This document shows, one piece after another, positions 1 to 40,142 of a DNA stretch of 40,142 bases; within the stretch, counting starts at the first letter, position 1; each line of letters starts with the position of its first letter. The stretch is from positions 1 to 40,142 of the forward strand of contig SLLE01000004.1 in NCBI GenBank assembly GCA_007134225.1, given 5' to 3'. The stretch comes from Tindallia sp. (lineage in GTDB: Bacteria; Bacillota; Clostridia; Peptostreptococcales; Tindalliaceae). Made by a program: the position numbers and the translations under genes. Below the pieces are notes generated by a model. The model was not told the DNA's origin. It did not search any database and was given only the letters and a program-made list of their open reading frames with translations.

Positions 1-25
1 GGTTCGAGTCCTCTCTCTGGAGCCA
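1..25 (+). tRNA. partial tRNA, 3' end only
   Basis: The window opens inside a tRNA. The T-loop TTCGAGT with its flanking stem, the 3' acceptor strand, a G discriminator and an encoded CCA (23-25) are visible. The anticodon lies upstream of the window, so the isotype cannot be assigned. Confidence 0.8.
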
Positions 26-30
26 CGCAT

Positions 31-119
31 GCCGAAGTGGCGGAACTGGCAGACGCACAGGACTTAAAATCCTGCGATCCTAAACGATCGTACCGGTTCG
101 ATTCCGGTCTTCGGCACCA
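31..119 (+). tRNA. tRNA-Leu (anticodon TAA)
   Basis: The acceptor stem GCCGAAG pairs with CTTCGGC, followed by discriminator A and encoded CCA. The anticodon stem-loop is CAGGA-CTTAAAA-TCCTG with anticodon TAA. A long variable arm, as expected for a class II leucine tRNA, precedes the T-loop. Confidence 0.95.
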
Positions 120-148
120 GGGTTCCTTTAAATATTTTTATCAAATGA

Positions 149-224
149 CGCGGGGTGGAGCAGCTGGAAGCTCGTCGGGCTCATAACCCGGAGGTCGCAG
201 GTTCAAATCCTGTCCCCGCAACCA
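149..224 (+). tRNA. initiator tRNA-fMet (CAT)
   Basis: Anticodon CAT. The first acceptor position C149 faces A220, the C1:A72 mismatch that marks bacterial initiators. The anticodon stem carries the three consecutive G:C pairs (GGG/CCC) of initiator tRNA. CCA is encoded. Confidence 0.95.
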
Positions 225-244
225 ATTTTACTATTTAACGGTTA

Positions 245-297
245 TCTAACCTTCAGCTGGAGTTAAAACAACACCTGAAGCTAAGAATCCTGTTTAT
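245..297 (-). repeat. dispersed hairpin element, copy A
   Basis: Read on the minus strand, this 53-nt block matches 31163-31215 at 49 of 53 positions by eye. It contains an inverted repeat (CTTCAGCTGGAGTT against AACAACACCTGAAG) with three mismatched positions, so the hairpin is decayed relative to the other copy. It fills most of the spacer between tRNA-fMet and tRNA-Arg and ends two bases before the tRNA-Arg gene. Its mobile origin is inference; no open reading frame belongs to it. Confidence 0.7.
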
Positions 298-299
298 AT

Positions 300-376
300 G
301 TGCCCATAGCTCAGTTGGATAGAGCAACGGCCTTCTAAGCCGTGTGTCCGGGGTTCGAATCCCTGTGGGCACGCCA
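300..376 (+). tRNA. tRNA-Arg (anticodon TCT)
   Basis: The acceptor stem GTGCCCA pairs with TGGGCAC, with G discriminator and encoded CCA. The anticodon arm ACGGC-CTTCTAA-GCCGT gives anticodon TCT, reading AGA/AGG. Confidence 0.95.
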
Positions 377-384
377 TTTAACAT

Positions 385-460
385 TGGGATATAGCCAAGT
401 CGGTAAGGCAGCGGACTTTGACTCCGTCATGCGCAGGTTCAAGTCCTGCTATCCCAGCCA
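385..460 (+). tRNA. tRNA-Gln (anticodon TTG)
   Basis: The acceptor stem TGGGATA pairs with TATCCCA, with G discriminator and encoded CCA. The anticodon loop CTTTGAC gives TTG. The U1:A72 pair fits glutamine tRNAs. Confidence 0.94.
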
Positions 461-465
461 TAGTT

Positions 466-541
466 GACCCATTAGCTCAGCTGGCAGAGCACCTGACTTT
501 TAATCAGGGTGTCCCGCGTTCGAGTCGCGGATGGGTCACCA
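466..541 (+). tRNA. tRNA-Lys (anticodon TTT)
   Basis: The acceptor stem GACCCAT pairs with ATGGGTC, followed by A discriminator and encoded CCA. The anticodon arm CCTGA-CTTTTAA-TCAGG gives TTT. Confidence 0.95.
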
Positions 542-630
542 GGAGAGGTGTCCGAGCGGTTTAAGGAGCTGGTCTTGAAAACCAGTGACTCCGAAAGGGG
601 CCGTGGGTTCGAATCCCACCCTCTCCGCCA
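542..630 (+). tRNA. tRNA-Ser (anticodon TGA)
   Basis: The acceptor stem GGAGAGG pairs with CCTCTCC, with G discriminator and encoded CCA. The anticodon loop CTTGAAA gives TGA. A long variable arm confirms class II. It follows the tRNA-Lys CCA without any spacer. Confidence 0.94.
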
Positions 631-663
631 TAAAATTTAATACTATAATCGTGCATCACTTGT

Positions 664-755
664 GGAGAAGTACTCAAGTAGGCTCAAGAGGACGGTTTGC
701 TAAACCGTTAGGTCGCTTATGCGGCGCGCGGGTTCGAATCCCGCCTTCTCCGCCA
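664..755 (+). tRNA. tRNA-Ser (anticodon GCT)
   Basis: The acceptor stem GGAGAAG pairs with CTTCTCC, with G discriminator and encoded CCA. The anticodon arm ACGGT-TTGCTAA-ACCGT gives GCT, reading AGC/AGU. A long variable arm is present. Confidence 0.94.
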
Positions 756-798
756 TTGGTCACTGGGTGTAGCGCACAAATCCCTCCACCCGGACCAA
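756..798 (+). other. spacer hairpin between tRNA genes
   Basis: TTGGTC (756-761) pairs with GACCAA (793-798). The stem continues inward through GGGTG-type pairing with CACCC, interrupted by bulged bases. It starts at the base after the tRNA-Ser CCA and ends 14 bases before the next tRNA. A processing role in the tRNA precursor is possible but only inferred. Confidence 0.45.
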
Positions 799-812
799 CC
801 CAAGGGTAGCGA

Positions 813-889
813 GGGCCTTTAGCTCAGTTGGTTAGAGCATCCGGCTCATAACCGGCAGGTGCGGGGTTCGAGTCCCTGAAGGCCCACCA
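813..889 (+). tRNA. tRNA with anticodon CAT (elongator Met or Ile2)
   Basis: The acceptor stem GGGCCTT pairs with AAGGCCC, with A discriminator and encoded CCA. The anticodon loop is CTCATAA. It lacks the initiator C1:A72 mismatch. The sequence resembles remembered Firmicute tRNA-Ile2 genes (lysidine-modified CAT) as well as clostridial elongator Met genes. I cannot decide between them without a profile search. Confidence 0.9.
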
Positions 890-943
890 TTTTTTCTTAA
901 CAAAGTAGGCAAGTTATGGTACAATCAATAAGCGGTGTTTCAT

Positions 944-1020
944 AGGGGTGTAGTTCAGTCTGGTAGAACGACGGTCTCCAAAACCGTATGCCGTGGGTTC
1001 AAATCCTGCCACCCCTGCCA
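944..1020 (+). tRNA. tRNA-Trp (anticodon CCA)
   Basis: The acceptor stem AGGGGTG pairs with CACCCCT, with G discriminator and encoded CCA. The anticodon arm ACGGT-CTCCAAA-ACCGT gives CCA. It is the last tRNA of the array. Confidence 0.95.
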
Positions 1021-1044
1021 ATAAAAAAATTGAATTGAAAGCAT

Positions 1045-1077
1045 AGAAAAAGCCCATTATTGCAGTGGGCTTTTTCT
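1045..1077. terminator. bidirectional terminator, tRNA array / hcp
   Basis: AGAAAAAGCCCA (1045-1056) and TGGGCTTTTTCT (1066-1077) form a 12-bp stem with a 9-nt loop and an A/T-rich base. It can stop tRNA transcription on the plus strand and hcp transcription on the minus strand. Confidence 0.85.
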
Positions 1078-1101
1078 AATTGAGCTTATACTTTGCTGGT
1101 T

Positions 1102-2748
1102 TTAACCAAGAAAAATTTCAATATCTTCTTCGACAGTTTTATTTCCTGCAATTCCAAACTTCTCAACCAATACATTTGCTACATTGGGTGAAAGGAATCC
1201 TGGCAGAGTTGGTCCAAGGTGAATGTTTTTAATTCCAAGGTGGAGAAGCGCCAGCAATACAATGACCGCCTTTTGCTCATACCATGCGATGTTGTAAGAA
1301 ATTGGAAGATCATTGATGTCATCAAGTTTAAACACTTCCTGCAGTTTCATAGCAATGACAGCAAGGGAGAAGGAATCATTGCACTGTCCGGCGTCTAAGA
1401 CTCTTGGTATGCCACCGATATCTCCCAGATCCAATTTGTTGTATCGATATTTTGCACAACCTGCTGTCAATATGACTGTATCTTCCGGCAAAGCCTTAGC
1501 GAAATCGGTATAATATTCTCTTCCTTTCATTCGTCCATCGCATCCGGCCATGACAAAGAACTGCTTGATATGTCCCTGCTTCACTGCATCCACCACTTTA
1601 TCAGCAAGGGCCATTACCTGGTTATGTGCAAAGCCCCCTACAATTTCACCGGTTTCCAGCTCTATAGGTGACTGGCATTTTTTAGCATGTTCGATCATAG
1701 GCGTAAAATCCTTTTTCTTCGTGTCTCCAATATTGGAAATATAGGTCAGGCCAGGATATCCAGTGGCATTTGATGTATAAACGCGGTCTTTATAGCTCTC
1801 CTTTGGAGGCACAAGGCAATTGGATGTCATATAAACAGGGCCATTAAACGAATCGAATTCTTTATCCTGTCTCCACCAGGATCCGCCATAATTTCCGAAA
1901 AAGTGATCATACTTTTTAAAAGCTGGATAATAGTGGGCTGGAAGCATCTCGCTGTGGGAATAGACATCGACTCCCTGATCTTTTGTTTGTTCCAGTAATT
2001 GCTCCAGGTCGTTTAAATCATGACCGCTTATGAGGATGCCGGGATTTTTCCCAACGCCAATATTAACTTTTGTAATTTCCGGATGGCCGTAAGTGCCTGT
2101 ATTGGCTTCATCCAGCAAAGTCATTGCTTTTACTCCGCATTCACCGGTTGCAAGAACCATAGGAACTAAGTCATCGGCTGTTAGAGAATCATCTGTTAGT
2201 TTTGCAAATGTTTCCTGCATAAACACATCGATTTCCTGGTTTTTAAAGCCGAGATTTCCAGCATGGTGCGTATAGGCGGAAACACCTTTCAAACCATAAA
2301 CAATCATTTCTTTTAGAGAACGAATGTCTTCGTTTTCAGTGCTTAGAACCCCTACCTGTGGTGCTTTTGCATCAAAGGCTTCGGTCGAATCAGCATACCA
2401 TAGAGCAGCATCTCTTTCTGGAATTTTGGTCTCCGGACTTACTTCACCCAGCTTCTTTTTCAGTGACTCGCGAATTTCCAATCCTTCTTTAATCATTTGA
2501 TCGAAGGCCTCTTTGTCAAAATTCGCATTGGTGATTGTGGAAAACAATGCAAAATGAATAAAATCGCTGGCCTTCTCATCATAAATCCCTATATTGGCCA
2601 GTTCACTGCTGTATAGTGATATGCCCTTTACAACAAAAACTAGTAAATCCTGGATATTTGCAACATCCGATTTCTTTCCACAGACTCCTACTTTGGTGCA
2701 TCCTGTATTACGTGCGGTTTCCTGACATTGATAACAAAACATACTCAT
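1102..2748 (-). CDS. hcp: hydroxylamine reductase / hybrid cluster protein
   Basis: Hcp is a cytoplasmic iron-sulfur enzyme carrying a cubane cluster and a hybrid Fe-S-O cluster. The family is reported to reduce hydroxylamine and NO and protects anaerobes from nitrosative stress. The 548-residue length is normal. The N-terminal cysteines C5, C8, C17 and C23 (C-x2-C-x8-C-x5-C) bind the first cluster. Cysteines in GECGVK, TSNCLV, MAGCDG, TAGCAK and GQCNDS, and the HHAGN motif, match the hybrid-cluster half. Start ATG 2748 follows AAAGGAGGAG at good spacing; a second in-frame ATG two codons later is less well placed. The next gene upstream, also on the minus strand, is an Rrf2-type regulator that probably controls it. 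Identification is near certain; the physiological substrate is not shown by sequence. Confidence 0.96.
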
Positions 2749-2789
2749 TGATTCACTCCTCCTTTGGATGCTTTCATATTAATAGCGAT

Positions 2790-2841
2790 CTATTACTTAA
2801 TTACCACGCAGATGTTAACTAAAAAATAAGTCAGGTAATTA
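2790..2841 (-). promoter_or_regulatory. candidate hcp promoter with inverted-repeat operator
   Basis: On the minus strand a TTAACA -35 (2813-2818) and a TAATAG -10 (2790-2795) are separated by 17 bases. The arms TAATTACC (2798-2805) and GGTAATTA (2834-2841) are perfect inverted repeats; one lies in the promoter spacer and the other just upstream of the -35. The adjacent Rrf2 regulator is the natural candidate to bind here. The site does not match the NsrR consensus I remember, so the assignment is tentative. Confidence 0.4.
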
Positions 2842-2916
2842 GGTGTCAAAATACTAAAACAAACAAAAATTTTTTATTGCCTTCTTTTGTTTTTTTCTTG
2901 GCGAAAACTGAGGGGA

Positions 2917-3357
2917 TTAAACGACGCTTTGGCTGTTATTTGTTTTTTTTCGGCTTCCCAAAAAATCTGACAATTTATTTTTTTCAAGATAATTAAAAAA
3001 CTGGTTGTTCATTTTTTCTGGGATTCCTTTAAAAATACAAGAAGAAAAAGGACATGTTTTTCGATGATTCGGACACCCTTCAATCACAATCGGTCCTTCG
3101 ATCACTTCATAGATATTCAGAAAGCTGATCTCTTCAGGAGCCATCGCCAAGGCAAATCCACCTCGGGGACCCCTTACCGAATGAATCAGTCGCCCTTTGA
3201 CAAGACGCTGTAACACCTTGGATAAATGCGCTTCCGAAGCGTCGGTTGAGGCCGCTATTTGCTTAACGTTTACATACTGATCATCTGATGTTGCAATATA
3301 GACCATGCTGTGTAATGCCAAAGAGAGCATTTCAGATAAGTGAAAAACACCAGCCAT
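2917..3357 (-). CDS. Rrf2-family iron-sulfur transcriptional regulator
   Basis: A 146-residue winged-helix regulator of the Rrf2 family (IscR, NsrR, CymR relatives). The N-terminal half has the Rrf2 helix-turn-helix pattern, including the S-E-A-H-L-S-K-V-L-Q recognition region and the RGPRGGF wing. C95, C102 and C107 (C-x6-C-x4-C) sit where Rrf2 proteins bind a [2Fe-2S] or [4Fe-4S] cluster, so it probably senses NO, redox state or cluster supply. It lies directly upstream of hcp in the same orientation, 168 bp away. That fits an NsrR-like role but does not prove it. ATG 3357 is preceded by CGGAGGTGC. The lysine- and serine-rich C-terminal tail is not diagnostic. Confidence 0.88.
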   Translation of the reverse strand: MAGVFHLSEMLSLALHSMVYIATSDDQYVNVKQIAASTDASEAHLSKVLQRLVKGRLIHSVRGPRGGFALAMAPEEISFLNIYEVIEGPIVIEGCPNHRKTCPFSSCIFKGIPEKMNNQFFNYLEKNKLSDFLGSRKKTNNSQSVV

Positions 3358-3379
3358 AAGTGCACCTCCGTTTTAAATA

Positions 3380-3408
3380 ATTTTATCATTGGAGTACTAA
3401 AATGTCAA
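3380..3408 (-). promoter_or_regulatory. sigma-A promoter of the Rrf2 gene
   Basis: On the minus strand TTGACA (3403-3408) and TAAAAT (3380-3385) are separated by exactly 17 bases, 23 bases before the start codon. The spacer contains AGTACT, a small palindrome that could serve autoregulation. Confidence 0.75.
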
Positions 3409-3478
3409 CAGCTATTTCGTGGTGAATTTTTTCGGATTTAATTATTAAATGCTAAGCGTCTTGCTTCTGGTTGGGTAA

Positions 3479-3519
3479 GAAAGATAAGCATTGTTTAAAA
3501 TAAAATAAATGGGTATAAT
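3479..3519 (+). promoter_or_regulatory. znu promoter with metalloregulator box
   Basis: TTGTTT (3491-3496) and TATAAT (3514-3519) are 17 bases apart. The -35 is embedded in GAAAGATAAGCATTGTTTAA (3479-3498). That 20-mer recurs before feoA (7450-7469) with one difference and resembles half of the Fur/Zur consensus GATAATNATTATC. Repression by a Fur-family protein covering the -35 is the likely mode of control. Confidence 0.6.
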
Positions 3520-3565
3520 ATGCATATGCTAAATGCAAACGAGTTGCAAAAAGGAGGAAAAATAC

Positions 3566-4546
3566 ATGAAAAATAGAAGATTATTCATGTTGATTGCGGT
3601 ATTAACCATCGCCGTTGCTTTCGCAGGTTGTGGGAATGGGACGCTGCAGACTGGCGATGAAGGTCAGATTGATGAAAATCGGGATGAGGAAGTGGAGAAG
3701 GTAGAAGAAATTCCAGATCCAATAAAGGTGATTGCAAGCTTTTATCCTTATTATGACTTTGCGAAAGTTATAGGAGGCGATCGAGTAAGTGTGAAGCAAA
3801 TGGTACCGGATGGGGCAGATCCTCACAGTTACGAACCTTCCCCCAGAGATTTGGTGGAGCTTGAAAAGACAGATGTTTTTATTTATAATGGATTGGACAT
3901 GGAACCTTGGATTGATGGCGTGTTGAACATGCTGGAAAACACTGATGCTCTGATCATCAATGCCAGTGAACTGGTAGAAGTCAGGGAATACCATGACCAC
4001 GACCATGATCACGACCATGGCGAATACGACCCGCATATATGGACAGATCCTATGAATGCAATGTTGATCTCTGAAAAGATCAGTATCGTATTACAGGAAA
4101 AAGACCTGGATAACAGCCAGCAATATCAGGGAAGCTTCGAAGAATTTGAAAAGAAACTGATGGAAATTCACCATTCCTTTGAAGAAATGATGCAGGAAGC
4201 GCATACGGATATCATACTGGTTTCTCATTCGGCCTTTGGATACTTGGCTGATCGACATGGTATCACTGAAATTACCGTTACCGGCATATCCCCCCACGCT
4301 GAGCCAAATCCAGGAAGGTTGGCGGAATTAACAAAAATTGCCCGTGAATATGATCTTGAACACATCTTTTTTGAAACCCTTGCGAACCCAAGAACTGCTG
4401 AAGTTTTGGCGGAAGAAGCTGGCCTTGAACCACTGATGCTTTACAACGTAGAGGGTCTTACAAAAGAGCAAAAAGAAGCGGGAGAGAACTACGTAAGCTT
4501 AATGAAAAAAAATGTTGAAGCACTTCGAAAAGCATTGGCTGAATGA
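3566..4546 (+). CDS. znuA: metal ABC transporter substrate-binding lipoprotein
   Basis: A 326-residue cluster A-I metal-binding protein that captures a divalent metal, probably zinc, outside the membrane and hands it to the ZnuB channel. The N-terminus is a lipoprotein signal ending AFAGC, with C22 as the lipidated cysteine. A histidine/aspartate-rich loop (alternating D-H repeats, then DPHIWTDP) is typical of ZnuA/AdcA proteins; the PHIW histidine and the later HSAFGY, EPNPG and FETLANP segments carry further family positions. ATG 3566 follows AAGGAGG at proper spacing; the 11-codon upstream extension from 3533 has no ribosome binding site and would disrupt the signal peptide. It heads the znuACB operon. 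Manganese cannot be excluded, although the His-rich loop favours zinc. Confidence 0.9.
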   Translation: MKNRRLFMLIAVLTIAVAFAGCGNGTLQTGDEGQIDENRDEEVEKVEEIPDPIKVIASFYPYYDFAKVIGGDRVSVKQMVPDGADPHSYEPSPRDLVELEKTDVFIYNGLDMEPWIDGVLNMLENTDALIINASELVEVREYHDHDHDHDHGEYDPHIWTDPMNAMLISEKISIVLQEKDLDNSQQYQGSFEEFEKKLMEIHHSFEEMMQEAHTDIILVSHSAFGYLADRHGITEITVTGISPHAEPNPGRLAELTKIAREYDLEHIFFETLANPRTAEVLAEEAGLEPLMLYNVEGLTKEQKEAGENYVSLMKKNVEALRKALAE

Positions 4547-4576
4547 TGAATCGATTCTGGAAGGCAGGTGACCGTA

Positions 4577-5323
4577 TTGTCTGAAGTAATTACCCTGCAC
4601 AATGTGACCTTTGGCTACGATGAAATAACGCTTCTAAGAGATGTGAATTTTCAGGTGCAGCATGGTGAGTTTTGGGGAATCGTTGGCCCGAATGGTTCGG
4701 CAAAGAGCACATTATTGAAATTGATGTTGGGCCTCTTAAAGCCTCAGTCAGGCACCTGCTCACTATTTGGAACGCCCGTTGGAGAATTTCGAAAATGGGA
4801 TCAGATAGGGTATATTCCGCAGAACGTAAGGGAGTTTAATATGGGCTTTCCGGCGACGGTGAAGGAAATGGTGAGTGCAAATTTAATCAGTCAGATGGGT
4901 GCGTTTAAATGGATGAATGCGCATCACCGAAAAAAAGTTGAAGAAGCACTCCACATTGTCGGAATGGAAGCGTATGCTGCCCGCCGTATAGGACAACTGT
5001 CGGGAGGGCAGCAACAACGGGTGTTTATTGCCAGAACACTGGTTAATTCACCCAAAGTTATTTTTATGGATGAACCATTAGTAGGTGTGGACGTGGAATC
5101 TCAGGAAAAATTTTACGAATTAATGGAAAAGCTTAATCGGCAAATGGGCATCACGCTGATAATGGTCTCTCATGACATAGGTGTTGTCAGTGAAAGAACC
5201 AGTCATATTGCCTGCGTGGGCAAGGAAAAACTCTTTGTTCATGATGCTAATACATTTAACCCGGAAGAATACCTGGAAAGCATTTACGGAGAAAAAACCA
5301 GACTGGTGCATCACGCCCACTAA
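4577..5323 (+). CDS. znuC: metal ABC transporter ATP-binding protein
   Basis: The cytoplasmic ATPase of the ZnuABC-type importer, about 248 residues. It shows a Walker A-type motif GPNGSAKST, the signature LSGGQQQR, Walker B VIFMDEP and the switch histidine in VSHD. The Walker A motif has alanine where the usual glycine precedes the lysine. As far as I remember, this variant recurs in AdcC/ZnuC-like ATPases, so loss of activity should not be assumed. I choose TTG 4577 because AGGTGA (4566-4571) precedes it at 5 nt; a GTG at 4568 is in frame but sits too close to the ribosome binding site. It lies 30 bp after znuA and 16 bp before znuB. Confidence 0.9.
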   Translation: MSEVITLHNVTFGYDEITLLRDVNFQVQHGEFWGIVGPNGSAKSTLLKLMLGLLKPQSGTCSLFGTPVGEFRKWDQIGYIPQNVREFNMGFPATVKEMVSANLISQMGAFKWMNAHHRKKVEEALHIVGMEAYAARRIGQLSGGQQQRVFIARTLVNSPKVIFMDEPLVGVDVESQEKFYELMEKLNRQMGITLIMVSHDIGVVSERTSHIACVGKEKLFVHDANTFNPEEYLESIYGEKTRLVHHAH

Positions 5324-5339
5324 AAGAGGAGCTGAACTT

Positions 5340-6143
5340 ATGCCGGAAATTTTACAATACGGATTTATGCAACGGGCCTTTCTGGCGGGAGTGGTCGTGG
5401 CCTTGATCTGTCCGGCCATTGGAATATTTTTAACCTTGAGAAGGCTCTCGATGATCGGAGACACATTATCCCATGTGGCTTTGGCTGGCGTGGCCGGAGG
5501 CATTCTGCTAAATTTTTATCCGATTTATATGGCATTAATTTTAACTCTCTTGGCCTCCTTTGGGATCGAGTTGCTGCGAAAGGAGTTTCACCAGTATGCA
5601 GAAATATCCCTGGCGGTAGTGCTGTCTTTTGGCATTGGACTGGCAACGATTCTGATAAGCCTTGGTGGAGCCGGCGCTCAGGTTTTCAGTTATCTGTTTG
5701 GCAGTGTAACCCTGGTGACTTCCCGTGATATGCTTAGCATCTTAATTTTAGGCGCTATAATCATGGCTACCGTCTTGTTCTATTATCGACAGCTATTTTA
5801 CATGGCCTTTGATGAAACAGCTGCCCGGCTTGCCGGAGTACCGGTGAAAAGGATCAACATGATTTTCACCATTTTGGTAGCCGTGACCATATCGATTTCG
5901 ATGCGAATCGTCGGGATATTGATGGTTTCTTCATTAATGGTGATCCCGGTGGCTACCAGCCTTCAGCTGAAAAAGAGCTTTCTAGTCACTTTTATTGCTT
6001 CTTTATGTTTTGGCTTGATTTCTGTGTTGGCAGGGTTGACTATTTCTTTTTATGCTTCCCTTGCGCCCGGCGGAACAATCGTCATGACCTCGGTTGGGAT
6101 TTTGATTATCGTCGCTGCAATCCAACGACTGATGAGCAACTAA
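5340..6143 (+). CDS. znuB: metal ABC transporter permease
   Basis: A 267-residue integral membrane permease of the ABC-3 family (ZnuB/MntB type). Long hydrophobic stretches make about seven or eight transmembrane helices. Family positions include the early F-M-Q-R-A segment, GDTLSHVALAGVAGG near residues 41-55, and a C-terminal half with DETAARLAGVPV. ATG 5340 follows AGAGGAGCTGAAC; the open frame extends upstream into znuC but has no ribosome binding site there. It completes znuACB and probably forms the channel through which the metal delivered by the lipoprotein crosses the membrane. Confidence 0.9.
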   Translation: MPEILQYGFMQRAFLAGVVVALICPAIGIFLTLRRLSMIGDTLSHVALAGVAGGILLNFYPIYMALILTLLASFGIELLRKEFHQYAEISLAVVLSFGIGLATILISLGGAGAQVFSYLFGSVTLVTSRDMLSILILGAIIMATVLFYYRQLFYMAFDETAARLAGVPVKRINMIFTILVAVTISISMRIVGILMVSSLMVIPVATSLQLKKSFLVTFIASLCFGLISVLAGLTISFYASLAPGGTIVMTSVGILIIVAAIQRLMSN

Positions 6144-6211
6144 ACTGTTGGTGTGCGTTTCTGTCTGCGTTATGCCATATTGGTATTGATAAAGAAGGGG
6201 AGAAAAAACTG

Positions 6212-6889
6212 ATGAAGACAAATAAGACAGCACTGGTTTTAATTGATTTGCAGAAAGAAGATCAGTTTCACATAGAAAACATGGAGAAAGTTATTCAAAA
6301 TGCCCAGATTGTTCTTGAATTATGTCGCAAGAAAGGCATTCCCGTCATCTACACAAGACAGATTAATCGGCACGACGGCCAAGGTCTTTCCAGGAAAGAA
6401 CCTTTGGATAAATATGGAAAGCCTGTTTTTTACAGGAGCGATACCGATGCCGTTGATATTTTAGATGAAATCGGACCACAAGAAGGAGATATCATCGTTG
6501 ATAAGTATCGCTGGAGCGGGTTTTATCAAACACATCTGGATCTGATTCTTAGGGAGAAGAGCATTGACAGTCTGATTATTGGTGGTTTTGTAACCGACGG
6601 ATGCCTGATGACATCTGTTTTTGACGGTTATTTTCGTGATTACCAGATTAACCTTGTTGAAGATATGTGTGGTGCATCGAATGAAGGCGCTCACATGGCA
6701 TCAATCTTGCTTATGTGCAATTGGGTATATGGAATCCGGGTGTTTCAAACAGAAGAACTTCGGAAAAAATTTCTGGGGGAACCTCATGTTGCCTGGGAGT
6801 TTAGAGAACCGGATCAGCTACATTTTACAGGGAAAAACTTAAGGGAAGTATTCCAGAAAAACATAAAAGAGCCAGCCAAACATACTTAA
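6212..6889 (+). CDS. isochorismatase-family cysteine hydrolase
   Basis: A 225-residue hydrolase of the nicotinamidase/isochorismatase superfamily. The catalytic triad pattern is present: Asp in LIDLQ (about residue 12), Lys in VDKYRWSG (about 97) and the nucleophilic Cys in TDGCLMTS (about 131). The GGFVTDGC segment precedes the cysteine as in family members. Members hydrolyse amide or vinyl-ether bonds in nicotinamide, isochorismate, ureidoacrylate or N-carbamoylsarcosine; the substrate here cannot be read from sequence. ATG 6212 follows AAGAAGGGGAG. It is 68 bp after znuB with no terminator between, so it is probably cotranscribed. An isochorismatase would suggest siderophore chemistry, but no other such gene is present. 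Confidence 0.82.
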   Translation: MKTNKTALVLIDLQKEDQFHIENMEKVIQNAQIVLELCRKKGIPVIYTRQINRHDGQGLSRKEPLDKYGKPVFYRSDTDAVDILDEIGPQEGDIIVDKYRWSGFYQTHLDLILREKSIDSLIIGGFVTDGCLMTSVFDGYFRDYQINLVEDMCGASNEGAHMASILLMCNWVYGIRVFQTEELRKKFLGEPHVAWEFREPDQLHFTGKNLREVFQKNIKEPAKHT

Positions 6890-6905
6890 ACAGATGAAGT
6901 TGAAA

Positions 6906-6937
6906 AAACAAGGATGATGAGTCCTTGTTTTTATTTT
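6906..6937 (+). terminator. terminator after the znu operon
   Basis: AAACAAGGA (6906-6914) pairs with TCCTTGTTT (6922-6930) around a 7-nt loop and is followed by TTATTTT. Confidence 0.8.
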
Positions 6938-6983
6938 GACAAAACTGTGATTATGTTTTATAATAATGATAATCGTTATCAAT
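6936..6983 (+). promoter_or_regulatory. consensus promoter with perfect Fur-type box
   Basis: TTGACA (6936-6941) and TATAAT (6959-6964) are exactly 17 bases apart, an unusually good sigma-A promoter. TGATAATCGTTATCA (6967-6981), a perfect inverted repeat with 6-bp arms and a 3-bp centre, covers the transcription start. This matches the Fur box core, so the DUF2325-feoAB locus is predicted to be strongly expressed only in iron limitation. Confidence 0.8.
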
Positions 6984-7058
6984 AATGGGTAAATAAATAG
7001 TAAGAATGAATAAAAGTATTTTGTATGGTGTTAAGAAATGAGAAAGGAAGGTATTGAG

Positions 7059-7382
7059 ATGAAAGCATTATTAGTGGGAGCAGATCGGTTAGGAAACATA
7101 CCAACCGCACTGGAATCTTTCGGCATTGACGACTATACACATTGGACCGGCAGAAAAAAAGGGATGAGAAAAATGGATATCCCGGAACAAACAGATGTGA
7201 TTATCGTTTTTACGGATTTTATCGAGCATAATATGACGCAATTAGTTAAAGAGAAAGCAAAACAGATGAACATTCCATGTGTTTTTTCGAAAAGAGCCAG
7301 CAGTGATTTAGTTCATCGTTTAGAAGGATGTAAGCATTGCCCCTTTAATCTTGAGAATCAAAAAAAGAAAAGAAAACATTAA
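7059..7382 (+). CDS. DUF2325 protein, iron-regulated
   Basis: A 107-residue protein matching the DUF2325 pattern: an N-terminal strand (MKALLVGADRLGNIP), a region with several basic residues, a central hydrophobic strand DVIIVFTDFIEHN and a C-terminal part with CKHCPF. The fold looks like a small Rossmann-type half domain. No function is established to my knowledge. In this window it follows a Fur-type box and precedes feoAB, which ties it to iron. ATG 7059 is preceded by AAAGGAAGG; ATG 7038 has no ribosome binding site. The C-x2-C pair and the lysine-rich tail could bind a metal or nucleic acid, but that is speculation. Confidence 0.78.
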   Translation: MKALLVGADRLGNIPTALESFGIDDYTHWTGRKKGMRKMDIPEQTDVIIVFTDFIEHNMTQLVKEKAKQMNIPCVFSKRASSDLVHRLEGCKHCPFNLENQKKKRKH

Positions 7383-7449
7383 AGTGTTGAAAAAAATAAA
7401 TTTTTGTTGAAATTTATTGAATTTAATGATAAGCTTGTGATGCAAATGA

Positions 7450-7469
7450 GAAAGATAATCATTGTTTAA
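7450..7469 (+). promoter_or_regulatory. second Fur-like box, before feoA
   Basis: GAAAGATAATCATTGTTTAA matches the box before znuA (3479-3498) at 19 of 20 positions and carries GATAATCATT, the left half and centre of a Fur box. It lies 27 bp before the feoA start. I do not see a convincing -10/-35 pair placed with it, so whether feoA has its own promoter is open. Confidence 0.6.
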
Positions 7470-7496
7470 CACATCAACAATACGGGGGGCTTATCG

Positions 7497-7712
7497 ATGT
7501 CATTATATAAGATGAAAAAGAAATGCAACTGCGTGATTGAATCTTTACCAAGCGTACCATTGTTGGATGCAATGGGATTCAGAAAAGGTCAGTGTATTGC
7601 AATTAAATCGAAGCAACCCTTTGGAGGGCCCGTCGTGGTTTGCATGGGAAATAGAAGCTTTGCGTTAGCCAGAGAATTAGCAGAGCAGATCACCGTCAAG
7701 GAGGATTCGTAA
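7497..7712 (+). CDS. feoA: ferrous iron transport protein A
   Basis: A 71-residue FeoA protein, a small SH3-like cytoplasmic partner of FeoB. The conserved pattern MGFRKGQ, the strand IAIKSKQPFGGPVVV and the C-terminal FALARELAEQI match the FeoA fold. ATG 7497 follows GGGGGGC. Its stop codon directly abuts the feoB start, which indicates translational coupling. The short KMKKKCNC N-terminus adds a few residues compared with typical FeoA. Confidence 0.9.
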   Translation: MSLYKMKKKCNCVIESLPSVPLLDAMGFRKGQCIAIKSKQPFGGPVVVCMGNRSFALARELAEQITVKEDS

Positions 7713-9503
7713 TTGAAATGCCATACCAATCAAGGTGAATTTAAGCCTAATCATTCAGGTTATAGAATCCTGTTAATGGGAAATCCAAATGTTGGTAAGA
7801 GTGTTGTTTTTTCCAAACTGACCGGAGTGGAAGTAGAAAGTGCCAATTATACGGGTACCACGGTAAGTTTCACAAAAGGCGACTGGCAATTTCGTGGGCA
7901 TCACGGGGACCTGATCGATGTTCCTGGAACCTATTCGCTGGATGCTTCATCACAAGCTGAAAAAGTAGCAGTTGACATGATGAAAAGAGAGACGGCAGAT
8001 GCCATTATAGTTGTTCTGGATGCCACTAACCTTGAAAGGAATCTATTTTTTGCCTCTCAAATACAACATTTAAGTACTGAAATAATGAAAAACCCCGTTC
8101 CAGTTATATTTTCACTTAACATGATAGATGTTGCCGAGCGGCAGGGGATTCAAATTGATGTGGAATTGCTTGCGAAATTCCTTGAAGCACCGGTTATTCC
8201 GACGGTTGCTGTCCGAAATATTGGCCTATCAGAATTGATGGAAGCATCCATAAAATCAATCGAAAGCAATGAAATTCATCAGAAAGAGGACTGGCCGGAT
8301 ACGGAAGAAGACCGCTGGGTGTGGGTTGGAAAAGTAATCCGCCAGGTTCAGCAGGTGGAGCATCGTCATCCAACCTGGCTGGAGAAACTGGGCGACGCAA
8401 CCATGAGGCCGTTTCCAGGAATCCCAATTGCTATAATGGTCATGGCGCTGGCCCTGGGAATCGTTGTTGGTGGTGGTAAGGGTCTGCGTGCGCTGATTTT
8501 ATTACCCCTGGTGCATCAAGTCATCGTTCCGTTGTTGGATCAGCTGGTAAGACTTTTTGTTACGGAAGGAATTTTATACAATGTGTTAATGGGTGAGTAT
8601 GGGATGCTGGTCAAGGGAATTGAATGGCCTTTTGCATTGATTCTTCCATATGTACTCTTGTTCTATGTCGTGCTTTCTTTTATGGAAGACAGCGGCTACC
8701 TGCCGAGGTTGGGTGTGTTGGTAGATGGAGTTTTTAGAAAGATTGGCATTCAAGGTGGCAATATTGTCCCGATGATTATGGGATATGGCTGTGCCATTCC
8801 TGCTATTCTGGGAACAAGGGCTGCAACCACTCAGAAAGAAAGGTTGATGGTTGCATCAATGGTGGCCTTTGGAGTTCCTTGTGCGGCTCAGACCGGTGCA
8901 TTTATTGCTTTGCTGGGAGAACATTCGGTGCTGCTGTTAATTTCAGTATATCTGGTTTCATTTGTTGCCATTTTCTTAGCGGGGTTGACACTGGATCGAT
9001 TTATTCCAGGAAAAAGCGATCCCATGCTGCTGGAGATTCCCAATTTATTGATGCCAGATCGGCAAACCCTGTTGAAAAAAATACGAATTCGCGTGAAGCA
9101 CTTTATTATGGAAGCGGAAGTTCCAATGGTGCTTGGTGTTGGCTTCGCTGCCCTGTTGGCAGAAACGGGGGCACTGGTTCAGGTGGGAGTTTTCCTGTCA
9201 CCACTGGTGGAAGGTTGGCTGGGACTGCCGCCGGAAGCAACATTAGGCCTCATTCTTGGAATCATTCGCAGAGAATTGGCCGTGCTTCCCTTACTGGAGC
9301 TGGGACTAACAGGCACGCAGCTATTTACCGGCGCCGTAGTAGCGCTGTTTTATATGCCCTGCCTTGCTGTTTTGGGAGTACTCATTAAAGAGTTTGGGGC
9401 GAAGATTGGCGTGTTAATGGCAGTTGGAACAACCATGAGTGCACTTATTCTGGGCGGATTGTTTTTTCAGACTATCAGCATGGTCAGCCGAATACTGGCC
9501 TAA
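7713..9503 (+). CDS. feoB: ferrous iron transporter B (short form)
   Basis: FeoB is the GTPase-coupled membrane importer of ferrous iron. The N-terminal G domain shows G1 GNPNVGKS (about residues 22-29), G3 DVPGTYSL (about 69-76) and G4 NMID (about 136-139). The membrane half holds the gate motifs GYGCAIPAILGTRA (around residue 357) and VPCAAQTG. The 596-residue length is shorter than the roughly 770 residues of E. coli FeoB; comparably short forms occur in anaerobic Firmicutes. The start is TTG 7713, with AAGGAGG at 7698-7704 and no in-frame ATG before the G domain. It sits in an iron-regulated operon with feoA and the nicotianamine-synthase-like gene. Confidence 0.95.
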   Translation: MKCHTNQGEFKPNHSGYRILLMGNPNVGKSVVFSKLTGVEVESANYTGTTVSFTKGDWQFRGHHGDLIDVPGTYSLDASSQAEKVAVDMMKRETADAIIVVLDATNLERNLFFASQIQHLSTEIMKNPVPVIFSLNMIDVAERQGIQIDVELLAKFLEAPVIPTVAVRNIGLSELMEASIKSIESNEIHQKEDWPDTEEDRWVWVGKVIRQVQQVEHRHPTWLEKLGDATMRPFPGIPIAIMVMALALGIVVGGGKGLRALILLPLVHQVIVPLLDQLVRLFVTEGILYNVLMGEYGMLVKGIEWPFALILPYVLLFYVVLSFMEDSGYLPRLGVLVDGVFRKIGIQGGNIVPMIMGYGCAIPAILGTRAATTQKERLMVASMVAFGVPCAAQTGAFIALLGEHSVLLLISVYLVSFVAIFLAGLTLDRFIPGKSDPMLLEIPNLLMPDRQTLLKKIRIRVKHFIMEAEVPMVLGVGFAALLAETGALVQVGVFLSPLVEGWLGLPPEATLGLILGIIRRELAVLPLLELGLTGTQLFTGAVVALFYMPCLAVLGVLIKEFGAKIGVLMAVGTTMSALILGGLFFQTISMVSRILA

Positions 9504-9518
9504 GGAAGGAGCTTATTT

Positions 9519-10190
9519 ATGATTCCGGCAGCAACCCGAATTTTTGAAATCGCCTTGTCGCATTTCTCAGTCACCTACCCGATTTTCAGATGCTACTATG
9601 AAAAAATTGTGGCGAATGAAATCGTGCTGGGAGAAATTAAGAAACAGGATCGGGTCCTTTGCATCGGTGGCGGTGCTTTCCCGGCAACTGCAATTGAGAT
9701 CAATCGTCAGACTGGGGCTAACGTGGATGTGCTCGACTGCGATCAGAACGCGGTGAGTCATGCGGTTGATCTGTTAAAGCGTATGCATCTGGATGAAAAA
9801 ATCAATGTATTTCTTGGTTGTGGTCAAACCTTTGACCCTAAAGAATATGAAGTAGTTCATATCGCGTTACAGGTTCGTGACCGGGAAATAATATTAGAGC
9901 ATCTTCAGAGCAACGCCCTCCCCGGGACTCGTATCTTGGCACGATTTCCCAGAGAATGTATGGAACGGTTTTATCATAAATCCTGCGGAAATATCAGCGA
10001 GAAGATGGTACATCAGAGCGTGCATCTGTTGGTGAATCCCCAAAAAACACTAAAAGGAACCTGTGTTATGGTTCGGGGAGGAAGATCGAATGAAAAAATG
10101 GAAAAAAAGGGTGGTTCCTACGGTTGGAATCCTTTTAATGCTAGTTCTTTACTGGCAAACGGACATCCCTTCGGTGATAAACACATTTAA
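9519..10190 (+). CDS. nicotianamine-synthase-like SAM-dependent enzyme
   Basis: A protein of up to 223 residues with a Rossmann methyltransferase core: CIGGGAFPATAIEI (about residues 48-61), an acidic loop VDVLDCD and later strands. The preceding segment (FSVTYPIFRCYYEK, then VANEIVLGEIKK) and the GGG-x-x-P-x-T loop resemble archaeal and plant nicotianamine synthases as I remember them, which use the aminopropyl group of SAM to build metal-chelating opines. Only the catalytic core is present; the extra N-terminal domain is missing. ATG 9519 follows AAGGAAGGAG, 15 bp after feoB. The last ~34 residues overlap the next gene by 101 bases and look unlike the family. A one-base insertion near 10075-10088 would instead stop it at TGA 10091-10093, in an ATGA overlap. 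Function is inferred. Confidence 0.7.
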   Translation: MIPAATRIFEIALSHFSVTYPIFRCYYEKIVANEIVLGEIKKQDRVLCIGGGAFPATAIEINRQTGANVDVLDCDQNAVSHAVDLLKRMHLDEKINVFLGCGQTFDPKEYEVVHIALQVRDREIILEHLQSNALPGTRILARFPRECMERFYHKSCGNISEKMVHQSVHLLVNPQKTLKGTCVMVRGGRSNEKMEKKGGSYGWNPFNASSLLANGHPFGDKHI

Positions 10191-11091
10191 TCAGATAAGT
10201 CTTGTTGTGCTTATGGTTTTAGTGGCACTTCAGGCTTTGACCCAGCTTTTAATCTCATATCAGTGGAAGCGACTGGCCCAGATGACAGATCGTCGCGTAA
10301 CTCTCATGCAAATGCTTCAGATGAATATGGTAGGCAGTTTTGTGGAATCCATTACACCCTCTGTGAAAATTGGTGGAGAAGCCGTCAAGATATGGTGGCT
10401 GAAAAACAGCTTCAACTGGTCCGGCATCAGGGCGGCGTCCCTGTTGATGGTTCAAAAAAGTATTAGTGGACTCATGTTTTTGACAGTCTCTTTCCTCTTT
10501 TCCGCAGCTTTTATCGGCAACCAATGGAAAAAAATATCTTTACAATGGTCAGGAGAACTTCCTGGAATTTTCTGGTTTGGAAGATATTTATTTATCCTAA
10601 TTTTTGTTGTGATCATTTTCAAACGAATATATCAAATGGAGAAAATGGTAAATTTCCGGAGAACGGTATCAGAAAGATTCTTAGAAATGATGGAGAACGT
10701 CAGGAGTCAATGGGATGAAATGAATCACAGGAAAAAAGAAAAAAGGTCACAGTTCATGCTAAGTGGGATCATTTGGTTGCTTTATCCGGTTAAAATGATC
10801 ATTCTGTCGAAATCAATAGGCCTGGAAATTACCTTTGTGACAGCCGGTGCAGTGGTGTTTCTGGCATATATCGCCGCCTTGATACCCATACTGCCTGGGG
10901 GCATTGGAACCTTTGAAGGGACGATGGTTTTATTGCTGACCTTTACTGAAGTGCCTCCTTCACAGGCACTGGCACTGGCCATTGTATTTCGCACCATTAC
11001 TTTTTGGCTGGTGTGCCTGATCAGCGGCGCATTCACCGCTTATTTTCAATTAACACGAGCGACAAAATCTGTTGTTGAGGTGTTAAACTAA
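10090..11091 (+). CDS. flippase-like membrane protein (UPF0104 / LPG synthase TM)
   Basis: A 333-residue integral membrane protein with about eight hydrophobic helices, matching the COG0392/UPF0104 family related to the transmembrane half of lysylphosphatidylglycerol synthase (MprF). The diagnostic C-terminal motif PGGIGTFEG is present, as is an early segment SVKIGGEAVKIWWLK. No aminoacyl-transfer domain is fused. Family members are thought to move lipids or lipid-linked molecules across the membrane. ATG 10090 follows GGGGAGGAAG. It overlaps the nicotianamine-synthase-like gene, so translation is probably coupled, and a terminator follows. A role in exporting the product of that enzyme is attractive but purely inferential. 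Confidence 0.78.
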   Translation: MKKWKKRVVPTVGILLMLVLYWQTDIPSVINTFNQISLVVLMVLVALQALTQLLISYQWKRLAQMTDRRVTLMQMLQMNMVGSFVESITPSVKIGGEAVKIWWLKNSFNWSGIRAASLLMVQKSISGLMFLTVSFLFSAAFIGNQWKKISLQWSGELPGIFWFGRYLFILIFVVIIFKRIYQMEKMVNFRRTVSERFLEMMENVRSQWDEMNHRKKEKRSQFMLSGIIWLLYPVKMIILSKSIGLEITFVTAGAVVFLAYIAALIPILPGGIGTFEGTMVLLLTFTEVPPSQALALAIVFRTITFWLVCLISGAFTAYFQLTRATKSVVEVLN

Positions 11092-11117
11092 CCTCATGCG
11101 GATAACGGATTCCATGA

Positions 11118-11150
11118 AACTTCTGCAAAAAGCAGGAGTTTTTCTCTTTT
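11118..11150 (+). terminator. terminator after the feo operon
   Basis: AACTTCTGC (11118-11126) pairs with GCAGGAGTT (11132-11140), one G:U pair, 5-nt loop, followed by TTTCTCTTTT. Confidence 0.8.
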
Positions 11151-11208
11151 AGTCGAATAATTTAGAATACGGAAAGATAGAGAAAAAAACTGGACAGGAG
11201 GAATAGAT

Positions 11209-11739
11209 ATGATTCATCGTCGGGAAGCAATCGAAAAGGCAGCTGCCATCCAAGTGGCTGAATTGATGGCGGTAGCAGCCAGAACAGCACCAAAAGCAAA
11301 AGGGACCGATAACTTGGAGATTATCCTGGTGGAAGGGGAAGAAAAAGACATACTTGCAGAGGAAATGAGAAAAATTGCGAAAGAAAATGATGCAGCTTTT
11401 TTTGCAAGAGATGCTGGAAATATTGAGCAATCTCATGTGGTCTTTTTGGCAGGAACACGCGTACAAACAGTTGGCATTGCTGTTTGTGGCTACTGCGGTT
11501 ATGCAGATTGTGCAGAAAACCATGAAAACGACGGGATTTGTGCATTTAATTCGGGAGATCTCGGCGTGGCCCTTGGGTCGGCAGCTTCGGTAGCAGCGGA
11601 TCATCGCTGTGATAATCGGATTATGTTTACAGCCGGAAAAGCTGCCATGAACCTTAGCTATTTTGAAACGGCTGTTAAAATGGCTTATGGGATACCACTG
11701 TCTGTCAGTGGAAAAAGTCCGTATTTTGATCGAAAGTAA
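11209..11739 (+). CDS. DUF2148 ferredoxin-domain protein
   Basis: A 176-residue protein with the DUF2148 pattern: an N-terminal helix-rich segment with TAPKAKGTDNLE, a central strand with the V-F-L-A-G-T motif, and a cysteine cluster CGYCGYADC followed by a further cysteine in DGICAFNSGDLG and one in DHRCDN. The family is annotated as ferredoxin-like and is found in anaerobes, so iron-sulfur cluster binding is likely. No reaction is known to me. ATG 11209 follows ACAGGAGGAATAG. It appears monocistronic, between the feo terminator and a c-di-GMP gene. The antisense strand carries a 200-codon open frame that I treat as a shadow. Confidence 0.78.
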   Translation: MIHRREAIEKAAAIQVAELMAVAARTAPKAKGTDNLEIILVEGEEKDILAEEMRKIAKENDAAFFARDAGNIEQSHVVFLAGTRVQTVGIAVCGYCGYADCAENHENDGICAFNSGDLGVALGSAASVAADHRCDNRIMFTAGKAAMNLSYFETAVKMAYGIPLSVSGKSPYFDRK

Positions 11740-11863
11740 ATTTTTTCTCACGCATTAATGAATAAGCGGAATAATCGCTTCGAAAGGCAATGGACGGGTA
11801 TAACTGAGAATATTGATAAAGCGAATAGAACGAATATCACTGACAGCGAAGGGAGGCCTGCGT

Positions 11864-13924
11864 ATGCCAGAACAGGAACAGAGAAAAGACAGAGAAATCA
11901 CTTGGAGCAATTCCTTGGAAGCAACAAACCTGGATAGAATCACCTGGAAGATAACCATTATTTATCTGATTCTGGGTACACTATGGATCCTTTTGTCTGA
12001 TCAGGTATTGGCTGTGCTTGTTCAGGATCCTGAACAATATCAGACTGTCCAGACGTACAAAGGATGGTTTTATGTTGTCATGACGGCGTTATTGCTCTAT
12101 GTATTGCTGAATGGTCAGATGAAGAAACTTAAAGATTCCAGGCAGAAGCTGCTGGTAAGCTACGAAGAACTGGAAAGTGCCTATGAAGAATTGCTCGCCA
12201 TGGAAGAAAAGCTGGAAAACCAGTATGGACAATTAAACGTAAAACAAAACGAACTGTTAGAAACCGAGGAAAAATATCGGCTGATTGTTGAAGGAAGCAA
12301 TGAAAACATATGGGATTTAAACAAGCAAACTGGTGTCATGTTGTTCAGTCGAACCAAAGAAATGCTTGGTTACGAAGAAGATGAGATAGAGGATAGCCAT
12401 GATGCCTTGCTCTCGCTGGTTCATCCGGAAGATGTCTTAACGGTACAAAAAGCAGAAGAACAGCATATTGCTGGAAAAGCACCTTATTACTATTGTGAGT
12501 TCAGGTTAAAAGATAAGACAGGTGAGTACCGCTGGATTCAAAGTCGGGGCAAAGTGGTTTTGGATGAAGATGGTAATGCGGTTCGTATGGCCGGATCTCA
12601 TTTGGACGTAACTGAACAGAAACGCATGATGATGGAAATGTATGACATGGCTTTCTATGATAAATTAACAGGGCTTGGGAACCGAACGCTGTTTTACGAT
12701 CACCTGAAAAAGATTCTCTCATCTCATCAAAGAAGGAAAAAACGATTTGCTTTGCTGATCGTTGATTTAGATGACTTCAAACGAATAAATGACACCCGCG
12801 GTCATCGGGTGGGAGATGAAATGCTAAAGCAGGTTGCTCTTCGCTTTTCCGAACTGACAGAACCCGGAGAAATGTTGGCCAGATCCGGAGGAGATGAGTT
12901 CTTCATCCTGAAACCCGGAATTAAATCCATCGAAGAAGTGGAAAACCTGGCAGCAAAGGTATTGAAAACTTTTGAAATACCCTTTAACATCGACGAAGCA
13001 GAGTTCTTTATGGGCGCCAGCGTTGGGATTACTGTTTATCCGGATGATGGTGAAGACAGAGATACGTTGATTCAGTATGCTGATGTGGCTATGAACGAAG
13101 CAAAAGCTGGAGGGAAAAACAAATATCGTTTTTTTGATCACAACATACGGGAACGGGTGGCCAGTTGGATGGAGAAAGAAAAAGATCTTCGTTACGCTAT
13201 TCTCCGGGAAGAATTTCTGGTTTATTATCAACCTGTGCTTGATGTAGCTTCAGGAAGGATCCATGGTGCTGAAGCATTGGTTCGTTGGAACCATCCAACG
13301 AAAGGCGTTTTATCGCCTTCCTATTTTATAGAAATCGCAGAAGAAACGGGTCAAATTGTTCCCATCGGTCAGTGGGTAATGGAGACAGTTTTAAAACATT
13401 ATAAAACCTGGAGCAGCAAAAGCGATAGAAACCTATTGGTTTCTGTAAATCTATCACCAGCACAATTTAAACGGCAGGATTTGCACGAATGGATAAAAGA
13501 ATTGATCATGAAATATGATATGAAACCGGAAGCACTCCAGATAGAAATTACAGAAACCGTTGTCATGGAAAACCTTCAGCATAGCATTGAAATGCTGGAA
13601 AAAATTCGAAAACTTGGGGTGAAAGTGGCTTTAGATGATTTTGGAACCGGTTATTCGTCGCTAAATTATCTGCGAACTTTACCGCTGGACATCCTTAAGA
13701 TTGACAAGTCCTTTATCCATCATCTAGGGAAAGATCGTAAAGAGGCGTCCATTGTAAGTCAGATTATTAACATGGCACATGAACTGAATCTTACTGTTAC
13801 AGCTGAAGGGGTTGAACAGAAAAAACAGATACAAACACTCCAACGATTCGGTTGCGAAGAAGTACAAGGTTACTATTTCTATAGGCCCATGCCGGAAGAG
13901 TCTTTTCGGAAACTAATAGAATAA
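11864..13924 (+). CDS. membrane PAS-GGDEF-EAL cyclic-di-GMP protein
   Basis: A 686-residue signalling protein. Order: two N-terminal membrane helices, a coiled coil rich in Glu/Leu heptads, a PAS domain (about 130-245), GGDEF (about 255-430) and EAL (about 440-680). The GGDEF motif RSGGDEF is intact near residue 342, but the inhibitory RxxD site is replaced by EPGE. The EAL domain keeps GAEALVRW, VNLSPAQF, EITE, DDFGTGYSSL, KIDKSF and AEGVE, so phosphodiesterase activity is plausible, possibly with GTP-tuned control by the GGDEF. ATG 11864 follows AAGGGAGG; the 17-codon extension from 11813 has no ribosome binding site. A terminator follows. It probably couples a sensory input to biofilm or motility; the signal is unknown. 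Confidence 0.9.
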   Translation: MPEQEQRKDREITWSNSLEATNLDRITWKITIIYLILGTLWILLSDQVLAVLVQDPEQYQTVQTYKGWFYVVMTALLLYVLLNGQMKKLKDSRQKLLVSYEELESAYEELLAMEEKLENQYGQLNVKQNELLETEEKYRLIVEGSNENIWDLNKQTGVMLFSRTKEMLGYEEDEIEDSHDALLSLVHPEDVLTVQKAEEQHIAGKAPYYYCEFRLKDKTGEYRWIQSRGKVVLDEDGNAVRMAGSHLDVTEQKRMMMEMYDMAFYDKLTGLGNRTLFYDHLKKILSSHQRRKKRFALLIVDLDDFKRINDTRGHRVGDEMLKQVALRFSELTEPGEMLARSGGDEFFILKPGIKSIEEVENLAAKVLKTFEIPFNIDEAEFFMGASVGITVYPDDGEDRDTLIQYADVAMNEAKAGGKNKYRFFDHNIRERVASWMEKEKDLRYAILREEFLVYYQPVLDVASGRIHGAEALVRWNHPTKGVLSPSYFIEIAEETGQIVPIGQWVMETVLKHYKTWSSKSDRNLLVSVNLSPAQFKRQDLHEWIKELIMKYDMKPEALQIEITETVVMENLQHSIEMLEKIRKLGVKVALDDFGTGYSSLNYLRTLPLDILKIDKSFIHHLGKDRKEASIVSQIINMAHELNLTVTAEGVEQKKQIQTLQRFGCEEVQGYYFYRPMPEESFRKLIE

Positions 13925-13933
13925 TTGAATTTT

Positions 13934-13973
13934 AAAAAGCCGATCGCAGTTTTCAACGCGATCGGCTTTTTTT
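13934..13973. terminator. bidirectional terminator
   Basis: AAAAAGCCGATCGC (13934-13947) pairs with GCGATCGGCTTTTT (13958-13971), a 14-bp stem with T-tracts in both directions. It separates the convergent c-di-GMP gene and the minus-strand membrane protein gene. Confidence 0.9.
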
Positions 13974-14535
13974 AATGAGAGAATAGTCTTCTTTTGATTC
14001 GATCCGGGTCCTTAATGTAAGGAATCACCATGACGCGCAACTGAGAATCCAATTGACTCTGCACCAAATACTCTACATACAGCGTACCGCTCTGGACCAG
14101 GCCGTCGATTAAATTTTGCTCGATACGTACCTGTATTAGTTTATGAAAGCGGTTTTCATCTTCGATTCGCTGAAACGGAAAACGCAACGCCTTTTGTACA
14201 ATGCGCCCCTGCTGAAAATCAATGAGTGTGGTGGAAGACAACCCAAAAAACAAAGCCAGCAAACGATAAATTAGATAAAAGATGAAAAAGAACAAAGCCA
14301 GAGTGGCTAAATAGGATACTATTAAAATCCCAAGTTCCACCAATTCCATTTCTGTCTCAAAAACTTGCGTAAGGGCAGAAAGGTAACCAACTTCGTAGGA
14401 TTCAATTAATTGCTGTTGATAGCTTCTGACACGAAAAAAAACAATCAAGGTCACCAGTAAAAGCGAACCAAACTTAATGAGCATACTCAGCATGCCTTGA
14501 ACGGTTGCTCTTAATATCAATCTTTGTTCATCCAT
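13972..14535 (-). CDS. unknown membrane protein
   Basis: A 187-residue protein I do not recognise. It has two hydrophobic segments, near residues 20-38 and 66-97, each long enough to cross the membrane. Between them lies a short, probably external, loop; a soluble C-terminal domain of about 90 residues follows, rich in Arg, Gln and Glu. ATG 14535 is used because TTGGAGG precedes it at proper spacing; ATG 14553 overlaps that site. The stop codon lies in the terminator hairpin. The MATE gene upstream points the same way with 63 bp between them, so the two could be cotranscribed. Confidence 0.65.
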   Translation of the reverse strand: MDEQRLILRATVQGMLSMLIKFGSLLLVTLIVFFRVRSYQQQLIESYEVGYLSALTQVFETEMELVELGILIVSYLATLALFFFIFYLIYRLLALFFGLSSTTLIDFQQGRIVQKALRFPFQRIEDENRFHKLIQVRIEQNLIDGLVQSGTLYVEYLVQSQLDSQLRVMVIPYIKDPDRIKRRLFSH

Positions 14536-14598
14536 CACGTTTCCTCCAATCATTTAGTATAATTAACAAACACACTATTGGAACCAAAGGTCATCGTT

Positions 14599-15969
14599 TC
14601 ATGGACACTGAGAATCCATCTCTCTGAATACTTTTTTCAATCGATCACCCAGCCAAAAGATCATAATGAAAAAAGCGATAAACTCTGAAACGGGGAATGC
14701 GTACCAGATGGCATAGAGTCCCCACCGCTCTCCAAATACATAAGCCAATGGAACCAGCAAAATCATTTGGCGCATAAAGGATAAGGCGAGAGCAGGCAAT
14801 CCCTTACCAATTGCCTGAAAGGTCGTTGCACCAATAATGGCTGGTCCTACTACAAAGAGGCCTATGGAAACAGTTTGGAGGGTATGAATTCCAATTTCCA
14901 TCATTTCATCGCCAGGATTAAAGAGACTCATTAGCTGTGCTGGAAAAAATCGAAATATGATAGAGCTGGTGCTGGTAATCAATAGTCCGATGCCGAGAGC
15001 ATAAATTACCGTCCTGCGCATGCGGTCTGTGTTGCCGGCGCCATAATTGTAACCGATGATGGGTATGTAGCCTTGAGTTAAACCAAACACCGGCATAATT
15101 GCAAAAGACTGCAATCGGAAGTACACCCCGTTAACAGCGATGGCTACCTCCGAGTAAGCCCCAACAATGCCGTTTAAAATACTAATCATGAAAGAGGTCA
15201 TAATCTGCATCACCATGTTGGGAAGACCAATTTTATAGACTTCGCCCATTATCCGGTAATCGAAAGCAAATCGTTCCAATCGAGGCTTAATTTCATTATC
15301 TCCCCGATAAAGAATCAGAAGGATAAACAAACAGCTGATCGCTTTTGAAACAACGGTTGCAATGGCCGCACCAAGCACCTCCATACGGGGGAAGAAACCG
15401 ATACCGAAAATCAGGAAAGGATCCAATACAATATTGGTGACAGCTCCCAGCATTAGTGCCAGCATCGGAACGAAAGTGTTGCCCTGTCCCCTCATGATAT
15501 CACTGGCGATGATGGAAATATAAAGAAAAACCGATCCCAGCAGAATCACTCTTATATATTCGACGCCATAAGCAAGTACCTGCGAGTCTTCCGTAAAGAG
15601 CGAGACTAAGGGGGCAGCTAAAAACATACCCACAAAGGCAGAGAGGATTCCATAAATCAAACCGGCGGCAATCACATGCTGTGCTACCAGAAAAGCCCTT
15701 TCTGGTTCTTTTCTGCCAAGCATTCGGGAAATCAAAGAACTGGTTCCAATTCCCGTGCCGGTAGACAGTGCGATAATAAAAATATGTACCGGGAAGGCAA
15801 TGGCAAGAGCCGTCAAACCATTTTCACTGACTCGGGCAACAAACAAACTGTCAACTACATTATAAAGAGCCTGAACCGACATAGAAACCATACCGGGAAG
15901 GGATAATCGAAAAAGCAAAGGCATTATGGCTTCTGAACCCAATCGCTGGCTCTGTGGATGCTTTTTCAT
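14599..15969 (-). CDS. MATE-family efflux transporter
   Basis: A 456-residue multidrug and toxin extrusion transporter with about twelve transmembrane helices in two pseudo-repeats. The N-terminal repeat has P-G-M-V-S-M-S-V-Q-A-L-Y-N-V-V-D-S-L-F-V-A, and the matching second repeat starts with GLPNMVMQIM. The G-T-G-I-G-T-S-S-L-I-S-R-M-L-G segment is typical of the Firmicute MepA/NorM-like branch. Such proteins export cationic drugs or metabolites in exchange for Na+ or H+; the substrate here is unknown. ATG 15969 follows GAGGAGG. No adjacent regulator is seen. The facing cysE gene is divergent with a 149-bp shared upstream region. Confidence 0.9.
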   Translation of the reverse strand: MKKHPQSQRLGSEAIMPLLFRLSLPGMVSMSVQALYNVVDSLFVARVSENGLTALAIAFPVHIFIIALSTGTGIGTSSLISRMLGRKEPERAFLVAQHVIAAGLIYGILSAFVGMFLAAPLVSLFTEDSQVLAYGVEYIRVILLGSVFLYISIIASDIMRGQGNTFVPMLALMLGAVTNIVLDPFLIFGIGFFPRMEVLGAAIATVVSKAISCLFILLILYRGDNEIKPRLERFAFDYRIMGEVYKIGLPNMVMQIMTSFMISILNGIVGAYSEVAIAVNGVYFRLQSFAIMPVFGLTQGYIPIIGYNYGAGNTDRMRRTVIYALGIGLLITSTSSIIFRFFPAQLMSLFNPGDEMMEIGIHTLQTVSIGLFVVGPAIIGATTFQAIGKGLPALALSFMRQMILLVPLAYVFGERWGLYAIWYAFPVSEFIAFFIMIFWLGDRLKKVFREMDSQCP

Positions 15970-16037
15970 AAGATGCCCTCCTCAATCTTACTTTCCATTA
16001 TAGACATGATTTAAACAAAAGAAAAGAACTCTTTTTA

Positions 16038-16096
16038 TTGACAGTCATCTAAGAAGCAGGTAAAATATACATTACTATTCCGACTGAATTAGTATA
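16038..16096 (+). promoter_or_regulatory. cysE promoter and downstream inverted repeat
   Basis: TTGACA (16038-16043) and TAAAAT (16061-16066) are 17 bases apart. Just downstream, TACTAT and ATAGTA flank an A/T-rich centre (about 16072-16098), so a repressor site over the start region is possible. I see no T-box or S-box leader. Confidence 0.6.
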
Positions 16097-16118
16097 GTAT
16101 ATCAAGGAGGGTAATCAA

Positions 16119-16655
16119 ATGTCATCGTATTTTGACGTTGTCAGAGAAAAAGATCCTGCAGCCCGTCACTGGTTGGATATCATTTTAAACTACCCAGGAC
16201 TTCATGCCATCTGTTTTCATCGTATTGCCAACGCATTATATCGCTCACGATTATTGCTGTTGTCAAGAATTGTTTCAAATCTGGGCCGATTCTTTACTGG
16301 AATAGAAATTCATCCTGGAGCAGTTATTGGAAAAAGACTTTTCATTGATCATGGAATGGGAATTGTGATAGGAGAGACAGCTGAAGTAGGCGACGATGTA
16401 ACGTTGTTTCATGGAGTCACTTTAGGTGGAACCGGCAAGGATAAGGGGAAAAGACACCCCACGGTGGGAAATAACGTAACGATTGGAGCGGGTGCTAAGA
16501 TTCTTGGTCCGATAACCCTTGGCCATCATTCAAAGGTGGGAGCTAACGCCGTGGTTGTGAAGGATGTTCCGGAAAAGTGCACGGCTGTAGGAATACCGGC
16601 AAGAATTATTCAACCTGAAAGCATTAATAATACAGGAAAAGAAGTGGCCTCCTAA
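16119..16655 (+). CDS. cysE: serine O-acetyltransferase
   Basis: A 178-residue left-handed beta-helix acetyltransferase that makes O-acetylserine from serine and acetyl-CoA, the committed step to cysteine. The pattern [15 protein letters not shown], the [12 protein letters not shown] turn with active-site His/Glu positions, HGVTLGG and the run of hexapeptide repeats from about residue 65 to 150 are diagnostic. It lacks most of the N-terminal helical domain of the 273-residue E. coli enzyme, which is usual for Gram-positive CysE. ATG 16119 follows CAAGGAGGG. No cysK is adjacent. Confidence 0.92.
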
Positions 16656-16718
16656 TCATTTGTCAATATGCTATAATGAAATCATCGGCAGCAGAAAACG
16701 ATGAAAGGGGATTGCGCC

Positions 16719-18023
16719 TTGAAACAGCAGATGATTCCATTGCCTTATGGAAAAGAGACAATCGAACTGTCTTTGCAGCAGCATTATATTTTAGATGTAT
16801 TGAAATCCGACAACGAAAAACGGGCAGAACCGTTTTTGAATGAAAGTGATATAGTTCGCAAAGCGCTGGAAGCGCCTATTGGAAGCCCAACACTAAAGAA
16901 AATGGTGAAGTCAGATGAAACAGTATGTATCATCATCTCAGATATAACTCGTGCCTGGCAGCGCATGCATGTCTTCTTGCCGGAATTAATCAGAGAACTT
17001 TCCGACGCCGGAATACCCGACCATCAAATCACCTTTGTCTGTGCCACCGGATCCCATCGAAATATAACCGATGAAGAAGCGAAAATACTGTTAGGAGAAG
17101 AGCTTTCTTCCCGATTTAGATTTTACAATCACGACTGCCATGATGCGGATAATTTGAAATACATGGGCACAACCAGTTTTGGCACCAAAGTCTTGGTTAA
17201 CCGTACTGTGATGGAGCATAATCATATCATTATTACAGGAGGTATCGTATTTCATGACCTGGCTGGCTGGGGTGGCGGTAAAAAATCCATCCTGCCCGGA
17301 ATCTGCGGTTATAAAACTATTATGGAAAATCATTCTTTATCTCTTGGAGATCGACCGGGAGACGGCATCCATGAATGCGTTCGGTGTGGAAGCGTTGAAG
17401 GGAACCGGTTAAATGCGGATATGGAGGAAGCCGCACAAATGGTCAACCCTTCCTTTATGCTAAACGTCATCGTTAACAGTGACGGTAGAATCGGTGCTGC
17501 AGTAGCGGGAAACTATCTGGAGGCTTTTGAAGAGGGTAAAAGACTGCTGGATCAAACGGATCGCGTCTCCATTGATGTATTGGCGGATATGGCAGTGGTT
17601 TCTGCTGGGGGTTACCCCAAGGATATCAATCTGTATCAGTCAACGAAAGCACTGAGCAGTGCCAAGGAAGCTGTCAAAAAAGGCAAGGTCATTTTGTTGC
17701 TTTGTCAGTGTCCAGAGGGCGTCGGTCATCCTGAAGTAAGAAATCTGTTAGAAGCCTTTGATACCCATGTGGAAAGAGAAGAAGAAATGCGCCGGGCTTT
17801 CACGGTTTCAAAATTTGCTGGATTTTTAGTTTCACAGATCGCTGAAGATTATCAGGTGTACTGTGTTACGGAACTGGAACCAATGCTATTGGAAAAATTA
17901 GGCATCAGGGTCTATCGGAATATGGAAGACGCGCTGGAAGCCATTGCAAAGGAACATGGGGACAATTTAACCACCTACGTGATTCCCTCGGGATCTAATT
18001 TGTTGCCAAGTTTGAATGGATGA
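16719..18023 (+). CDS. larA: LarA-family nickel-pincer racemase-like enzyme
   Basis: A 434-residue DUF2088/LarA enzyme. LarA binds the nickel-pincer nucleotide through a lysine and racemises lactate; relatives act on other 2-hydroxy acids. The N-terminal ATGSHR motif, the FHDLAGWGGGKKSILPG block (around residues 176-192) with the lysine where LarA attaches its cofactor, and the following ENH histidine are present. The start is chosen as TTG 16719, with AAAGGGG 9 bases before it; an in-frame ATG at 16701 overlaps that site. An extended -10 (TGCTATAAT, 16669-16677) precedes it. No larB, larC or larE is in the window, so the cofactor must come from elsewhere. Whether lactate is the substrate is not shown. 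Confidence 0.85.
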   Translation: MKQQMIPLPYGKETIELSLQQHYILDVLKSDNEKRAEPFLNESDIVRKALEAPIGSPTLKKMVKSDETVCIIISDITRAWQRMHVFLPELIRELSDAGIPDHQITFVCATGSHRNITDEEAKILLGEELSSRFRFYNHDCHDADNLKYMGTTSFGTKVLVNRTVMEHNHIIITGGIVFHDLAGWGGGKKSILPGICGYKTIMENHSLSLGDRPGDGIHECVRCGSVEGNRLNADMEEAAQMVNPSFMLNVIVNSDGRIGAAVAGNYLEAFEEGKRLLDQTDRVSIDVLADMAVVSAGGYPKDINLYQSTKALSSAKEAVKKGKVILLLCQCPEGVGHPEVRNLLEAFDTHVEREEEMRRAFTVSKFAGFLVSQIAEDYQVYCVTELEPMLLEKLGIRVYRNMEDALEAIAKEHGDNLTTYVIPSGSNLLPSLNG

Positions 18024-18030
18024 TAAATGT

Positions 18031-18070
18031 GATTGCATCTTTGCATTGCTGGGTGTATAATAATGCAATC
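18031..18070 (+). promoter_or_regulatory. promoter enclosed by a perfect inverted repeat
   Basis: TTGCAT (18033-18038) and TATAAT (18056-18061) are 17 bases apart. The 8-bp arms GATTGCAT (18031-18038) and ATGCAATC (18063-18070) frame the promoter. The left arm covers the -35 and the right arm lies just after the -10. This looks like an operator for a repressor that would occlude or loop the promoter. I do not recognise the consensus. Confidence 0.6.
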
Positions 18071-18109
18071 AAAGTAGTTTTTCAATAATGGTTAAGGGGG
18101 ACATGCAAA

Positions 18110-19003
18110 ATGAATTTTTTGAGTAAAAGCGTTAAATTAGGATTTTTGATGATACTTGTGTTGGCATTACTTTTATCAGCTTGTGGAGGCCAGGAGGAGC
18201 CTGCGCCGGAAGTTGAAGAACCGGCGGAAAATGATACGGTGGAAGAATCAACAGAGCCAGAAGAAGCGATTGGAGCAAAAATTCAGGAGATACAGGACGA
18301 AGGAAAAATTGTTCTAGGCACTGCAGCGGATTATCCACCATACGAGTTTATTGCAGAAGTTGACGGTGAACTTCAGGTAGTTGGATTCGACATTGATATT
18401 GCCAGAGAAATTGCAGATGATCTGGGAGTAGAATTGGAAATAAGAGACATGGACTTTGATGGCCTGCTGGCAGCGTTGGTTGCGGGTAACATTGATTTTA
18501 TCGTTGCCGGCATGGTTCCGACAGAAGAAAGAAAAGAAAGTGTTGATTTTTCAATTCCATATTATGCAGCCGAACAACGATTTTTGGTGCGTGCAGAAGA
18601 TGTGGACGAACTAAATTCGATTGAAGCCCTGGAAGGCAAGCGGATTGGAGCTCAAATGTCAACGGTTCAGGAAACCATTGCTGAAGAAATGATCGAAAAT
18701 CCGGCTGAAAGAAGGTATTTAAGCCGAATCAACGATTTGGTCATGGATTTAAAAAGCGGTCGAATTGATGGCATTGTTCTGGTAGGTCCGGTAGCTTCTG
18801 CCTATGCAACAGCAGACTCTGCTCTGGAACTGTCTGATATTAGCTTTGGACAAGAGGACGGCGTTGCCATTGCCGTAGCCAAAGGAAACGAAGATTTGGT
18901 GGCTTCCATCAATGAAACACTCCAGCGGCTGATGGATAATGACATGATCGACCAGTTTATTGCAGATGCAACCGAGTTGGCAGATGAACAGCAAGTTGAG
19001 TAA
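18110..19003 (+). CDS. amino-acid ABC transporter substrate-binding lipoprotein
   Basis: A 297-residue polar amino-acid binding protein (SBP_bac_3/PBPb type). The signal peptide ends LLSAC with C25 as lipid anchor, followed by a Glu/Pro-rich linker to about residue 60. The ligand domain begins with GTAADYPPYEF and contains GFDIDIAREIADDLG, DFDGLLAALVAGNIDFIVAGM and SIPYYAAEQ, which are the usual positions of this fold. It probably feeds the permease and ATPase directly downstream, encoded after a small terminator. ATG 18110 follows AAGGGGGAC. The amino acid bound cannot be read from sequence; the adjacent aminotransferase suggests it enters catabolism. Confidence 0.92.
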   Translation: MNFLSKSVKLGFLMILVLALLLSACGGQEEPAPEVEEPAENDTVEESTEPEEAIGAKIQEIQDEGKIVLGTAADYPPYEFIAEVDGELQVVGFDIDIAREIADDLGVELEIRDMDFDGLLAALVAGNIDFIVAGMVPTEERKESVDFSIPYYAAEQRFLVRAEDVDELNSIEALEGKRIGAQMSTVQETIAEEMIENPAERRYLSRINDLVMDLKSGRIDGIVLVGPVASAYATADSALELSDISFGQEDGVAIAVAKGNEDLVASINETLQRLMDNDMIDQFIADATELADEQQVE

Positions 19004-19025
19004 TCATATTTTGCAGTGATTTCCG

Positions 19026-19060
19026 AAAAGACGGCGCTGTCAGGCAGCCGTCTTTTCTTC
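19026..19060 (+). terminator. internal terminator between binding protein and permease
   Basis: AAAAGACGGC (19026-19035) pairs with GCCGTCTTTT (19047-19056), then CTTC. It would partly stop transcription after the binding-protein gene, giving more of it than of the permease and ATPase. Confidence 0.75.
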
Positions 19061-19088
19061 CGTCTAATCATATGAAGGAGGCTCTTAT

Positions 19089-19742
19089 ATGGATTTTAGC
19101 TTTGTTTTTCGATACCAGTCTCTGTATTTGATCGGAATTCGAAATACACTTTTACTGGCTTTGGCAGCGGTCATCTTTGGAAGCATCATCGGTGTCTTTT
19201 TGGCGTTGATGCGTTTATCCAACATTAAACCACTTAAATATTTGGCAGCTTCTTACATTGAGTTTGTAAGAGGAACACCTTTGCTGGTCCAGCTCTTTAT
19301 TATTTTTTACGGACTACCTGTGGTAACCGGAATGCGATTTCCGGATATCGTTGCCGGAGCTATGGCGCTATCTTTTAACAGCGCTGCCTATGTGGCAGAA
19401 ATCATTCGTGCAGGCATACAGTCTGTCGACAAAGGACAGATGGAAGCGGCCAGATCCCTTGGCATGCCCCATGGCATTTCTATGAGATATATTGTTATTC
19501 CACAAGCCTTTAAGAACATTCTGCCGGCCCTTGGAAACGAATTTATCGTCATTATAAAAGAATCTGCCATCGTATCAGTAATTGGGATTTATGATATTAT
19601 GCGCAGTGCCAATATTATCCGGGGTATTACGTATCGTCCCTTTGAACCATTGATTGTGGCGGCTTTCATTTACTTTATCATTACCTTCAGCCTATCGAAT
19701 TTGATGGGTGTTGTGGAGAGGAGAATGAGAGCCAGTGATTAA
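19089..19742 (+). CDS. amino-acid ABC transporter permease
   Basis: A 217-residue HisM/GlnP-type permease with about five transmembrane helices. Diagnostic segments are [10 protein letters not shown] near the N-terminus, [20 protein letters not shown], and the EAA loop E-A-A-R-S-L-G-M contacting the ATPase. The end ...[11 protein letters not shown] is typical. ATG 19089 follows GAAGGAGGC. The ATPase gene starts within its last codons (8-base overlap), so the two are coupled. A single permease gene suggests a homodimeric channel. Confidence 0.93.
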
Positions 19743-20469
19743 AATCAATAATCTTCATAAAAAATTCGGCGATCTTCATGTGTTAAAAGGCATTAATGAT
19801 GAAGTGAAACAGGGTGAAGTAGTGGTAGTGATAGGCCCCAGTGGTTCGGGGAAGAGCACTTTTTTAAGATGCCTGAATTTATTGGAGCAGCCAACAGAGG
19901 GTGAAATAATTTTCAATGGCGTATCTATTACGGATCCTCGAAATAATATTAACAAACAGCGTGAAAAAATGGGCATGGTATTTCAGCAGTTTAATCTGTT
20001 CCCGCATATGTCTGTCGTTGATAATATCATCCTGGCACCAATGGAAGTAAAGGGAATGAAAAAAGAAGAAGCAAAGGAAGTAGCCTTAAAACTATTGAAT
20101 CGCATCGGGTTGGCAGACAAAGAAAACGCATATCCCAACCAGTTGTCCGGAGGTCAGAAACAGCGGATTGCCATTGCAAGAGCCCTGGCCATGTCACCAC
20201 AGGTAATGCTTTTTGACGAACCTACCTCTTCTTTGGATCCGGAAATGGTTGGAGAGGTACTGGATGTGATCAAGGAACTGGCATCGGAAGGAATGACCAT
20301 GGTAGTGGTAACCCATGAAATGGGCTTTGCCAGGCAGGTAGGTTCACGTGTCCTCTTTATGGATGATGGTCTGATCGTTGAACAAAATACACCACAGGCC
20401 ATTTTTAACGAACCAAAACATCCCAGAACGAAAGACTTTTTAGGTAAAGTATTGCGATCCTTTGAATAA
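19735..20469 (+). CDS. amino-acid ABC transporter ATP-binding protein
   Basis: A 244-residue GlnQ/HisP-type ATPase. Walker [11 protein letters not shown]-loop [12 protein letters not shown], signature LSGGQKQR, Walker [13 protein letters not shown] and switch VTHEMGFAR are all intact. The start is GTG 19735, overlapping the permease stop by 8 bases, with GAGAGGAGAA upstream. It energises import of a polar amino acid with the two preceding gene products. It is followed 26 bp later by the aminotransferase gene. Confidence 0.95.
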
Positions 20470-20494
20470 CTTTAAATAGGCAGGAGGCAACGGC

Positions 20495-21652
20495 ATGAAA
20501 CATCCATTTCTGGCAAAACGCTACTGGAACCAGGAGCCGACAGACTTAGCAAAAGTATTTCAACGAGCCTCAGGAACGCCAAATCTGATTGATCTAAGCC
20601 TGGGAGACCCGGACTTTACCACGGATTTTAGGATTTCTGAAGCAGCCCTTCAAGATACAAAAGCAGGCTGGACTCATTATACGGATTCACTGGGAATCCC
20701 GGAGCTTCGAGCAGCCATCGCCAGGGACTATCATCAGACACATGGACTGGATTATCAAATGAATGAACTGATGATTACCGTTGGCGCTTGTCATGGAACC
20801 TATTTGGCATTGGAAGCGATTTTGGATGAAGGGGACGAGGTGATTATTCCCTCCCCTCATTTCACGCCATACAACGGTCAGATCAAGCTGGCCGGTGGGG
20901 TGCCGGTGTTTTTACAGGTTTATGAAAAAGACGGATTTCAGGTATGCCCGGAGGCCATGGAAAAGAGATTGACAAATCGAACCAGAGCAATTTTGGTGAA
21001 CACACCTAATAACCCAACAGGGATCTGCTATGGTCGCAAAATTCTTGAGTCCATCGGCAACATTGCTGTGAAAAACAATTTAATCATTCTGGCGGACGAA
21101 GTATATGGGGCTTTTTCCTTCGGAGAGCCTTTTGTTCCGATGGCGTCTTTGCCGGGACTGCGGGACAGAACTATTACATTGGGAAGTTTTTCAAAAGAAT
21201 ATACCATGACGGGTTGGCGAATGGGCTATGTAGCGGCCATACCGGAAATCATTCAATGCATGAGAGACATTAATGAAGGAATCTGTTTTTCGGCACCTGC
21301 CGTTTCGCAGAGAGCTGCCCTGAAAGCCATCGAACTGAAAGACGAAATCCAGCCAAAATTGAAAGAAACCTATAAACGTCGAATGGATAAAGCCTATCAC
21401 TTGATTAATCAGATTCCCTTTTTATCAGTGACAGAGCCACAAGGTGCCTTTTACATGATGGTTAACTGCAAAAAAACCGGCAAAACCTCTGAAGCCGTTA
21501 TGCTGAAAATTTTGGAAGAAGCTGGCGTTCTGGTTCTTCCTGGAAATGCTTTTGGAGAAGCTGGGGAAGGATACCTTCGAATTGCCTGTACGGTTACGGA
21601 AACCGTTTTGGAAGAAGCTTTCCACCGAATCGGGAAAATAAAGTGGGAATAA
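20495..21652 (+). CDS. class I/II PLP aminotransferase
   Basis: A 385-residue fold-type I aminotransferase. NTPNNPTG (169-176), D201-E-V-Y204 and SFSKEYTMTGWRMGY with the PLP lysine K234 are the expected active-site positions; an arginine in YLRIACT should bind the substrate carboxylate. The closest named families are aspartate- and aromatic-type aminotransferases of Firmicutes; substrate specificity is not clear. ATG 20495 follows GGCAGGAGGC. It is probably cotranscribed with the amino-acid transporter and with the oxidoreductases downstream, which suggests that imported amino acid is deaminated. Confidence 0.92.
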   Translation: MKHPFLAKRYWNQEPTDLAKVFQRASGTPNLIDLSLGDPDFTTDFRISEAALQDTKAGWTHYTDSLGIPELRAAIARDYHQTHGLDYQMNELMITVGACHGTYLALEAILDEGDEVIIPSPHFTPYNGQIKLAGGVPVFLQVYEKDGFQVCPEAMEKRLTNRTRAILVNTPNNPTGICYGRKILESIGNIAVKNNLIILADEVYGAFSFGEPFVPMASLPGLRDRTITLGSFSKEYTMTGWRMGYVAAIPEIIQCMRDINEGICFSAPAVSQRAALKAIELKDEIQPKLKETYKRRMDKAYHLINQIPFLSVTEPQGAFYMMVNCKKTGKTSEAVMLKILEEAGVLVLPGNAFGEAGEGYLRIACTVTETVLEEAFHRIGKIKWE

Positions 21653-21700
21653 TTAAGGCGCACAGCATTTTGGTGAAGTCATGTAAGGCAGGTGAAGAAA

Positions 21701-22954
21701 ATGGACAGGAAAGAATCCATTGTTATCGTTGGCGGTGGCGCCTCTGGCATGGCTGCTGCAGTTGAGGCGGCCCGGTATGGGGCTCCTGTGCTGATCCTGG
21801 AAAAAGAAAAAAGAATTGGGAAAAAACTGCTGGCTACCGGAAACGGTCGATGCAACTTAACAAATATGGATCCGGATCAGCGTTATTACCATGGTCAGAA
21901 CAAAAATCGAATTGAATCTGTTCTCAAACAAGTTCCAATAGAAGAAATACTGGCCTTTTTTAAGGACCTGGGAATTACCCATAAAGTGGAAGAAGCCGGA
22001 AAAGTATACCCTTACTCGGATCAGGCTTCTTCTGTGCTGGATGTTCTGATGTATGAAATGGATCGATTGAATGTAAGGATTGAAACGGAAACCAAAGTGA
22101 TGTCCATTCAACAGAAAAAGAGTGGATTTCTCATCACAACCAATCATAGGAATCGAATCGAAGCAAAAAAAATTATTCTGGCCACTGGTGGCAAAGCCGG
22201 CAGTCCTTTTGGGGCAGACGACAGTGGATATGGATTAGCCAAGAACGTCGGCCATACAATCATCAAACCCTTTCCTGCCATTGTACAGATTAAATTGCAG
22301 GAAAAATGGCTAAAGGCCCTTAATGGCGTCAAATGGCAAGGGGAAGCAGCCTTTATTGCAGATGGAGAAGTCAAACGAAAGGAAAAAGGGGAAATCCTGT
22401 TTACGGAATACGGAATATCAGGTCCGCCAATTTTGCAACTGGGTCGGCTGGCCGGCGAAGAAGGAATCAATAAGAAAGTTGCTATTGCACTTTTCCCGGA
22501 TTGGACAAAAGAAGCCATCCAGGCAGAAATCTATACCCGGCTCAGAAACTGTCCGGTAAAACCGATGGACCTTGCATTGACCGGTTTATTGCATAAAAAA
22601 ATGATCCCTGTTTTGCTTAAGTCTGCAGGTGTAGAAAAAATCGCGCGACCCTCTTCTGAAATGACGGAAATGCAGATCAATCATCTAATTCAACTTCTCT
22701 GCAACTGGGAAATGAACGTGTCCGGAACGCTTTCCTGGCAACACGCACAAGTGACGGCAGGAGGTATTGACACAAATGAGCTTTGCTCGTCAAGCATGGA
22801 GTCTTCAATGGCTCCTGGACTCTACCTGGTTGGTGAAATAATGGATGCGGATGGAGACTGTGGCGGTTATAACCTACACTGGGCCTGGTGTACGGGACTA
22901 ATTGCCGGAAAACATGCAGCAGCATCCTTATCGATGGAAAAGAGGCAGTTTTAA
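21701..22954 (+). CDS. HI0933/BaiN-type flavoprotein
   Basis: A 417-residue FAD/NAD(P)-binding protein of the HI0933 (YhiN/BaiN) family. The N-terminal dinucleotide fold is IVIVGGGASGMAAAVEAA. GNGRCNLTN and the ATGGKAG segment follow, and the C-terminal FAD-binding block is VGEIMDADGDCGGYNLHWA. All are family hallmarks. ATG 21701 is preferred because AGGTGA precedes it at suitable spacing; GTG 21692 falls inside that site. Family members are poorly characterised. BaiN acts in bile-acid dehydroxylation, but that role should not be transferred here. It abuts the next flavoprotein gene with no gap. Confidence 0.88.
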   Translation: MDRKESIVIVGGGASGMAAAVEAARYGAPVLILEKEKRIGKKLLATGNGRCNLTNMDPDQRYYHGQNKNRIESVLKQVPIEEILAFFKDLGITHKVEEAGKVYPYSDQASSVLDVLMYEMDRLNVRIETETKVMSIQQKKSGFLITTNHRNRIEAKKIILATGGKAGSPFGADDSGYGLAKNVGHTIIKPFPAIVQIKLQEKWLKALNGVKWQGEAAFIADGEVKRKEKGEILFTEYGISGPPILQLGRLAGEEGINKKVAIALFPDWTKEAIQAEIYTRLRNCPVKPMDLALTGLLHKKMIPVLLKSAGVEKIARPSSEMTEMQINHLIQLLCNWEMNVSGTLSWQHAQVTAGGIDTNELCSSSMESSMAPGLYLVGEIMDADGDCGGYNLHWAWCTGLIAGKHAAASLSMEKRQF

Positions 22955-24571
22955 ATGATACGAATCCATGAATTGAAAATATCAGCAGATCAGCAACAGA
23001 ACCTTGAAGAAGCAATTATAAAAACGCTTAGAATTTCTGCTAAGGACTTGTTGGAATATCAAGTATACAAGCGCTCCGTCGATGCCAGAAAAAAGCATCA
23101 GATCATGTTGGTATACATTGTTGATGTTAGCGTTAGGAACGAAAATGAAGTTCTAGTGCGCAACAAGAATAAAAAGGTCATAAAAAAACCTGAAGAACCG
23201 GTATTTACAGTAATAACAGGGAACCGACCGTTAGACTGCTCTCCGGTAATCATAGGCACAGGCCCGGCCGGTCTGTTTTGTGGGTTGCTGCTGGCAGAAA
23301 AGGGGTATCGCCCGATATTGCTGGAAAGAGGCTATCCGGTGGAAAAACGCGTAAAAGATGTTTATCAATTCTGGAACGATGGAAGTCTAAATCCGGAATC
23401 CAATGTTCAGTTTGGAGAAGGTGGTGCCGGCACTTTTTCTGATGGAAAACTGACAACACGAATCAACGATCCAAGATGCCGCTATATACTGAAAAGAATG
23501 AATGCTCATGGTGCGCCGAAGGAAATCCTATATGACAGTAAACCTCACATTGGAACAGATAAGCTTCGGCAGTTGGTAGTGAACATTAGAGAGTCCATTA
23601 ATCAGATGGGTGGAAGTGTCCTCTATGGACATTGCGTTCGTGGGCTTCAAATTGAAAATGACCAAATCTGTGGAATTGAGATCGACGGAAAAGATTCCAT
23701 TGAAACCTCGGTGGTCGTGGCGGCAATGGGTCACAGCGCGAGGGATTTATTTCAGTCTTTTGATGATTGTGGAGTTCCGATGGTATCCAAGGCATTTTCG
23801 ATTGGCATGCGCATTGAACATCCTCAGGATTGGATTAATCAGATCCAGTATGGGAGAAGAAAAAGCCTTTCATCGCTGGGTGCGGCAGATTATCGACTGT
23901 CATGGCACCATCCAAGGGGAAGGGGTGCATACACCTTTTGCATGTGTCCTGGAGGGATGGTGGTAGCCTCCACATCGGAGCCTGGTATGGTTGTAACCAA
24001 TGGAATGAGTGCTTATGGACGGAGGGGAAGGAATGCCAACAGTGCATTGCTGGTGTCGGTTACTCCTGAAGATTTTGAGGAAGAAGGTCCGTTAGCTGGC
24101 ATTGCGTTTCAGCGGAAATGGGAGAGAAAGGCATTTGTTTTGGGTGGAGAAAACTATTGCGCTCCTGCTCAGCGATTAGAAGATTATATTGGACAGAGAC
24201 CTTCAACACACCTGGGAGAAGTAGTGCCAACCTACCGGCCAGGAGTGACACCGGCAGACCTGTCGAACAGCCTTCCTTCTTATGCCAACGAAGTGCTGCG
24301 CGAAGCACTGATTCAATGGAATAAGAAAATGAAAGGATTTGCACTTGAGGATGCGATCTTGACCGGGGTGGAAACCAGGAGTTCTTCACCGGTTAGAATC
24401 ATGCGGAATGAACAATTGGAAAGCGATATCAGTGGTCTTTATCCGGCAGGTGAAGGCTGCGGCTATGCCGGAGGTATTATGTCTGCAGCACTTGATGGGA
24501 TTCGAGTTGCTGAAGCCATAATGGAAAAATACTGCGCAGGGAGGTGGAGAGATGGAAATTATTATGTCTGA
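22955..24571 (+). CDS. COG2509-type FAD-dependent dehydrogenase
   Basis: A 538-residue flavoprotein. A small N-terminal domain of about 95 residues precedes the dinucleotide-binding motif IGTGPAGLFCGLLLAE. Then come NVQFGEGGAGTFSDGKL and, near the end, PAGEGCGYAGGIMSAALDGI, matching the uncharacterised FAD-dependent dehydrogenase group COG2509. No substrate is known. ATG 22955 follows AAAAGAGGCAG at the very end of the preceding gene. Its last 20 bases overlap the start of the CC/Se selenoprotein gene, indicating coupled translation and possibly a shared redox role. Confidence 0.88.
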   Translation: MIRIHELKISADQQQNLEEAIIKTLRISAKDLLEYQVYKRSVDARKKHQIMLVYIVDVSVRNENEVLVRNKNKKVIKKPEEPVFTVITGNRPLDCSPVIIGTGPAGLFCGLLLAEKGYRPILLERGYPVEKRVKDVYQFWNDGSLNPESNVQFGEGGAGTFSDGKLTTRINDPRCRYILKRMNAHGAPKEILYDSKPHIGTDKLRQLVVNIRESINQMGGSVLYGHCVRGLQIENDQICGIEIDGKDSIETSVVVAAMGHSARDLFQSFDDCGVPMVSKAFSIGMRIEHPQDWINQIQYGRRKSLSSLGAADYRLSWHHPRGRGAYTFCMCPGGMVVASTSEPGMVVTNGMSAYGRRGRNANSALLVSVTPEDFEEEGPLAGIAFQRKWERKAFVLGGENYCAPAQRLEDYIGQRPSTHLGEVVPTYRPGVTPADLSNSLPSYANEVLREALIQWNKKMKGFALEDAILTGVETRSSSPVRIMRNEQLESDISGLYPAGEGCGYAGGIMSAALDGIRVAEAIMEKYCAGRWRDGNYYV

Positions 24572-24842
24572 GAAACTGAAGCACTATCTCAAGAAAAAAA
24601 ATATCCGGAACTTGACCGTGGAGCAAGTGGAAATTAAACGCTGCTGACTTGGTCCAAATCTTCCTTCGGTGAAGGAAGGAGAACCCAAATCACCAGAGAG
24701 CTATACGGTTGTTGAAACGGATCATATCTACGTATACATTGATAAAATGATTGTTTTTAAACGAGAAACCATCAACATGGATCTTCGGAAATTCTTTTTG
24801 ACTCATGAGATTACCATCGATGGAGTGGATATAACTTACTAA
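24552..24842 (+). CDS. CC/Se motif selenoprotein, in-frame TGA read as Sec
   Basis: A 96-codon gene interrupted by TGA at codon 32 (24645-24647). Reading TGA as selenocysteine gives IKRC-U-LGPNLPSVKEG, where Cys-Sec replaces the Cys-Cys of the small CC/Se family I remember from Clostridia. The frame continues to TAA 24840-24842 with well-behaved coding sequence (SYTVVETDHIYVYIDK, then TINMDLRKFF). A bacterial SECIS-like hairpin follows the TGA directly. ATG 24552 is preceded by GGGAGGTGG and overlaps the COG2509 gene by 20 bases. A conventional ORF caller would split or miss it. Role unknown; a redox or metal-binding function with the preceding flavoproteins is inference. selA, selB, selC and selD are not in this window. 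Confidence 0.85.
24648..24688 (+). promoter_or_regulatory. bacterial SECIS-like element
   Basis: Immediately after the TGA, CTTCCTTC (24660-24667) and GAAGGAAG (24671-24678) form a perfect 8-bp stem with loop GGT. Lower pairs TTGG (24649-24652) with CCAA (24685-24688) extend it. The apical G/U lies 20-22 nt after the UGA, within the range known for SelB-binding bSECIS hairpins. Confidence 0.8.
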
Positions 24843-24880
24843 AAAAGGACTTCTCCCCGGCTGGGGAGAAGTCCTTTTCA
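24843..24880. terminator. bidirectional terminator after the selenoprotein gene
   Basis: AAAAGGACTTCTCCCC (24843-24858) pairs perfectly with GGGGAGAAGTCCTTTT (24863-24878) around GGCT. A/T tracts flank it on both sides; it also serves the convergent prolyl isomerase gene. Confidence 0.9.
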
Positions 24881-24888
24881 AATCGCAT

Positions 24889-25635
24889 CTACTTAATTTC
24901 AATGGAATACTTATCTTTCAACTGGTTAACCGTTTCCATATAAATGGATTGCTGCTTTTGTGCTGCCAGGTGCTGACGAAGTTGATCCTTTACTTCTTTT
25001 AAATCGCTGGTGGTTCCTTCCTTGCGGTCCACCACTTTAATGATGTGGTAACCAAACTGTGTTTTAACCGGTTCGCTTATTTCACCAGGTTTTAAATCCA
25101 TGGCAACGGCTTCAAACTCAGGAACCATTTTTCCCTTTGAAAAATAACCAAGGTCTCCACCCTTTTGACTTGATGGGCAACCGGAGGCTTCTTGGGCTTT
25201 TTCTTCAAAGGAAGCACCATTATCCAATTCGTCTTTAATCTTCTTTGCTTCTTCTTCTTCGTCAACTAAAATATGACTTGCTTTTGTTTGCTCCGGCTGT
25301 TGAAACTGATCCGGGTTTTCTTCATAAAACGCCTGAATTTCTTCATCTGACACTTCCGCCTGCTGGAACATGGCATTCATGGCATATTGCTTTAGAAAGT
25401 TTTCCTTCATCTTTTTCAATGATCGCTGATAATCAAAGTTGGACTCCAACCCTTTTTCAACGGCATCAAGATAAATCAGTTCCTGGTTCACCAGTTCCTG
25501 AAGTAATCGTTGTTTTCCTTCTTCTGACTGAAATTGGTTGGCTTGTTTCGGGTTCAGGCTTTGAATTACCAGTTCGAGATCTTCCTGTGTAATTTCCCGA
25601 CCCTCTACAACGGCCAGCACTTTTTTCTCATCCAT
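24889..25635 (-). CDS. parvulin-type peptidyl-prolyl isomerase
   Basis: A 248-residue PPIase of the PrsA/SurA group. There is a helical SurA-like N-terminal region (about 1-105) and a rotamase PpiC domain (about 115-210) with [31 protein letters not shown] and FGYHIIKV. No signal peptide or lipobox is visible, so it is predicted cytoplasmic, unlike PrsA. ATG 25635 follows AAAGGAGCG. Such cytoplasmic forms are common in Clostridia. A promoter with TTGGAC and TATCAT (18-bp spacing) precedes it. Confidence 0.92.
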
Positions 25636-25666
25636 AGAATCGCTCCTTTAATTTCCGTTTGAGCTC

Positions 25667-25696
25667 ATGATATCAAAAATAACAGAAGATGTCCAA
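25667..25696 (-). promoter_or_regulatory. promoter of the parvulin gene
   Basis: On the minus strand TTGGAC (25691-25696) and TATCAT (25667-25672) are separated by 18 bases, 31 bases before the start codon. Confidence 0.55.
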
Positions 25697-25730
25697 TGGA
25701 TTGACAGAATTAGTATGAAGACGGAAAAGT

Positions 25731-26321
25731 CTAACTAATTTCATTCGTTTCGATGGTCAATCCAAAAGACTCTTCAAACAAGGAAGATTTTTGGGAAATA
25801 CGAGCTTCAATAATGTTAAAAGCCTTTGACTGTATATGTAGTTCAAGAACTCGGGAGTGCAGTTGCAGATCAATAATTTGGAGATGGGGATCCCGGGGAT
25901 AATCAATGGCATCGGCGATTCGGAGAATACCGGCCAACTGCTTTACGATCAGCTGATTTCTGGTTAAGAGCTTGCTTGTTTCCCGACTCAGCTTTTTTCG
26001 ATGTCCGCCTGCAATCAAAGAAAGCATCAATCGTTCCGGTTGCGGAAGGATATCAAATATGGGGTCGTTCATAATAATGAAACCAGTGTGCTGGTCATGT
26101 TTTTGAGGACTGATTTCATAGCCAATATCATGGAGGAGAGCACTGTAGTAAAGCAGGGATTTCCGTTTTTCACCCATTGAATAGGCGGTGCTGAGCACAT
26201 CGAAAATGGCCAAGGCATAATGGAGCACTCGATATTCGTGAGAATCTGTATCTTCGATAAAAAAACGATGCTTGAGCTTCTCCCAAAGATCATTCGTGAT
26301 AAATGTATCAAGGTTTTGCAT
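25731..26321 (-). CDS. HD-domain phosphohydrolase
   Basis: A 196-residue HD-superfamily protein. The metal-binding pattern is complete: ALLHDIGYEIS with the HD pair (about residue 68), KHDQHT, a later GGHRKK and RIADAIDY. It resembles the C-terminal HD domain seen in Ppx/GppA exopolyphosphatases and YfbR-like enzymes. Substrates of such proteins are usually nucleotides or phosphorylated signals, but none can be assigned. ATG 26321 is preceded by CGAGGTGAATC; the longer frame from 26375 has no ribosome binding site. It stands alone with its own promoter. Confidence 0.8.
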   Translation of the reverse strand: MQNLDTFITNDLWEKLKHRFFIEDTDSHEYRVLHYALAIFDVLSTAYSMGEKRKSLLYYSALLHDIGYEISPQKHDQHTGFIIMNDPIFDILPQPERLMLSLIAGGHRKKLSRETSKLLTRNQLIVKQLAGILRIADAIDYPRDPHLQIIDLQLHSRVLELHIQSKAFNIIEARISQKSSLFEESFGLTIETNEIS

Positions 26322-26414
26322 AGGATTCACCTCGCCAGATTTTAAATTCGCAGAATATAGCTTGAACAACATCAATATGTCTGAAAAAAGGTAAGTTCTT
26401 GCATGAATAACACC

Positions 26415-26443
26415 ATTATAAAGTAAAGAAAAGGAATAAACAA
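26415..26443 (-). promoter_or_regulatory. promoter of the HD-domain gene
   Basis: On the minus strand TTGTTT (26438-26443) and TATAAT (26415-26420) are separated by 17 bases. Confidence 0.65.
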
Positions 26444-26550
26444 GGAGTTGATGGTGATCGGGTCAAGAACATCCTACAAAAAGAAGATAAAAACACAAAA
26501 TGATGCAGATTTCTGAAAATATAAACTTTACCTTTTTCTTTTAACATACT

Positions 26551-30162
<3,612 letters not shown>

Positions 30163-30195
30163 GTCAATAAACGACTTAAATGTTTAATTTAACAA

Positions 30196-30238
30196 ACAAA
30201 GGTGCAGGCCCATCATGTGGCCCGCACCTTTGTTTTAT
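30196..30238. terminator. bidirectional terminator PFOR / hemerythrin gene
   Basis: ACAAAGGTGC (30196-30205) and GCACCTTTGT (30224-30233) form a stem extended inside by GGCC/GGCC across one mismatch. T-rich sequence follows; the other strand has an A/T flank too. Confidence 0.85.
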
Positions 30239-30792
30239 TTAATATATTTCTTTTCAAGTTCATTCAGCAAATTCAGATAGTATTTCTGAATCCCTTCTTT
30301 TTCCGCATTTCCCTCAAATTGATTCGTTTCCTCGTTGATGGTTTGGATCATGTGACTCTCGAAGTGTTTCCACGCAAACTGGTATACCATGTCATCCTCT
30401 TTGGTTATGTGTCGGTCTAATAACTGAGTGTAGGCAATGGCATTTCCAATGATATCGAGTCGCGCCTCATCTTGTCCATTTTTAAAATTCTCGATGGATT
30501 CTTCTAAAAGCTTAATATGAAGCCGACCGAGGTCGTGCTCCACAAGCATTCCGTGCCGGACCAATTTTTGAGCGGCTGAGCCCAAATGCTCTTCCATACG
30601 GTTAAACAATAAATCTTCTTCTTTGCCATGATGATGTTTGTCGGCATATTGGCGGACAAATTCGATCATCTTGGGAGCATCCGATACGTCCATCTCTGGG
30701 TTATTCATCAATTGGTAGGAAAACTGTCGAAGAATTATTAGCATGCGTCGGATATTAACATGCTCTGCTACCATTAATTCGATGGCATTCAT
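30235..30792 (-). CDS. hemerythrin-domain protein (YtfE/RIC-like)
   Basis: A 185-residue hemerythrin HHE-type protein with a four-helix bundle. Iron ligands are suggested by AEHVNIRRM, HHHGKEEDLLF, LVEHDLGRLH and LDRHITKEDDMVY, which follow the H-x-H/E spacing of RIC/YtfE repair proteins. The family repairs iron-sulfur clusters damaged by NO or oxidants. ATG 30792 follows AAGGAGATT. The gene starts 2 bp after the DUF1858 gene, so the pair probably supplies the two halves of a ScdA-like protein. Confidence 0.85.
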   Translation of the reverse strand: MNAIELMVAEHVNIRRMLIILRQFSYQLMNNPEMDVSDAPKMIEFVRQYADKHHHGKEEDLLFNRMEEHLGSAAQKLVRHGMLVEHDLGRLHIKLLEESIENFKNGQDEARLDIIGNAIAYTQLLDRHITKEDDMVYQFAWKHFESHMIQTINEETNQFEGNAEKEGIQKYYLNLLNELEKKYIK

Positions 30793-30794
30793 AA

Positions 30795-30989
30795 TTAGTG
30801 AATCTCCTTGTTTAGTGCTTCAATTAACTGATCTGCATCCATTCCATGAACCATTGCAGCTTCTTCCAAAGTTTCGGATTGGGCAGAAGGGCAACCGATA
30901 CAACCCATCCCGAATTGCATTAATATGGAAGCTTTTTCTGGCTGTTTACGCAAAACTTCTCCAATAGTCATTCTTTTTGTGATCTTCAT
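30795..30989 (-). CDS. DUF1858 protein, ScdA N-terminal-like
   Basis: A 64-residue protein of the DUF1858 family. It begins with MTIGEVL, carries the hallmark FGMGCIGCP cysteine pair and ends with [14 protein letters not shown]. The same domain forms the N-terminus of the iron-sulfur repair protein ScdA/YtfE, where the C-x2-C pair is needed. Here it is a separate gene directly before the hemerythrin gene. ATG 30989 follows AAAAGGAGCG. A good minus-strand promoter lies upstream. Confidence 0.85.
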
Positions 30990-31041
30990 ATGAATCGCTC
31001 CTTTTAATTCCTACTGATTAACTATGAATTGACTTAATATT

Positions 31042-31070
31042 ATTGTACACGAGTCTCAATACAGATGCAA
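31042..31070 (-). promoter_or_regulatory. promoter of the DUF1858-hemerythrin pair
   Basis: On the minus strand TTGCAT (31065-31070) and TACAAT (31042-31047) are 17 bases apart, 52 bases before the start codon. Confidence 0.65.
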
Positions 31071-31117
31071 GGAAAAATTAAGCAATATGGTAAATGAATA
31101 CCTCAATGAGACCGATG

Positions 31118-31146
31118 TTGTGTTTTTGCAAGGTCTGTGCTACAAT
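31118..31146 (+). promoter_or_regulatory. glmM promoter
   Basis: TTGTGT (31118-31123) and TACAAT (31141-31146) are 17 bases apart. Transcription would start near 31153, giving a structured leader of about 160 nt before glmM. Confidence 0.6.
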
Positions 31147-31162
31147 GAATGCATTCACACAG

Positions 31163-31215
31163 ATAAACAGGATTTTTAGCTTCAGGTGGAGTTTTAACTC
31201 CATCTGAAGGTTAGA
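31163..31215 (+). repeat. dispersed hairpin element, copy B
   Basis: The block matches copy A (245-297, reverse strand) at 49 of 53 bases. CTTCAGGTGGAGTT (31180-31193) and AACTCCATCTGAAG (31196-31209) form a 14-bp hairpin with one G:U pair and a 2-nt loop. It begins about 10 bases after the predicted glmM transcription start. Confidence 0.75.
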
Positions 31216-31219
31216 ATGC

Positions 31220-31293
31220 GTTATCCAGGGACGTAGCATCGCTTATCTCCCTCTTGTAGAAGAGGGAGTCTTAGCGGTGGTAGTCATCGGATA
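31220..31293 (-). ncRNA. structured element, possible IS200/IS605 right-end/omega-RNA remnant
   Basis: An outer stem TTATCC/GGATAA (31221-31226 with 31288-31293) encloses an imperfect stem (CGCT/AGCG) and a 9-bp hairpin CTCCCTCTT/AAGAGGGAG (31248-31256 with 31261-31269). On the minus strand it reads GCTAAGACTCCC..., similar to the CCC/GGGAG hairpins near the 3' ends of tnpB elements as I remember them. No tnpA or tnpB is near. On the plus strand it lies in the glmM leader, so a regulatory role there is the alternative. Neither is proven. Confidence 0.35.
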
Positions 31294-31313
31294 AAAAAGG
31301 GGGAAGATGATGC

Positions 31314-32660
31314 ATGGGGCGTCTCTTTGGAACAGATGGTGTAAGAGGGATTGCAGGCGATGATTTGACAGCGGTACTGGCATACAAACTGGCAAAGGCC
31401 TGCGCGATTGTGATGTTAAAAAACATAGAGAAGCCGCTGATTATTATTGGGAAAGATTCACGGAAATCTTGCGATATGCTGGAGGCGTCTTTGAGTGCAG
31501 GTTTTTTTAGCATGGGAGTTGATGTCGCATCTGTCGGGTTAATTCCAACACCTGGTGTTGCTTATTTAACAAAAACCACTCGAGCTTCCTGCGGAGTGAT
31601 GATTTCAGCCTCACATAACCCTGCGGAATACAATGGCATTAAGTTTTTTAATAAAGAGGGATTTAAGCTGGATGATGCTATGGAAGACGAAATAGACGAA
31701 GTAATGAAAGACTCGGTAAAAATGGCAACGAATGTTGAAACGAAAGACATGGGGAACTGGAAGTCTCGGGAGGCAAGTGTTGATCAATATGTGAAGCATC
31801 TGAAATGCAGCATGCTGAGCGATTTATCCTCCTTTAGAATTACACTGGATACTGCGAATGGTGCCGCTTGCCGGATTGCACCGGAAGTTTTCGCAGCGTT
31901 AGGTGCAAAAGTCCATACCATCAACGATCACCCGGACGGAATTAACATCAATGAGGATTGTGGATCCACGCACACAACACAATTGCAGAATAAAGTGATA
32001 GAAACGAAGAGTCACGTGGGCTTCGCCTATGATGGTGATGCGGATCGACTGATAGCAGTAGATGAGAAGGGAAAAATTGTTGATGGTGACAGAATCATGG
32101 CACTGCTGGCATTACAGCTGAGGGAAAAAGATCTTTTGCCAAAAAACACTTTGGTATCTACTGTGATGAGTAACCTTGGTCTTGAGTTGGCAATGAAAAA
32201 AGAGGGATGTCAGCTTTTGCGCACAAAAGTAGGGGATCGCTATGTGTTGGAAGAGATGATAAAAGAAGGATACGTTTTAGGTGGTGAGCAATCCGGACAT
32301 ATTATTTATCTGGCACAAAGCACTACCGGCGACGGTTTATTAACATCTTTGATGCTGGCTTCTCTTCTGGCAGAAAAGAAGGAAAGTTTATCTCAGTTGG
32401 CCGCTGTTATGGATCATTACCCGCAGGTGCTGGTCAACGCCAGAGTTCAAAACCATTTAAAGAACGCCTATATGGAAGATGCTGAGATTTGTCAGGAAAT
32501 CAGTGCCCTGGAGAAAAAAATGGATGGTAAAGGCAGAGTGTTAATTCGTCCGTCTGGAACGGAAGCGCTGGTTCGGGTCATGCTGGAAGGTGAAAATCAA
32601 GATGAATTGAATCAAATGGCTCAGGAATTAGCGAATTTAATTGAAAAAAGACTGGGATAA
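31314..32660 (+). CDS. glmM: phosphoglucosamine mutase
   Basis: A 448-residue enzyme that converts glucosamine-6-phosphate to glucosamine-1-phosphate for peptidoglycan precursor synthesis. The N-terminal GRLFGTDGVRG, the phosphoserine loop ISASHNPAEYNG (around residue 100), the metal loop DGDADR and the C-terminal phosphate-binding RPSGTEALVR are all present. ATG 31314 follows AAAAAAGGGGGAAG. It precedes glmS, whose product supplies its substrate. The GTDG and SHNP features distinguish it from PgcA-type mutases. Confidence 0.96.
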   Translation: MGRLFGTDGVRGIAGDDLTAVLAYKLAKACAIVMLKNIEKPLIIIGKDSRKSCDMLEASLSAGFFSMGVDVASVGLIPTPGVAYLTKTTRASCGVMISASHNPAEYNGIKFFNKEGFKLDDAMEDEIDEVMKDSVKMATNVETKDMGNWKSREASVDQYVKHLKCSMLSDLSSFRITLDTANGAACRIAPEVFAALGAKVHTINDHPDGININEDCGSTHTTQLQNKVIETKSHVGFAYDGDADRLIAVDEKGKIVDGDRIMALLALQLREKDLLPKNTLVSTVMSNLGLELAMKKEGCQLLRTKVGDRYVLEEMIKEGYVLGGEQSGHIIYLAQSTTGDGLLTSLMLASLLAEKKESLSQLAAVMDHYPQVLVNARVQNHLKNAYMEDAEICQEISALEKKMDGKGRVLIRPSGTEALVRVMLEGENQDELNQMAQELANLIEKRLG

Positions 32661-32672
32661 GTATGATATAAT
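32661..32672 (+). promoter_or_regulatory. candidate glmS promoter, extended -10
   Basis: TGATATAAT (32664-32672) is an extended -10 just after the glmM stop. A TTGAAA lies 20 bases upstream of the -10, so the -35 spacing is poor. It would start a transcript just before the glmS ribozyme; read-through from glmM is the alternative. Confidence 0.4.
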
Positions 32673-32727
32673 CAGCTTCGAAAGGTGTGATGCCATTTCC
32701 GATGATAAAACTGAATAGCAAAACCAA

Positions 32728-32882
32728 GCGCCTGAACTCATGATTTTTAAGAGTTGACGAGGAACAGGGAGTATCGAGAAATCGGCGGATACCCTGCGGT
32801 GACATCACCACCGAAAGAGAAACCACAAAACTGGCAAGTGATTGGCAGTACAAAAGGTTTTGGGTGAATGCCTGTGACAGCA
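32728..32882 (+). ncRNA. glmS ribozyme/riboswitch
   Basis: A glucosamine-6-phosphate-dependent self-cleaving ribozyme. The core is recognisable: AAGCGCC with the predicted cleavage between A32727 and G32728, GAACTC pairing with GAGTT (P1), then GACGAGG, TATCGAG and AATCGGCGGATACC. The stem ctGCGGTGAcatcaCCACCG, CTGGCA/TGGCAG pairing and GGTTTTGGGTGAATGCC follow. It sits 71 bases before the glmS start. High glucosamine-6-phosphate triggers cleavage and lowers glmS mRNA, a known feedback in Firmicutes. Confidence 0.92.
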
Positions 32883-32883
32883 A

Positions 32884-32900
32884 TCAGAGGTCTGATTTTT
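32884..32900 (+). terminator. small hairpin and T-run after the ribozyme
   Basis: TCAGA (32884-32888) pairs with TCTGA (32891-32895) around GG, followed by TTTTT. It is short for a terminator and could be a weak attenuator or a degradation barrier. Confidence 0.35.
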
Positions 32901-32953
32901 GTGCAAAATAAAACTCATAATCAATATTAGATATTCCGAAAGGAGAACTAGTT

Positions 32954-34783
32954 ATGTGCGGAATTGTAGGATATATAGGAGAAGAGCAATCGGCTCCAAT
33001 ACTGATAGAAGGACTTCAGAAACTGGAATATAGGGGATATGACTCAGCTGGGGTGGCCATTTACTCAAATGACGGAATTATCGTAAAAAAATTCAAAGGA
33101 CGTCTGGCGGTGCTCGAAGAACATTTAAATAAAAATCGGATATCCGGAACTCTGGGCATTGGTCATACCCGTTGGGCAACCCATGGAGAACCGAACGACA
33201 TCAATGCGCATCCTCACTCCAGTTACGGAGGAAACATTGCGGTCGTTCACAATGGGATCATTGAAAACTACATGAAACTGAAAGAATGGTTAACCAGTGT
33301 CGGAACAGAATTCATCACCGAGACAGATACAGAAGTAATTGCCCATCTGGTAGAATACTATTACGAAGGAGATCTGATTGAGGCTGTTCAAAAGGCCGTT
33401 CACCGAATGGAAGGTGCTTATGCCATCGGAGTTATTTGTAAGCATCAGCCAGATATGCTAGTTGCCGTTCGTAAGGACAGTCCACTGGTGGTAGGGATTG
33501 GCCAGGGAGAAAACTTCATTGCATCTGACATTCCTGCGTTGCTCAAATACACTCGCGATGTCTATTTTCTGGAAGACGGTGAAATGGCGGTACTGACAAA
33601 AGAGCATATAGATATTTTCAATGAACTTGGAATGCCTATGGAAAGAAGCGTTTTCAAAGTTACCTGGGACTTGGAATCTGCTGAAAAAGGCGGCTATGAG
33701 CATTTCATGCTTAAAGAGATGCACGAACAGCCAAAAGCAGTGCGGGACACCCTGATGCCACGCCTTGATGATACCAATCGCATTGTCCTTAATGAACTGA
33801 GTCTGACCCCGGAACAACTTAAAAAATTCAATAAAATTGTCATGATTGCCTGTGGAACAGCCTGGCATGCTGGTCTTGTTGGTAAAGCAGCTATTGAACG
33901 ATTTGCCCGTATTCCGGTGGAAGTGGAAATAGCATCAGAGTTTCGATACAGAGACCCTTTTGTGGATGAGAATACACTGCTGATTGCAATCAGTCAATCA
34001 GGCGAAACGGCTGATACGCTGGCTGCGCTCAGAGAGGCCAAAGCAAGAGGTGCTCACATAATGACAATCACAAATGTGGTGGGGAGTCGTATCTCCCGAG
34101 AGGCGCAGGACGTGTTTTACACCTGGGCGGGACCTGAAATTGCGGTTGCTTCCACCAAAGCTTATATCACTCAGGTTGTGGCCCTCTATCTGCTGGGACT
34201 TTTTATGGCTGAATTGAAAGGTGTAATGAGCCGGGATGAAGTGGCAACGATGGTGGAAGAACTGATAACCATGCCGGATAAAATTCAGCATATTCTTGAT
34301 CATCAGGAAACCATTCAGGAAACGGCTAACAAACAACTCAACCAAGATCATGCGTTCTACATCGGACGGGGATTGGATGACTATACAGCGAGAGAAGGCT
34401 CTTTGAAGTTAAAGGAGATCTCTTATGTTCACTCAGAAGCCATCGCAGCCGGCGAACTGAAACATGGAACGATAGCCTTGCTGGAAGAAGGAACGCTGGT
34501 GGTAGCTATGGCAACACAGGAACGCCTATACGATAAAATGCTGTCTAATATGAAAGAAGTGAAGGCCAGAGGAGCTTACGTGGTGGCGGTGACGAAGGAA
34601 TCACTTAAAAAGGAAGTGGAACAGTCAGCGGATATTGTACTGAGCATTCCGAATTCGTCGGATATCCTAACGCCTATCTTATCAGTGGTACCGCTCCAGC
34701 TATTTGCTTATTATATGGCTGTTGCCAGAGGAGCCGACGTTGATAAACCGAAAAACCTTGCAAAAAGCGTAACGGTAGAATAA
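32954..34783 (+). CDS. glmS: glutamine-fructose-6-phosphate aminotransferase (isomerizing)
   Basis: A 609-residue enzyme of normal length that makes glucosamine-6-phosphate from fructose-6-phosphate and glutamine. C2 (MCGIVGYIG) is the glutaminase nucleophile. The N-terminal half carries GHTRWATHG and HNGIIENY; the two SIS domains carry CGTAWHAGLV and SQSGETADT. The C-terminus ...PKNLAKSVTVE is canonical. ATG 32954 follows AAAGGAG. Expression is set by the ribozyme upstream. The product is also the trigger of that ribozyme and the substrate of GlmM. Confidence 0.97.
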   Translation: MCGIVGYIGEEQSAPILIEGLQKLEYRGYDSAGVAIYSNDGIIVKKFKGRLAVLEEHLNKNRISGTLGIGHTRWATHGEPNDINAHPHSSYGGNIAVVHNGIIENYMKLKEWLTSVGTEFITETDTEVIAHLVEYYYEGDLIEAVQKAVHRMEGAYAIGVICKHQPDMLVAVRKDSPLVVGIGQGENFIASDIPALLKYTRDVYFLEDGEMAVLTKEHIDIFNELGMPMERSVFKVTWDLESAEKGGYEHFMLKEMHEQPKAVRDTLMPRLDDTNRIVLNELSLTPEQLKKFNKIVMIACGTAWHAGLVGKAAIERFARIPVEVEIASEFRYRDPFVDENTLLIAISQSGETADTLAALREAKARGAHIMTITNVVGSRISREAQDVFYTWAGPEIAVASTKAYITQVVALYLLGLFMAELKGVMSRDEVATMVEELITMPDKIQHILDHQETIQETANKQLNQDHAFYIGRGLDDYTAREGSLKLKEISYVHSEAIAAGELKHGTIALLEEGTLVVAMATQERLYDKMLSNMKEVKARGAYVVAVTKESLKKEVEQSADIVLSIPNSSDILTPILSVVPLQLFAYYMAVARGADVDKPKNLAKSVTVE

Positions 34784-34806
34784 AAAAGAAACCTGTGAAA
34801 TATTGT

Positions 34807-34873
34807 TGTCCCCTCCCAAAAAACATCTACACCAACAAAAAAACATCTACACTGTGACACAAAAGTTTTACAC
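34807..34873 (+). repeat. short direct repeats, possible IS end remnant
   Basis: AAAAAACATCTACAC occurs at 34818-34832 and 34838-34852, and a degenerate copy (ACAAAAGTTTTACAC) ends at 34873. Spacing is 20-21 bp, and TGT (34807-34809) precedes the set. Multiple short repeats at a TGT end resemble IS21-family termini. No transposase or second end is present. Confidence 0.4.
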
Positions 34874-35240
34874 TGGTAAGCCATCGTTAAACACTAAAAG
34901 TGACCGACATAGGTGAGAAAAAACATCAAATTTCCATACTTTTTTCCTTTTAGAGAGAAAAGATAATCCCGCCCCAGGCACATCTTTCACAGGATATCCC
35001 AGGGGCTATTTCATTGCTTCGAAAGCTGGAAGTCTTGCTGCTTTTCCAATTATCTTTTTCCCCATTGCATAGGGAGGGGCAAGAGAATTATAACTTAAAC
35101 GAAAAATAAGCATAAAAAATTGCGAAAAAATATTAAATGTTAAACAATTAACAAATCCTGCGGTTTTGTAAAATACCCGCTTTCAGAACTAAACTAAAAA
35201 ACGGACAAATAGTTAACGAAAATTATAATTACTCTAAATA

Positions 35241-35269
35241 TTGTAATTCTTGTCCCCGGCGTGTATAAT
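35241..35269 (+). promoter_or_regulatory. tctC1 promoter
   Basis: TTGTAA (35241-35246) and TATAAT (35264-35269) are 17 bases apart, giving a leader of about 115 nt before the first tctC. Confidence 0.65.
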
Positions 35270-35391
35270 AGTCAATCATGATGTGAAATTACTCGAACCT
35301 ATTTAAGAATAGAAAGGAGTGAACAAACGGTTACCTGAGAATGGTACAATGTAGTGAAAGAAAACAACAAAAGAATTAAGGGGGAAGTTTT

Positions 35392-36426
35392 ATGAAAAGA
35401 AATAAATTATGGATTATGCTATTGGTGTTTATGATGACTTTTTCACTTTTGGCTGGATGTGGTCCTGCAGAAGAGCCGGTTGATCCAGAACCAGTTAACG
35501 ATGTAGATGAGCCGGAAGAAGTGACAGAAGAGCCGGAGGAAGACGTTGAGATCGATATCATTGTCGGTTTCGGGGCTGGGGGTTCGAATGACTTGGCAGC
35601 TCGATATATGGCAGAAGCTCTAAGAGAACACGGAATTTTGGCTAACGTCGTTAACATGGCAGGCGGAATGGGAACAGAAGCGGCTTATCATATGACACAG
35701 CAACGACCTGACGCCAACATGTTCTTCTGGAGCCAGGCGATGACACTGATTTTTGAGCCAGCTATTGATGATAGAGGATTTACGATTGACGATTTTGTGG
35801 CGGTTGGAATGCTAGCCAGTCCTACCTTCAGCTTGGGTTCCAGAGCAGAAGCACCATGGGAAAACTGGGATGAATTAATTGCATACATTCAGGAAAACCC
35901 AGGCGAAGTTAGTGTTGGCGGCCAGGGAGAAGGTAGCATGATGCATTTTTATTTAACCCAGATGCTTCCACCAGACGAACTGGACTATACCTACACAGCG
36001 TTTGCCGGGGGAGCAGACGTAGCCTTGAACTTGACGGGTGGTCACGTAGATTTGGGCCATCTTAGCCTTGCAGCGGCAAGACCGCTTCATGAAGAAGGGG
36101 ATATGACCGTATTGGTGAATACTCAGGTTCTGATGGACCGAGATCCATTAATGCCAGACATCCCTAATATTACAGAAGTATCCGATGCTCCGGCGGAACC
36201 ACATTCTATTTCGCTATTTGCATTACCGGGTACAGATCAGGATCTTATCGATAGGATCAGCAGTGCAATGGAAAAGGTGGCTGAGGATGAAACACTGCAG
36301 GAAAATTATTTTAATAGTGGTTTGATTGCTCACTACCTGAATCCGGAAGATACCATGGACTTCTATATGCAAATACAAGAAGAAATGGTACCTATATTCC
36401 AGGAATGGCAGGAAACACTTAATTAA
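35392..36426 (+). CDS. tctC: TTT-family substrate-binding lipoprotein, copy 1
   Basis: A 344-residue TctC/Bug-type receptor of the tripartite tricarboxylate transporter family. The signal peptide ends SLLAGC with C23 as lipid anchor, followed by an acidic Pro/Glu linker to about residue 48. The Bug fold starts with IDIIVGFGAGGSNDLAARY, with the N-terminal loop that contacts carboxylate ligands, and has GGADVALNLTGGHVDLGHLS. ATG 35392 follows AAGGGGGAAG. A paralogue follows 325 bp later. Ligands of such proteins are di- and tricarboxylates or other acids; the one here is unknown. It has its own promoter and terminator. Confidence 0.9.
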   Translation: MKRNKLWIMLLVFMMTFSLLAGCGPAEEPVDPEPVNDVDEPEEVTEEPEEDVEIDIIVGFGAGGSNDLAARYMAEALREHGILANVVNMAGGMGTEAAYHMTQQRPDANMFFWSQAMTLIFEPAIDDRGFTIDDFVAVGMLASPTFSLGSRAEAPWENWDELIAYIQENPGEVSVGGQGEGSMMHFYLTQMLPPDELDYTYTAFAGGADVALNLTGGHVDLGHLSLAAARPLHEEGDMTVLVNTQVLMDRDPLMPDIPNITEVSDAPAEPHSISLFALPGTDQDLIDRISSAMEKVAEDETLQENYFNSGLIAHYLNPEDTMDFYMQIQEEMVPIFQEWQETLN

Positions 36427-36448
36427 CTTTCTCATATTACTAAAGTAT

Positions 36449-36477
36449 AAAGAGATCTCTAGGAGGTCTCTTTTTTT
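36449..36477 (+). terminator. terminator after tctC1
   Basis: AAAGAGATCTC (36449-36459) pairs with GAGGTCTCTTT (36463-36473) across one T:G pair and a 3-nt loop, followed by further Ts. Confidence 0.8.
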
Positions 36478-36593
36478 GACGCATTCAAAAAACATGTAAA
36501 ACATACGATGAATTTTATGATGCTGGAAACATTGGAAATAAAAGACTTAAAATTGGCTTGATTATTTTTTGACGATTTTGATTTAATAAAAGA

Positions 36594-36622
36594 TTGAAAT
36601 ATTAACACACATGTTGTATAAT
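36594..36622 (+). promoter_or_regulatory. promoter of tctC2
   Basis: TTGAAA (36594-36599) and TATAAT (36617-36622) are exactly 17 bases apart. The leader carries a short ORF before tctC2. Confidence 0.75.
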
Positions 36623-36683
36623 GACTCCGAGTTTGGATGCATACATATCTTTCTCGCATGGTTATGCGGCAGAGGAGGTGAGG

Positions 36684-36731
36684 ATGTCAAGTAACAGAAT
36701 CATCTTAGGTGCAACTGAATGCAAGAGATAA
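36684..36731 (+). CDS. 15-residue leader ORF resembling the L33 N-terminus
   Basis: ATG 36684 follows a near-perfect AGGAGGTGA (36673-36681). The peptide is MSSNRIILGATECKR, then TAA at 36729-36731, 19 bases before tctC2. The pattern R-I-I-L-x-x-T-E-C-K-R recalls the start of ribosomal protein L33 (rpmG), whose family begins with a similar I-x-L-A-C-T-E-C-K. It could be a truncated duplicate brought in with a strong promoter, or a genuine leader peptide. Both are inference. Confidence 0.4.
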   Translation: MSSNRIILGATECKR

Positions 36732-36750
36732 AAAAGGGGGAGTAATACAA

Positions 36751-37800
36751 ATGCAAAAGAAAAAGATTTTGATGTTAATGTTGGCAATGGTGATGGTCGT
36801 ATCTCTACTGGCAGGTTGTGGTGGACAGGAAGAAGCGGCACCGGCAGAAGAACCTGAAGATACAGGAGATGAAGTAGCAGAAGAGCCGGCTGACACTGAT
36901 GAAGAGCTCGAAGAAATTGACATCGATATTGTTGTTGGATTTGGTGCCGGTGGTTCCAATGACCTGACTGCCAGGTACATGGCAGAACACATGAGAGAGT
37001 TTGGTATTAATGCCAATGTTGTAAACATGCCAGGCGGAATGAGTACTGAAGCTGCTTATTATGTGTCAAATCAATCGCCGGATGCCAATATGTTCTTCTG
37101 GGGCCATACAGGTCCGTTGTTGTTTGAGCCAGCCGCAGGAGATAGAGGCTATACCATCGACGACTTTGAACCGATAGCAACGTTAGCAAGTCCAACCTTT
37201 GTTATTGGAAACAGACAAGGCGCACCTTGGGAAACGTTGGATGAGTTGATGGAATACATGCATGAAAACCCGAACGAAGTGACATTTGGCGGGCAGGGTG
37301 AAGGGAATGTTCGTCATTACATTGTTGAAAAAATCTTACCTCCAGATGAGTTTGATTATGTATTTGTTGGGCTGGAAGGTGGGGCGGATGTAGCCTTGAA
37401 TCTTACAGGAGGCCATGTAGATGTAGGTCACTTAAGTCTGGCTGCAGCCGTTCCGCTGCACCAGGATGGTGATATGACAGTGATGGTGAATACTCAACCG
37501 CTGACAGAAAGAGACGAATTAATGCCAGAAGTACCAAATGTATCGGAATATGGCATAGAAGATGGAAGAGAGAGACATCCTATAGCACTATGGGCTGTGC
37601 AAGGAACAGATCAAGCACTGAAGGATCGAATTTCCAATGCGATAGCAGAAATTGCTGAAATGCCTGAGCTTCAGGAAAGCTTCAAGGATATGGGTGTGGT
37701 CGCTCACTATCTAAATGCTGAAGAGACTTGGGATTTTTACATGGATGTTAATGACACAATGGTTCCCGATTATTTGGAATGGGTAGAACAGCTTGATTAA
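36751..37800 (+). CDS. tctC: TTT-family substrate-binding lipoprotein, copy 2
   Basis: A 349-residue paralogue of the preceding binding protein. The signal peptide ends SLLAGC with C23, then an acidic Glu/Pro linker. IDIVVGFGAGGSNDLTARY, the conserved PPDEFDY and GGADVALNLTGGHVDVGHLS mirror copy 1 block for block, so the two come from a duplication. ATG 36751 follows AAAAGGGGGAG; the longer frame from 36709 crosses that site and the leader ORF. It is followed by a long hairpin and then TctB and TctA, and is the copy most closely tied to the transporter. Confidence 0.9.
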   Translation: MQKKKILMLMLAMVMVVSLLAGCGGQEEAAPAEEPEDTGDEVAEEPADTDEELEEIDIDIVVGFGAGGSNDLTARYMAEHMREFGINANVVNMPGGMSTEAAYYVSNQSPDANMFFWGHTGPLLFEPAAGDRGYTIDDFEPIATLASPTFVIGNRQGAPWETLDELMEYMHENPNEVTFGGQGEGNVRHYIVEKILPPDEFDYVFVGLEGGADVALNLTGGHVDVGHLSLAAAVPLHQDGDMTVMVNTQPLTERDELMPEVPNVSEYGIEDGRERHPIALWAVQGTDQALKDRISNAIAEIAEMPELQESFKDMGVVAHYLNAEETWDFYMDVNDTMVPDYLEWVEQLD

Positions 37801-37855
37801 AATGGAAAAAAGATCGGGTATACAGATCGACTAGAAAATGTTGAAATGACGGATG

Positions 37856-37890
37856 GAGCCCTGAGTTTTTTATCATAAAACTCAGGGCTC
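37856..37890 (+). other. long hairpin between tctC2 and tctB
   Basis: GAGCCCTGAGTTTT (37856-37869) pairs perfectly with AAAACTCAGGGCTC (37877-37890) around a 7-nt loop. No T-run follows on the plus strand, so it is probably not a simple terminator. A stabiliser or processing site that makes tctC2 mRNA more abundant than tctBA is plausible. Confidence 0.6.
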
Positions 37891-37947
37891 TGCCCTAAAA
37901 AAGAAAGTGTTAGATTCATAACAAAGCTTGAGTCAGGAGTGAGAAAA

Positions 37948-38436
37948 ATGAGCTCGAAAAGCGTATTATCACTAAACTCAAAGGTAGGATTGCTGGTTGC
38001 GGCCATTTCTTTGGGTGGGTATGCATGGACGTTTACTTCCTCCTTAAGAACGATGGAACTATTCGTACCAAGAATTTCTTTACTGCTTATGGTGTTAGGC
38101 GGCATATTGGTTCCAGTCAGAGAAATCATGAAGCCTGAAACAAAGATTGAGTTTAAGCTGACTGGTAAATTGCCGTATGCCTTTGCCATCGCAGTATTTA
38201 TGTGGGCCTATTCCTGGTCCTTCAGAAATATCGGACTTGCAACTTCCACTTTTGCTTTTCTTTTTGTCTGGTGGCTTTGGTGTATTTACCGGGATGCGAA
38301 AAGAAAAAATGAGTTTAATAGACTTGGAATAAGAGCGGCGAAAATGGCCGCACTTGCAGTGGCGGTTTCCATTGTCATACACATACTATTTATTGAACTA
38401 TTGTCTATGTATATGCCAAGCACACCATTGCCTTAA
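37948..38436 (+). CDS. tctB: TTT-family small permease subunit TctB
   Basis: A 162-residue membrane protein with four predicted helices, the size and topology of TctB. A short lumen-type loop and a basic stretch (RDAKRKNEF) lie between helices. The family is poorly conserved, so identification rests mainly on position between tctC and tctA, with tctA starting 13 bp later. ATG 37948 follows TCAGGAGTGAG; GTG 37939 overlaps that site. TctB and TctA form the sodium- or proton-driven permease fed by the TctC lipoprotein. Confidence 0.8.
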   Translation: MSSKSVLSLNSKVGLLVAAISLGGYAWTFTSSLRTMELFVPRISLLLMVLGGILVPVREIMKPETKIEFKLTGKLPYAFAIAVFMWAYSWSFRNIGLATSTFAFLFVWWLWCIYRDAKRKNEFNRLGIRAAKMAALAVAVSIVIHILFIELLSMYMPSTPLP

Positions 38437-38449
38437 GGGGGAATATTAA

Positions 38450-39967
38450 ATGGCTTTAGATACCGTAGCATTATCAGGAGCTGCATCAGATGTCTTTACA
38501 ATTCAAACAATACTTTTTATTATGATGGGAATTGTGGTAGGAATTTCAGTAGGCGCTATTCCAGGACTGGCACACAGCCTTCCTATTGCACTCGTGTTGC
38601 CGTTTTCGTTTATTTTACCATTGGCCCAAACCATGGGTTTGTTAATCGGTACATATGTTGGCGGAACCTATGGTGGTTCCATAACGGCCATCGCCTTTGG
38701 AACACCAGGAACCTCTGGAGCGGCAGCGACTGTCGCTGATGGATACGCTTTAACTCAGATGGGAAAAGGTAAAAAAGCATTGCAGATGGGTTTGTATGCC
38801 TCTGTCCTTGGAGGCTTCTTTGGATCCTTTGTATTGATTTTCCTTGTGGTACCCATTGGAAGAATGGCCCCCAGTTTTGGGCCTGGTGAACTAACGGCTT
38901 TGTATATGCTGGCGTTATCCCTTGTGGTCGTTTTTTCGGCTGAAAATCCTGGAAAAGGGATTATGTCTGCGGGAATCGGCTTCTTTTTAGCGATTATTGG
39001 ACGGGACATTATTACTGGTGGGCTGCGTTTTACTTTCGGAATTCGGCAAATGCAATCTGGCTTTCCGTTGGTACCACTATTGATGGGATTTTTTGCATTA
39101 CCCGTCATTGTAAAAGAAATCCATGGTTTTATCAAGGATCCGGATAAGTCTGGTGACTTGGGAGACAGCATCCTGGACGAAGCAAAAAAGAAAGAACCAG
39201 GTCTTACCTTAAAAGAATTATTCAAGTCAGGTAAGGCCATAGGCATTGGTTCGGTGTTGGGAACCTTCCTTGGAGCACTTCCAGGACCAGGAGCGACGCT
39301 TGCTTCCTACACATCCTATTCTGTTTATAGCCAAATATCCAGAGACAAAAACTATGGTAAAGGCTCATTGGATGGAGTTGCGGCGGCGGAGGCTGCTAAC
39401 AATGCGACGTGTGGAGCAACTTTTATTCCCATGTTGACCTTTGGTATACCAGGCAGCTCAATTGCAGCTTTGATGATGGCAGCTTTGGTAATGGAAGGCG
39501 TACCCGTCGGGCCGCGAGTGGTGGTGGATCATACACAGGTTGTATATACGCTGTTTATTTTGATGTTGATGACCAATCCTCTCAATCTCGTATTTGGATG
39601 GATATTAATACCGGTATTCTCGAAATTATCCAAAATTCCGGCAGAAGTCTTATGGCCAATCATTGCAATATTTCTTGTCATTGGTACCTATGCCTATAGT
39701 AATATGCCCTACCATACCATTATTGCCATTGTTTCTGGTTTTGTTGGCTACTTCTATAAATGGTACAAGCTTCCGGATGGCCCTCTGATTTTGGCCTTCC
39801 TTGTAACACCACTGTTTGAGGCAAGCTTCCGGCAGGCATTAACCATCGCCAGAGGGAACTACCTGTACTTTGTCGGCAGTCCCATCTCTATTGGTCTGTG
39901 GACGGTTACCATTCTTTCAATATTTTTCTTCCTTCGCCGTAAAAAAGAGATCATTATAGACGAATAA
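38450..39967 (+). CDS. tctA: TTT-family large permease subunit TctA
   Basis: A 505-residue integral membrane protein with about twelve helices. The pattern GIPGLAHSLPIALVLPF-like near the start, YVGGTYGGSITAIAFGTPGTSGAAATVADGY, and the repeated GALPGPGATLASYTSY / FGIPGSSIAALMMAAL block are diagnostic of TctA (DUF112). Two pseudo-repeats are visible. ATG 38450 follows AAGGGGGAA. A terminator follows. It forms the transport channel together with TctB; the substrate is probably a carboxylate. Confidence 0.95.
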   Translation: MALDTVALSGAASDVFTIQTILFIMMGIVVGISVGAIPGLAHSLPIALVLPFSFILPLAQTMGLLIGTYVGGTYGGSITAIAFGTPGTSGAAATVADGYALTQMGKGKKALQMGLYASVLGGFFGSFVLIFLVVPIGRMAPSFGPGELTALYMLALSLVVVFSAENPGKGIMSAGIGFFLAIIGRDIITGGLRFTFGIRQMQSGFPLVPLLMGFFALPVIVKEIHGFIKDPDKSGDLGDSILDEAKKKEPGLTLKELFKSGKAIGIGSVLGTFLGALPGPGATLASYTSYSVYSQISRDKNYGKGSLDGVAAAEAANNATCGATFIPMLTFGIPGSSIAALMMAALVMEGVPVGPRVVVDHTQVVYTLFILMLMTNPLNLVFGWILIPVFSKLSKIPAEVLWPIIAIFLVIGTYAYSNMPYHTIIAIVSGFVGYFYKWYKLPDGPLILAFLVTPLFEASFRQALTIARGNYLYFVGSPISIGLWTVTILSIFFFLRRKKEIIIDE

Positions 39968-39984
39968 CAAATTAAGATCTAAAC

Positions 39985-40018
39985 ACGACTTCCGCAATAG
40001 GTGGAGGTCGTTTTTCTT
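39985..40018 (+). terminator. terminator after tctA
   Basis: ACGACTTCC (39985-39993) pairs with GGAGGTCGT (40003-40011), one T:G pair, 9-nt loop, followed by TTTTCTT. Confidence 0.8.
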
Positions 40019-40035
40019 ATGATATAGGAAATAGC

Positions 40036-40142
40036 ACGAGTGCCCTATGGGTATCTTGTGCCCTAGGGGTATCTTGTGCCCTAGGGGTATCTTGTGCCCT
40101 ATGGGTATCTTGTGCCCTATGGGTACGAGTGCCCTATGGGTA
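40036..40142. repeat. 18-bp tandem repeat array, runs off window
   Basis: Six units with consensus (TCTTG or ACGAG)TGCCCTATGGGTA. Units 1 and 6 carry the CGAG linker; units 2-5 carry TCTTG. Units 2 and 3 read CCCTAGGG, the others CCCTATGGG. Unit 6 is one base shorter and the array continues past the window. Each unit contains a short palindrome. No spacers as in CRISPR and no coding frame are visible. Confidence 0.85.

Follow-up and report, generated by a model that had tools for sequence, protein, structure and literature searches.

A predicted CC/Se motif selenoprotein of Tindallia with an IscA/SufA-like model fold

The gene and its surroundings

The sequence analysed, here called the window, is a 40,142-nucleotide stretch of a Tindallia genome, and all window coordinates given below refer to its forward (+) strand. 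A candidate selenoprotein gene of the CC/Se motif family (NF041239) lies at 24552–24842 and would encode 96 residues with selenocysteine (Sec) at codon 32, as judged by profile match, homologues and selection on codons. The start codon is the ATG at 24552–24554, and direct reading of the sequence places a Shine-Dalgarno-like stretch, GGAGGTGG, closely 5' of it (24540–24547; GGAGGTG). Codon 32 is an in-frame TGA (24645–24647), after which 64 codons follow before the TAA at 24840–24842. Together TGC TGA (24642–24647) would specify the pair Cys31-Sec32, at a column where Cys homologues also align. The resulting motif is C-U-L-G-P, the protein contains no other cysteine and it lacks a C-terminal CxC. 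A preliminary description of this DNA had proposed this frame and ribosome binding site, and both were found when the sequence was checked. An open stretch of 64 codons 3' of a stop is by itself not rare; it is read as coding here because homology supports it.

The gene directly 5' (22955–24571) encodes an FAD-dependent oxidoreductase with a PF21688 C-terminal domain. It overlaps the start of the selenoprotein gene by 20 nt, and the ordinary TGA stop at which it ends lies inside that start. Before it stands a gene for a TIGR00275 FAD-binding enzyme (HI0933-like, 21692–22954). The oxidoreductase gene is found directly 5' of the selenoprotein gene in six Tindallia/Anoxynatronum-type genomes (this one and G001–G005), in five of which, G004 being the exception, the TIGR00275 flavoenzyme precedes it. 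Directly after the TAA, folding and sequence indicate an intrinsic terminator (24843–24878). A strong terminator at this place fits a gene end at TAA, not at TGA; being symmetric, it may serve the convergent parvulin gene as well.

Elsewhere in the window nine tRNA genes are clustered at the start of the contig (31–1020), and a glmS ribozyme (32716–32871) is located directly 5' of a glucosamine-6-phosphate synthase-like gene at 32954.

Decoding of the in-frame TGA

The preliminary description predicted that the machinery for Sec insertion would be encoded elsewhere in the genome. A complete cluster with selD, selA, selB and selC (tRNA-Sec) in that order is present on contig C143 of the same genome, and the active-site codons of its selD themselves include a TGA. 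At codon 32 Sec would be inserted by the organism's own SelA, SelB, SelC and SelD, a hairpin beginning 11 nt downstream of the UGA serving to recruit SelB. Judging from sequence, we regard it as nearly certain that 24552–24842 is a single 96-residue selenoprotein gene whose UGA is decoded as Sec.

Reading of the TGA as another amino acid, whether by recoding to Trp or Cys or by a suppressor, is barely credible. That such codes would leave the frame open is no specific argument for them, and four other genes in the window, including the FAD oxidoreductase directly upstream, end at TGA, so that TGA is a normal stop here. In addition a bSECIS and a tRNA-Sec are present, and paralogues carry Cys, the usual counterpart of Sec, at the aligned position.

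A second alternative is that the TGA is a true stop, which would leave a 31-residue peptide and a separate or decayed downstream frame, either a pseudogene or a 57-residue ORF starting from the GTG at 24669. A standard ORF listing yields exactly these two ORFs. We nevertheless consider a true stop very improbable, since six close orthologues retain both the TGA and the frame that follows it, with a strong synonymous bias downstream, Cys homologues read straight through the position, the GTG at 24669 has no evident Shine-Dalgarno-like stretch and the sel machinery is in the genome. The six orthologues, each from another genome, are 50–77% identical to the focal protein, and five further homologues at 34–43% identity also keep the TGA. 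In comparison with a same-genus orthologue from Tindallia sp. MSAO_Bac2 (L058), pN/pS, given as non-synonymous/synonymous differences per site, is 0.09/0.82 upstream of the TGA and 0.17/0.77 downstream of it. Seven other orthologue pairs give the same direction, with non-synonymous below synonymous differences. By these comparisons the codons on both sides of the TGA are under purifying selection.

The frame continues past the TGA in 77 aligned Sec-type members of the family. Another 13 members have no TGA at the motif and nearly all of them are Cys-Cys, for example L011, L034 and L071; Sec and Cys members share one alignment column here, with Cys standing at the Sec column. Homologues that end at the TGA, which the preliminary description had named as counter-evidence, were not found among these 77 and 13 members.

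The bSECIS hairpin

Folding, covariation and bSECIS rules point to a bSECIS hairpin at 24659–24679, composed of eight Watson-Crick pairs and a closing U-G pair. Its arms, CTTCCTTC (24660–24667) and GAAGGAAG (24671–24678), enclose the loop GGT (24668–24670), and the distance from UGA to loop is 20 nt. The perfect 8-bp hairpin at SECIS distance reported in the preliminary description is thus present as described. According to Fig. 2 of PMC13188914, a bSECIS has a loop of 3–9 nt, a stem of 4–16 bp, G in the first two loop positions, a distance of 16–37 nt from the UGA and a minimum free energy of -7.5 or lower. The values here lie within all four constraints of that figure: a 3-nt GGU loop, 9 bp, 20 nt and -13.1 kcal/mol for the 46-nt fold.

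The energy of the hairpin is unexceptional on its own (z -1.1), and 27 of 200 dinucleotide shuffles fold equally well. This test is not significant by itself, and therefore tests of covariation and of synonymous recoding were used instead. Among 10 homologues that share the same stem register, 90% of the cells pair and both sides change in five of the eight pairs; the covariation score is 0.45, whereas shuffling gives 0.18, with none of 500 shuffles reaching the observed value, and sliding gives no more than 0.19. The count is limited to these 10 same-register members, a choice that somewhat favours structure, and a wider set of 28 members mixes two stem registers, one with the 3-nt loop and one shifted by a codon.

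Compared with synonymous recodings, the 48 nt that follow the TGA fold more stably, with a mean z of -1.09 over the 77 Sec members treated as independent, and a window 60 nt further downstream in the same members gives a mean z of -0.05. The signal is weaker (-0.40) in the 13 members without TGA (Sec vs Cys p 0.036, members again treated as independent). The significance of the hairpin comes from conservation, not from energy. In an Rfam scan the window matched tRNAs and the glmS ribozyme alone, and no SECIS family.

Family members and relatives

With the TGA read as Sec, the protein matches NF041239, the "CC/Se motif family (seleno)protein" model, with 56.3 bits (cut-off 40) over model positions 1–91 of 91, and this is the small CC/Se family of Clostridia that the preliminary description named. 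A Pfam search gave no usable match. The statement that gene callers would miss or split the gene is true of a generic caller; the family itself, however, is already modelled and named at NCBI. NF041239 is included in Table 1 of an inventory from 2026 that covers 119 selenoprotein families (PMC13188914); the family is therefore already catalogued, in NCBIfam and in that table, and the focal protein is a new, solid member of it.

A six-frame search of 198 related genomes detected the family in 87 of them. Most members have a single in-frame TGA, and some have none. The genome studied here has three members: the focal gene, a TGA member on contig C162 (L010, G000:C162:8487-8750) and, on contig C109, a Cys-Cys member that scores just below the NF041239 cut-off. 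The C162 protein has a C-terminal CLCGG. Such a CLCGG or CLCSGG tail, which recalls the CxC of IscA, occurs in CC/Se members L010, L063–L065, L071 and L072, and these tailed members may occupy an intermediate position between the A-type carriers and the focal protein.

One orthologue (L116, contig C4 of G042) is 77% identical and has nearly the same SECIS, but is found in a genome of another family and in a different gene context. This placement may reflect horizontal transfer or a misbinned contig.

A subgroup of NF041239-type relatives (L146–L153, in G083, G120, G066, G110, G085, G042, G157 and G090) has TGATGA at the motif, which would be read as Sec-Sec. The tandem TGA is kept in these eight genomes, which belong to four GTDB families, and most have a hairpin downstream, of the type CCATC-AGGTCT-GATGG. 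At the threshold used, the 394 genomes of the order yielded no Cys-Cys member of the subgroup; two weaker matches without TGA, L154 and L156, may be outliers. The table of 119 families in PMC13188914 contains no UU motif, and a literature search limited to open-licence papers gave nothing relevant on adjacent Sec-Sec in bacteria. These relatives would allow the question to be asked of how one SECIS supports two successive Sec insertions.

Predicted fold

An AlphaFold model built from seven sequences has a pLDDT of 83 and a pTM of 0.76. The only confident PDB matches of this model are of the IscA/SufA/HesB type, with Foldseek probabilities up to 1.00, and the best are IscA, SufA, AQ_1857 and HI1723. 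The matched PDB entries include 1r94, 2d2a, 1x0g and 1s98, and VIA Z is 7.6–8.7 over about 90 residues. Foldseek E-values are modest, the best being 1.4e-3 with no match at E<=0.001, and sequence identity to the aligned chains is only 5–20%. A search of PDB sequences with the family profile gave nothing meaningful. Profile comparison with the HesB-like selenoproteins gave 92.8% over 89 columns, with Sec placed on Sec, and reversed and column-shuffled profile controls reached at most 4.8%.

Model and profile together support the view that the CC/Se family has the IscA/SufA (HesB) fold and that Sec32 aligns to the Sec of HesB-like selenoproteins. This assignment is not stated for the family in the accessible text of PMC13188914, in which the word IscA does not occur.

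The same genome also encodes a HesB-like selenoprotein (L122, G000:C133:10320-10565), with one TGA and the motif UAGP, which scores above the cut-off for PF01521 and below that for TIGR01911. It is the only PF01521 match found, and no Sec-free A-type carrier was seen in the assembly, which is 96.5% complete.

Possible function

Small and rich in beta structure, the product would adopt the IscA/SufA (HesB) fold, with Cys31-Sec32 at the position of the first cluster-ligand cysteine of A-type Fe-S carriers. The A-type Fe-S carriers (PF01521) have three ligand cysteines, including a C-terminal CxC. Because the focal protein lacks the C-terminal Cys-x-Cys, it is unlikely to bind a cluster in the manner of IscA, and a thiol-selenol role in redox or metal handling is more likely. 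Our preferred reading, held tentatively, is that the vicinal thiol-selenol pair serves a redox function or binds a soft metal or sulfur/selenium species.

It is rather unlikely that the protein is a working A-type Fe-S carrier in which Cys31/Sec32 would serve as ligands for a cluster or for iron, possibly within an oligomer. The fold and the position of Sec at the HesB cysteine would suit such a role, as would the C-terminal Cys-x-Cys-Gly-Gly kept by the C162 paralogue of the same genome, but the focal protein itself has neither another Cys nor the C-terminal CxC, and a Pfam search gave it no match to PF01521.

Under the preferred thiol-selenol reading, the selenoprotein may partner the upstream FAD-dependent oxidoreductase in the Tindallia/Anoxynatronum-type lineage, as suggested by gene order. 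The oxidoreductase was not found beside distant homologues from Alkaliphilus (L120) and Petromonas (L121), so this partnership may be local or accidental. Chemistry and partnership taken together we would put forward as a possibility somewhat short of an even chance.

On balance we think that CC/Se proteins form a large, fast-diverging branch of the HesB/IscA fold, with two-residue active sites that are Cys-Cys, Cys-Sec, Sec-Cys or even Sec-Sec, the last encoded by two consecutive UGA codons with a single hairpin after them; the fold would then have turned from Fe-S carriage to thiol/selenol chemistry. The focal gene is a well-supported addition to a widespread, uncharacterised selenoprotein family that generic callers break in two at the TGA. 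With a fold assigned, this "hypothetical" family poses a testable question, namely what use an IscA-like protein makes of Cys-Sec without the C-terminal cysteines.

Comparison with known systems

The focal protein resembles the CC/Se family NF041239 in its full-length match above cut-off, its Cys/Sec pair, its small size and its clostridial distribution. It differs from the entry in Table 1 of PMC13188914, which gives CxxU as the family's motif around Sec, in that Cys and Sec are adjacent.

With the A-type Fe-S carriers IscA, SufA and ErpA (PF01521) it shares the fold, by AlphaFold model and PDB comparison, but two of their three ligand cysteines, those of the C-terminal CxC, are absent from it.

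The HesB-like selenoproteins (TIGR01911/NF038090) are separated from the focal protein by its Cys before Sec and its lack of a C-terminal Cys. Its score for NF038090 is 16 bits, where the cut-off is 85, and no match to TIGR01911 (cut-off 66.35 bits) was reported at E<=10. The two have in common the same predicted fold, Sec aligned on Sec and the motif U-x-G-P, which is listed for HesB-like proteins in PMC13188914 and takes the form U-L-G-P in the focal protein.
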